This document shows, piece by piece, positions 1-41,121 of a DNA stretch of 41,121 bases. A program made the position numbers and the translations under genes. The stretch is from a virus, in the IMG/VR virus record IMGVR_UViG_3300036770_008701, positions 1 to 41,121 of that record; one strand, given 5' to 3'. The notes beneath the pieces were generated by a model. That model did not search any database and was not told the DNA's origin. It was given only the letters and a program-made list of their open reading frames with translations. The first letter of the stretch is position 1; every line of letters begins with the position of its first letter.

Positions 1-588
1 ATGGAAAAGACCATGCATCTCCGGTACTACCCGGCTCTCCTCTGCCGGTACGCCTATAGCGTGGGCCTGACGTTCGCGGAGCGCTGGCAGGCGCTCAGGC
101 GCGCCTTTGCAATCCCAATCGTGAACGGCCGGAACCGCGACCGTAGGTTGGCAGAGGTCATGTTCCTGGATAACCTTCCCCGGCATAACCCGGAATATTG
201 GCGACGGGACTCCGAAACGCGCTGGATCCTTCCGCTGAGCCACCGCCTGAAAGAGATTGTTCAGGCTTGGCAATCGAGCTTCACCGGCATGATGATGGAG
301 CCATCGCTGACGCTGGACCGTTTCGAGATCCGCGGCAGCCTTGCCTGTTTCAGCATGCTCGACATGCTGAACATCCAGCAGATTTGGGGTAACCGTGACG
401 ATAGCCAAAACTACTTCAGGGTGCCGGTCGGCACGGCGATCCATGACGAAGATTTGGCCGGAAAGCTGCTGGCCGAGTTGGTCAGTGGCGAGAAGGTACC
501 GGACGTCGATTTCGAATGGGCCCCAACGATTCTGATGACGTTCGATCTCAACTACAAGCGGCTGATCAATCGGATTGACTGGATGTGA
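1..588 (+). CDS. Hypothetical protein, probably host flank
   Basis: A 195-residue frame opening with ATG on the first base of the window and ending in TGA at 586-588, so a start further upstream cannot be excluded. I do not recognise a family. The protein is soluble-looking, rich in Trp, Arg and Leu, with no signal peptide, membrane segment or metal motif. It lies left of the truncated tRNA-Leu at 709-763. In the integration geometry I infer, that places it outside the prophage, on the displaced chromosomal side, and no phage gene overlaps or couples to it. It could also be cargo of an adjacent element. Confidence 0.6.
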   Translation: MEKTMHLRYYPALLCRYAYSVGLTFAERWQALRRAFAIPIVNGRNRDRRLAEVMFLDNLPRHNPEYWRRDSETRWILPLSHRLKEIVQAWQSSFTGMMMEPSLTLDRFEIRGSLACFSMLDMLNIQQIWGNRDDSQNYFRVPVGTAIHDEDLAGKLLAELVSGEKVPDVDFEWAPTILMTFDLNYKRLINRIDWM

Positions 589-708
589 CGGCAGCCAAGG
601 CCAAGCCTCGATATATGCTGGTGAGCGTCGATATGCTATGTACCCCCCATAACATATGGTTTCCTGAGTGCGCTAATTGGTTGCCGTCACAACGGAGAGT
701 GAAAAATT

Positions 709-763
709 TGGTGCTCGCTACCGGACTCGAACCGGTACGCCCCGGAGGACAACAGATTTTAAG
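709..763 (-). other. Attachment site: 3' part of tRNA-Leu(UAA)
   Basis: Read on the minus strand this starts in the anticodon loop (CTTAAAA, anticodon UAA), continues through the 3' anticodon stem, a long class II variable arm, the T stem-loop (ACCGG-TTCGAGT-CCGGT), the acceptor strand AGCGAGC, discriminator A and an encoded CCA. The 5' half (acceptor 5' strand, D arm, anticodon 5' stem) is absent, and homology stops at about 763, so this is not a working tRNA. Tyrosine integrases commonly use tRNA 3' ends as attB. The fragment's 3' end points left, so the reconstituted intact tRNA should lie at the other prophage end, past the integrase. The exact crossover cannot be set from one end. Confidence 0.85.
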
Positions 764-867
764 TGTGGCATCAATTGTTTATTATCAATAACTTAGCGCC
801 GAATGTATGTGCTGGATATGCGTCACATGTGCGCTAGCGGGTGGCGGCCCGCAGCACGTCGGCTGTA

Positions 868-1053
868 TCAGCCCTTGGCGGCGATGCCGGCGCGCACCGT
901 GGCGCCGAGAATGCCGGTCACCCCGAGTTGCAACGCATCAACCAGGCCGATATCACCCACCAGGTAGGATGCGGCGGCACCGATGACAGTAACGCCGGCG
1001 GTGATATAGGTACGCTTTCCGGCAAGATGTCCGCCGGTCAACAGCTTCTTCAT
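868..1053 (-). CDS. Small membrane protein, putative holin
   Basis: A 61-residue protein with a basic N-terminus (MKKLL) and two short hydrophobic Gly/Ala-rich stretches at about residues 15-33 and 36-58. It is the last gene of the leftward late operon, and its ATG overlaps the endolysin stop as ATGA at 1050-1053. Small size, membrane character and immediate coupling to a muralytic enzyme suggest a holin or pinholin, which would permeabilise the inner membrane to release or activate the endolysin. No holin family was recognised by sequence, so the role is inferred from context. Confidence 0.6.
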   Translation of the reverse strand: MKKLLTGGHLAGKRTYITAGVTVIGAAASYLVGDIGLVDALQLGVTGILGATVRAGIAAKG

Positions 1054-1631
1054 GATGGTGTCTTTCGGTTGGCGCGGTCCAGGGCGTCCGCGAGGTCATC
1101 GATATCCTTCATCGCGCGGTCTAACCAGCCGCCGATAAACAAGGCCTGGTCCTTGACTTTCTGTCCCGCTTTGCGGGCGTTGGCGTTGGCCTGCACAACG
1201 GCGCCATGGGCGCGCACGCGCGCGGCGGTGAAGCGCAGGCGAATGACATTCGCTGGCGCGGCATTCACCACGGCCAGCGTGCGGGGGCCGATGATGCCAT
1301 CGACCGTGACGCCAACCGCCTGTTGCAACCACCGCGCCGCCGTGGGCTGGCCCAACAGGACGCCGGCATCAATGACGGCATGGCGTAAGGCGGGGTCCGC
1401 GATCTGATCGAACCTCGGACCCCGCACATACTGCTGTGCATAGATGTCCCGCACCTCCGCCTCTGTCAGCGCTTCCACCTCTGCCGCCGTCACGGGCCGC
1501 CCGCGCCATGCGGACAGGGTGGCGAGCGTGATGCCGCCCTTCGTGGGGCCGCCTTTATCGGCCGGGTGGTTGGTGTATTTGGGCCATCCTTCCCGCCGCA
1601 TCACCTCGCTGATCAGGTCATGTTCGTTCAT
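1050..1631 (-). CDS. Endolysin, GH108 family N-acetylmuramidase
   Basis: About 193 residues. The N-terminus holds the GH108 signature, Glu-Gly-Trp around residues 15-17 followed by NHPADKGGPTKGGIT; the Glu in the EG motif is the expected catalytic acid. The C-terminal half resembles the peptidoglycan-binding domain paired with this fold (a QQAVGVTVDGIIGPRT segment). It would cleave the glycan backbone of murein at lysis. No signal peptide is visible, so export should depend on the holin-like neighbour. Possible starts are GTG 1640, ATG 1637 and ATG 1631. I chose 1631 because a GGAG sequence lies 8 bases upstream of it but only 2 upstream of 1637. The gene carries a copy of the 15-bp palindrome at 1239-1253. 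Confidence 0.9.
   Translation of the reverse strand: MNEHDLISEVMRREGWPKYTNHPADKGGPTKGGITLATLSAWRGRPVTAAEVEALTEAEVRDIYAQQYVRGPRFDQIADPALRHAVIDAGVLLGQPTAARWLQQAVGVTVDGIIGPRTLAVVNAAPANVIRLRFTAARVRAHGAVVQANANARKAGQKVKDQALFIGGWLDRAMKDIDDLADALDRANRKTPS
1239..1253. repeat. 15-bp palindrome, copy 1
   Basis: GCGAATGACATTCGC, a perfect palindrome with 7-bp arms and a central base, inside the endolysin gene. It encodes an Ala-Asn-Val-Ile-Arg stretch. Confidence 0.8.
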
Positions 1632-1636
1632 GGCCA

Positions 1637-1876
1637 TCACTCCGCCGATGTCGAAGCCTTGCGGCCCAACAGATGCTTCACGTCGCTGTGGATCTCATTA
1701 AGCTTCTCGTCCATGTGGTCCAGCCGCAGGCCCGCCGTCTCGCGCGGCATGTAGATTTTGGCGATCTCATCGCGCAGTGACGAAATCCGCCGATGCAACA
1801 CCTGGTGAGAGGTGCCGATCAGGCCAGCGACGGCAAGGGCGAAGCTGCCCAAGGCGATGATGTTATTGGCGTCCAA
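1637..1876 (-). CDS. Membrane-anchored coiled-coil protein, lysis cassette
   Basis: 79 residues: one N-terminal membrane segment (about 5-24) followed by a charged, heptad-like helix (about 28-72). The start is TTG at 1876, supported by AAGGAG six bases upstream. The stop overlaps possible endolysin starts, so the three lysis genes are coupled. This shape fits an inner-membrane spanin, a holin regulator, or DUF2730-like phage proteins; position before the endolysin favours a lysis role. No paired outer-membrane lipoprotein with a lipobox was found, so a complete two-component spanin is not shown. Confidence 0.6.
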   Translation of the reverse strand: MDANNIIALGSFALAVAGLIGTSHQVLHRRISSLRDEIAKIYMPRETAGLRLDHMDEKLNEIHSDVKHLLGRKASTSAE

Positions 1877-1886
1877 GGTCAGCTCC

Positions 1887-2435
1887 TTAATTCGGTGCGG
1901 TTGGCCAGATCACGTCATACGGATCGGGTTGGGCGGTGATGTCGCGAAGTGCCTGGCGGTACGTCTGCCAGGTCGCCCGCAGCTCGTCGGCCATGGGCGT
2001 GGATGGCAGGGCGGTCCAATCGCTGTCCGCCAGCAGCTGGTCACGCTGCCGGCGGATGCGTGCCCATCTGGCGGCAATGTCTGCCGCCACACGCTCGGGC
2101 GGCCATGGCTCCACGGTCCAGGTCCAGTGCCAGTGGCCATCTTGCGCGACGGTCCAGGACCAGTAGCGCTTTTCCTCAATCACCACTTCCTGGCCCAATA
2201 CCAGGTCATGGTGGCGCGGCACCGGCGGCGGCGTGCCGTCTTCGATGGGGGCAATCCCCAAGCTGTCAGCGGTCACGGTGCCGATGATACCGGCACCCCG
2301 CTGGCGGACCACATCGATGCCGACGATGGCGCCGTTGGCAATGTCGATATAGCTGGTGCCGACCATGGCTTTGCCGCGCGCGCGGATGGCGTCCATGTCC
2401 AGGATGTCGCCGTTTTCAATGTCGATGTAGGTCAT
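1887..2435 (-). CDS. Tail fibre assembly chaperone-like protein
   Basis: 182 residues. The C-terminal 70 or so match the style of phage tail assembly chaperone domains: RRQRDQLLADSDWT, then WQTYRQALRDI and a final P-x-D-V-x-WP-x-x-P. Such proteins help fold or trimerise tail fibres and usually sit beside them, as here, next to the tailspike. The N-terminus contains two tandem copies of a roughly 25-residue unit (YIDIENGDILDMDAIRARG and YIDIANGAIVGIDVVRQRG), an internal duplication that may form an interaction arm. Starts with ATG, 12 bases after the tailspike stop. Confidence 0.7.
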   Translation of the reverse strand: MTYIDIENGDILDMDAIRARGKAMVGTSYIDIANGAIVGIDVVRQRGAGIIGTVTADSLGIAPIEDGTPPPVPRHHDLVLGQEVVIEEKRYWSWTVAQDGHWHWTWTVEPWPPERVAADIAARWARIRRQRDQLLADSDWTALPSTPMADELRATWQTYRQALRDITAQPDPYDVIWPTAPN

Positions 2436-2447
2436 GATTGATGGCCC

Positions 2448-4388
2448 TCACAGCTTGATATCGACATGCAACAGACAGGCGGTACCATTGCTGTTCGACA
2501 CCACCAACTGCCCGCTGTCCGCGTCGGCACCGTCCTGGATTACGAAGCTGACCCCGCTACCTGCAGGCACCGCCGAATGCACAACCGCCTGTTCCTTGGT
2601 GGCCGCCGCCCCCGTGGTACCCGTGAAGGATGCGATGAACCGCGCACCGCGCAGGGTATCGACGCGGGCATCCATGATCATGCTGATGGGCTTGTCCGGG
2701 CTGTTGCGCACCGTGACCGTATGCGACCCGCCCGCCGGCACGGTGGCAAGGTACGGCATGCTGTATCCGGCCGGGTGGCCAATAGCCAGACAGGATAGGG
2801 CCGATGCCTGCTTGACGCCTTCTTTCACCTGTTCGGTGATGGGGTGCCAGGATGCATATCCAAGTGACAGTTTGCCCGAGGTGCCGTAAGGCGCGATGGC
2901 CAGCCCGTCCAGGGTGCGGGCATCAGGGCCGGCTTGGTCGCATCGGATCATGATGACGACGCGGCATTGCTTGGACTGGCTATGGTAGGTCGCCGGATAC
3001 CAGTACTTCGTTGTTCCGCTGATCTTGATTTCACCGGGGTTCGCCGGCAGCGACACGTTGCGTTCCATCGTTGTGACGTAGGACAGGACAAGCGCCTGCT
3101 TTTCCGCAATACAGTCCGGGGTGCGGCGGATGTTCTGGCCGCTGAAGACGGTGCCGCCCTCGCACTCAATATATGGCCAGGCCCCCGACGGACGGGCAGG
3201 CACCGCCGGCTGATCAAAGAGACGGTGGCCACCCAACGGCTGCACCACCGACGTGCGTGCCGTTCCCGCCCCGCCGGTGGCGTCCACGGGTTCCGTGTAC
3301 CACCGGGTTTCATCGTCCACCGTACCCTGTTGAATATCAATCGTGGCAGGGGTCAGAACATGCACGCCGCGCCCGTCCACGGTTACCTTATTGTCGCTGT
3401 AGTTCGAAATGCGAACGCGCGTATCGAACCGGGGCGGAGCCTCACCGGCACCGGGTACGCGGGTGTGACCGGTCCAGATGATGGAGATGTCGCGGGTCTG
3501 CGCACCGGGATCGAACTGCACCCAGCTGTCAATATGGAGCAAGCCTTCAGGGGTTGTTGCGATATTGGTGCCACAACTCTCTGTCTCGCAGTTGTGGAAG
3601 GTGGCTTCGAATTCCTCGGTATAGGCACCAAATCGCAAGACGCCACGCGGTGCCGCTTCCCAATGGCAGTTGTCGAATTTCGGGAAGCCGCCGCAATTCA
3701 CCCAGTATGTGCCCCCGCCGTTGTGAAGACGGCAGTTGAACCACTGCATGAGGTTTGTAAAGACGCCTTCACCATACATGCTGTTTTCACAACGGTCCGT
3801 GTGGATGTCGGTGAACAGCATTCGACCTAAGAAACCATGCGGATCGATATTCTTGGTCGCCGGTCGCCGCACCAGCGCTGTGGCGTTGGTCCAGCCTGCA
3901 AAGGAAAGGCCTCTAAAGCTCCACATGTTTGGATAGCTGAACGTACGGGCTTCATCGATATCGACGTAAATGCCCGTCGGGATTGCCCCCAACGCACCCT
4001 TATTGTGGATAGCCAGCCCCTCGACCCTTAACTGATCGTGCTTGTTGCTGCCCAGCGGAATGCGGATGCCATCTGTTCCGTCGAAGATAAGGCGCACCCC
4101 GGCGCGGGACTGGTCAAAGCGCTCGCAGACACCGCTGCCGCGCCCAATCATTTGGAACTGCTTCCAATCATTAGGCAGGCTGACAGAGCGGGAACTGAAA
4201 TATCCCACGAACTCCGACACCTCATCAGGCTCCGGCGCGGAGAAGATCAACTGCCGCTTCAAGCGGACGGCGTCTCGGATCAGATCATCCAGAGCATCCG
4301 CATTGTCGGTGACACCGTCCCCGGTCAATTCCTCCGCTGCATGGATTTCCAGCGCGTCGAACTGACGCGTGCGACCGGGGCGTTTCAT
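2448..4388 (-). CDS. Tailspike with pectate-lyase-like beta helix
   Basis: 646 residues. The N-terminal part has the usual opening of Pectate_lyase_3 folds (GDGVTDNADALDDLI, about residues 23-37), followed by repetitive short strands rich in Asn, Gly and aromatic residues typical of a right-handed parallel beta helix. Such phage proteins bind and often cleave capsular or O-antigen polysaccharide. No catalytic residues can be assigned from sequence. The ATG overlaps the stop of the tail fibre gene as ATGA (4385-4388), so both adhesins are made from the same message. The N-terminus lacks an obvious T7-gp17 anchor, so it may attach to the larger fibre rather than directly to the tail. Confidence 0.8.
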   Translation of the reverse strand: MKRPGRTRQFDALEIHAAEELTGDGVTDNADALDDLIRDAVRLKRQLIFSAPEPDEVSEFVGYFSSRSVSLPNDWKQFQMIGRGSGVCERFDQSRAGVRLIFDGTDGIRIPLGSNKHDQLRVEGLAIHNKGALGAIPTGIYVDIDEARTFSYPNMWSFRGLSFAGWTNATALVRRPATKNIDPHGFLGRMLFTDIHTDRCENSMYGEGVFTNLMQWFNCRLHNGGGTYWVNCGGFPKFDNCHWEAAPRGVLRFGAYTEEFEATFHNCETESCGTNIATTPEGLLHIDSWVQFDPGAQTRDISIIWTGHTRVPGAGEAPPRFDTRVRISNYSDNKVTVDGRGVHVLTPATIDIQQGTVDDETRWYTEPVDATGGAGTARTSVVQPLGGHRLFDQPAVPARPSGAWPYIECEGGTVFSGQNIRRTPDCIAEKQALVLSYVTTMERNVSLPANPGEIKISGTTKYWYPATYHSQSKQCRVVIMIRCDQAGPDARTLDGLAIAPYGTSGKLSLGYASWHPITEQVKEGVKQASALSCLAIGHPAGYSMPYLATVPAGGSHTVTVRNSPDKPISMIMDARVDTLRGARFIASFTGTTGAAATKEQAVVHSAVPAGSGVSFVIQDGADADSGQLVVSNSNGTACLLHVDIKL

Positions 4389-7300
4389 GGTGCTTCTCCC
4401 AGGGATGTTTCCAATGCCTCAACCCGCGCGGCCAGAAACTTGACGGCGCCAATCAGCATCGGCACGAACTGCTCGTATCTAAGGTGCTGCATGCTGTCGG
4501 GATCGCTGGCGTTCTCCAGCCCCCACAGCGCCAAATCGCGGGTCGGGAAAACTGTTGTCAGGCCGGCGCGCACATTCTGGGCGATCAAGCCAGCGTGCCA
4601 GCGCACCCCTGTGCGCTGCTCTTCAATGGGTACAAGAACCGGCACCGTTCGGATTGACTTTTCGCCCGTCAATGGATCGGTCTCTTCGACCTCTTCCACC
4701 GCCTCGGCGTAGCCCGTCGTCCGTCGCCCCGCGTCTGCCAGGCGGTACATGCTGGGCTGTAGCAAGTCCAGGAAGGCCGCCGCGTCTTCATTGGAAATCG
4801 GCTGGATATCCAGCTTCTTGCGCTCATCCGACGAGACATTGGGGGAGTTGGTCAGATAGACATCACGGATACGGATATCTGCGACACCAAGATCAAGGGC
4901 GCCGGGAACCTCCGGTCGCAAATGGAAAGCATAGCTGCCATTGCCATCAATGCTCCATCGGTTGGCCCCGCCAACCTGGAACTGGATAGGGCCTAGCGCC
5001 CGGTTGCGCAGGGCAACCACTGCGACGCCGGGATTGGCCGTGCCGATACCGCTGTCGATGTAATGGGAACCTGGATAGCCGGCGGCACTGTCGCCCGCTC
5101 GCTGTGTCAACGTCCCGGCATAGACGCCTGGGCCATTGGCCGCAGCCACGATAATGTTGATATCACCGCTGGCTCCTGCGGGGCTGGCACCGGACCCGAT
5201 ATTGACCGCGCCGCCGGTGGCGGTGCCGGTGGCGGCACCCGCAAACAGGTTGCCGCCGCCCCCCGGCATATTGATCCCAACACCCGCCGATCCGATGACG
5301 CCGGCGGTGGCACCGGCTCCATTCGACGGCAGTGACGCCCGCACAAAGGCCGGGCCGCCATTGCCCGATATGGCGCCCGCCCGCCCCCCAAAAATGTGGG
5401 TAGCCAGCCCATTGCTGTTGTCGGTTGGGGGGGCGCCCGCACCGAAACCCAGGGCGGTGGCGGACACGCGGAAGAATGACATCTCGAAACCGTCGAGTGT
5501 CAGGCCTAACACACTGGCGCCTGCCAGCGCATCGGCGCGGCTGGATGGGTAGAACCCCATGGCGCCGCTGCCGATCTGCAATCCAGGTGCCTGCTGATTG
5601 CCCGCCGGTGCCGTCCAGACATAGCCCTGCTGGGCATTGCGCAGATTAGTGGCCAAGCTGCCGGACAGGAGGGTCGCGCGGTTGGTATTGATCCAACTAT
5701 CGATCAATCCGCCGCCTGCACTTTTGATGACGGCTGGCCCGGTATAGCTGCAGAATGCCGTGCATTCGAGCGCCGCAACGGTGGCCCCTGCCGCAATCCA
5801 GAACAATGGATCGTCGGCATCCCCCGCAATCTCTATCACCGATTGGCCGGAATTTGCGTGGAAGGCAACCATGGCATCCAAGGCCACGGTCGGCGATGTC
5901 TGGTTTTCGAACCGCAGCCCATGCACATTTACGCGCGCACCGGCCCCCATCACATGCACGATGGCCTTGGCCCCACCGCCTGGCCCCATCGCCGGCACGG
6001 TGGTGCCATGCGCTGCCATGTACCCGCCCCAGATATTCAGCAGGACGGCGGGACCGCCGTAGAACAGGATTGCGGCATCGCTGGTCTGGATATTCACATG
6101 ATCCAGGCTGCCCAACGTGAAATCCGTCATCGCGGAAATGGCCTGGAATTTCGACGCAACACCGGCTGGCACAATGCCGACCTCCAGACCGACGCGCCCG
6201 AACAACTGACATCGTGTCAGGGTGGGAAGGTCGGTATTGGCGATGGTGATGCAGGGCCGTGCGACCGGCTCATTGGACTGGCGTTGCACCTGCACATCAA
6301 CGATCTGCGCTTCCGATCCTTCTGACCCTCCATCCACGGGCTTAGCAAAAAGAAAGGTCCGCGTGCTGGCACAGTCCGCCGCATGCTGGATGCACAGACC
6401 TCTCACCAGCGCCTGTGTATTCCCTGTCAGGTCAAATGCCGGGAACGCCTCCGTAAGCCGGACGTAAATCCATGTCGTGGTCGCACCCGCCCCGACAAGG
6501 TTAAGCCGGCCTGGCCCGCCGAACTCACCGCCCGCCGCCGCGAAGGTCAGATTGATGGAGCCGCTGACCTGCCAGGACCCGGCGGGCACAAACAGGCCTC
6601 GGATGAAGTTTTCCCGCGCATGTTCAGCCGCCAGATTGAGGGCTGCCGTAATGTCCGGGCCGGGGCCATAATGGAATTCCAGAATATTGAGCCCGCCGCC
6701 GCCAAACCGCTCACGCAGGGGTATCGGCACCGGCCCATCGGCCACCACCGACGCGTCGCTGGCATTGCCAATCGCGATGGCCGCTGCATCAACCGCTTGG
6801 TCTCGCGCTGCCCGGGCCTCATCCGCCGCGTCCTGCGCCGCCGTCGCCGATGCCGCCGCCTCCGCCGCATGCGCCCCCGCCACCGACAGGTTGTTACGCC
6901 CGACAATCACTGTCCCCCTGGGCGGGGCAGTCAGCATATGCAGGATGCCGCCGCCAAGCGTGTACGTGTCGAAGTCGATGAACAGCGTATCCGCCGCCAA
7001 CAGCAGGCTGGTCGATGCCGTCATATGCGCCCATTCGTCGGGCAGGTCGAAATCCTTCGCCACCCCATTGCCAACCCATTTATAACCCGCGGCGATGCTG
7101 GTGCCGACATAGGCACCATCAATGACCTGGGCGATCTGCTCCATGGTCACGGCACTGGCCGCCGGCTGGCCCTGAGCGTCGAAGGTCAGCAGCCGCCCCG
7201 CCCGGTCCACCGCACGCGGCAACGCGGCGATCTGCGCTTCCGTGATGGGCGCGGACAGGGTGCGGGCCTGTTCGCGCTGCATTTCCTGCGCCGTCATGGC

Positions 7301-7621
7301 ACCCCGATCCAGGGTCTTTTCCACCCGCTCCGTGGGCAGCTTTCCATCACTGGGGAGGCGCACCGGCTGCACCGGCCGCGTGGCCCGCATCAGGTGCCAT
7401 CGCTTGCCCGCCGCCGGCGCCGTCACTGCCATGACCTGGGCATTCACGGTCAATGCCGCCCAAGTGTAATGGGTGCCATCGTCCAGCCGGGTCAGGATGC
7501 CGCTGGCTAGATCCTCTTCCCACACGTCCACCCCGTCCAGGATGGGGAAATTGGTGTGAAAGATAGTGGTGATGCCGTCGCCATCATGCGCAATCTGGCT
7601 GGCCGTGACTTCAATGGCCAT
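4385..7621 (-). CDS. Tail fibre with C-terminal S74 chaperone domain
   Basis: 1078 residues. The first 125 or so resemble the virion-anchoring N-terminus of T7-type fibres (DGITTIFHTNFPI; DGTHYTW; an Arg-Pro-rich beta domain). An Ala-rich helical stretch and a long Gly-rich shaft with beta-helix character follow. The last ~149 residues (from about 930) are a Peptidase_S74 intramolecular chaperone: SSDERKK holds the Ser931/Lys936 dyad, and WHAGLIAQNV matches the family core. This domain directs trimer folding and then cuts itself off. The gene starts three bases after the stop of the ejection protein gene. Confidence 0.85.
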   Translation of the reverse strand: MAIEVTASQIAHDGDGITTIFHTNFPILDGVDVWEEDLASGILTRLDDGTHYTWAALTVNAQVMAVTAPAAGKRWHLMRATRPVQPVRLPSDGKLPTERVEKTLDRGAMTAQEMQREQARTLSAPITEAQIAALPRAVDRAGRLLTFDAQGQPAASAVTMEQIAQVIDGAYVGTSIAAGYKWVGNGVAKDFDLPDEWAHMTASTSLLLAADTLFIDFDTYTLGGGILHMLTAPPRGTVIVGRNNLSVAGAHAAEAAASATAAQDAADEARAARDQAVDAAAIAIGNASDASVVADGPVPIPLRERFGGGGLNILEFHYGPGPDITAALNLAAEHARENFIRGLFVPAGSWQVSGSINLTFAAAGGEFGGPGRLNLVGAGATTTWIYVRLTEAFPAFDLTGNTQALVRGLCIQHAADCASTRTFLFAKPVDGGSEGSEAQIVDVQVQRQSNEPVARPCITIANTDLPTLTRCQLFGRVGLEVGIVPAGVASKFQAISAMTDFTLGSLDHVNIQTSDAAILFYGGPAVLLNIWGGYMAAHGTTVPAMGPGGGAKAIVHVMGAGARVNVHGLRFENQTSPTVALDAMVAFHANSGQSVIEIAGDADDPLFWIAAGATVAALECTAFCSYTGPAVIKSAGGGLIDSWINTNRATLLSGSLATNLRNAQQGYVWTAPAGNQQAPGLQIGSGAMGFYPSSRADALAGASVLGLTLDGFEMSFFRVSATALGFGAGAPPTDNSNGLATHIFGGRAGAISGNGGPAFVRASLPSNGAGATAGVIGSAGVGINMPGGGGNLFAGAATGTATGGAVNIGSGASPAGASGDINIIVAAANGPGVYAGTLTQRAGDSAAGYPGSHYIDSGIGTANPGVAVVALRNRALGPIQFQVGGANRWSIDGNGSYAFHLRPEVPGALDLGVADIRIRDVYLTNSPNVSSDERKKLDIQPISNEDAAAFLDLLQPSMYRLADAGRRTTGYAEAVEEVEETDPLTGEKSIRTVPVLVPIEEQRTGVRWHAGLIAQNVRAGLTTVFPTRDLALWGLENASDPDSMQHLRYEQFVPMLIGAVKFLAARVEALETSLGEAP

Positions 7622-7624
7622 GGT

Positions 7625-10579
7625 CTATTCTCCGTTGACGACGGTGGATGGCGGGATGATGAAGCGCTGCCCGTTTTCCTCTTTCAGGCGCCGTTCCATG
7701 CGACGCAGAAAACCGGGGTTCAGCGCTTCCTGAACCTGATAGAGGAACAGGTAGTCGAGCGCGGGGCGGGTATAGAACAGGTTGGCAAACGGGGTATTGG
7801 CCAGCCCGATACGCAGGGCCGTGGCTGCCCGCCCATCGCCGCCGCGCGTGGCCGCCCACAGATTGATGATATCGGCAGCACTGGACAGGGTCGGCCCCGC
7901 TGCTGTCTCCAGCGCGGTATTGCCGAACCGGTTATATTTGCCGACAAGGAAGTCGCCATAGATGCCGGCACCACCGCCCTGGGTAAAGGCGGCGGCCCAT
8001 GTCATCGGGTCTGTCGGGTCGCGCGGCGTGCGCCCTTTGGCAAGGTCCTTGGCACTCATGGCAAGGAACCCGAACACGGTACTGGCCACCATCATATGCA
8101 CGATGCCGGCGGCACGCGCGGCCCCTTCCTGCCCGCCATAAACCTCGCGCCCCCACACCTTGCTGATCATGGCCACGGGAAAGGCCTTGAATTGCATGAT
8201 GGTGCGCAGCGCCTCGCCCACCGGCGTACCGGCCCGCGTCCCCTGGCGCAGGATCGCGCGCTCACGCGCCCCCGGCTCCAGCACCGCATACTTGCCCCGG
8301 TCACTGAAATAGGAGGCGAGTTTCAGGGCCAGCCCATCGCGCACCGCGTCACGCGCCTCGCCCATCTCCCGCTCAAACCGGGCCGGCAATTCCTCCAACT
8401 GCTGCATCTGGTCCAGTAGCTGGCGTTCCACCGCCGCGATCTGCGCGGGGATGCTGTCCATATCCTGGGCGGCTTTGGCCGCCTGTTTCTCCATGCGCGC
8501 CTTCTGCCGCTGCATCTTGGCGCCCAATTGCAGATTGGCGGAACGCGCCCAATCCAGTTCACGGCGCATCACCTCCAACGTCTTGTTGGTGCTGCGCTTG
8601 CCGTCCCGCATGGACAGGATGGCGTCACGGGTACGGCGAATGCCATTCGCCCCGCGTTGCCATCCCGCCACCATGGCGCGGATTTCCGCCGCCTCCCCAT
8701 CCGTCGGCACCGCCTTGGCCTTGGTCAGCTGGGTGTCGAGTTTGCCCAGCCGCTTCATCAACCGGTCAATATTCTCCTGCGCCCGGTCCAGACGGCTGGC
8801 AAACGACGCCTCGATCTCTTGCACCTTGGCTGGCATCAACCCATCGGTGACATCATCGGACAGCATGCGGGCACGGTCGGGGGTCAAATGCGCGCGACCC
8901 TCCGCGCTGGCCCATTCCACGCTGGCCAGCGCCTGCCACTCATCGGCCCCGACATCAAACAGCGACAGGACGCGCCGCGTCTCCGCCGGCAATGACGCCC
9001 ATGCCTGTCCGCGCAATCCCCCCAGATGGCGGGACATGAGGATTTCCGCACCCGCCCGCTGCGCATCGGTCCAATAGGTCAGGCCCGTCCAGCGGAAGAA
9101 GATATTGGACACAGCAGACAGCTTGCCCGGCACATGGTCCCCGCCATCAAACCGGGCCGCGATATGGCCGATGGCCCCTTCCAGGCCGGCGCCCAACAAA
9201 TCCATGATCTCACGGGTTTCACCATCGCCCCGCCCGCGCGTGATGGATGTCAGGCCGTCGCCATAGGCCTCCAACAGATTGATGCCCTGATACCGCAGCT
9301 CTGATGCTTTGAACGGTACGTCGGTGGTGGCGGACAGGACGACGCCACCCAGCTTGCTCATGCTCTGCCAGGTGCGGTTTCCTGCCGCCCATTTGGCCAG
9401 CACGCGGTTTACCGGCGTCGATGCGGTACCGTCCAGTTCGTCCATCTGGTTGTTCAGGGCGGATACGCGGTTGTTCAGGGCCATGACGGCGCCCGCGTCA
9501 CGGTCCCGCCACGTCTCCGACAGATACCGGATATCCTGGTCAAACTCGGCGCGCGGGTTGGTGCCATATTCCCGCATCAGGGCGGTACTCTTGGCCGCCT
9601 TGTCCAGGCCACGCAGGATGCTTTCAATGATGTTCCGCGACCCGAATGCCTGCTGATAATCCATCCATGCATCCGCATCCTTGAAATGCAGGGTGCGGGC
9701 TGCCGACAGCTTCTTGGCCAGATTGGACGGGCCGGAAAAGGCCGGGTCCTTGAAACCGGCCATGCCTTCGGCGTCCAGATGGATGCCCGTGGTCAGGGCG
9801 CGATAGACCTTGTCCAGGAACTTTTCCCGGTCGCTAACGCCTTCAAAGGTGCGTTCGTCCAACCGGCTGGATATCGCATCGCGCCATGCCACGTACCCTG
9901 CCGCCACCATGCGGTCGGGGTCGTGCGCCTGGCGCGTGATATAACCGTCTACCCGCCCGATCCAGGCACCTTCCCGGTTCAGCGCCTCCACCGACAGGCG
10001 CTGATATTTGTGGATGATGCGGGCGGCCTGCGACGCGGCCTTGTTGCCGCTGATCCCCGGCTTGCCATCGGGCAGGGACAGTTCCCACAACTCCCGCGCA
10101 ATCTCCCGGTCGATGGTGCCCTTGCGCACCATGTTGAACAGGCCGGCCTTGTCCATCTCTGTGGTCATGCCGCCCATCCAGGCGCGGGCAAGGGCCACGC
10201 CTTGCGCATCAACCGACAGGCGCGCACCCCGCACGGCACTGTTAATGCCGACAAGCTTGGCCTCAATGGCAAGGGCAAGATCGGCCCCGCGCTGCCCGCC
10301 AAGGCTGCGGGCCGTTTCTTCGATCTGGGCACGACGCCGCACCCGCTTGGTCAGGTTCATGCGGGCGTTGCGCGCCTCGATCCGCGCGGCCATCTGCGCC
10401 TCGGCGCTGGCTTCATCGGCGGCGGCTTTCAGGATGGCGCTGTCCGACAGGCTGGGCCGGTCCCGCCGGATACGCGCTGCCCGCGCCTCCAGGTCGAACC
10501 ACATTTCGCGCAAGGCCTCGTCGCTGATCGGCGCGCCGCCCGCCGCCTCCACCTCTGCCCGGCAATTGTCGATGCTCAC
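7625..10579 (-). CDS. DNA ejection / internal virion protein (984 aa)
   Basis: A long, highly charged, largely helical protein with coiled-coil stretches (about residues 600-760, rich in Arg, Glu, Gln) and a hydrophobic segment (about 825-845) that could insert into a membrane. It is the last of three large proteins between the tail tube and fibre genes, where T7-like phages encode gp14, gp15 and gp16, so I assign an ejection role: released into the cell envelope to form a conduit for DNA. I see no lysozyme or transglycosylase motif. Start is GTG, overlapping the upstream stop as GTGA. A copy of the 15-bp palindrome lies at 8636-8650. Confidence 0.7.
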   Translation of the reverse strand: MSIDNCRAEVEAAGGAPISDEALREMWFDLEARAARIRRDRPSLSDSAILKAAADEASAEAQMAARIEARNARMNLTKRVRRRAQIEETARSLGGQRGADLALAIEAKLVGINSAVRGARLSVDAQGVALARAWMGGMTTEMDKAGLFNMVRKGTIDREIARELWELSLPDGKPGISGNKAASQAARIIHKYQRLSVEALNREGAWIGRVDGYITRQAHDPDRMVAAGYVAWRDAISSRLDERTFEGVSDREKFLDKVYRALTTGIHLDAEGMAGFKDPAFSGPSNLAKKLSAARTLHFKDADAWMDYQQAFGSRNIIESILRGLDKAAKSTALMREYGTNPRAEFDQDIRYLSETWRDRDAGAVMALNNRVSALNNQMDELDGTASTPVNRVLAKWAAGNRTWQSMSKLGGVVLSATTDVPFKASELRYQGINLLEAYGDGLTSITRGRGDGETREIMDLLGAGLEGAIGHIAARFDGGDHVPGKLSAVSNIFFRWTGLTYWTDAQRAGAEILMSRHLGGLRGQAWASLPAETRRVLSLFDVGADEWQALASVEWASAEGRAHLTPDRARMLSDDVTDGLMPAKVQEIEASFASRLDRAQENIDRLMKRLGKLDTQLTKAKAVPTDGEAAEIRAMVAGWQRGANGIRRTRDAILSMRDGKRSTNKTLEVMRRELDWARSANLQLGAKMQRQKARMEKQAAKAAQDMDSIPAQIAAVERQLLDQMQQLEELPARFEREMGEARDAVRDGLALKLASYFSDRGKYAVLEPGARERAILRQGTRAGTPVGEALRTIMQFKAFPVAMISKVWGREVYGGQEGAARAAGIVHMMVASTVFGFLAMSAKDLAKGRTPRDPTDPMTWAAAFTQGGGAGIYGDFLVGKYNRFGNTALETAAGPTLSSAADIINLWAATRGGDGRAATALRIGLANTPFANLFYTRPALDYLFLYQVQEALNPGFLRRMERRLKEENGQRFIIPPSTVVNGE
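8636..8650. repeat. 15-bp palindrome, copy 2
   Basis: GCGAATGCCATTCGC in the 984-aa ejection protein gene, encoding Ala-Asn-Gly-Ile-Arg. Same arms as copy 1, different central base. Confidence 0.8.
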
Positions 10580-12921
10580 GCCGCCCTCATCAAACAGAAC
10601 GCCGCCGCCTCAATCTGGCGGGTGCGCACCTGCGCCTCTTCCGCCATTGCCTGGGCGGCCTTCACGGCGTCATCCTCGCCCGCCTCCAGAATGCCCGCCT
10701 CGCGCGCGGCCTTGATTTCCGCGTCCAGGGCCTGGATATCGGCTTCCAACGCGGTCGGATCGGCGGGGGGCAGGTCCGCCACTTCATCGGCTTCCTGGCT
10801 CACCCGCGCGTCACTGTCGTCCACCATGCCGGGCATCACATCGCGCCGCTTCTCCAACGCTTCCAAGATGGCTTCCGGCGTGGGCGGGCCATCGCCGAAC
10901 AGGTCCGGCGTGGGGCTGGTCTTGTTGGCCTCTTCCACATACCTGCCCAATTCGCGGGTGATGGCCGCCCGGCTGGCCAGCACGGTTTCCCCGTTGCGGT
11001 TCTGGGTCAACAACATGCGCAGGAAGAAATCCTGCCCCACATTGCGGGGACTGAACATGTCCTGCTGGCCCATGATCTCCGACAGGGGCCGACCCTGCGC
11101 CCGCTGATCGCGGATGCGCTTGACCGCCGCCAGCATGTCTGGCGTCGGGTCCACCGGCGCGATTTCCCCCCGCGCCGCTGCACCGCGCATGCGCGCCCAA
11201 TCGGGGGCAATGTCCAGCATGGCCCCGGCAAGGGAACGGGCGCCATCCTCGCCCCCCTCCAACATCGCCGCCAACAGGTCCTTATCGTCAAAAGCCCGCG
11301 CCAACAGGGCGGCATTGATGCGCCGCTGCCCGTCGGGGGTCAGCAATCCATCTTTGGAAACGATGCTGCCCTGATCCCCGCCCGCCAGCTTTGATACGAA
11401 GGCGCGGACGAACGGCGCGTTACTGGCCGTCGTCACGTCCGCCCCCTGCATCAGGGGGATAATGTCATCCATCACCTGCGCATCCGCCGCCGCCCGCTCC
11501 GACGCGGACAGGTCAAGGGTGGCTGCCTTCTGTGCGTCTACGGTAAAGGCGCGGCGATCCTCAGCACTCAATTCCGTGATGCGGCGGCGAACCAAGACCG
11601 GCTTGTTCATGCCGGCGGTGCGGAACCCCTGTTCCTCCAGCCAGGCGCGGTAGGCCGTGCTGCGCTCGCCCCCTTCGGCATAGGCGCGGCGGATGGCCAG
11701 CACGCGGCCATTGCCGCTTTCCACGATGCGCCCCGCGTCAATGATCGGCGCGCCGCTGGCCGCATCGGGGGACGCACCCAACCGGGCCGGCTCCAATTTG
11801 GCGGCGATATCCTGGATCTGTGCTTGTGCCACCAACCGCTCGCGCTGGCGCGGTTGCAGCTCTGCCGGATAGGCGGGGTTGATGGTCAAGTCATCGGTAT
11901 TGGATGTGATCAGGTCATCGGCCTCCACCACCTCCATCCGGGTCTGCACCCGCCGCCCGGCGGCGTCATAGACATCGGCAATGGGGCTGAATGCCGGGCC
12001 GCGCCGCTGCGGCCGCCACTTCTCCCGCTCCTTGGCCGCGACCGTCAGGGCAAGTGGCACCCCGTCATCGGGCACACGATCCTCTGCCACCGCCGCCACC
12101 GCCTGGCCAAGGGATGCCGCCCGCCCCTGCGGTCCCGCCGCCTCCGCCATGACCTGCATGGGCGGCTTCCACCCGGTGCGCCAATCGCTGACCGCCCCGC
12201 CCACCACATGCAACCCGCCACCCAGGATGGTACCGAACGCCAGATTGGTCAGGCTGTCATAGGCGTCATAATCCGCCTGTTCCTCGCGCGCGACGCCATA
12301 AACGATGGGCTCCAGCACCGCTGCACCCACGGCACCCTCTATGGCGCCCACACGGGCGCGCACGCCGGCCCGTGCCGCGACACTGCCGGCGCGTTCCAAC
12401 ATGGTGGCATAACGGGCTTCACCCACCACCGGGACAAAGGCGGACGCGATATTCAGCGGGTCCAGGGCCGATGCGATAAAGCCGGTGGCAAGGTTGCCCG
12501 CCCCTTCCACGATGCCGCCCCGCGCGCGTCGGATCGTATCCGCCCGCCGCATCTCCGCCTGTTTCAGGGTGCGCAGCTCCGCCGCCCGGCTTTCTGTGAC
12601 CTCTTCATCAAACTGCAACTGCCCCTCAATGCCGAATTCCTTCGTAGCCTCCGCCGCGCTCAACAACCGTTCGGCTGGCGCGGACAGGGCAAAGGGATTG
12701 CCTGCCCGCGCCATGGGGGCTGCCACGACGCGCGACAGGCTGTCGCCCAAATCTTCCAGGCCCCGCCGTGCCGTGCGGTACAGTCCGGGGGTGGGGTTGC
12801 GTGTCCACGCATCATCCCATGTCGCCGCCAGCACTTCGCCCGTGCTGGCCTGGAACCGGTCGGTGCCCATGGCCTCAATCGCGCGCAACGGATCGATGGG
12901 GGCGGTGATGATCTCGCTCAT
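10576..12921 (-). CDS. Polyvalent ejection protein with ddrB-like ParB domain
   Basis: 781 residues. The N-terminal third has hydrophobic Ala/Gly-rich stretches typical of internal virion proteins. Residues about 390-485 resemble the ddrB/ParB-like domain of phage polyvalent proteins: IVESGNGRVLAIRRAY, then PVLVRRR, and a D-x-SASERAAADA segment. Polyvalent proteins are packaged in the capsid and enter the host with the DNA, where their domains act on nucleic acid or host defence. The C-terminus is a charged coiled coil. ATGA overlap with the upstream gene and GTGA overlap with the downstream gene. The exact action of the ParB-like domain is not known from the sequence. Confidence 0.72.
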   Translation of the reverse strand: MSEIITAPIDPLRAIEAMGTDRFQASTGEVLAATWDDAWTRNPTPGLYRTARRGLEDLGDSLSRVVAAPMARAGNPFALSAPAERLLSAAEATKEFGIEGQLQFDEEVTESRAAELRTLKQAEMRRADTIRRARGGIVEGAGNLATGFIASALDPLNIASAFVPVVGEARYATMLERAGSVAARAGVRARVGAIEGAVGAAVLEPIVYGVAREEQADYDAYDSLTNLAFGTILGGGLHVVGGAVSDWRTGWKPPMQVMAEAAGPQGRAASLGQAVAAVAEDRVPDDGVPLALTVAAKEREKWRPQRRGPAFSPIADVYDAAGRRVQTRMEVVEADDLITSNTDDLTINPAYPAELQPRQRERLVAQAQIQDIAAKLEPARLGASPDAASGAPIIDAGRIVESGNGRVLAIRRAYAEGGERSTAYRAWLEEQGFRTAGMNKPVLVRRRITELSAEDRRAFTVDAQKAATLDLSASERAAADAQVMDDIIPLMQGADVTTASNAPFVRAFVSKLAGGDQGSIVSKDGLLTPDGQRRINAALLARAFDDKDLLAAMLEGGEDGARSLAGAMLDIAPDWARMRGAAARGEIAPVDPTPDMLAAVKRIRDQRAQGRPLSEIMGQQDMFSPRNVGQDFFLRMLLTQNRNGETVLASRAAITRELGRYVEEANKTSPTPDLFGDGPPTPEAILEALEKRRDVMPGMVDDSDARVSQEADEVADLPPADPTALEADIQALDAEIKAAREAGILEAGEDDAVKAAQAMAEEAQVRTRQIEAAAFCLMRAA

Positions 12922-15314
12922 CGCCCGTACCTCACCTTGGGCACTTCGGTGGCCATCACCTGCGCCGCGTCGATATCGGCAAACCTGAATTCCAGGCGGT
13001 TTCCATCCGACAGGAACACGGGCTGCCCATCCTCATGCACCCGGAACCAGCCGCTGCCATCCTCCATGGTCAGCCAGGCCCCGCGCCGCGCACCGTTCAA
13101 GGCGATTTCCTGGCGGTCGGCGACGCTATATCCGGTCTGCACGCCGCGCGGGTCGCCCGGATCGGCCATTGCGGCAGCATCCGTCCGGGACATTACGATA
13201 TCGCCCCAACGCTGCGCGCGCGCGCCAAGGCCCTTTGGTGCCCGCGCCATGGCCTGCCTGCCGCTCTCCACGAAATCCCAGCGGCCAAGGGCAACGTCAT
13301 TCGCGGCCTTGGTCGCCGCCTCCCCAGCATCCATGCCCTGAGCGGCGTAGCGGTAGGCCAGCAGGCGGGCCGCTTTCTCGTAACCGGCGGCGATATCCTG
13401 CCCGTCCGGGGCGGCGGACAGGGACCGATAAAGGGGGGCAAGCGCGCCCGTCACCGTCTGGTCAATCTCCTTGGCGTCTGCCCCCGCCGCCTGGCGCAAC
13501 GCGTCCTTGTCCTGCGACAGGGCCGCTGCCAGGGCTGCGCGCCCCGCCGCGTCCGTGGTGGTTGCCAGAACCTGATATTCACGCGGCATGCCGGCCTTCA
13601 CCATGTCGCGATAGGCGGCGGGCCAATGCCGGCCATAAAGGGCAGCCTGCTGCGACAGCATGTCCGCCGCATCCTCCGGCTTGGCACGCGACAGTTCCGC
13701 CACCTGCAACGCCGCCCGCTCCTTGGGCAACACGCGCACCTGCGCCGCCGGCACGCCAAGACGTTCCTGTTCGGCCATGCTGGCGGTGACATAGGCGGCG
13801 AAGCTGGCGGCCTTTTCCTCCGGCTCTGCCGCCTCATAGGCCTGCCACCGGTCCCGCACGGCGGGGGCCTGCGCGACATAGGCGGCGGGGTCCGCGTCCA
13901 GGGCCTGGGCACGCCGCGCCACCAACCCCGACAGGGCATTCAATTCCTGCTGCCTGTCCTCCCACCCGCGAATGTCATTCGCCGTCTCTCCCAATTTGGC
14001 GGTTCGCGCCTCTGCTGCCTTCACTGCCGCATCGATGCTGCCAAATGCCTCGAACGTCTGGCCGGATTTCAGGGCCTGTTCAACGGCCCAATTCTCACGT
14101 GCCGCATCGTCCAGTTCGGCTGGAGGCCGGCGCCCACCCCAAATGCTGGGGATATTAGTCGGCTTGCCACTGTTCAGCCGCTCATCCGTAACGGTGATGC
14201 TTTCTTCCGTGCTGATCGTGCCGTCATCATTGCGGATGATGGGGCGGCCCGTCACGGGATGCGCCTTGCCGACCTGCACCGCCTGACGGCTGGCGAGCAT
14301 AGCTTGCAGCTCGTCCGGGCTGGCCCATTGCACCGCGACCGCATCGGCCCCGAACTTCTCCGCCTGGTGCAGCTCCGCGACGGCTGCTTGTCCCGCCTGT
14401 TCGCCCATGGTCGCCATGATGCGGTCGGCGTCATATTGCACCCGCCGCCCGCTTCGCAGGGCGGCGACGGTATCCGACAGTTCCGCCCGCATCTCCGCCC
14501 TTGCCAAGGCCGCCGCCTGCTTGGCTTCGTTCTCGCGATGCTTTATCGCCGTCTCGCTGGCATTGCGCAGGCTGATCTTGTCATTGGGTGACAGGCCCTT
14601 GTCGAACCGCCCGCTATCTAACCATTGCAGGGCCATGGCCGGGTCGCGGTCGATCTGCCCCGCCACCGCGGCCTTTGCCAGGGTGGCCCGCATACTGCCG
14701 GCGATCTTCGCCCGGCGGTCGGCGGGCAGGTCCAGGATGGTCAGAAGGCCGGCAAGGTCGGTGGCTTCCTCGTCATGGGCGTCCGGGTTGGAAATGACGC
14801 GATTGGCCTTGCTGGCCACCACCACGTCGAAATCGTCCACCGTCTTGGCGACGCGCGAACCCATGGCAAAACGGCTGGCCTGGGTCGCCAGTTGCCCACC
14901 GACACGGGTGTCAAGGCGGGTGGCCAGCATTTCGCGCGCAAAGGGCGAAAGGCCGCCCGTGTCGGAGATCAGCTTGGCGCGCTGCTGGGTCCAGGCCTCG
15001 CCAACCTGCTGTTCAAATCCATCGGCACCGGGGGCGGCATTGTCCGCCATCTGCTGGAAGGTCTGATCTGCCCATGTCTCGGCCTCGGCAACGATGCGCT
15101 CCACCCCCAACGTATCGCGCTGCGCTTGCGCCTTTTCCGCCGCCGCTTCCTGTTCGCGGCGCTGGCGTTCCTGCGCATCCTGGATCTGCCCCATCGCGGC
15201 AAACCCGGCCCTGGCCAGCGCGTCGCCGGCAATGGCGTATTCACCGCCCTTTGCCGGCTGCCCCACGACGGGCAATCCGGGATTGGGTCCCCGGAAGCGC
15301 TCAATGCGTGACAT
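12918..15314 (-). CDS. Internal virion protein, gp15-like position
   Basis: I place the start at ATG 15314 (MSRIERFRGPN), where TGATG overlaps the stop of the gp14-like gene; the open frame runs further upstream without need. The 798-residue product is Ala-rich and helical, with long charged coils near the N-terminus. A compact segment around residues 370-440 (NIPSIWGG, then a GQTFEAFGSIDAAVKAAEAR stretch) resembles a motif seen in phage ejection proteins and some murein enzymes. It is the middle member of the three-gene ejection block. The palindrome at 13968-13982 encodes Ala-Asn-Asp-Ile-Arg just after that motif. Confidence 0.7.
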   Translation of the reverse strand: MSRIERFRGPNPGLPVVGQPAKGGEYAIAGDALARAGFAAMGQIQDAQERQRREQEAAAEKAQAQRDTLGVERIVAEAETWADQTFQQMADNAAPGADGFEQQVGEAWTQQRAKLISDTGGLSPFAREMLATRLDTRVGGQLATQASRFAMGSRVAKTVDDFDVVVASKANRVISNPDAHDEEATDLAGLLTILDLPADRRAKIAGSMRATLAKAAVAGQIDRDPAMALQWLDSGRFDKGLSPNDKISLRNASETAIKHRENEAKQAAALARAEMRAELSDTVAALRSGRRVQYDADRIMATMGEQAGQAAVAELHQAEKFGADAVAVQWASPDELQAMLASRQAVQVGKAHPVTGRPIIRNDDGTISTEESITVTDERLNSGKPTNIPSIWGGRRPPAELDDAARENWAVEQALKSGQTFEAFGSIDAAVKAAEARTAKLGETANDIRGWEDRQQELNALSGLVARRAQALDADPAAYVAQAPAVRDRWQAYEAAEPEEKAASFAAYVTASMAEQERLGVPAAQVRVLPKERAALQVAELSRAKPEDAADMLSQQAALYGRHWPAAYRDMVKAGMPREYQVLATTTDAAGRAALAAALSQDKDALRQAAGADAKEIDQTVTGALAPLYRSLSAAPDGQDIAAGYEKAARLLAYRYAAQGMDAGEAATKAANDVALGRWDFVESGRQAMARAPKGLGARAQRWGDIVMSRTDAAAMADPGDPRGVQTGYSVADRQEIALNGARRGAWLTMEDGSGWFRVHEDGQPVFLSDGNRLEFRFADIDAAQVMATEVPKVRYGR
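13968..13982. repeat. 15-bp palindrome, copy 3
   Basis: GCGAATGTCATTCGC in the gp15-like gene, encoding Ala-Asn-Asp-Ile-Arg. Confidence 0.8.
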
Positions 15315-15808
15315 CAGACCGGCCCTGCCACGCGGCCCGTGCTGGTGCCCGATGCGGCGGACATCGGGGCGGAACCACCGCCGCCGCCCCAACTGTTGGT
15401 CATCGACAGGAAGCTTGATACACCCTGAATGCCGGTCGCCGCTGCATTCCAATAGGCAATGTTCTTGGCCCGCTTGCCCGCCGCACGGGTGGCGGATGCC
15501 TGTTGTTCGGCCCCGGACTTCACGGCCTGGATTTGCTTTTCCGCATCAATGGCGCTGTCGGCGATAAGGTCCAGGGCACTGCCCGCCATCACGCGCCCGG
15601 CCTTGGCCACATTGCTGCCCTGCCGGCCAAGATAGCGTTCGAACGCATCCTTGATTTCGCCGGCCTCATAGGCGGCCTGGCGCTGGATGCTGGCTGCCTC
15701 CGCTTCGGCATTCTTTTTGGCGGCCTTGCCGGCCTTGACCTGCCCATAGATGGATGCCCCCGTGCCGATCACAGCGGCAGATGCGGCGATGGTCAGTGGC
15801 TCACACAT
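15314..15808 (-). CDS. Internal virion protein, gp14-like
   Basis: 164 residues from ATG 15808. The opening MCEPLTIAASAAVIGTGASI is characteristic of podovirus internal virion B (gp14-like) proteins. It is followed by an Ala/Lys/Gln-rich helix (about 28-115) and a Gly/Ser-rich tail. The start lies one base past the tail tubular B stop, and the stop overlaps the next gene as TGATG, so the chosen start fits tight coupling. T7 gp14 forms the outer-membrane part of the ejection channel; a similar role is inferred here. Confidence 0.75.
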   Translation of the reverse strand: MCEPLTIAASAAVIGTGASIYGQVKAGKAAKKNAEAEAASIQRQAAYEAGEIKDAFERYLGRQGSNVAKAGRVMAGSALDLIADSAIDAEKQIQAVKSGAEQQASATRAAGKRAKNIAYWNAAATGIQGVSSFLSMTNSWGGGGGSAPMSAASGTSTGRVAGPV

Positions 15809-15809
15809 C

Positions 15810-18095
15810 TCAGGCCTGCGTATCCATGGTGATGGCCAGCGACAGGATGGTAGCGGGCGATGGGCCCTCACCTTCCACACGCACGCGGATGCTGTCCGCC
15901 TGGTTGCCGGGGATGTTCGGTTTCAGATATCCGCGATACGGCACGACGCCGGCATTCACCGGCTGATCGGCGCGGCGGGTGGGCAGTGCTGTTGGCGGTC
16001 CTGCCTGTCCATCGGAAATGACCCGCACAGCGGCGGCACAGGTATCCAGGACATGGACGCCAATGCCCTTGATGCTCTTGCGCTTATCGGCGCCCGTGCC
16101 AATGGCGCTGCCCTGGTCAAGGTCCAGCGTCTCCAGATACCATGGCACCGACAGGCCCACATGCACGCGCCGCGCGGGGATATCCAACGGCACCCGCCCG
16201 CCAACCACGGTCTGCGGCGGCTGGCCGGCCCCGTCTGCCCAAATGGCAACCTTCCGCCCCTCAAGGTGGCTAAGCCCGCCCACCTCTTCCACATCCGTGG
16301 CGCTCACCACCGTAATGGCCGCGTCCAGAAGCTGGGCACGGCTGCCATCCATTTCGCCCTGGGCGCGCCGCCACCGGTTGGCCATCCGCTCCATCCGGCG
16401 GCGCGGCTGCCCATCTGGCCCCGTGCGTTCGGTGACCAGATACAGGGCATCAAATCCATCTTCTGGTACCGACGCAATCGATAGGACCCGGCCACCGCTC
16501 ACGCGATGCGCCATCCACGCCATGACCTGATCGCGCGGGGAATAGGTGCAGCTGGCAAGCGTGCCATCGCCCAACAGGCACCACAGCAGCGACCATGGCC
16601 GCCGGCACCATGCAATCTGCACAATGCCAGCCTCTAACAGATGCTCCGCCAGCTGCGCCGCGTCGGGCGCCTGCATGTCGTCGGTTTCAGCACTGTAAGC
16701 CAGAAGATGCAGGTTGCGCCCGCCCAACCCGACAAAGGCGATGGCCTTGCCCGCGCGGACGGGTTCCACCCGCGCGCTGCCTTCGCTGGTGGCAGGGCGG
16801 ATATTGGCATTTTCTGCCGTCAACGCCTCGCCAAGGTCCGATGCCCGGATCACATATTCCCCGCCCGCCGTGCCCATGGCCAGCGTTTCACCCGGCATCA
16901 ACCAGCGGATTTCCGCCACCTCCTGATCGGCGGCAATCATGTAGATGCCGCTGTCGCCCAGGACTTTCCCGTCCTCTTCGGTCGGTCGGAACATTTCATA
17001 ATCGCCGGAAAAGGTGCCCCATTCTGAAAGGGGCTCTGCCGGTGTTCCTGCCCACCATGTCCGTTGCTCAAACAGGGCCAAGGCCTGGGGCCATCCGCGA
17101 TCCCCGCCCCATGCTGGCGCCCGCCAATCCTCCACCGACCCCGTGGCACTGGCGGCGGGCCGTGCGGACAGGGAACGGTTGACGATGCTGATTGTGCTTC
17201 CCCGCAGCAAAGGCGGGGTGAAGTCCAGGGTCAGGCGGTCGTCGCCCAATGTATAATGCTGTCCGCCCGTCAATGCCTGGGTGTCGACCCGGATATCGAC
17301 CGATGACACGCCCGTCATATAGGGCAACCAGCTGGTCGGAAGCGTGTAGGTCTCGCCCGATCCGACCTCTGTCGTGATCGTGTCCAGGATCGTATCACCC
17401 GCTGGCCCCGGAACCGGCGGTGGCGTGGCGCCATCCTCGCTGGCCACGGCGATATGCTGCGCGTCGGTGAAGCCCGTGATGCGCAGCCAATACCATTTGC
17501 CGTCAATCCTGACGCGCACGCATTGCCCGATCCAGTCGGTGGTGGCCACGTCTGCCGTGAACGTCATAACGCCGCCCGACAGGCTGGCCGCCGGCATGCT
17601 GGGCCATGGGTCACGATAGGGACCGTCCCGGAACGTCACCGGCTCCAAGGTCCAGTTGGTGCGGCCATAGCGTGACAGCTTGTGCGGGCGCATGCCGGCA
17701 CAGGCCAGATAAACCACATCGGCGCTTTGCGCTGACCGGATCAGGGGCAGGTGCTGGGCGCCATAGGGTGTTGCGATCTGGTAAGGGGCGCTGCCCGACT
17801 GGATCAGGGTCCCGCGCTCCACAAAGCGCAACTTCCCCGGTGTCCACTCCAGGATATAGGATTGATCCTCATTGAACACGAACCGGCCAAGCCAGGCCAC
17901 GGCATTATCGTTGGTGGCGGCGATATCCAGGGTGCCGGGCCGCCGCGTCTGCCCACCCAAGACCAGCGGGATCATGTTCAGCGCGTCCGCCTGGGCGGCG
18001 GGATAGCGTGCCAGGTCCTGCCGGCCCCACAACTCCGGTGACCAGATGCCGGCATTCAAGGGGCTGAAACTGGCGGATCGCTTCTGACCGCTCAC
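15810..18095 (-). CDS. Tail tubular protein B-like (tail nozzle)
   Basis: About 761 residues from GTG 18095, which overlaps the tail tubular A stop as GTGA; a 767-residue frame from further upstream is possible but breaks that coupling. The N-terminus (FSPLNAGIWSPELWGR, then ARYPAAQADALNMIPLVLGG and RRPGT) is the usual start of T7 gp12-like nozzle proteins, and the rest is beta-rich, as expected for a propeller-like nozzle. It would close the tail tip and open at DNA ejection. Position after gp11-like and before gp14-like matches the T7 order. Confidence 0.85.
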   Translation of the reverse strand: MSGQKRSASFSPLNAGIWSPELWGRQDLARYPAAQADALNMIPLVLGGQTRRPGTLDIAATNDNAVAWLGRFVFNEDQSYILEWTPGKLRFVERGTLIQSGSAPYQIATPYGAQHLPLIRSAQSADVVYLACAGMRPHKLSRYGRTNWTLEPVTFRDGPYRDPWPSMPAASLSGGVMTFTADVATTDWIGQCVRVRIDGKWYWLRITGFTDAQHIAVASEDGATPPPVPGPAGDTILDTITTEVGSGETYTLPTSWLPYMTGVSSVDIRVDTQALTGGQHYTLGDDRLTLDFTPPLLRGSTISIVNRSLSARPAASATGSVEDWRAPAWGGDRGWPQALALFEQRTWWAGTPAEPLSEWGTFSGDYEMFRPTEEDGKVLGDSGIYMIAADQEVAEIRWLMPGETLAMGTAGGEYVIRASDLGEALTAENANIRPATSEGSARVEPVRAGKAIAFVGLGGRNLHLLAYSAETDDMQAPDAAQLAEHLLEAGIVQIAWCRRPWSLLWCLLGDGTLASCTYSPRDQVMAWMAHRVSGGRVLSIASVPEDGFDALYLVTERTGPDGQPRRRMERMANRWRRAQGEMDGSRAQLLDAAITVVSATDVEEVGGLSHLEGRKVAIWADGAGQPPQTVVGGRVPLDIPARRVHVGLSVPWYLETLDLDQGSAIGTGADKRKSIKGIGVHVLDTCAAAVRVISDGQAGPPTALPTRRADQPVNAGVVPYRGYLKPNIPGNQADSIRVRVEGEGPSPATILSLAITMDTQA

Positions 18096-18667
18096 GCCCG
18101 CACCGCCGCCCAATCCTCGCCGCCACCGTCATATTCCTCGGTGGTATTGCCCACCATGGCATCGGCGCTGCGCGTTTCCTGCCGCATGCGAGGCAGGCTC
18201 TGTTCCAGTTCCGTGGCAAGGTCGCGATTGCCCGTGATGGCATAGGCCACCGCCGCCGCCAGCTCGCGCACCACCAACGCCTGTAACCGTTCATCCATCT
18301 CATGCACGGCAATATCGGCAATGTATCGCAGACGCAGCGGGGCCGGTAAATCGGTGACGATCTGCCCGCCTTCCACTTCCCAATCCCTGCGTTTCTGCCC
18401 CTTCACCTCCCACGGGCGCACGCAACTGGCGGGCAGCGTGTAGGCATAGGCATAGCCCCATTCCGGCCTGACGGCATTGGCCGCCAAGGTCGCCCGGCGC
18501 ATCGCGCAATTCCACGGATAGCTGGCCAGTACCGACCGCCGCACGCCATCCCATGCCGTCGCGATCTGCTGCGCCGCCGCCGTATTGTCATCCGGCCCCG
18601 TCAGCAAGGTCCCGGACAGCCGCAAGACTGCCCGGTTCCAAAGCCTGACCGTAACCTGATCACTCAT
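18092..18667 (-). CDS. Tail tubular protein A-like (gatekeeper)
   Basis: 191 residues, close to T7 gp11. Helical, with the usual features: A-x-x-QQIATAWDGVRRSVLASYPWN near residues 33-55, WGYAYAYTLP, then RYIADI and a second helical half. It connects the portal to the nozzle in podovirus tails. The ATG at 18667 is directly preceded by the palindrome at 18669-18683, which fills nearly all of the 22-base gap from the previous gene and leaves no clear Shine-Dalgarno sequence. Translation may therefore be regulated or depend on coupling. Confidence 0.85.
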   Translation of the reverse strand: MSDQVTVRLWNRAVLRLSGTLLTGPDDNTAAAQQIATAWDGVRRSVLASYPWNCAMRRATLAANAVRPEWGYAYAYTLPASCVRPWEVKGQKRRDWEVEGGQIVTDLPAPLRLRYIADIAVHEMDERLQALVVRELAAAVAYAITGNRDLATELEQSLPRMRQETRSADAMVGNTTEEYDGGGEDWAAVRA

Positions 18668-18668
18668 A

Positions 18669-18683
18669 GCGAATGACGTTCGC
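18669..18683. repeat. 15-bp palindrome, copy 4 (intergenic)
   Basis: GCGAATGACGTTCGC, one mismatch between the arms. It lies in the 22-base gap directly before the ATG of the tail tubular A gene, at the place of the ribosome site. Confidence 0.75.
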
Positions 18684-18689
18684 TAGGGG

Positions 18690-19112
18690 TCAGTCGGCGA
18701 CGTGGTACATCGCAACCTTGATCACGGCATCGGCGGCGGGCACCGCGCCGCCGATGGTCAGGAACAGCGGCGTTTTCTCCACCGGGCGGTAGCCGATACC
18801 GGCAATGGCCTTGGCGTCGCGCATGCCGGCGGTCGCAAAGCTGGTCGCTGTCATGTACCGGTCATCGTCGCCGACATCACCCAGCTTCAAGGTTACACCG
18901 GCTCCCAGCGCTTCGGAATACACCTCCCCACCAAGCGCCAATTGATTTGCGGACAGGTAGCCAACGAAGATCAGATCTCCGATTTGCTCCGTTCCTTTGC
19001 ACTTGTAGGTGTCGAAGGTGATCCGAACGCGGCCATAGTATTCGCCACCCGTGATGGTCTGGCGGGGTTCGGTCTGGGTCAGTGCGTAGTTTTCGCCAAA
19101 GAAACTGGCCAT
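18690..19112 (-). CDS. Capsid decoration (cement) protein candidate
   Basis: 140 residues, beta-rich, without membrane segments. It lies just downstream of the major capsid gene and has a good ribosome site (GGGAG) before ATG 19112. In Bordetella phage BPP-1 a protein of about this length follows the capsid gene and acts as a jelly-roll cement protein on the shell. The gene order here (Bbp19-like, scaffold, capsid, this gene) is the same, so I infer the same role. I did not recognise sequence similarity directly. Confidence 0.6.
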   Translation of the reverse strand: MASFFGENYALTQTEPRQTITGGEYYGRVRITFDTYKCKGTEQIGDLIFVGYLSANQLALGGEVYSEALGAGVTLKLGDVGDDDRYMTATSFATAGMRDAKAIAGIGYRPVEKTPLFLTIGGAVPAADAVIKVAMYHVAD

Positions 19113-19143
19113 GGTCTAAAACTCCCGTATTGGCAGGAAGCGA

Positions 19144-20049
19144 TTAGGCTTCCTTGACCTCGATGACGACGACCTTGTCTTCTTGCATGCGGACGGCCCC
19201 GGCCTCGAATGCGCCAGAAACCTGCCAAGCATGTTTCTGGGCAATCCAGTCAACCTCGCCGTACATCTCATGCACGATGTTCAGGTTGATGCCTGACTTC
19301 ACATAAAGAAGGCATCGCCGAACGTCGCCCGCCTTGGGCAGCATGGGCAACTTCACCTTTGCGCCCGTCTTGGGGTTGCGTTTGGTGTGATCCTCCACGC
19401 GGCGGAAATTGACATTGAAGAAGTCACGCAGCTCGCCCTTCACCAGGACCTTTTCCTTGTTGAAGTCGCTGCTCTTGACTTCATCCGACTTCATCAGTTG
19501 GTGTTCCTGCTTGGCCGTCCAGGCGCAGGTGATAATGTCATCATCCATCAGGGCTTCGGCACCCTTCAACATCTCGACGGCCAGCATCAACTTGTCCAGG
19601 GTGAAGCCTTGATTGTTGTGCGGGATGACCTGAGTATTGGGCAGGGCGATCTTGCTTTCACCCTTCTTGCCATAGAATGTGTCGGCCAGCGCCGCCTTGA
19701 TAACGGTTCTGTCCAGTTGGCGGGCAGCCGCAAAAGCGAAACCACGCGAATAGGCGTTGGTCGGATCGTTTAGGATTTCCAGCTTTGTTTTGCGGCCCAA
19801 CAACTTGGAGCCAGCATATTCCATGCTGGTCATCCAGCGGCGGTCTTCCGCAAAATCGACTGCCGGCAAGTCTGCCGTGTCGTTATCCCGCTCCTCCAGT
19901 TCCGTATCGCCGATCTGGTCGAAGGCAACGCGCTCGCCTTCCTTGGCGACGATTGTCACGGTTTCGCGCAGGCGCGACGTCATCTGTTGGCAAAGGATTT
20001 CCAGGCCCGACGAATACTTGTCGTAGCCCCAGGTTTTTGTTCCGCTCAT
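19144..20049 (-). CDS. Major capsid protein
   Basis: 301 residues. It opens with MSGTKTWGYDKYSSGLEILCQQ and carries typical features of the podovirus capsid family (Phage_capsid_2-type): an early RDNDTADLPAVDFAEDRRWM segment, LGRKTKLEILNDPTNAYSRG, and a C-terminal strand containing HAWQVSGAFEAGAVRM. It should adopt the HK97 fold. Strong SD (AGGAGAG) about 8 bases before the ATG fits a highly expressed structural gene. The scaffold gene precedes it, and no separate protease is seen. Confidence 0.88.
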   Translation of the reverse strand: MSGTKTWGYDKYSSGLEILCQQMTSRLRETVTIVAKEGERVAFDQIGDTELEERDNDTADLPAVDFAEDRRWMTSMEYAGSKLLGRKTKLEILNDPTNAYSRGFAFAAARQLDRTVIKAALADTFYGKKGESKIALPNTQVIPHNNQGFTLDKLMLAVEMLKGAEALMDDDIITCAWTAKQEHQLMKSDEVKSSDFNKEKVLVKGELRDFFNVNFRRVEDHTKRNPKTGAKVKLPMLPKAGDVRRCLLYVKSGINLNIVHEMYGEVDWIAQKHAWQVSGAFEAGAVRMQEDKVVVIEVKEA

Positions 20050-20066
20050 GTCTAACTCTCCTAAAG

Positions 20067-21020
20067 TCAGGGTTTGGAGCTACGGGACGCGTCCACAAGT
20101 GCGTCATGCCGTTCGACGAATTCTTTGTGTCGCGGATGCGAGGAATTGGTGAACGCTTGCCGAAATTCAGGGTCGGATTTCAGCTTGTTCAACTCTGCAC
20201 GTGCCTGCTCCGGCGAAACGGCACCACCACCCCCGCCAGCGCCCCGCAAGCGGGCCTCCCCGATGTCCTCGGCAATCGCCGCGAACATTTTGATGATATT
20301 GAGGTCGCCAGCCTTAGCGGACAGCACATCAATGGCCGCTGCTGCGGCTTCGTCACCGGCATAGATCTGGAAGGCACGCTTGGCGCGCTCGATCACCTCG
20401 GGGGCCTTGGCCCCATATTCCTTGCGCAACCCATCCTGCAGGGCTGTCTCATGCGCCTGCTGCTGCTTTGGCAGGTCAGCCTCAAACGCGGCGATCTGTT
20501 CGGCGGTGTCTTTGGCAAGCCAGTCGATGACGCCTTTCACATGGGCCGCCGGCATGCCTAACGCATGGGCGGCAGCAGCGAAGCGACCCATGCGCTCGTT
20601 ATCCCATTCGGCTTCGGGCATGTTTTCAGGCCGCGCCAACCCATAACCGTCTGGGCTGTCGGGACGGCCCAGGGCTTTCCAGAATGCGGCGCGATCGTCA
20701 TCGCTGGCACCCTCGCCGGGGATGGCTACACGGCCCGCGCTGTCCTTTTCCAACTGACCATAGGCCGCCAGCACATCGGCGGGACCTTTCCAGCCCTTGG
20801 CCTTCAACGTGTCGGCAAATTCGCCATGTCGCTCGCCAAGACTGCCGGCCCAATCGAAAGCGGCGGGGGCGGCGTTGTCTGCTCCACCACCCCCGCCTTC
20901 AGCGCCGCCACCCCCGCCGGAACCGCCATTCCCGCCAGAATGGTCGGCGCTGTTGCTGTCCGCGCCGCCGGCATCGCCTTCCGGCGCGCGCGCGATCTCA
21001 ATCCATGCCAAGCGGCGCAT
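20067..21020 (-). CDS. Capsid scaffolding protein
   Basis: About 317 residues. An acidic, Gly-rich low-complexity N-terminus (residues 15-50) is followed by a helical region with a repeated W-x-x-x-L pattern (GWKGPADVLAAYGQLE; FWKALGRPDSPDGYGL) and a charged C-terminal helix. This is typical of podovirus scaffolds, and the position directly before the capsid gene supports it. It would template procapsid assembly and then leave. I chose ATG 21020; a TTG at 21026 would overlap the upstream stop and is the alternative. Confidence 0.8.
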   Translation of the reverse strand: MRRLAWIEIARAPEGDAGGADSNSADHSGGNGGSGGGGGAEGGGGGADNAAPAAFDWAGSLGERHGEFADTLKAKGWKGPADVLAAYGQLEKDSAGRVAIPGEGASDDDRAAFWKALGRPDSPDGYGLARPENMPEAEWDNERMGRFAAAAHALGMPAAHVKGVIDWLAKDTAEQIAAFEADLPKQQQAHETALQDGLRKEYGAKAPEVIERAKRAFQIYAGDEAAAAAIDVLSAKAGDLNIIKMFAAIAEDIGEARLRGAGGGGGAVSPEQARAELNKLKSDPEFRQAFTNSSHPRHKEFVERHDALVDASRSSKP

Positions 21021-21022
21021 GA

Positions 21023-21307
21023 TCAATCCTCTTCTTCATGATCGGTGGGATCGGGGATGTCCTGGGGTTCAAGGTCCAGCATCGACCGAATATGCAGATA
21101 CACGCACCGCGCACCTTCCAGGTGGGCGGACAGGTCAGGCTGACCCGCCCGAAACGTGGGGCCATTGGCGTTACAAAAGATGGCAAGGTCAGCCAGCACC
21201 ATGTCGGCATCGGCCCCGCGAAACAGGCGCCGATAAGCCGCGATCACGCGACGGCGGCGACGGCCTTCCCAGGTGGCCATGATCCAGGCCTTGGGGTTCA
21301 TGCTCAT
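21023..21307 (-). CDS. Bbp19-like small phage protein
   Basis: 94 residues with a core RRRVIAAYRRLFRGADADMVL-type segment followed by DLAIFC and a later LEGARCVYLHIRSML. This matches the pattern of the Bbp19 family of Bordetella phage BPP-1 relatives, a short protein of unknown function between portal and scaffold. The ATG overlaps the portal stop as ATGA. The C-terminus is acidic. Role not known; possibly a chaperone or minor head protein. Confidence 0.65.
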   Translation of the reverse strand: MSMNPKAWIMATWEGRRRRRVIAAYRRLFRGADADMVLADLAIFCNANGPTFRAGQPDLSAHLEGARCVYLHIRSMLDLEPQDIPDPTDHEEED

Positions 21308-22926
21308 GCCGCCCCCTCGGACGCCATGGCCGCCTGTCCAAGATCGCGCGCGATCTGGGCACCCGCCTGCGCCTGCGCGACCTGTTCGGCGGCGGCCTGC
21401 TGTTCGGCACGCGCCTGCCTGTCCGCCGCCACCTGGCGCGGGTCCTTGATCAGGCTGGCGGGGGTGTGGAAGGCCCTGGCCAGACGGCGCACGGCATCAT
21501 CAAGATCGACATTGTCCAGCACTGTCGGGTTCATCTGCGCCATGGTCCCCACGCCTTCCAGGAACCGCATGATGCCCCCGGCCTGGGCGATGGACTGCGC
21601 GCGGGCCAAGGGACTGACATAATCCACCTTCAATCCCGGTGCCTGGGTCAGGGCCGGGGGCGGCGGCGGGAACGCGCCCGCCCGCATCAACAGATTGAAG
21701 GCACGCGTGATGACCGGTGTCAGGAATTCCGTATTCATGCGGCCAAGGTGCGGCCCCATGACCTGTAATTGCTGCTCTTGCAGGGCCAGCACTTCGGTTG
21801 CGGTCGCACGGTCCCCCGGCTGCAACAGCATCGCAGACCAATAGAAGGCATCCTTGATCGCCTGCCGCCGCTGGTCTTCCAATTCCAGGCCAAGGCCGAT
21901 GGCACCTCCGGTTTGCAGCGCCTTGACCTTTTCCCGCCCCGTCCATGCGTCGATGGCACCCGCATGGGCGACACCGGGGCGAAACTGAATGCCCCGCAAC
22001 TCCAACTCGTCTGTGGTCAGCAGCGGCGGCCGAACCGCCGCCTGGGCACCCTCCAACAGGGTTCTGCCCATGACGTTGACCGTCTTTGCATCCGGTCGTG
22101 CCAGGGCCGCCGGGCCATCGCCGTAAACCTCGCCCGCCTGCACCCACCACCGCATGGTGTGGTACGGGAATTCGTGATAACCGCCATCTTCAAGAAGGTG
22201 GTTATTGTCCAGGTCCAGGTAACGCGACCGTGTGGCCATGAAGGCACGGCCCCGGCGACGCGGGTCGGCGTCCGGGTTCGGTTCGGTAGCGTGCAGAAGA
22301 CGCCATTTCCTGTCGGGTTCCTTCTCCAGCGTCTTCAGCATCGCCGGATGCAAGGCATCCTCGCCCCATTCCTGCGCGCACTGTCGGCCCGTGAATGAGA
22401 AGGCGCGATACAGCGTATCCACCTGCCCCCGACTGTTCTGCGCAATGAAGCATTCGGCAAGCGGGATCGTGGAATGGCGCAGCTGGCCCGCCGCATAATC
22501 CTCATCCGAATACATCACTGCCGTACCCAGCGTAACGACGGACAGGAAATAGCTCATGGATTGGGCGTAGAAGTTCGCACCATTGGCGGCAAAGGCGCGG
22601 AACATGGTCTTGGTAACAGTATCGCACCAGGCGCTCACCTCCCGGTCGGTCGACAGTGCGTCCTGATCGGGAAGGATACTGAACCATTCCGTGGCGCTGT
22701 TGGTGCCCATGGACCACAGCCCCGCCGAAAGCTTGGTGGCACCGTGACCGGCGGTGAAGTCGAACAGGTCGCCCGGCGCGCGACCGTCCTTAGTGCCCGT
22801 TTGCAGTTCCTGCGCAAGCGGGGTGGTCAGGCGTTGCAGCTCTTCCCAGTGCCTCACACGCGGGGCACGCAGACTGCGCAGGGTGCCGAGACGGGAAACC
22901 GCCTCGGCAACGCGGCTATCAGCCAC
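21304..22926 (-). CDS. Portal (head-to-tail connector) protein
   Basis: About 540 residues, similar in length and layout to podovirus connectors. Recognisable features are LQTGTKDGRAPGDLFDFTAG and STIPLAECFIAQNSRGQVDT, the EFPYHTMRWWVQAGEVYGDGP loop, and a helix followed by GDRATATEVLALQEQQLQVMGPHLGR. The C-terminal helix is Gln/Ala-rich, as in portal barrels. It would form the dodecameric DNA channel at the capsid vertex. I chose GTG 22926 (MADSRVAEAV), which overlaps the upstream gene by 8 bases; GTG 22932 and an ATG at 22980 are possible but give an unrelated-looking N-terminus. Confidence 0.88.
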   Translation of the reverse strand: MADSRVAEAVSRLGTLRSLRAPRVRHWEELQRLTTPLAQELQTGTKDGRAPGDLFDFTAGHGATKLSAGLWSMGTNSATEWFSILPDQDALSTDREVSAWCDTVTKTMFRAFAANGANFYAQSMSYFLSVVTLGTAVMYSDEDYAAGQLRHSTIPLAECFIAQNSRGQVDTLYRAFSFTGRQCAQEWGEDALHPAMLKTLEKEPDRKWRLLHATEPNPDADPRRRGRAFMATRSRYLDLDNNHLLEDGGYHEFPYHTMRWWVQAGEVYGDGPAALARPDAKTVNVMGRTLLEGAQAAVRPPLLTTDELELRGIQFRPGVAHAGAIDAWTGREKVKALQTGGAIGLGLELEDQRRQAIKDAFYWSAMLLQPGDRATATEVLALQEQQLQVMGPHLGRMNTEFLTPVITRAFNLLMRAGAFPPPPPALTQAPGLKVDYVSPLARAQSIAQAGGIMRFLEGVGTMAQMNPTVLDNVDLDDAVRRLARAFHTPASLIKDPRQVAADRQARAEQQAAAEQVAQAQAGAQIARDLGQAAMASEGAA

Positions 22927-23191
22927 CGCCACCCAACAGCGTATTAACGGCGGACGGCATGGGGGGCACGCCCTGACCACCTGTCAGCATGGATGCCATG
23001 AAGCCCCGCCGCTGCGACAACCGCCGGCGCGCGGCATCGCCCGCCGCCTGGGCCGTGGCATCGGTGCGCGCGGGCACCTGCGGCTCTGCCGGCGCCTGGT
23101 CATTCTTGCTGCCGCCACCGCCGCCGGGGGCAAGGATGCCGCCCAGCAGCTTGAACGGTGACGACACCAGTTTGCGGATGACCTTACACAT
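22919..23191 (-). CDS. Small Gly-rich virion-region protein
   Basis: 90 residues from ATG 23191 (MCKVIRKLVSSPFKLLGG). It has a basic, amphipathic N-terminus, a Gly-rich linker, then a basic RRRLSQRRG patch and a Gly-rich tail. Small proteins with an MCKV or MCxx start and this shape occur in podovirus structural operons near the portal; no function is known to me. It overlaps the neighbouring genes by 8 bases on each side, which supports the start. Possibly a minor head protein or portal assembly factor. Confidence 0.65.
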   Translation of the reverse strand: MCKVIRKLVSSPFKLLGGILAPGGGGGSKNDQAPAEPQVPARTDATAQAAGDAARRRLSQRRGFMASMLTGGQGVPPMPSAVNTLLGGGG

Positions 23192-23693
23192 GGGCGGCCT
23201 CTGGATGGTCTGAGACCCGCCACGCCCATAGGTCGAACGTCTCCCCGCCCCGCCCGAAATCGCGGCACTGCCCCTCGCGCACAAAGCCCAAATGCGCAAG
23301 CCAGCGGGCCGCCAGGGGGTGACCCTCCATGGATCGCGCTTCCATGCGCCGCATCCCCTCGGCCCGCCGCTCGGGGATGAAGATGGTCCGAACAAACTTG
23401 GTGACATTGAACGCCACGTCGCCCCATCGGTCGGTGGCGAACATGCCCGCGCTGTAAACCCCCGGCATCATGGGGCACAGCCCCACCACCACCACCGGCA
23501 CGCCATCCGCCGTGGCCACGAACCCATGCTCGCACGCCTGCGCCATTTCGGCGGACAGGCTGGCGGGGTCATATCCATCGGGCTGGCAAGCGCCGATCTC
23601 CCGCCTATCGCAGGATCGGGCCAGCTTGGCCACCTGAAAGATCAGACCTTCCGATAACGGAAACAGGTCGAATGCAGGCACCGGGTTCCTCAT
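23184..23693 (-). CDS. T7 gp13-like / GNAT-fold protein
   Basis: 169 residues from ATG 23693. A GNAT-like layout is visible: an N-terminal helix, central strands with GVPVVVVGLCPMMPG, then W-x-VAFNVTKFVRTIFIPERR and a C-terminal MEGHPLAARWLAHLGFVREG, the usual close of the acetyltransferase fold. T7 gp13 and DUF2833-type phage proteins share this fold and are needed for virion assembly without a clear enzyme role. A terminator-like hairpin ends only six bases before the ATG, leaving no room for a normal ribosome site. An internal GTG at 23684 has GAGGA upstream and may be the true start. Confidence 0.75.
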   Translation of the reverse strand: MRNPVPAFDLFPLSEGLIFQVAKLARSCDRREIGACQPDGYDPASLSAEMAQACEHGFVATADGVPVVVVGLCPMMPGVYSAGMFATDRWGDVAFNVTKFVRTIFIPERRAEGMRRMEARSMEGHPLAARWLAHLGFVREGQCRDFGRGGETFDLWAWRVSDHPEAAHV

Positions 23694-23699
23694 ACGACA

Positions 23700-23729
23700 A
23701 AAGCCGCAGGCGGGGGCCTGCGGCTTTTG
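23700..23729. terminator. Bidirectional intrinsic terminator
   Basis: A perfect 13-bp stem (AAAAGCCGCAGGC with its complement) around a GGGG loop, flanked by A and T runs, so it can work on either strand. It lies at the left edge of the AT-rich insertion and just before the gp13-like gene. It may stop plus-strand antisense transcription or insulate the cargo gene. As a minus-strand terminator it would separate terminase and structural transcripts. Confidence 0.8.
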
Positions 23730-23831
23730 GGGGTGGGGCGCTTGTCGCGCCAGCTTAGACACCATGCCAGGGGACAGTTGCGACTGCAAGCCAGATTTTG
23801 CATAGTTAACGAGCCACACTGGAGAAAAACA

Positions 23832-24203
23832 ATGAAACACTATTACAAGTTCCTCAACAAAGGAGATGTTCATTATTATTTTGAAGATGAGACTATCGTC
23901 ATATCAAGTAGTAAATATTTTAGCGAATTGGAAGATAAGTGGATTGGCGATAAAATGGAAGGAAGATCTTCTGTCAATATAGACCATGAAGTTATTACAT
24001 CTGACGACAAAGATTTCATTAAAAAAGTAGCGGACATTGGCATCCGTATAGATTACACGGATGCTCATATACAATATATGAGAAATAATCCAGAATTGTT
24101 TCCAAGACATACTGTTGTGATAAATAATGACAGAAGCACATATGAGAGTTATTTCTTTATGTGGTGCTGCGCATTTTGGCGAATACAATCATTTGTTGTC
24201 TAG
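23832..24203 (+). CDS. AT-rich cargo gene, 5' half (frame-disrupted)
   Basis: 124 residues from ATG 23832, with GGAGA six bases upstream. The opening MKHYYKFLNKGDVHYYF and the SSSKYFSELEDKW stretch resemble the beginning of DUF2971-type proteins, a family often found on mobile elements, some in defence contexts; the match is weak. Base composition is far more AT-rich than any neighbour. The gene points against the structural operon, typical of a moron. Family-like sequence stops near residue 105 and resumes one frame over (entry at 24127), so a one-base shift within 24124-24201 has probably split a gene of roughly 240 codons. A programmed frameshift or sequencing error is possible. Confidence 0.6.
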   Translation: MKHYYKFLNKGDVHYYFEDETIVISSSKYFSELEDKWIGDKMEGRSSVNIDHEVITSDDKDFIKKVADIGIRIDYTDAHIQYMRNNPELFPRHTVVINNDRSTYESYFFMWCCAFWRIQSFVV

Positions 24204-24555
24204 CTTCAACAAATATGGCCGCGATAGCTTTGATTACAGTGCAGCAATCTGCATTCCAGACATGAGGCAAATGGTTAGACATATATTTCAGCATGCTATC
24301 GAAAAATCTACTGGCATTCGCATAAGTTTATTACTTCAACCTCCACAATTCCGTCATGTAATATACACGGACAAAGAACAAAGAAAACTTACAGGCATGG
24401 GTAAGGAACTTTCAGGGCCATTCTATAAATGCAAAAAGTTTAGCTGGCAAAGAGAGGCTAGATTGGTCTTTGTCCCAAATGGACAGGCACCATCTGAGCG
24501 ATTGATTTTTCATGTGCCGGGCATTCAACGGTTTGTCCGGCTTCATAGCAGCTAA
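24127..24555 (+). CDS. AT-rich cargo gene, 3' half (frame-disrupted)
   Basis: Continues the preceding gene in another frame. Its sequence (RVISLCGAAHFGEYNHLL, then KCKKFSWQREARLVFVPNG near the end) is what a DUF2971-like protein would carry in its second half: a Ser-Leu-Cys motif followed by a late W-x-x-E-x-R motif. The ATG at 24127 lacks a good ribosome site and lies within the upstream frame, so independent translation is unlikely. The join is best explained by a single inserted base in the overlap. Composition is AT-rich as in the first half, falling back to high GC after 24600. Confidence 0.55.
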   Translation: MTEAHMRVISLCGAAHFGEYNHLLSSFNKYGRDSFDYSAAICIPDMRQMVRHIFQHAIEKSTGIRISLLLQPPQFRHVIYTDKEQRKLTGMGKELSGPFYKCKKFSWQREARLVFVPNGQAPSERLIFHVPGIQRFVRLHSS

Positions 24556-24613
24556 AAATGCATCGTGGTCGTTGTTCGGTTCTGGCGGTTATCAACGCGG
24601 TGCCAAGGCAGAA

Positions 24614-24637
24614 GCAAGAAGGCTATTGCCTTCTTGC
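24614..24637. terminator. Terminator-like hairpin after cargo gene
   Basis: A perfect 10-bp stem (GCAAGAAGGC and its complement) with a TATT loop, 58 bases after the cargo gene stop. There is no long T run on the plus side, so it may be a weak or factor-assisted terminator or a processing hairpin. With the hairpin at 23700-23729 it brackets the AT-rich insert. Confidence 0.5.
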
Positions 24638-24662
24638 GGTATGTTCTTCATTTGTTCACGTC

Positions 24663-24959
24663 ATGGCGAAGTATGGGCACATATTGGTCGAGTGGCTGGA
24701 TATCGGCATGTTCATCCGTGTCGAATGCCTGCGCTGCGGGCGGGAGGCCTCTGTCGATCCGCGACCGCTGGCCCGGCGATATGGCGCGGCGGCGGACCCT
24801 CGCGCACTGCCTTGGCGCTGTACCGGATGCCGGGGTCGTCGGGTCTGGTGTTATGTGGACACCGCTGGCGGGGAAAAGTTCGAAAGTCTGTCGCAGGCTC
24901 AATTGAGGTGGCGTCCACAAGAGGAATGGCCGCTCAAACCCTGCAAGTCGTGGCGCTAG
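24663..24959 (+). CDS. Zinc-ribbon-like small protein
   Basis: 98 residues from ATG 24663; ATG 24708 would give 83 and is equally possible. Two Cys pairs (VECLRCG and WRCTGCRG, spaced about 28 residues) suggest a zinc ribbon, with basic residues between them. It lies on the plus strand, opposite to the flanking late genes, and its stop lies two bases from that of the convergent gene at 24962. Similar short CxxC-CxxC proteins of unknown function occur in alphaproteobacterial genomes and phages. No partner is evident; it may belong with the cargo insert. Confidence 0.5.
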   Translation: MAKYGHILVEWLDIGMFIRVECLRCGREASVDPRPLARRYGAAADPRALPWRCTGCRGRRVWCYVDTAGGEKFESLSQAQLRWRPQEEWPLKPCKSWR

Positions 24960-24961
24960 GA

Positions 24962-25405
24962 TTACGCCGCTGCTGGCGCTGTGCGAACCAGACCAATCCC
25001 ATAGTGCCCGACCAGCACCCCAAGCGCCGCGACAAGATGGGCACCCGCATCGTCCCGCCGCACTTCTGTCCAACTCGCGAACTGTTTGAGCGTTTCGCCC
25101 TGGCCCAGCACGTACCAAGCCACCCGCCCCGCCGGCTGATCCACACCACCCAATGCCCGCATGGTAGCGTCCAGGCGCCCGCGCGGGTCGCCACCGCCAT
25201 AGGCGGCGGATGGGGTCTGGCGAATGTCATTCGCCATTGCATCCGCGAACCGGTCATAGCGCATGATCCCCACGGACCCATGGGCCGCATCCCATTGCTG
25301 TTGAAACCGCCGCCCCGCCTCCACATGCGCAGGCGTGATTGTGCCCCGGCCATGCATGGCGGACAGGGTGTCGGCAACCTTCTTTGCCACGGACTTTTCC
25401 GTCAT
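24962..25405 (-). CDS. Hypothetical protein upstream of structural operon
   Basis: 147 residues, helical, with HVEAGRRFQQQWDAAHGSVG near residues 27-46 and RVAWYVLGQGETLKQFASWT near 93-112. This resembles DUF6456-type helix-turn-helix proteins of alphaproteobacteria and their phages; the match is by pattern only. It follows the large terminase gene (stop 9 bases from this start codon) and may be a regulator or terminase accessory protein. The palindrome at 25220-25234 encodes Ala-Asn-Asp-Ile-Arg in the linker between the two segments. Confidence 0.6.
   Translation of the reverse strand: MTEKSVAKKVADTLSAMHGRGTITPAHVEAGRRFQQQWDAAHGSVGIMRYDRFADAMANDIRQTPSAAYGGGDPRGRLDATMRALGGVDQPAGRVAWYVLGQGETLKQFASWTEVRRDDAGAHLVAALGVLVGHYGIGLVRTAPAAA
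25220..25234. repeat. 15-bp palindrome, copy 5
   Basis: GCGAATGTCATTCGC in the gene at 24962, with the palindrome extended by one G/C pair on each side. Encodes Ala-Asn-Asp-Ile-Arg. Confidence 0.8.
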
Positions 25406-25413
25406 GCTGCACC

Positions 25414-26904
25414 TCAGAAGTCGGAAAGGGGGTTGTAGTCGGACGCGCGCGATGGACGGCGGCGATGGTCGGGCCGCTCCCGCCGTTCCTCCTGGTCGCG
25501 CTTGCGGTTGATGGTTTCGTACCCGCCATCGCCCAATTCGACGTATTGCAGGGCGTCGTGCGGGTTGGAAAACTCGTTCTTGTTCACTTCCGGCTCATAG
25601 CTGTTGCCATCGCCGCCGCGCTTTTTCTTGAAATGGAAGCCGCTGTTGAAACCGCGCCGCAGCTTGGGGCAATGCACCGGGTCGATCAGCAGGTTGCGTT
25701 GATGCGGATTGTCATCGCAGACGGTCAATAGCGCCTGGCGCACCGCTTCCTGACGCACGCCGGGGGCATTGCTGGGCGCGGGCTTGATGGTCAGACCGCA
25801 TTCCCGCGCGACCATGGCCGCCCAATGCTGCGCCTCCCCACCTTCTTCCGATGTGGCCGATCTGGCCAGGCCAGCGGGATCAACCCAGGACACGCCGATG
25901 GGGATGCCCCGATATCGTTCCGACGCCAGAAGCCGGTTCAGCTTCTCCGCAAAGGTCTTGTACCCGACATTGTGTTCTACCAGCTCGCCCAACGCCCACC
26001 GCTGGCCGGATGGCTGCTTCTGAGTGATGACGGCGGACGGGAAAAGGCCCTGGTCTAGGCCGATGGACAAGGGAAGGTTTCGACGCGGGATCAGTATCGT
26101 CGGCGAAACGTGGATCTGGTCATTGTACTCATGTTCGTAGACAGGCCGCCCCGCCCGAGAAAAGCCGGGCAGATTGTCGATGAAGCGCCGCACCCACCAT
26201 GATTGACGCCCACGCGGCTCATAATATCCGACGGGCAGGTTGGGCAGGTTCTCTGCATTGTGGGCGCGCCCGCCGGGCTGGATATGGACGCTGTAGCCTT
26301 GCTTGCGCGTGGCCTGGTCATAGATGTCGGTGTAGGACCAATGGTCCACATCCGGGGCGTTCATGTCGAACCACAGGCCATACCAGCTGCATCCGCCATG
26401 CGTGCTGTCGGGATAGCGGCCGCAGCGGCCCGACAGATGTTCGATCAGCTCGGGCGCGCACAGGTCGGCTTCGTTGACGTAGGCCGCCGTCGGTTCGAAG
26501 CCTCGGCAGAAGTCTTCAACGTCATTTTCACCGATTGCGGCAAAGATCACCTCCATGTCGATGATCCCGACCCCCGGCACCTGCATTTTCAAATGGTGGG
26601 TAGTCTGGCCGTTCTGGCCACCGGAATGATAAATCCCCATGCTGGGCGGGATGCGCTTGTGCCAGGACAACAGCGTGCTGCGCGCCATCTGGCGGTAGGT
26701 GTTGCGGATCACGACGAAGCGGGTGTAGCGCACGCCATCAACCGGGCTGGGCCGCTGTTCGCACGCCACATAGAACATTTTCATCAGCGCCGTGGTCGTC
26801 TTAGCGCTGCCGTTGGGACCGATGATGCCACTGATGAAATTGCGGTCGGTCAGGAACCGCCCACTTACCGGCCCCGGTGCCTCGTATCGAATGTCAAAGC
26901 CCAT
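25414..26904 (-). CDS. Terminase large subunit
   Basis: 496 residues. The ATPase domain has a deviant Walker A (GPNGSAKTTT, residues 29-38) and an AYVNEAD Walker B (acidic Glu145). The C-terminal nuclease shows the three acidic residues of the RNase H-like fold: Asp284 in GLDQG, Asp342 in VDPAG and Asp450 in NPHDALQYVEL. It would cut concatemers and drive DNA into the procapsid through the portal. The start is backed by GGAAGGGG upstream of the ATG. A cos or pac mode cannot be told from the sequence. Confidence 0.92.
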   Translation of the reverse strand: MGFDIRYEAPGPVSGRFLTDRNFISGIIGPNGSAKTTTALMKMFYVACEQRPSPVDGVRYTRFVVIRNTYRQMARSTLLSWHKRIPPSMGIYHSGGQNGQTTHHLKMQVPGVGIIDMEVIFAAIGENDVEDFCRGFEPTAAYVNEADLCAPELIEHLSGRCGRYPDSTHGGCSWYGLWFDMNAPDVDHWSYTDIYDQATRKQGYSVHIQPGGRAHNAENLPNLPVGYYEPRGRQSWWVRRFIDNLPGFSRAGRPVYEHEYNDQIHVSPTILIPRRNLPLSIGLDQGLFPSAVITQKQPSGQRWALGELVEHNVGYKTFAEKLNRLLASERYRGIPIGVSWVDPAGLARSATSEEGGEAQHWAAMVARECGLTIKPAPSNAPGVRQEAVRQALLTVCDDNPHQRNLLIDPVHCPKLRRGFNSGFHFKKKRGGDGNSYEPEVNKNEFSNPHDALQYVELGDGGYETINRKRDQEERRERPDHRRRPSRASDYNPLSDF

Positions 26905-26987
26905 GCCCTAACCCCTTCCCCATTGCCTGCCGGGCGCCCCGTCCCGTACCCTCGCCCTTCGCCATGCCTCGGCTGGCCGGGTCGATT

Positions 26988-27779
26988 TCAAACCGTGTCG
27001 TCTCGCTGATCCGTAAGGGGGGAGACGGGCGGAAAATCGGTTGGGGGGAGGCCCCCGGCGTCGCGTGCCACCCCCCCATCGCGCGGCATGGAAGCGGCAT
27101 TGCCAGCGCCTGCCGCGCCGCCCGCCAGAGTGGAAGTCTGTTCGCCCATGACCACAAGCCCTTGATCCTGCTGGCCTTTCCCGCCGCCTGCCAAAGCGCT
27201 CATACCAACGCATTGCGCGGACAGCGCGGTAAGCCCTTGAATTTGCTGGATTTCGTTGGCAAACAGGTCCACCACCCCGCCCTCGTTCGCCGCCGCTGTC
27301 GGTGCCGCCATGCCCACCGGCATGTGCAGGTGAAGCGTGGGCAGGTTCAGCGCATCGGCCTTGATGGCCAGCGGCTGCTTGGCGTGGATGTAGGGCGCCA
27401 CGATCTCCGCCGCCCTCAGCTGTAGCTTCAAAGCATCCTCCGCCTTGCAGCGCAGCCGCATGGCCAGCTCTTCCACCGGCATCGAATAGACATCCGCCAG
27501 CACCAGCAGCGGTGAGCGATGCTGCGACAGGAAGAAGGTGCGCCAAGCCTCTGTCGATTGGTTGCGCGCACCCTTTGGCCGCCCCCCGCCCCGACGCGGC
27601 TTCATGAACAGGTCGGCCCCAAGCGTGCCGATATCGTCCAGCGGCCCCGCACCCACGCCCTGCATATCCGCCCAAAGGTCCGCCTGCTCGCCGCCCTGGT
27701 CAGGCACGGACAGCGGTCCCATGCCGGCCTCTGCCATGGCCGCCGCCATGCCCGTCACACGATCCTCACCACCTGACAC
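26988..27779 (-). CDS. Terminase small subunit-like protein
   Basis: 263 residues from GTG 27779, which has a GGGGGG ribosome site eight bases upstream. A basic GRPKGARNQSTEAW segment (about 66-79) leads into a helical region (LVLADVYSMPVEELAMRL, then KLQLRAAEIVAPYIHAKQP). This is the common layout of small terminases or their DNA-binding accessory proteins in podoviruses. The remainder is Ala/Gly/Pro-rich and disordered. It lies immediately upstream of the large subunit and downstream of the TGGTAC array, a possible packaging or initiation site. Confidence 0.75.
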   Translation of the reverse strand: MSGGEDRVTGMAAAMAEAGMGPLSVPDQGGEQADLWADMQGVGAGPLDDIGTLGADLFMKPRRGGGRPKGARNQSTEAWRTFFLSQHRSPLLVLADVYSMPVEELAMRLRCKAEDALKLQLRAAEIVAPYIHAKQPLAIKADALNLPTLHLHMPVGMAAPTAAANEGGVVDLFANEIQQIQGLTALSAQCVGMSALAGGGKGQQDQGLVVMGEQTSTLAGGAAGAGNAASMPRDGGVARDAGGLPPTDFPPVSPLTDQRDDTV

Positions 27780-27809
27780 GATATCACCCCCCTATTTTAC
27801 CGGCATCGG

Positions 27810-28033
27810 TGGTACAGGCGGTGGTACGCGGCGTGGTACGGGCTATCCCTTTGGAAACTAAGGTATATCTACCTATCCGTACCACTGTACCACCTGTACC
27901 ACCACCACGGCACACACGCGCACTCGCCCATGCACATACACATCAATCAAACCGGTGGTACGGGTGGTACGGTGGTACAGCGTTGAAATCGTTGCTGATT
28001 TCCGTACCACCACCGTACCACTTTGCCGTACCA
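27810..28033. repeat. Mirror-symmetric TGGTAC iteron array
   Basis: Twelve copies of TGGTAC (most GGTGGTAC[G/A]) in the 326-base gap between terminase small subunit and helicase genes. Forward copies start at 27810, 27822, 27834; reverse copies at 27879, 27887, 27896; forward at 27956, 27965, 27973; reverse at 28004, 28015, 28028. The outer triplets are spaced 11-13 bases and the inner ones 8-9, so the whole array is close to a two-fold palindrome centred near 27925. The AT-richest stretch (GGTATATCTACC) lies in the left arm. Candidates are a replication origin, packaging site, ParB-binding centromere, or late promoter control region. Confidence 0.85.
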
Positions 28034-28105
28034 CCCACCCCGACCCATCCCGCCCACCAAACCAACCGCGTTTTTCATGCCCGCATCATGCGGGTCGGGG
28101 CTGGG

Positions 28106-30220
28106 TTATGAAGGGTCAGGGTCGGGGATACCGTCGGGCCAGGGGCCGGGGTCTGGGTCGGGTGGCCACCCCTGATCCACCTGGAGACGGGCTTGATAAG
28201 CGGCCCCACCATCCGCCCCCGGCGTCTGTCCCTGCCCTGGTGGCGGGGTTCGGGCGGATGGTGGATGCTGTGCGTGTGGATGGCTGTCGCCATCCGGCAG
28301 ACAGATGGAAAGGGGCACGAGCAAGGCGCGGCTGGGATAGCCACCGATGCGGATTTTCTTGGGCTTGCCGTCCCTGCCTGCCTCTGGCGTCACCGCCCCG
28401 GCAAGCCGGCGCAGGGTCTGCACCCACACGCCCGTCGTGTCCGCCGCACTGTGCCAGTGCGTGCCCTGCATCAACCGGTTCAACCCCGTCGATTGGTTGG
28501 CCACGGCCAGATACTTGACCAGATATTGCGACTGGACCCGCATGCCCACGCTGCCCAGCACGGCTTCCGCCTTGGCCGCCCGCGCGCCCACATCATCCTT
28601 TTCGGTGTTGGTCATGTTGTCGGCTGTTGCCTCTGCGGCCGCCATGCGCACCCATTCCGCAACGGTCAATCGTCTGCGGTCGTTCGGGTCTTCCACCACG
28701 CATGTCATCAGATGGGTGAGACAGCTGAATTCGTCCGCATCCGGCTGCGCCTCGGCAATGCCGGATGCCGGTAGCCTTTCGGCCCACGGCTCAATATCGC
28801 CCTCTACACTGGGCACATCGTCATGTATGGCGATATGGGCACAGGCCAGGACCGTGCCGAACACGTCCTGGCCGCGCGCACTGTGCCCGCCCCTGGCCAT
28901 CGCGTCGCGATACGCCTCCACGGCGGCGGGGAACAGGTGCCATTGGTCGATCACGCGCCGCAACAGCCGGGCACCCAGCTCGGCCATCTTGACCTCTGTG
29001 ATGGCCGGCGCCTTGCCATCCTTGGACAGCGGCCCTAACCGGAAAATGAGCATGCGGCTCAAATCCTGCGGCTTCATGGGCGGCATCAGGATGGAGCTGA
29101 AACCGATGACGGAATACAGGTTGAAGGTGGTCCCCTCATGATCCTGCCCGCCGCGAACGGCCATGGCCCCGGTATGGGCGGATCGCGCCAGCTCCAACAG
29201 GGCCGCCAGCTTCCGGTTATCCTCCCGCGCTTCCGCCTCGTCCAGCCAGACGGGAAAGCTGCTGTACCGCACCGTCTGCCGCACACCCGCCGCCGTGGCG
29301 TCCGCTGTCTGCAACGCACCGCCGGGGCCGTGCAACCATCGCTGCGCATCCTGCAATGTGCTCTTGCCCGTGCCATACCCGCCGGTGGTCCAATGCACGG
29401 GCCGCCGGTCCAGCGCCCCGCCGATCATGGCCGCCACGGACAGGCCAAGCATCAAATGGGCGTCGGTTTCACCGCGCTCCAGCGCCCACCGCTGGTACAG
29501 CTTTTTCAGCTGTGCCGCCGGCCCATCCGGCCCGCCTGGCTGTTGCTTCTCGGCGGGGCGAAGCCCCTTGCGGCCCGATGGATAGACATAGCCGTCAACC
29601 AGGCCGGGGGCCATCTCACGGCGCTGCCCGTCCTTGTCCACGCACAACAGCACATCGCCAAGATGCAGGATCAACCCGCCATCCGGCCCTTTCCACGCAC
29701 CGGGGCCGCGCACCCGCTCCTGCGGGCTCCACACGCCGGCCTTTGCTGCCTGGGCCATCAATGCCTCGGCGACCATCTCGGGCTTCCACCCGGTGATAAT
29801 CCAATGCTCTTCCGTGTCGCCGCCGGGCAGGGTTTCGCGCACCTTTTTCAGGCTGGCCCAATGCTTGCGCAGATATCCCGCCGCGATCTCCCCGAACAGG
29901 GCCTGGATGTTCAGCCGGCTATGATCCTTGGCTTTCAGGCTGCGCAACTGACCAAGCGCGTCCAGATACCAATAGACATCGCCATAGATGCCAAGCGCGA
30001 TGACGGGACACCCGGCGGGCAAATGGCCGTCATAGTGGGTGCCGCCATCATCCCCACCATCCTCATCTTCCGGCGGTGGCGGCTCCTGCGGCGGCGGTGG
30101 CGCTCCTGCCGCCGGCTGGCACAGCGCCTCCGTCAACGCGCGTTCCCGCGCCTCTGCCTCGGCATCCGCCAGCATCTGCCGCACCTGGGACATGTTGCCT
30201 TCATCGGGCGGCGGGCTCAT
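28106..30220 (-). CDS. Helicase-like AAA ATPase (replication)
   Basis: 704 residues. The central ATPase has a clear Walker A (GGYGTGKST, about residue 281) followed by SSFPVWLDEAEA, a Walker B-type Asp-Glu. The N-terminus is Pro/Asp/Glu-rich and the C-terminus Pro/Asp/Gly-rich, both likely disordered. The arrangement with a Toprim primase immediately upstream (ATGA overlap) matches phage primase-helicase pairs of the DUF927 or D5-like type. It probably unwinds phage DNA at the origin. The TGGTAC array begins just downstream of its stop. Confidence 0.8.
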   Translation of the reverse strand: MSPPPDEGNMSQVRQMLADAEAEARERALTEALCQPAAGAPPPPQEPPPPEDEDGGDDGGTHYDGHLPAGCPVIALGIYGDVYWYLDALGQLRSLKAKDHSRLNIQALFGEIAAGYLRKHWASLKKVRETLPGGDTEEHWIITGWKPEMVAEALMAQAAKAGVWSPQERVRGPGAWKGPDGGLILHLGDVLLCVDKDGQRREMAPGLVDGYVYPSGRKGLRPAEKQQPGGPDGPAAQLKKLYQRWALERGETDAHLMLGLSVAAMIGGALDRRPVHWTTGGYGTGKSTLQDAQRWLHGPGGALQTADATAAGVRQTVRYSSFPVWLDEAEAREDNRKLAALLELARSAHTGAMAVRGGQDHEGTTFNLYSVIGFSSILMPPMKPQDLSRMLIFRLGPLSKDGKAPAITEVKMAELGARLLRRVIDQWHLFPAAVEAYRDAMARGGHSARGQDVFGTVLACAHIAIHDDVPSVEGDIEPWAERLPASGIAEAQPDADEFSCLTHLMTCVVEDPNDRRRLTVAEWVRMAAAEATADNMTNTEKDDVGARAAKAEAVLGSVGMRVQSQYLVKYLAVANQSTGLNRLMQGTHWHSAADTTGVWVQTLRRLAGAVTPEAGRDGKPKKIRIGGYPSRALLVPLSICLPDGDSHPHAQHPPSARTPPPGQGQTPGADGGAAYQARLQVDQGWPPDPDPGPWPDGIPDPDPS

Positions 30221-31380
30221 GCGGCAATCCCCTGGCCACGCGGGCGGCGTTCCGCACCCCTTGCGGCTTTCAACACGTCATTCACGTCTTTCACCCCCGC
30301 CGGCGGGCGCGGGATCAAAACCCGCTTGCCCTGCGCCTCATAGGCCGGCACCACTTTGCGCATCAGCGTCTCGTTGGCCGGGCTGTCGGGCGCGTCATTG
30401 TCCCGCCACAGAACCACGGTCTGGATCGCCTCTGGCCAGGTCAGGGCCGCCATATTGTCGATGCTGATCCCGGCGACACACCGCGCCTCCGGGATCTCCA
30501 CCGCCACCGACAGGGCGTTTTCAATCCCCTCGGCGATATGCACTTCCGATGGAAACCGCATCTCGCGCCATTTCGGCAATCGGTTGATCTGTCCCGTCTG
30601 CCCATCGATGCGCACGCCCTGCCACAGGCGGATAACCGCGTTGCGCCCGCTGAACAGGCCAAGGCTTTTCTTGTTCTCTTTCAGGTCGGCCTTCACCCAC
30701 TGCCCGTTTCGGCAATCCAGCCAGGTGCGATGGATGCCCAGAAAACTGCCGTCACCTCCGACAATGGCCGCGACCATGGCGGGCAGGGTGTAGAGCGGCT
30801 TGCCCTGTTCGTCGGTGCCAAGCTCGGCACAGCCCAGCTCGGGGTGGAACCGCACGCCCCGGAACCATCGTTCCGCAAAGTGCAGGCGCTCAATATCGAT
30901 GCCGCGCCCCAACAGATACGCATCCACCGGCGTATCGATGATCTTTTCCTGGGCACGCAGATATGTCGCCTGGGCCGCGCGCCGCTTGCGCTCATTCCTG
31001 GCCGCCTCTGCCTCGTCGCGCTGGTCCCTCGCCTCTTTGGCCGCCAGCGTCTTTTTAAATGCGTCCGGGTTCGTCCCGTCCAGGCCAAGCCAGGCCTTGG
31101 CCCAACGCACGGCCTCCCGCATATCGCCACCGAACCAAAGCTGGGCCGTGAATTCCAGCGCTGACCAGTTCTTGCCGGCGCTGAAATCCTTGATCAGGCC
31201 CTGGCACTTACCTTTGATGGCAATGCGGAAACTGCCTTCATGCCGGTCATCCCGGAATGGCGACAGGCAGACGAAATCATTGTGCCGCACATGGCCCGAC
31301 AATCCCCAGGCCTGGGGAAGCTCCGCCATGCGGTCGCGCAACATGTCCGCGATCTGCTGGGTGGTGACCTCCCGGCTCAT
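30217..31380 (-). CDS. Toprim-domain DNA primase
   Basis: 387 residues from ATG 31380, which overlaps the upstream stop as ATGA. The N-terminal segment (CLSPFRDDRHEGSFRI, then GLIKDFSAG) resembles the CHC2-derived primase fold without its zinc cysteines. The C-terminal Toprim domain shows HIAEGIENALS (catalytic Glu284) and LWRDNDA (D-x-D, 327-329). It would make RNA primers for phage replication alongside the helicase. The last residues couple to the helicase gene by ATGA. Confidence 0.85.
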   Translation of the reverse strand: MSREVTTQQIADMLRDRMAELPQAWGLSGHVRHNDFVCLSPFRDDRHEGSFRIAIKGKCQGLIKDFSAGKNWSALEFTAQLWFGGDMREAVRWAKAWLGLDGTNPDAFKKTLAAKEARDQRDEAEAARNERKRRAAQATYLRAQEKIIDTPVDAYLLGRGIDIERLHFAERWFRGVRFHPELGCAELGTDEQGKPLYTLPAMVAAIVGGDGSFLGIHRTWLDCRNGQWVKADLKENKKSLGLFSGRNAVIRLWQGVRIDGQTGQINRLPKWREMRFPSEVHIAEGIENALSVAVEIPEARCVAGISIDNMAALTWPEAIQTVVLWRDNDAPDSPANETLMRKVVPAYEAQGKRVLIPRPPAGVKDVNDVLKAARGAERRPRGQGIAA

Positions 31381-31778
31381 CGCTGCCACCATTGGCCGCG
31401 CGCGTCCTCGGGTACTTCCTCCGCCGGCACCATCGGCGCTGGCGCGGCCTTGGCCGGCGAAACCCTGGCCGCAACTTTGCCACCCCGGCGAATGTCATTC
31501 GCCTTGACGCGCCTGCCATGGGCTACCCTTTCGACAATGGTTGACAGGCGCTCACGCGCTGCCTGCGCTTCCGGGTTCAGGCGGTGGCCATCGCACAGGC
31601 CCCGCACCGCCTCGATGGCGTCCAGGACCGGCCCCATATCCGCAGGCATGGCCTGGCCCGCCGCCACCGCGTCGCGCAACCGCTTCCACCCTTGGGGGCT
31701 GGGTGCAAGGCACCAATTACTGGCCGCCACCATCACCTCGATATCGGGCGGAAAGTCTGTCTCTTCATAGCGTGGCAT
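31377..31778 (-). CDS. Hypothetical protein, early leftward operon
   Basis: 133 residues from ATG 31778 (MPRYEETDFPPDIEV), overlapping the upstream gene by 14 bases and the primase gene by 4. Helical, Ala/Arg-rich, with a basic C-terminal part and no recognised motif. A copy of the 15-bp palindrome (31488-31502) encodes Ala-Asn-Asp-Ile-Arg in its linker. Position suggests a replication accessory role, but nothing in the sequence shows one. Confidence 0.6.
   Translation of the reverse strand: MPRYEETDFPPDIEVMVAASNWCLAPSPQGWKRLRDAVAAGQAMPADMGPVLDAIEAVRGLCDGHRLNPEAQAARERLSTIVERVAHGRRVKANDIRRGGKVAARVSPAKAAPAPMVPAEEVPEDARGQWWQR
31488..31502. repeat. 15-bp palindrome, copy 6
   Basis: GCGAATGTCATTCGC, extended by one G/C pair each side, in the hypothetical gene before the primase. 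Encodes Ala-Asn-Asp-Ile-Arg. Confidence 0.8.
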
Positions 31779-32112
31779 GGCCGTCGCCCTCCGCCTGCGC
31801 CGCGTCGAACGCGCGATAGGCATCGATGGCCGCCGCGCTGTAACACGCCTCCATCCGGGCCAGTTCGTCCGCGATGATCCAGGCCAGACTACCCGGCTCC
31901 GTCTCTGCCAGCACAACCCCCGGCACTTCTGCCGTGTGGATGGCGGTGGCGAAATGCCGCTTCACCTTGCGAAACGGCTCATACCATTCCGGGGCCTGGG
32001 GGTTCAGGGCAAACCCGTCCAGGATGCGCCCCTGCCGGTCAAACGGCGCCGATAACAGGGTCAGGCGGCCATCAATGCTGATGGCGCGCGATAAGGTCAG
32101 GATGGTCTGCAT
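31765..32112 (-). CDS. Hypothetical protein, early leftward operon
   Basis: 115 residues: an N-terminal beta-rich part (LTLLSAPFDRQGRILDGFAL) and a helical C-terminus (LAWIIADELARMEACYSAAAI). No family recognised, no signal peptide or metal site. ATG 32112 overlaps the upstream gene by 16 bases and the stop overlaps the next by 14, so it is translated as part of the coupled early operon. Confidence 0.6.
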   Translation of the reverse strand: MQTILTLSRAISIDGRLTLLSAPFDRQGRILDGFALNPQAPEWYEPFRKVKRHFATAIHTAEVPGVVLAETEPGSLAWIIADELARMEACYSAAAIDAYRAFDAAQAEGDGHATL

Positions 32113-32630
32113 GTCGCCTCCCGCCGCATGTCGGCTATCATGGCGGCCAGCTGGTCCAGCTTGGCCGAAAGGTCGGAAAGATTGACGGGCTGCGGCGCGC
32201 CATCGGGCACCAACACACCCCGCACCGCCTCCATCCCGAACAACAGGCTGGCCCGCGCGATATTGGCGGCACTGGGGGCCGGGCCATCATCGGCCAGCCA
32301 CCGTTCTGCCGTCTGCGCTGCCACCTCGAAATCCTGGGCGATCCGCTTGGCCCGGTGCCCGTCCGCATACCGGATGGCCAGGAACCCGCGCCAACGCCGC
32401 GCGATATCGTCGGGCCGCACGGCACCAATGGCCGCGCGAATTTCTTTGGTGATCTGCCCCATTTTTTGTTCAACCCCCATAACCGATGCTGGCCGCGTCG
32501 GTTGGGGGTTGGTCTTCGGTGGGCACCGGGGCGGCAATTCCATCGGCAAGGTCAGGGTGGCGGCGGGGGCCGCCACCCTGGCAACCTGCGGGCGGGCGAA
32601 AAAGGATTGGGCCGATGGTTTCCAACTCAT
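32097..32630 (-). CDS. Helix-turn-helix protein, early leftward operon
   Basis: 177 residues from ATG 32630, which overlaps the upstream stop as ATGA. The first 50 residues are Pro/Ala-rich and look unstructured; ATG 32480 or 32462 (the latter with a G-rich site upstream) may be used instead. The core, AIRYADGHRAKRIAQDFEVA followed by QTAERWLADDG, resembles a helix-turn-helix of the type in which a short helix precedes a Trp-containing recognition helix. The C-terminal MIADMRREA helix may dimerise. Likely a DNA-binding replication or regulatory factor. Confidence 0.6.
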   Translation of the reverse strand: MSWKPSAQSFFARPQVARVAAPAATLTLPMELPPRCPPKTNPQPTRPASVMGVEQKMGQITKEIRAAIGAVRPDDIARRWRGFLAIRYADGHRAKRIAQDFEVAAQTAERWLADDGPAPSAANIARASLLFGMEAVRGVLVPDGAPQPVNLSDLSAKLDQLAAMIADMRREATCRPS

Positions 32631-33016
32631 GGCCGCACCTGTCCGGCCTGGCCATACAGCATCACCAGGATGCCAAACTCCCGCCTTTGTTCCGGTCCCG
32701 GCTGGTTGGCGGACAGGACAAGGGATGCGACGGCGTCCAGCACGGTGGAAAAGGGCGGGTCCACCCGCCGCCGCCGCCCGGCAAAGCCCTGGGCGCGGCG
32801 CAACTCATGCCACACCTGACCATGCGGCTTGCCCGAAGCGATGATCAGGGCAAAGGCAAAGGCCTGGGCCTCATGCCATGGCATAAACAGCCGCGCGGGG
32901 GAGGCGAGGAGGGGGGCCTCCCCCGGCGGCGCGGCTGCCCGGCGGCGGCAACCGCCGGGAACCGCAGCGGGTATGGCCCACCCCGCCTGTTCTGTGTGGG
33001 TCGGGGCGGCGGTCAT
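32627..33016 (-). CDS. Hypothetical protein, early leftward operon
   Basis: 129 residues, Ala/Arg/Pro-rich N-terminus then a helical core (WHEAQAFAFALIIASGKPHG; FSTVLDAVASLVLSANQPG). ATGA overlaps on both sides fix the frame. No family recognised. The underlying DNA around 32890-32960 is extremely GC-rich with inverted G and C runs that could fold in the message. Confidence 0.55.
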   Translation of the reverse strand: MTAAPTHTEQAGWAIPAAVPGGCRRRAAAPPGEAPLLASPARLFMPWHEAQAFAFALIIASGKPHGQVWHELRRAQGFAGRRRRVDPPFSTVLDAVASLVLSANQPGPEQRREFGILVMLYGQAGQVRP

Positions 33017-33345
33017 TTGCCCCCCAACAGTGACCAGTTAACGGGCCGTGCTGGCGGCAGGGGCATGGACACCGGCGGCCACTGCCAGCAAGGCCCCTTT
33101 GCTCCCGGAAGAGGAAATATCTGCGGTGGCGCTTGCAGAACCTTCCACCGCATATCGCGGTCAAGGAAATTCCGGGCCAATGCTCGGGCCACCTTGGCAC
33201 GGGCAACCCGATACATCGCGTTGCACCCCCAGGCGGTGAAGGGCTGGGAGCGTGGGGCGCGAATATTCTCGGCGGCAACCAGTCCGGCAATCATCATCAT
33301 GCCGTGACGCTGCCGGGATCGGATGAAGGTGGGGGATCGGATCAT
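33013..33345 (-). CDS. Hypothetical protein, early leftward operon
   Basis: 110 residues. Basic, with an Arg-rich middle (MYRVARAKVARALARNFLDRD) and a Trp/Pro-rich C-terminus. No known domain. ATGA overlaps with the Cro-like gene before it and the next gene after it support the frame. The composition suggests nucleic-acid contact, but that is only a guess. Confidence 0.55.
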   Translation of the reverse strand: MIRSPTFIRSRQRHGMMMIAGLVAAENIRAPRSQPFTAWGCNAMYRVARAKVARALARNFLDRDMRWKVLQAPPQIFPLPGAKGPCWQWPPVSMPLPPARPVNWSLLGGK

Positions 33346-33602
33346 GCCGCCACCTCTTCTTGACCGGGGATATGCAGCAGGTCTTGCGGCTTGATATCCA
33401 CCTCAGGGTGGGCCTGCGCGTAAGCCAGGATTGCCCGATGATGCCTCTGGGGCACCAGCCCCCCGGTGCCTTTTCGCGAAACCGGTCGATCCCAAGCGCA
33501 GACGGACGAGTGACGAACCCCGCAAATCTCTGCGGTCCGCACGACGCCGTTAAGCTTGCGGATAAGGTTTCTGGCGATGGGGAGTACGGTTTCGGGCTGC
33601 AT
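33342..33602 (-). CDS. Cro-like DNA-binding protein
   Basis: 86 residues from ATG 33602 (MQPETVLP). LIRKLNGVVRTAEICGVRHS-type sequence followed by SSVCAWDRP forms a helix-turn-helix like YdaS or Cro proteins, and PQRHHRAILAYAQAH is the usual downstream helix. It is the first gene of the leftward operon, divergent from the XRE repressor. A longer frame would start with the TTG inside the promoter's own -35 box, so I reject it. From the predicted -10 at 33611-33616 the message would begin within a few bases of the ATG, so translation may be leaderless. Confidence 0.75.
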   Translation of the reverse strand: MQPETVLPIARNLIRKLNGVVRTAEICGVRHSSVCAWDRPVSRKGTGGLVPQRHHRAILAYAQAHPEVDIKPQDLLHIPGQEEVAA

Positions 33603-33603
33603 G

Positions 33604-33638
33604 CCCACAAGATGTAGGAATTTCCTACCATATGTCAA
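33604..33638 (-). promoter_or_regulatory. Leftward early promoter with operator
   Basis: On the minus strand: TTGACA at 33638-33633, a 16-base spacer, and TACATC as a poor -10 at 33616-33611. The operator GTAGGAATTTCCTAC (33614-33628, plus strand) is a perfect palindrome with 7-bp arms and sits between the two boxes, so bound repressor would block polymerase. Nearly the same block recurs at 34963-34989 before the rightward operon. Confidence 0.7.
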
Positions 33639-33697
33639 CGAATTTGGAAGCGACTACCTGCAAGCCTTACGGCTTCTGGTAATGGAATATTCGGCTC

Positions 33698-34126
33698 ATG
33701 GACAATGCCAGCAACACCTTTATCCGTGACCAGCTTAAAGCAAAGGGCCTGACACACCAGGACCTGGGCGAGGCGCTGAACCGCGTCCGCGTTCAAGCCA
33801 CGGCGATTATCAACGGTCAACAACCGCTGAAACTGGAACAGCTCAAGCCAACCGCTGATTTGCTTGGTATTTCGATATTTGATTTGATGGTTGGCCTGGG
33901 GATCGACCCCGGACGCCCCACTATTGATGCCGCTCTGCTCGCGGACAGCATGATTGCCGTTTTCAAACGGTTGGGAATCGACACCGAACGGGTCGACCAG
34001 GCCGCATCCATGGTCGCCACAATTTATGAGCATGCGGCCCGTGATCCGGGTTTTCGGCAACCGGATGGCATGACCTCATTGGCCGGCGCCCTGTCCGCCT
34101 TTGCCCAGACCGTTGGTCGGAAATAG
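33698..34126 (+). CDS. XRE-family prophage repressor (CI-like)
   Basis: 142 residues. An HTH_XRE domain occupies about residues 5-62 (IRDQLKAKGLTHQDLGEALN, then IINGQQPLKLEQLKPTADLLG). The C-terminus is a short helical domain with no S24/LexA-type peptidase Ser-Lys dyad, so RecA-stimulated self-cleavage is not expected. Divergent from the Cro-like gene, with the shared operator between them, it is the best candidate for the lysogeny repressor. A small inverted repeat (AAGCC-TTAC-GGCTT, 33662-33675) lies in its leader, and its ribosome site is weak. Confidence 0.8.
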   Translation: MDNASNTFIRDQLKAKGLTHQDLGEALNRVRVQATAIINGQQPLKLEQLKPTADLLGISIFDLMVGLGIDPGRPTIDAALLADSMIAVFKRLGIDTERVDQAASMVATIYEHAARDPGFRQPDGMTSLAGALSAFAQTVGRK

Positions 34127-34282
34127 CTTTTCCATCAGGTCGGACAACACCGCCTGCCGGGCAATGCGCCATTCCGGGAAATCGTCATTGGCTATCTTTC
34201 TGGTCAGGTCATTGATTAGTGTTCGATCAACCTTTTCCTGCATATCATAGTATTCGCCGGGCTGGCCGGGTGGAACCGGCAT
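34076..34282 (-). CDS. Possible small protein antisense to repressor 3' end
   Basis: 68 residues, or 55 from ATG 34243. The C-terminal 45 look protein-like (VDRTLINDLTRKIANDD, then FPEWRIARQAVLSDLMEKLF). The gene overlaps the last 51 bases of the repressor gene on the other strand, and its ribosome site is weak. It might encode a small regulator, or be an accidental frame. I do not recognise it. Confidence 0.4.
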   Translation of the reverse strand: MPVPPGQPGEYYDMQEKVDRTLINDLTRKIANDDFPEWRIARQAVLSDLMEKLFPTNGLGKGGQGAGQ

Positions 34283-34302
34283 CGAGCGCGCGCTTGTCCC
34301 CT

Positions 34303-34393
34303 GGGTGTTACGGCACCCTTGCTGCGTACGGGATGGCAGTCCCGTAGGCAGACCCGGCTATCCGGCCCGCCTGACGTCTATCCTAATGGATAG
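34303..34393. other. Structured noncoding stretch, three hairpins
   Basis: In the gap between 34283 and 34497 I see three inverted repeats in a row: GGGTG-CACCC (34303-34318), TACGGGA-TCCCGTA (34327-34346, extendable by flanking TGC/GCA), and CTATCC-GGATAG (34378-34393). No credible protein frame covers them. They could form a small RNA of about 90 bases, a composite terminator for the convergent genes, or a recombination site. The last hairpin lacks a T run on either side, which argues against a simple terminator. Strand is unknown. Confidence 0.4.
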
Positions 34394-34497
34394 GTGGCGG
34401 TATGTCACTGCTTAAACGTGTATTCATTGTGGAGCGCACTGGAATACGATAGCATGCTGCAAAATGAAGCTCTTTTTTAAATTAGCTTGGTACCGAT

Positions 34498-34878
34498 CTA
34501 ACGCTTTTTACTCAGTGCCAGCAAACGACCCTCAACCTCCTGAACATGCGCCTCAATGTCACGGTTTGCCTCTTCTCTAATCCTCTTCAATTCCAATCCC
34601 AATCCATCTTGAATTTCTTCCAAGTCTTTAACCATTTCACCCTTTACGCATTCCATATAATCATCATAACGCCGCCTAAATTCTGCGGCCTCATTCACAG
34701 CCGCAACGGCGGAGTCGCGGTCATATATAGGCATAAAGGGGGCGTTTGGTCGCCAGCAATTACTACGGAATTTTACACCCATGACATCAACCGACGTGTC
34801 TGCATGAGAATTATTTGATAGGATCGGCACAACTTGCAAAATTACTACTGCGAAAAGCATAGCTAAGTTAGGACGCAT
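34498..34878 (-). CDS. Exported coiled-coil protein, possible lysogenic conversion gene
   Basis: 126 residues from ATG 34878. A signal peptide (MRPNLAMLFAVVILQVVPIL, cleavage probably near residue 27) is followed by a mature part with two Cys (SNCW, MECV) that could pair, and a long charged helix (about 60-122). It sits alone in the immunity region, opposite to the rightward operon, with somewhat AT-richer DNA than its neighbours. This is the usual place for genes expressed from the prophage. A periplasmic role such as superinfection exclusion is possible but unproven. Confidence 0.6.
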   Translation of the reverse strand: MRPNLAMLFAVVILQVVPILSNNSHADTSVDVMGVKFRSNCWRPNAPFMPIYDRDSAVAAVNEAAEFRRRYDDYMECVKGEMVKDLEEIQDGLGLELKRIREEANRDIEAHVQEVEGRLLALSKKR

Positions 34879-34962
34879 GGGGATCAACCTCTTGGCTTGG
34901 GTGCCTTTGGATCGTCTACCCTTCAAAAATTGCAGTCACGACGCTATTGCCAACATTGAACC

Positions 34963-34989
34963 TTGACGTATGTAGGAAAAACCTACATC
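34963..34989 (+). promoter_or_regulatory. Rightward early promoter with operator
   Basis: TTGACG at 34963-34968 and a weak TACATC -10 at 34984-34989 frame the operator ATGTAGGAAAAACCTACAT (34970-34988; arms of 7 bp). It aligns with the leftward promoter over 27 bases, differing by one deleted base and a few substitutions, so one repressor should control both. The copy of the 15-bp palindrome at 34994-35008 follows at once in the leader of the rightward operon. Confidence 0.7.
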
Positions 34990-34993
34990 AATG

Positions 34994-35008
34994 GCGAACG
35001 ACATTCGC
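34994..35008. repeat. 15-bp palindrome, copy 7 (leader)
   Basis: GCGAACGACATTCGC, one arm mismatch, in the untranslated leader between the rightward promoter and the first gene of the operon. Confidence 0.75.
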
Positions 35009-35027
35009 CGCCGCCAAGGAGGATGCT

Positions 35028-35243
35028 TTGAGCAAGCCCGAGAATTATCTTCTGACCGTCACGGCCACGGGGCCTGGGGCGGCGGAATTCCTGGATGCAG
35101 TGCGCGCCCATGCCGCCGCCCTGGGTATCCGCCCCCTGTCCAATGCCTTCCATGCCGCCCTGGAAGAGGTCGGAACTGCCACCCCGCCGCAACTGCTGGC
35201 CGTCCCGCAACTCCTGTCCATGGGGGTGGCTGGCCATGGCTGA
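35028..35243 (+). CDS. Hypothetical protein, first gene of rightward operon
   Basis: 71 residues starting at TTG 35028, chosen because a perfect AAGGAGG lies five bases upstream, while the nearby ATG 35023 runs into a stop. The product (MSKPENYLLTVTATGPGA) is small, soluble and Ala-rich, of unknown function. Its stop overlaps the next gene by 8 bases. Confidence 0.6.
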   Translation: MSKPENYLLTVTATGPGAAEFLDAVRAHAAALGIRPLSNAFHAALEEVGTATPPQLLAVPQLLSMGVAGHG

Positions 35244-35502
35244 TGCGCTGCGTGAAACCATCGCCGCCTTCAATGATCTCGATTGCGGATTGACCATCGC
35301 CCTGGGCGCCGCGCGGCAGATGAACCTGCTGGATTCCGATCTGGCCGAAATCCGCCAGTACGTGAAGGCCTGCCACGAATGGAAGGAAAAGGCCGTGCTG
35401 GCCCGCAAATGGAACGGCCATGCCGCCACCCCTGGCGCACCGCCTCCCCCCGCCTGCCTGCGCTCCCACTTCGCCGCCCGAAAGGTCCCCGCCCATGTCT
35501 GA
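35236..35502 (+). CDS. Hypothetical protein, rightward operon
   Basis: 88 residues from ATG 35236. Helical N-terminus (ADALRETIAAFNDLDCGLTI; EIRQYVKACHEWKEKAVLAR) and a Pro/Ala-rich tail. No family recognised. Overlaps of 8 bases on both sides show that it is co-translated with its neighbours. Confidence 0.55.
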   Translation: MADALRETIAAFNDLDCGLTIALGAARQMNLLDSDLAEIRQYVKACHEWKEKAVLARKWNGHAATPGAPPPPACLRSHFAARKVPAHV

Positions 35503-35800
35503 ACCCATCCATGGCTTGACCCTGTGTCAGCAACAGATGATGCAGATTATCCAGGAACTGTTTGACGCGAACGGCATCGCCCCCTCTTACAAGGAGATGT
35601 CCCACGAACTGGGCCTGCGCAGCCGCGCCTCTGTTCACCGCGTTGTCATGGCCCTGGAAGAACGCGGTTACATCACCCGCCTTCCCCACCGCGCCCGAAC
35701 CATCGCCATCCGCCAGCGCGTCCCCATGCCGGACTTCACCCCCTTCGAATGGCTGCCCAGCCCTGCCCTGGCGCGGACAGAGGGGGTGAGCCATGGTTGA
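35495..35800 (+). CDS. LexA N-terminal-domain-like DNA-binding protein
   Basis: 101 residues. LTLCQQQMMQIIQELF, then GIAPSYKEMSHELGL, SRASVHRVVMALEERGYI and RLPHRARTI match the winged helix of LexA (LexA_DNA_bind) closely, but the protein ends where the S24 peptidase domain should begin. It might compete with host LexA, respond to the SOS state, or control the phage's own genes; the sequence does not say which. It overlaps both neighbours by 8 bases. Confidence 0.75.
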   Translation: MSEPIHGLTLCQQQMMQIIQELFDANGIAPSYKEMSHELGLRSRASVHRVVMALEERGYITRLPHRARTIAIRQRVPMPDFTPFEWLPSPALARTEGVSHG

Positions 35801-36248
35801 GCATCGTTCCGACTGCGCCATGCACAACGGCCCGGCCCTGCCACCAAAGCCCTGCGACTGCGGCGCCGATCCGGGGGCTTTCGTGCGTTACCATGTGGCT
35901 TTGACCCCGCTGGATGATTTCATCATCTATCAGGGCGAATTCTTCATCGCGGACTGCGGGGAAAGCGAAGAGGCGAAGGCCCGCGCCAAACTGATCGCCC
36001 GCCTGTTGAATGAGCATGCGGAACGAGCGGCGAGTAATGACCGCCCCATCGCCGAATATGACGATGGGCTGCGCGTCTACCTTGACAGTTACGCTGGCGG
36101 GGCCGCCCCCGAAGGGAACTTCGGCACACTCACCCTGCGCTTTGTCACCGCTGACGGCACCGAAACACGCCGCCTCTATCGGGCGGAAGCTGAAACCTTG
36201 CCAACCGTTAAGGCGGGGCGGGTACAGTCAGAGGTGGGCCATGGTTGA
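35793..36248 (+). CDS. Hypothetical protein, rightward operon
   Basis: 151 residues. A short Cys-containing start (CAMHNG, CDCGAD) is followed by a mixed alpha/beta part with ARAKLIARLLNEHAER and a beta-rich C-terminus. The two-Cys motif may bind a metal, but only CDCG is close-spaced. No known domain. Overlaps of 8 bases on both sides. Confidence 0.55.
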   Translation: MVEHRSDCAMHNGPALPPKPCDCGADPGAFVRYHVALTPLDDFIIYQGEFFIADCGESEEAKARAKLIARLLNEHAERAASNDRPIAEYDDGLRVYLDSYAGGAAPEGNFGTLTLRFVTADGTETRRLYRAEAETLPTVKAGRVQSEVGHG

Positions 36249-36729
36249 TACCGCTCCACTGATGATCCTGGCGCAAAACTTTCGCATCTACGCGGAAGAT
36301 CAACTTGCCATGAAGTCGAGAATTCAGGGCGCCCGGCGGCGGGCCGATTTGGACCGTGCCGCTGCGATCTGGCATGCCGCCGCTGCTGATGTTGAGCGCC
36401 TGTGCGCCGATATCGCAAAGGTGCAGCATCATGACGATATTGCCGTTGAACGCTTCGCCGCCGCGATGAAGGCCAAGCTGGCGGAAAAGCGGGCGCAAGG
36501 ATATGGCGGCTGGGACGATCCCGCCCGCTGCAAGGTTGATACGCTGGCCCGCTGCCTTGCCGACCACCTGTTCAAGGGCGACATGGTGGATATCGGTAAC
36601 TTCGCCATGATGCTGCACCACCGTGATGGTGGTGACAAAGCCGTAACGAACCTGCTCACCCAGGCCATGCGGCGCGCGGGCAAAAGGTGGGAACCATCCG
36701 ACGTCTTTGGAGACGAGGTGCCGCTATGA
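36241..36729 (+). CDS. Conserved phage protein, unknown function
   Basis: 162 residues from ATG 36241. The C-terminus contains WDDPARCKVDTLARCLADHL followed by FKGDMVDIGNFAMMLHHR, a pattern I recognise from many phage-encoded proteins of unknown role, sometimes fused to nucleotide-metabolism domains. The N-terminal half is a charged helix. It overlaps the next gene by ATGA. Confidence 0.6.
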   Translation: MVDTAPLMILAQNFRIYAEDQLAMKSRIQGARRRADLDRAAAIWHAAAADVERLCADIAKVQHHDDIAVERFAAAMKAKLAEKRAQGYGGWDDPARCKVDTLARCLADHLFKGDMVDIGNFAMMLHHRDGGDKAVTNLLTQAMRRAGKRWEPSDVFGDEVPL

Positions 36730-37037
36730 CCGCCGCCCCTCTCGCTACCGACCTCTGGAACTGCGCCGCCGTCGCGAAGCATTTCCAGATCAGCCGCACC
36801 CAATTCTACCGCCGCCGCCCGGAACTCGAAGCCCACGGCTTCCCCCGTCCGGTACCCACCACCCGGCTTTATCAGCCCGTGGCCATCCTGGCCTGGGAGC
36901 TAGAGCAATCCACGGGCCGCCGCCTGGATGGCGTCGCCCTGCTGGAAGCCGCCGGCCTCTCCAACGTCTCCACCGCCCGTATCCTGGCCGCCCGCGCGGA
37001 CCAGCTTGCGGACAAAGCCGAAAGGATCGCGCGATGA
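36726..37037 (+). CDS. AlpA/Xis-like helix-turn-helix protein
   Basis: 103 residues. LWNCAAVAKHFQISRTQFYR forms a MerR-type helix-turn-helix of the AlpA/excisionase class, followed by a wing (GFPRPVPTTRLYQP) and LAWELEQSTGRR. The C-terminal helix is Ala-rich. In prophages such proteins often act as recombination directionality factors or transcription regulators. It is 2.8 kb from the integrase, so an excisionase role is reasonable but not certain. Confidence 0.6.
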   Translation: MTAAPLATDLWNCAAVAKHFQISRTQFYRRRPELEAHGFPRPVPTTRLYQPVAILAWELEQSTGRRLDGVALLEAAGLSNVSTARILAARADQLADKAERIAR

Positions 37038-37324
37038 AAGCGCCCCAATATATGTCCTACCTGTCCCTCTTCGGCCCCAAAGGGAGTGGCAAGACGCATC
37101 TGGTCAATCGGCTTCGCGAGCGCGGGTTTGTGCTGATCGAGATCAATGAGGATGAGCCTCGCATGGAGCCGCAGGAACAATATGGACTGCCGGAAACGGA
37201 CGCCGACACACTGGCCCGCCATATTGACCGCCTGGGACACAACGCATTGTGCCCGCCCAATCGCCCCCGTGTCGTCGAGGTTAAGTTCACGCACGTCTAT
37301 CGGCCCGCCCGCACGAAAGCCTGA
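37034..37324 (+). CDS. Minimal P-loop protein
   Basis: 96 residues with a clear Walker A (LFGPKGSGKTHLVNRL, residues about 12-27), but too short to hold a full P-loop NTPase; no Walker B or sensor motif is seen. It is probably a reduced kinase or ATPase, or a fragment preserved as a nucleotide-binding domain. ATGA overlap with the upstream gene; the ParB-like gene follows after 18 bases. Confidence 0.55.
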   Translation: MKAPQYMSYLSLFGPKGSGKTHLVNRLRERGFVLIEINEDEPRMEPQEQYGLPETDADTLARHIDRLGHNALCPPNRPRVVEVKFTHVYRPARTKA

Positions 37325-37342
37325 CCCGAAAGGACACCGCCC

Positions 37343-39115
37343 ATGTCCACCAATTCCGCCCCGGCTGCCGGCGATACGCGCGGCAGCTATCTAAAGTCCT
37401 TGCGTATCACCGCCGGGCGCTCCACCCGCGACGTGGAAACCGCCGCCAAGGTCGGACAGGGGACGGTCACCCATGTTGAGGCGGGCAAGCGCACCAATAT
37501 CGGCGATGCCGTCTATTCCGCCATCGCCACCGCCCTGGGCACCGACCCCGCTACAGTCCTGGCCCTGCCGGTCCAGGCGGTGGTGGCCGAACCCACGCGC
37601 GCCATCCTGCCCATGGGTGCCGCACTGCCCCGCCGGGCTATACGCCCCTCGCCGTTGAACCCGCGCAAGCGCTTCGACCCGGCGCAATTGGCGGAGCTGG
37701 GGGAAAGCATCCGCACCGCCGGCATTATCGAACCCATCCTGGTGCGGCCCATTGAGGGAGAAGACGGCGCCTATTGGATTGTGGCCGGTGAACGCCGCTG
37801 GCGGGCGCTGGAAACGTTCCTGACAGGCGAAGAACTCGACGGCTATATGGTGCCCGTCGTCATCCGTGAGGGCATGACGGACGAAGATCACCTGAAACTG
37901 GCCATCATCGAAAACCTGCAACGGGTGGACGTGGCCCCGCTTGAAGAAGCGGCGGCCTTTGATCAGTTGGAACTCATGGGCCTGTCGAAAAAGGCCATCG
38001 CCACCGCCATCGGTAAAGTGCCTGAATATGTGCAGCAGCGTATCAGACTGCTGAAACGCCTGTGTCCAGAGGCTCAAACCGCACTTGCGGACAGGAAGAT
38101 CAATTTCACCCAGGCGCTGCATCTCAGCTCAATCGAGTTTGAGCCACAGCGCGATTTGCTGAAAAAGCTGGACCGCTACCCCACGGCGGAGCGGATGCGC
38201 GATGCCATCTATGGGGACATGGTGCCCGTTACCCGCGCCATCTTTGATCTGGCGGATTACAAAGGCGCCATCACCGAAAATCCGGTCACGGGCCTGCGCT
38301 ACTTCGCCGATAAGAAGGACTTCCTGGCTGCCCAGTATGATGCGGTCAAGGCCGCCGAAGCTGCCTATCTTGACGCCGGATGGTCATGGGTGGAGCTAAA
38401 GAACTGGGTGCTAACCGAAAGCCTGTACGAGGATGATCGCACCACCGATACATCGGTCGGCGGTGTCTACATTTATCACTCGTCCTATGACGGCACGGTG
38501 AAGATCCACGAAGGGCTGGTGAAGCGCGATTTCTCCGAACGCGCGGCTCTACAGAAGGCAGACACTGAACGGCGCGAAAGGAACGATGCTGAGTGGAACG
38601 CGTTCCGCGCCAAGTTGCGTCAACGGCTGGCGAACGATCCCGGCATGGTGGCACGGCTGGCCATCTTGAGCCTGATGACGGATCGCGGTTGGGATAATCC
38701 GCTATTTGACAGCAATCGTGGTCTGTCGATGCATTGGTTAAAGCCGAACATCCTGAAAGCTGATAACCGTCCGCTATTGCCGACCTTTACCGAACGCTGT
38801 CTGGGCACCATTGAGCAAGAGCGGCCCAGCAATATCGGCTGCACGATGGATGTGGGTTCGGTCTGGGCGCCTCATGCTTTGCTGGCGCTGCAAGAAGACG
38901 AAAGCAATGGCGCGCCATCATCGTTCGATGTCTGGGCATACGAAATGGCCCGCCGTTTCAAGGTTGACCGATATGATCAGGCTGATCCGATTGTCACCTT
39001 CCTGGCCCGCCGCTACGGCATCGCCATCCCGGCCCATCTGCAACCGGCACAGACGGATATCGAAGACGCGGCGAACGCTGTTCGTGATGCTGAGTTAGCA
39101 GAGGCGGCGGAGTGA
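37343..39115 (+). CDS. XRE-ParB fusion protein
   Basis: 590 residues. An XRE-type helix-turn-helix (about 14-72) is fused to a ParB/Srx domain (about 95-195) with the classic GERRWRA (149-155) and ENLQR (190-194) motifs, then a KorB-like helix-turn-helix (about 197-240) and a long unassigned C-terminus. No ParA is encoded nearby. ParB of this type loads on parS and slides as a CTP clamp; in phages such proteins can act as transcription factors or in plasmid-like maintenance. The XRE domain may give separate DNA specificity. AAAGGAC precedes the ATG. Confidence 0.8.
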   Translation: MSTNSAPAAGDTRGSYLKSLRITAGRSTRDVETAAKVGQGTVTHVEAGKRTNIGDAVYSAIATALGTDPATVLALPVQAVVAEPTRAILPMGAALPRRAIRPSPLNPRKRFDPAQLAELGESIRTAGIIEPILVRPIEGEDGAYWIVAGERRWRALETFLTGEELDGYMVPVVIREGMTDEDHLKLAIIENLQRVDVAPLEEAAAFDQLELMGLSKKAIATAIGKVPEYVQQRIRLLKRLCPEAQTALADRKINFTQALHLSSIEFEPQRDLLKKLDRYPTAERMRDAIYGDMVPVTRAIFDLADYKGAITENPVTGLRYFADKKDFLAAQYDAVKAAEAAYLDAGWSWVELKNWVLTESLYEDDRTTDTSVGGVYIYHSSYDGTVKIHEGLVKRDFSERAALQKADTERRERNDAEWNAFRAKLRQRLANDPGMVARLAILSLMTDRGWDNPLFDSNRGLSMHWLKPNILKADNRPLLPTFTERCLGTIEQERPSNIGCTMDVGSVWAPHALLALQEDESNGAPSSFDVWAYEMARRFKVDRYDQADPIVTFLARRYGIAIPAHLQPAQTDIEDAANAVRDAELAEAAE

Positions 39116-39213
39116 TGGCCATGAACCGTCGCCCCCGCCTCCATCCTCTGCTGATCGGTCTGGCGCTGACCTGCCCCTTCCTGCTGGCCGCCTTATGGCC
39201 GGCGGGCGGGTGA
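39115..39213 (+). CDS. 32-aa membrane microprotein
   Basis: ATG at 39115 overlaps the ParB stop as TGATG, with GGCGGAG just upstream, and the frame ends at TGA 39211-39213. The 32-residue product is basic at the N-terminus (MNRRPRLHP) with one hydrophobic segment (LLIGLALTCPFLLAALW). The tight coupling and good ribosome site support translation. Function unknown; it could affect membrane proteins or superinfection. Confidence 0.5.
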   Translation: MAMNRRPRLHPLLIGLALTCPFLLAALWPAGG

Positions 39214-39216
39214 AAA

Positions 39217-39594
39217 ATGGATAGGGCAGGCCGCAACCCCGATCTGTTCAATGGTGGGCAACGCTGGCGCCCCCCGATGAAGGAGGACGCGCCCGCCCCG
39301 CCGGACCCTGACCGCCCCTACCTGATCCTCTATGCCACGCTGGCCGGCTTCATGGTCAGCATCGCCAACCCGCGCGACCTGAAAGCCTGGATTGCCCAGA
39401 ACAAGCCCGCCTTTGACGCGCTCAAGGACGGGTCGCCCGAACGGGCGGACAGGCTGCGGGAAATCTATGTGCTGCATCTGGCCTCGCTCTCGCCGCATGC
39501 GGTACAGGCGGCACCGCCGCCGCCCCCCATCGCCATGCCGGCGGCTGATCTGGTTGACGGCATCCTGTCCGGGGCTGACGGCGATGACGAATAG
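39217..39594 (+). CDS. Hypothetical protein, rightward operon
   Basis: 125 residues, Pro/Ala-rich with a helical centre (YLILYATLAGFMVSIANPRD). No family recognised. It starts three bases after the microprotein stop and overlaps the next gene by 11 bases. Confidence 0.5.
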   Translation: MDRAGRNPDLFNGGQRWRPPMKEDAPAPPDPDRPYLILYATLAGFMVSIANPRDLKAWIAQNKPAFDALKDGSPERADRLREIYVLHLASLSPHAVQAAPPPPPIAMPAADLVDGILSGADGDDE

Positions 39595-39811
39595 GCCGGC
39601 GCGCGTCTCCCTGGAAGCGGCTGATCTGGCCCTGCTGCGGCAAGGCGCATGGAACAGCAGCCCAAAGGATCGCCGTTGCCTGCGCCTGTCCCGCCTGCGC
39701 CTGTGCGAAAGCGTCGCCATGTTCCAAGGCGAAGATGGCAGCGACAAGATCAGGTGGCGCACCACCGACAAGGGCGCGCTGCTGCTATCCCAATCGCGCA
39801 TTGTGCGATAA
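39584..39811 (+). CDS. Hypothetical protein before integrase
   Basis: 75 residues from ATG 39584. Basic, with LRLSRLRLCESVAMF and a C-terminal WRTTDKGALLLSQSRIV that reads like a small winged-helix wing. Possibly a DNA-binding cofactor of the integrase, by position only. The integrase starts 53 bases later. Confidence 0.5.
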   Translation: MTNRPARVSLEAADLALLRQGAWNSSPKDRRCLRLSRLRLCESVAMFQGEDGSDKIRWRTTDKGALLLSQSRIVR

Positions 39812-39864
39812 CGCCGCCCGCTTTACCCTCTCTCCATCCCAAGCTGCCGCCACAGCGAGGCACC

Positions 39865-41121
39865 ATGTCCAAAGCACCCAAAGCCACCCGTCCGCCCCTG
39901 TTCCGTGTGCGCCCCGCCGCCGGGGGTCGCATGCGCTATAGCTGGGAACCATCGGCCCCGCTGGCCAAGGCCGGATGGCCCACGGTGCCTATCGGCATGT
40001 CAGACGCCATGACGGAGTTTCAGGCATGGGAGAAGGCGCGTGCCTTCAACACCATGGTGGCGGACTGGCAGGCCGGACTGCTGTCGGAAGTTCCCGATCT
40101 GCTGCTATCCATGAAGTCGATTAAGCGTGACCGGCGGCCCGCATCCAAACGTCTGGCCCGTCCGGCAGCGATCAAGGGCACCTGCGGCCATCTGATCGAA
40201 TGCTATCTGGCCAGCCCGGAATTTGAGCGGCTATCGGAGAATACGCGCCGTGTCTACCGCCCCGATATCGACGTGATCCGGGAATGGTGCGGCGATCTGG
40301 CCGTGGCCAGCATTACGCCAAAGGCCTGCAAGACGCTCTACAACGCCATCCGCAAACGCGCGGCCACCCGTGCTGGCAAGGTGGTGGTGGTGGGGCGCCT
40401 GCTCTGGAAATGGGCCATCGGCGATGACCTGGCCACCACCAACCCCTGGCGGGATGTTGAGGTGCATGCACCCCGGCGGGAACTGCCCATGCTCTGGTCT
40501 GCCGCAGCATTGGCCCATTTCGTGGCGGTAGCGGACAGGATGGGGGAGCATGGGGTCGGCACGGCCATCCTGCTGAATAGCTGGCTGGGACAGCGCAAGG
40601 CCGATGTCCTGAAATGGTCGCGCCGCATGTACCGCAACGGCGAACTGTCGGTGACGCAGCAGAAAACCAATGCCCGTGTGGATTTGCCCCTGGGTATTGT
40701 CCCGCCCCTGGTGGCGCGGCTGAAAGCCGACGATGCCCGCGCCGCATCGCGCGGCATATCCTCCACATACCTGATCTATGATCCCGCCACGGGCCGGCCC
40801 TACACGGACGGTTCCATGCGCGATGTATTCAACCGCGTGCGCGATGCCGCCGTGGCGGGCCTGCCCGCCACCGATGACCTGCCCGCCCTGCCGGGCATGG
40901 CAGAGATTGCCGACCTGGATATGATGCATCTTCGCCATACAGCAGTGACGGCCCTGCTGGATGCCGGCTGCACCATCCCACAGGTCCGCTCGATCAGCGG
41001 TCACAGCATGGCCAGCATCACGCAGATTATGGAACTCTATGGTATCGTCACCCGCAAACAAGCCGGCGACGCCTTCCGCCTGCGCATGGCGGCGGAAGGG
41101 ATGGACGGCACAGAAGATTGA
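39865..41121 (+). CDS. int: Tyrosine integrase
   Basis: 418 residues from ATG 39865, which has GAGG upstream. The N-terminal core-binding domain (about 105-195) is followed by a catalytic domain with Arg244 (LGQRKADVL), a likely beta-hairpin Lys267 (QQKTN), Arg357 in MMHLRHT, His380 in ISGHSM and nucleophile Tyr392 in MELYGI. The usual box II H-x-x-R reads M-H-L-R: Met354 replaces the first His, with a His next to it. It would recombine attP with the tRNA-Leu 3' end. The stop codon is the last base of the window. Confidence 0.9.
   Translation: MSKAPKATRPPLFRVRPAAGGRMRYSWEPSAPLAKAGWPTVPIGMSDAMTEFQAWEKARAFNTMVADWQAGLLSEVPDLLLSMKSIKRDRRPASKRLARPAAIKGTCGHLIECYLASPEFERLSENTRRVYRPDIDVIREWCGDLAVASITPKACKTLYNAIRKRAATRAGKVVVVGRLLWKWAIGDDLATTNPWRDVEVHAPRRELPMLWSAAALAHFVAVADRMGEHGVGTAILLNSWLGQRKADVLKWSRRMYRNGELSVTQQKTNARVDLPLGIVPPLVARLKADDARAASRGISSTYLIYDPATGRPYTDGSMRDVFNRVRDAAVAGLPATDDLPALPGMAEIADLDMMHLRHTAVTALLDAGCTIPQVRSISGHSMASITQIMELYGIVTRKQAGDAFRLRMAAEGMDGTED

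Follow-up and report, generated by a model that had tools for sequence, protein, structure and literature searches.

An intergenic array of 12 short repeats, at positions 27810-28033 of a 41,121-bp virus contig (the whole record, referred to here as the window), is, on sequence evidence, very probably the replication origin of a temperate phage. It is best read as an origin of the kind known from PICIs, SaPIs and phage P4, i.e., a rep gene followed by an iteron origin, in a new form that is doubled and mirror-symmetric. A phage origin had been named as a candidate for this site in an earlier note, and that candidate is now backed by the gene order, a layout that is kept among relatives, AT-rich spacers, covariation of the repeats with a neighbouring helicase, and the presence of relatives of that helicase among solved structures.

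The array and its neighbourhood

By exact-match count there are 12 copies of TGGTAC in the array, in the order +++---+++---, and all 12 of the repeats that had previously been described as forward-reverse-forward-reverse triplets were recovered. The copies on the plus strand start at 27810, 27822 and 27834 and at 27956, 27965 and 27973; those on the minus strand start at 27879, 27887 and 27896 and at 28004, 28015 and 28028. The extended form of the iteron is GGTGGTACRG. From the side of the small terminase gene (terS), the array comprises an outer triplet (27810-27839, plus strand, steps 12,12); an AT-rich spacer (27840-27878; 56% AT, compared with 37% for the window); an inner triplet (27879-27901, minus strand, steps 8,9); a central spacer between the two putative half-origins (27902-27955; 41% AT); a further inner triplet (27956-27978, plus strand, steps 9,8); a further AT-rich spacer (27979-28003; 56% AT); and the outer triplet on the helicase side (28004-28033, minus strand, steps 11,13). 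Both AT-rich spacers are candidate melting segments. In full, the start-to-start steps are 12,12 / 45 / 8,9 / 60 / 9,8 / 31 / 11,13. Thus, the wide outer spacing (11-13), the narrow inner spacing (8-9) and the near two-fold symmetry reported before all hold, but the gaps between outer and inner triplets are unequal (45 and 31). The symmetry is near rather than perfect, since the centres of mirror-paired sites are spread over 27921-27928.5.

The opinion that such an arrangement is too ordered for chance is borne out by shuffled sequences and Markov genomes. TGGTAC occurs 22 times in the whole window, compared with 7.0 ± 3.0 times after shuffling (none of 100 shuffles reached 22), and a 224-bp segment of the window contains at most 12 copies of one hexamer, a maximum that is 4-7 in 40 Markov genomes and that falls to 6 in the window when the array is removed. 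No second array of this kind is present in the 41,121-bp record. Nor is the array a CRISPR, as had been recognised: its repeats have a hexamer core and occur in both orientations, whereas CRISPR direct repeats are about 21-40 bp long and are separated by regular, unique spacers.

The record encodes an integrase, a portal-type head-tail adaptor and tail-tube genes, which identify the virus as a temperate podovirus-type phage, together with a large terminase, a major head protein and tail proteins. The core genes around the array all read on the minus strand: first the Toprim primase, then the helicase, the array, the terS-like gene and terL. With both neighbours on that strand, the array follows the 3′ end of the helicase gene, 72 bp from its stop codon, and precedes the 5′ end of terS, 30 bp from the start codon. 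The primase (30217-31392, minus strand) is DnaG-like and has a Toprim domain (DUF7146 and Toprim_3); the large terminase gene is at 25414-26904 (minus strand). The small terminase-like gene (26988-27779, minus strand) owes its label to its position before terL, its sole profile match being weak and to a profile of unknown function; a tblastn search of the phage collection found no relative of its product (TerS).

The proposed initiator is the helicase (28106-30220, minus strand), an SF3/D5-type protein of 704 amino acids with the Walker A motif GGYGTGKST and a C-terminal region at approximately residues 530-640. It is not covered by a dedicated Pfam family; among its relatives, 12 of 67 match the P4-family primase C-terminal profile (TIGR01613). 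In structure comparison, its AlphaFold model (mean pLDDT 87) matches the SF3/D5 helicases ASFV PrimPol, NrS-1 and poxvirus D5/E5, the SaPI5 primase-helicase (7ola; E 5e-7) and PriRep1 with double-stranded DNA (7pds). As TM-scores of the whole model against solved structures are low (0.2-0.5), these matches support the fold class (SF3/D5) only.

Layout and repeat words among related phages

A profile search of viral contigs with the helicase, which reported 560 relatives, gave 80 loci, i.e., the window and 79 relatives that are 33-94% identical; a scan of genome contigs with a single-protein query gave no match. In the clustered set the order primase-helicase-terS-terL is kept, these genes being found in 67, 80, 70 and 69 loci, respectively. 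A search of relatives for the same array between terS and the helicase gene, which had been suggested as a check, found a repeated-hexamer array in this interval in 70 of the 80 loci: there, it outcounts every other segment of the locus, and the terS-like gene is kept beside it. In the other 10 loci there is no clear array, some appearing degenerate or having no readable interval. One contig whose helicase is 94% identical has retained 11 of the 12 sites at the corresponding position.

In the 42 arrays with resolved inner groups, the inner steps are 8 (91 steps) or 9 (29) and the outer steps are mostly 11 (46) or 12 (25), while AT content is 56.6% in the spacers between outer and inner groups, 39% in the centre and 34.4% in the loci. 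The commonest number of sites per half is 6+6 (22 arrays), followed by 5+6 (10 arrays), and the 6+6 count holds across 3+3, 4+2 and mixed splits. The repeated word itself differs from phage to phage (GTACCA, GTTAGG, GTTCCA, GTTACC, GTTCTG, GTCACA and others). Two loci with GTTAGG (L140, L142) have steps of exactly or nearly 11,12/42/8,8/60/8,8/42/12,11; GTTCT(G/C) occurs in 4+2/2+4 form in L176, L187 and L212; and there are loci with GTCACA (L201), GTCAGA (L158), GTCTTG (L207) and GTTCCA (L180, L192, L198). Inner steps of 8-9 and outer steps of 11-12 are common to arrays with unrelated words, and these phasings are compatible with the suggestion, made previously, that they mark two binding modes.

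A named phage with such an array is Bdellovibrio phage phi1422 (L133, JQ177062), whose helicase is 24% identical to that of the window. It has 12 GTTACC sites at 3394-3698, 3′ of the primase gene, and their spacing is exactly mirror-symmetric (9,10,14,64,8,89,8,64,14,10,9). In the passages found, the comparative paper on phi1422 makes no mention of the array. This phage would be a good experimental model, and the layout could serve as a marker for locating the origin in unannotated phages of the family. The rule that an array follows the helicase gene fails in some distant branches, as Bordetella PBb001, Serratia MQ-4, Pseudomonas ZRG1 and Acinetobacter Acjo_20 have no array within 500 bp 3′ of that gene.

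Variable cargo genes are found on either side of the array in L143, L154, L164, L176, L188 and L205, which makes the helicase-terS interval an insertion hot spot.

The arrays share a third element, close to TAAGYCATTGAWA, which is 31-35 bp outside the inner groups, beside the outer group, in 37 of 57 halves scored; its information content is barely above that of a random-locus control, so that the evidence for it is positional clustering. In the window the copy is weak (27844, in the AT-rich spacer on the terS side). Elements resembling TAAGYCATTGAWA also occur in arrays of unrelated helicase families (L128, 3821; L059, 1708; L077, 896; L092, 7362). Two-orientation TGGTAC arrays with a TAACCCATTGATT element are found beside genes of unknown function in L059 (1467-1692) and L077 (651-880), with no helicase gene recognised within the stretch fetched for either.

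Reader of the repeats and alternative functions

As the array is always between the helicase gene and terS, synteny alone cannot tell which of their products reads it, and correlations between whole-protein similarity and iteron similarity were weak and undecisive until discordant pairs and the position of the array were used. When L161 is compared with L176, L187, L189, L196 and others, TerS is 56-61% identical and TerL is shared, but the C-terminus of the helicase and the word differ. L164 and L165, on the other hand, have the same word as L153 and L156 (GTTACC) with TerS only 28-31% identical, their helicases being about 64% identical in the N-terminal and 50-53% in the C-terminal region. 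Taking such pairs together, those that kept TerS (at least 50% identity) and changed the helicase C-terminus share 1.32 of the 3 variable bases, against a background of 1.38, and those that kept the helicase C-terminus and changed TerS share 2.35 of 3; the canonical words were oriented by hand and the pairs are throughout only partly independent. There are 18 loci in which inserted genes have put the array 0.4-3 kb from the helicase gene while it is still beside terS. In these loci the helicase C-terminus alone predicts the word (standardised beta 0.31, matched by 20 of 500 permutations; beta 0.02 for TerS and 0.05 for TerL), the statistical support being modest, since few of the events are independent among such related phages. 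In a sliding scan across four proteins, the segment best correlated with the word was helicase residues 593-640. The comparison of loci indicates that the repeat word follows the C-terminal region of the helicase, and not TerS.

These results bear directly on the proposal, made in the earlier note, that the array may be a packaging site. At such an initiation site (cos or pac), TerS would bind the repeats and direct terminase cleavage beside its own gene. The array does abut terS, in most relatives as well as here, as a cos or pac site should, and the extra genes in the 18 loci part it from the helicase gene, not from terS. However, the word does not covary with TerS, as that of a cos or pac site should; genes have been inserted between the array and terS in L176, L187, L188 and L205; packaging is directional, whereas a mirror-symmetric array would have no polarity; and the same type of repeat is found 3′ of VapE in L026 and L093, where the next gene is not terS. 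On account of the word and of these insertions, a packaging site is disfavoured, and we regard it as improbable. The array could also be an operator for a regulator that switches transcription from the early (replication) to the late genes (terS onwards), for it is between these two sets of genes, which are co-directional. The 6+6 geometry, the AT-rich spacers and the covariation with the helicase are not what is expected of an operator, so that this is quite unlikely as the main function; the same protein might act there in autoregulation as a side role.

Partition was the other function that had been put forward, in the form of a non-canonical centromere bound by the HTH-ParB fusion protein of the window (HTH_31, ParB_N and HTH_ParB; 37343-39115, plus strand). 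The window indeed encodes this ParB_N/HTH_ParB protein, but among 31 array-bearing records only 3, one of them the window, have a ParB_N domain that scores above the curated cut-off, and the array, about 9 kb away from parB, goes with the helicase gene. A centromere is hence highly unlikely, and the fusion protein is probably the product of an accessory partition or regulatory gene. Repeats that arose by chance or as part of coding sequence deserve mention because TGGTAC in the collection often belongs to tandem repeats within coding sequence; the array, by contrast, is intergenic, has both orientations, and belongs to a set of about 70 phages in which the geometry is conserved while the sequence changes, and this explanation was rejected as having a negligible chance of being correct.

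Proposed mechanism of initiation and comparable origins

The replication origin remains the preferred reading, and the closest parallels to it come from PICIs and SaPIs. SaPI Rep helicases recognise, via the C-terminal domain and apparently as two hexamers, iterons directly downstream of rep (PMC7581432), and PICI origins, which lie 3′ of rep, have an AT-rich region with an iteron set on either side (Fillol-Salom 2018, PMC6092414). The array resembles these origins (pri-rep-ori; SaPI Rep, SCCmec Cch2) in having short iterons immediately 3′ of the gene for a putative self-loading, initiator-type helicase (relatives may have inserted genes there), in having an AT-rich segment flanked by iteron sets in each half, and in the predicted fold of the helicase, which matches that of SaPI5 Rep; covariation points to its C-terminal region as a candidate reader. 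It differs in consisting of two such units head to head, with 12 sites and two AT-rich spacers, and in its fixed steps of 8-9 and 11-12; moreover, the helicase belongs to a distinct family that Pfam does not recognise, and the window is a complete phage with virion genes rather than a satellite.

Other systems are less similar. In satellite phage P4, the fused primase-helicase alpha protein binds short iterons in two orientations at two separate sites (ori and crr). Relatives of the window helicase score against the P4-family primase C-terminal profile, but in the window the iterons form a single compact, symmetric site and the Toprim primase has a gene of its own. The lambda origin has iterons for the O protein inside gene O, beside an AT-rich region, and O recruits DnaB. 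Iterons by an AT-rich region with a phage initiator as the proposed reader are common to both, whereas the array in the window is intergenic and its proposed initiator is itself a helicase. In SV40 and papillomaviruses, the SF3-class helicases T antigen and E1 form double hexamers on symmetric sites; these origins have few sites, bound through an N-terminal domain, whereas the array has 12 and the evidence for its helicase points to the C-terminal region. The present layout was not described in the literature searched on TGGTAC origins, on VapE together with iterons, and on P4 crr.

From these parallels a mechanism can be proposed, in which binding, melting, hexamer stoichiometry and bidirectional forks are what we infer. 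The SF3/D5-type helicase would load itself as the initiator, with the GGTGGTACRG iterons recognised by its C-terminal region. There would be two inverted half-origins of six iterons, each with an outer and an inner group around an AT-rich segment. One hexamer could assemble on each half and melt its AT-rich spacer; the two facing hexamers would then unwind in opposite directions, giving two outward forks, both of which would be primed by the Toprim primase. There is no reversal of GC skew across the array, which speaks against an origin, although skew in this region is governed mainly by gene direction and was uninformative. That the 6+6 layout reflects two hexamers is somewhat favoured, and the layout predicts a stoichiometry of six sites per hexamer. 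A wider proposal, for which we see the prospects as evenly balanced, is that this is a widespread phage family with one fixed geometric code for initiation: 12 sites would be divided into mirror-image halves, each with one site for each of six helicase subunits, and the DNA would template two opposed hexamers, while the C-terminal region would keep switching the word between lineages, producing mutually incompatible origins on a constant scaffold; TAAGYCATTGAWA, beside the outer groups, may be the start of melting or priming. Word switching is a likely basis of origin incompatibility between phages of this family. The system bears on how SF3/D5-class replicative helicases load as opposed hexamers on double-stranded DNA, and about 70 natural origins, alike in geometry but not in word and each accompanied by the sequence of its helicase, would provide a ready-made specificity code.

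Similar arrays are found beside other helicase genes. A scan for TGGTAC triplets returned mostly coding tandem repeats and a minority of true origin-like arrays; as relatives also use other words, TGGTAC was rejected as a universal word. Intergenic TGGTAC arrays occur directly 3′ of genes for VapE (L026, L093, L095), a Pox_D5-type protein (L028) and an AAA_25 protein (L060), and in L083 directly 3′ of a DUF5906 gene that is followed by terS and terL. As arrays recur 3′ of other helicase families, that of the window ranks among origin iterons and not among packaging sites. In L006 (10601-10720), a TGGTAC array is inside an O-like replication initiator gene, as in lambda. A half-size array (3 sites, an AT-rich stretch, then 2-3 sites) occurs 0-120 bp past the VapE stop codon in L214-L284. 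The VapE set consists of 71 close relatives, mostly 84-99% identical and many on contigs of about 14-15 kb, with words that switch between GTACCA, GGACCA, GTTCCA, GTGCCA and a type with GTGAC. In agreement with the window's family, the class of repeat in these relatives goes with helicase residues 446-464, in the C-terminal part, where position 456 is F, R or Q. The covarying codons physically adjoin the repeats, so that some of the covariation in this set could be due to linkage.
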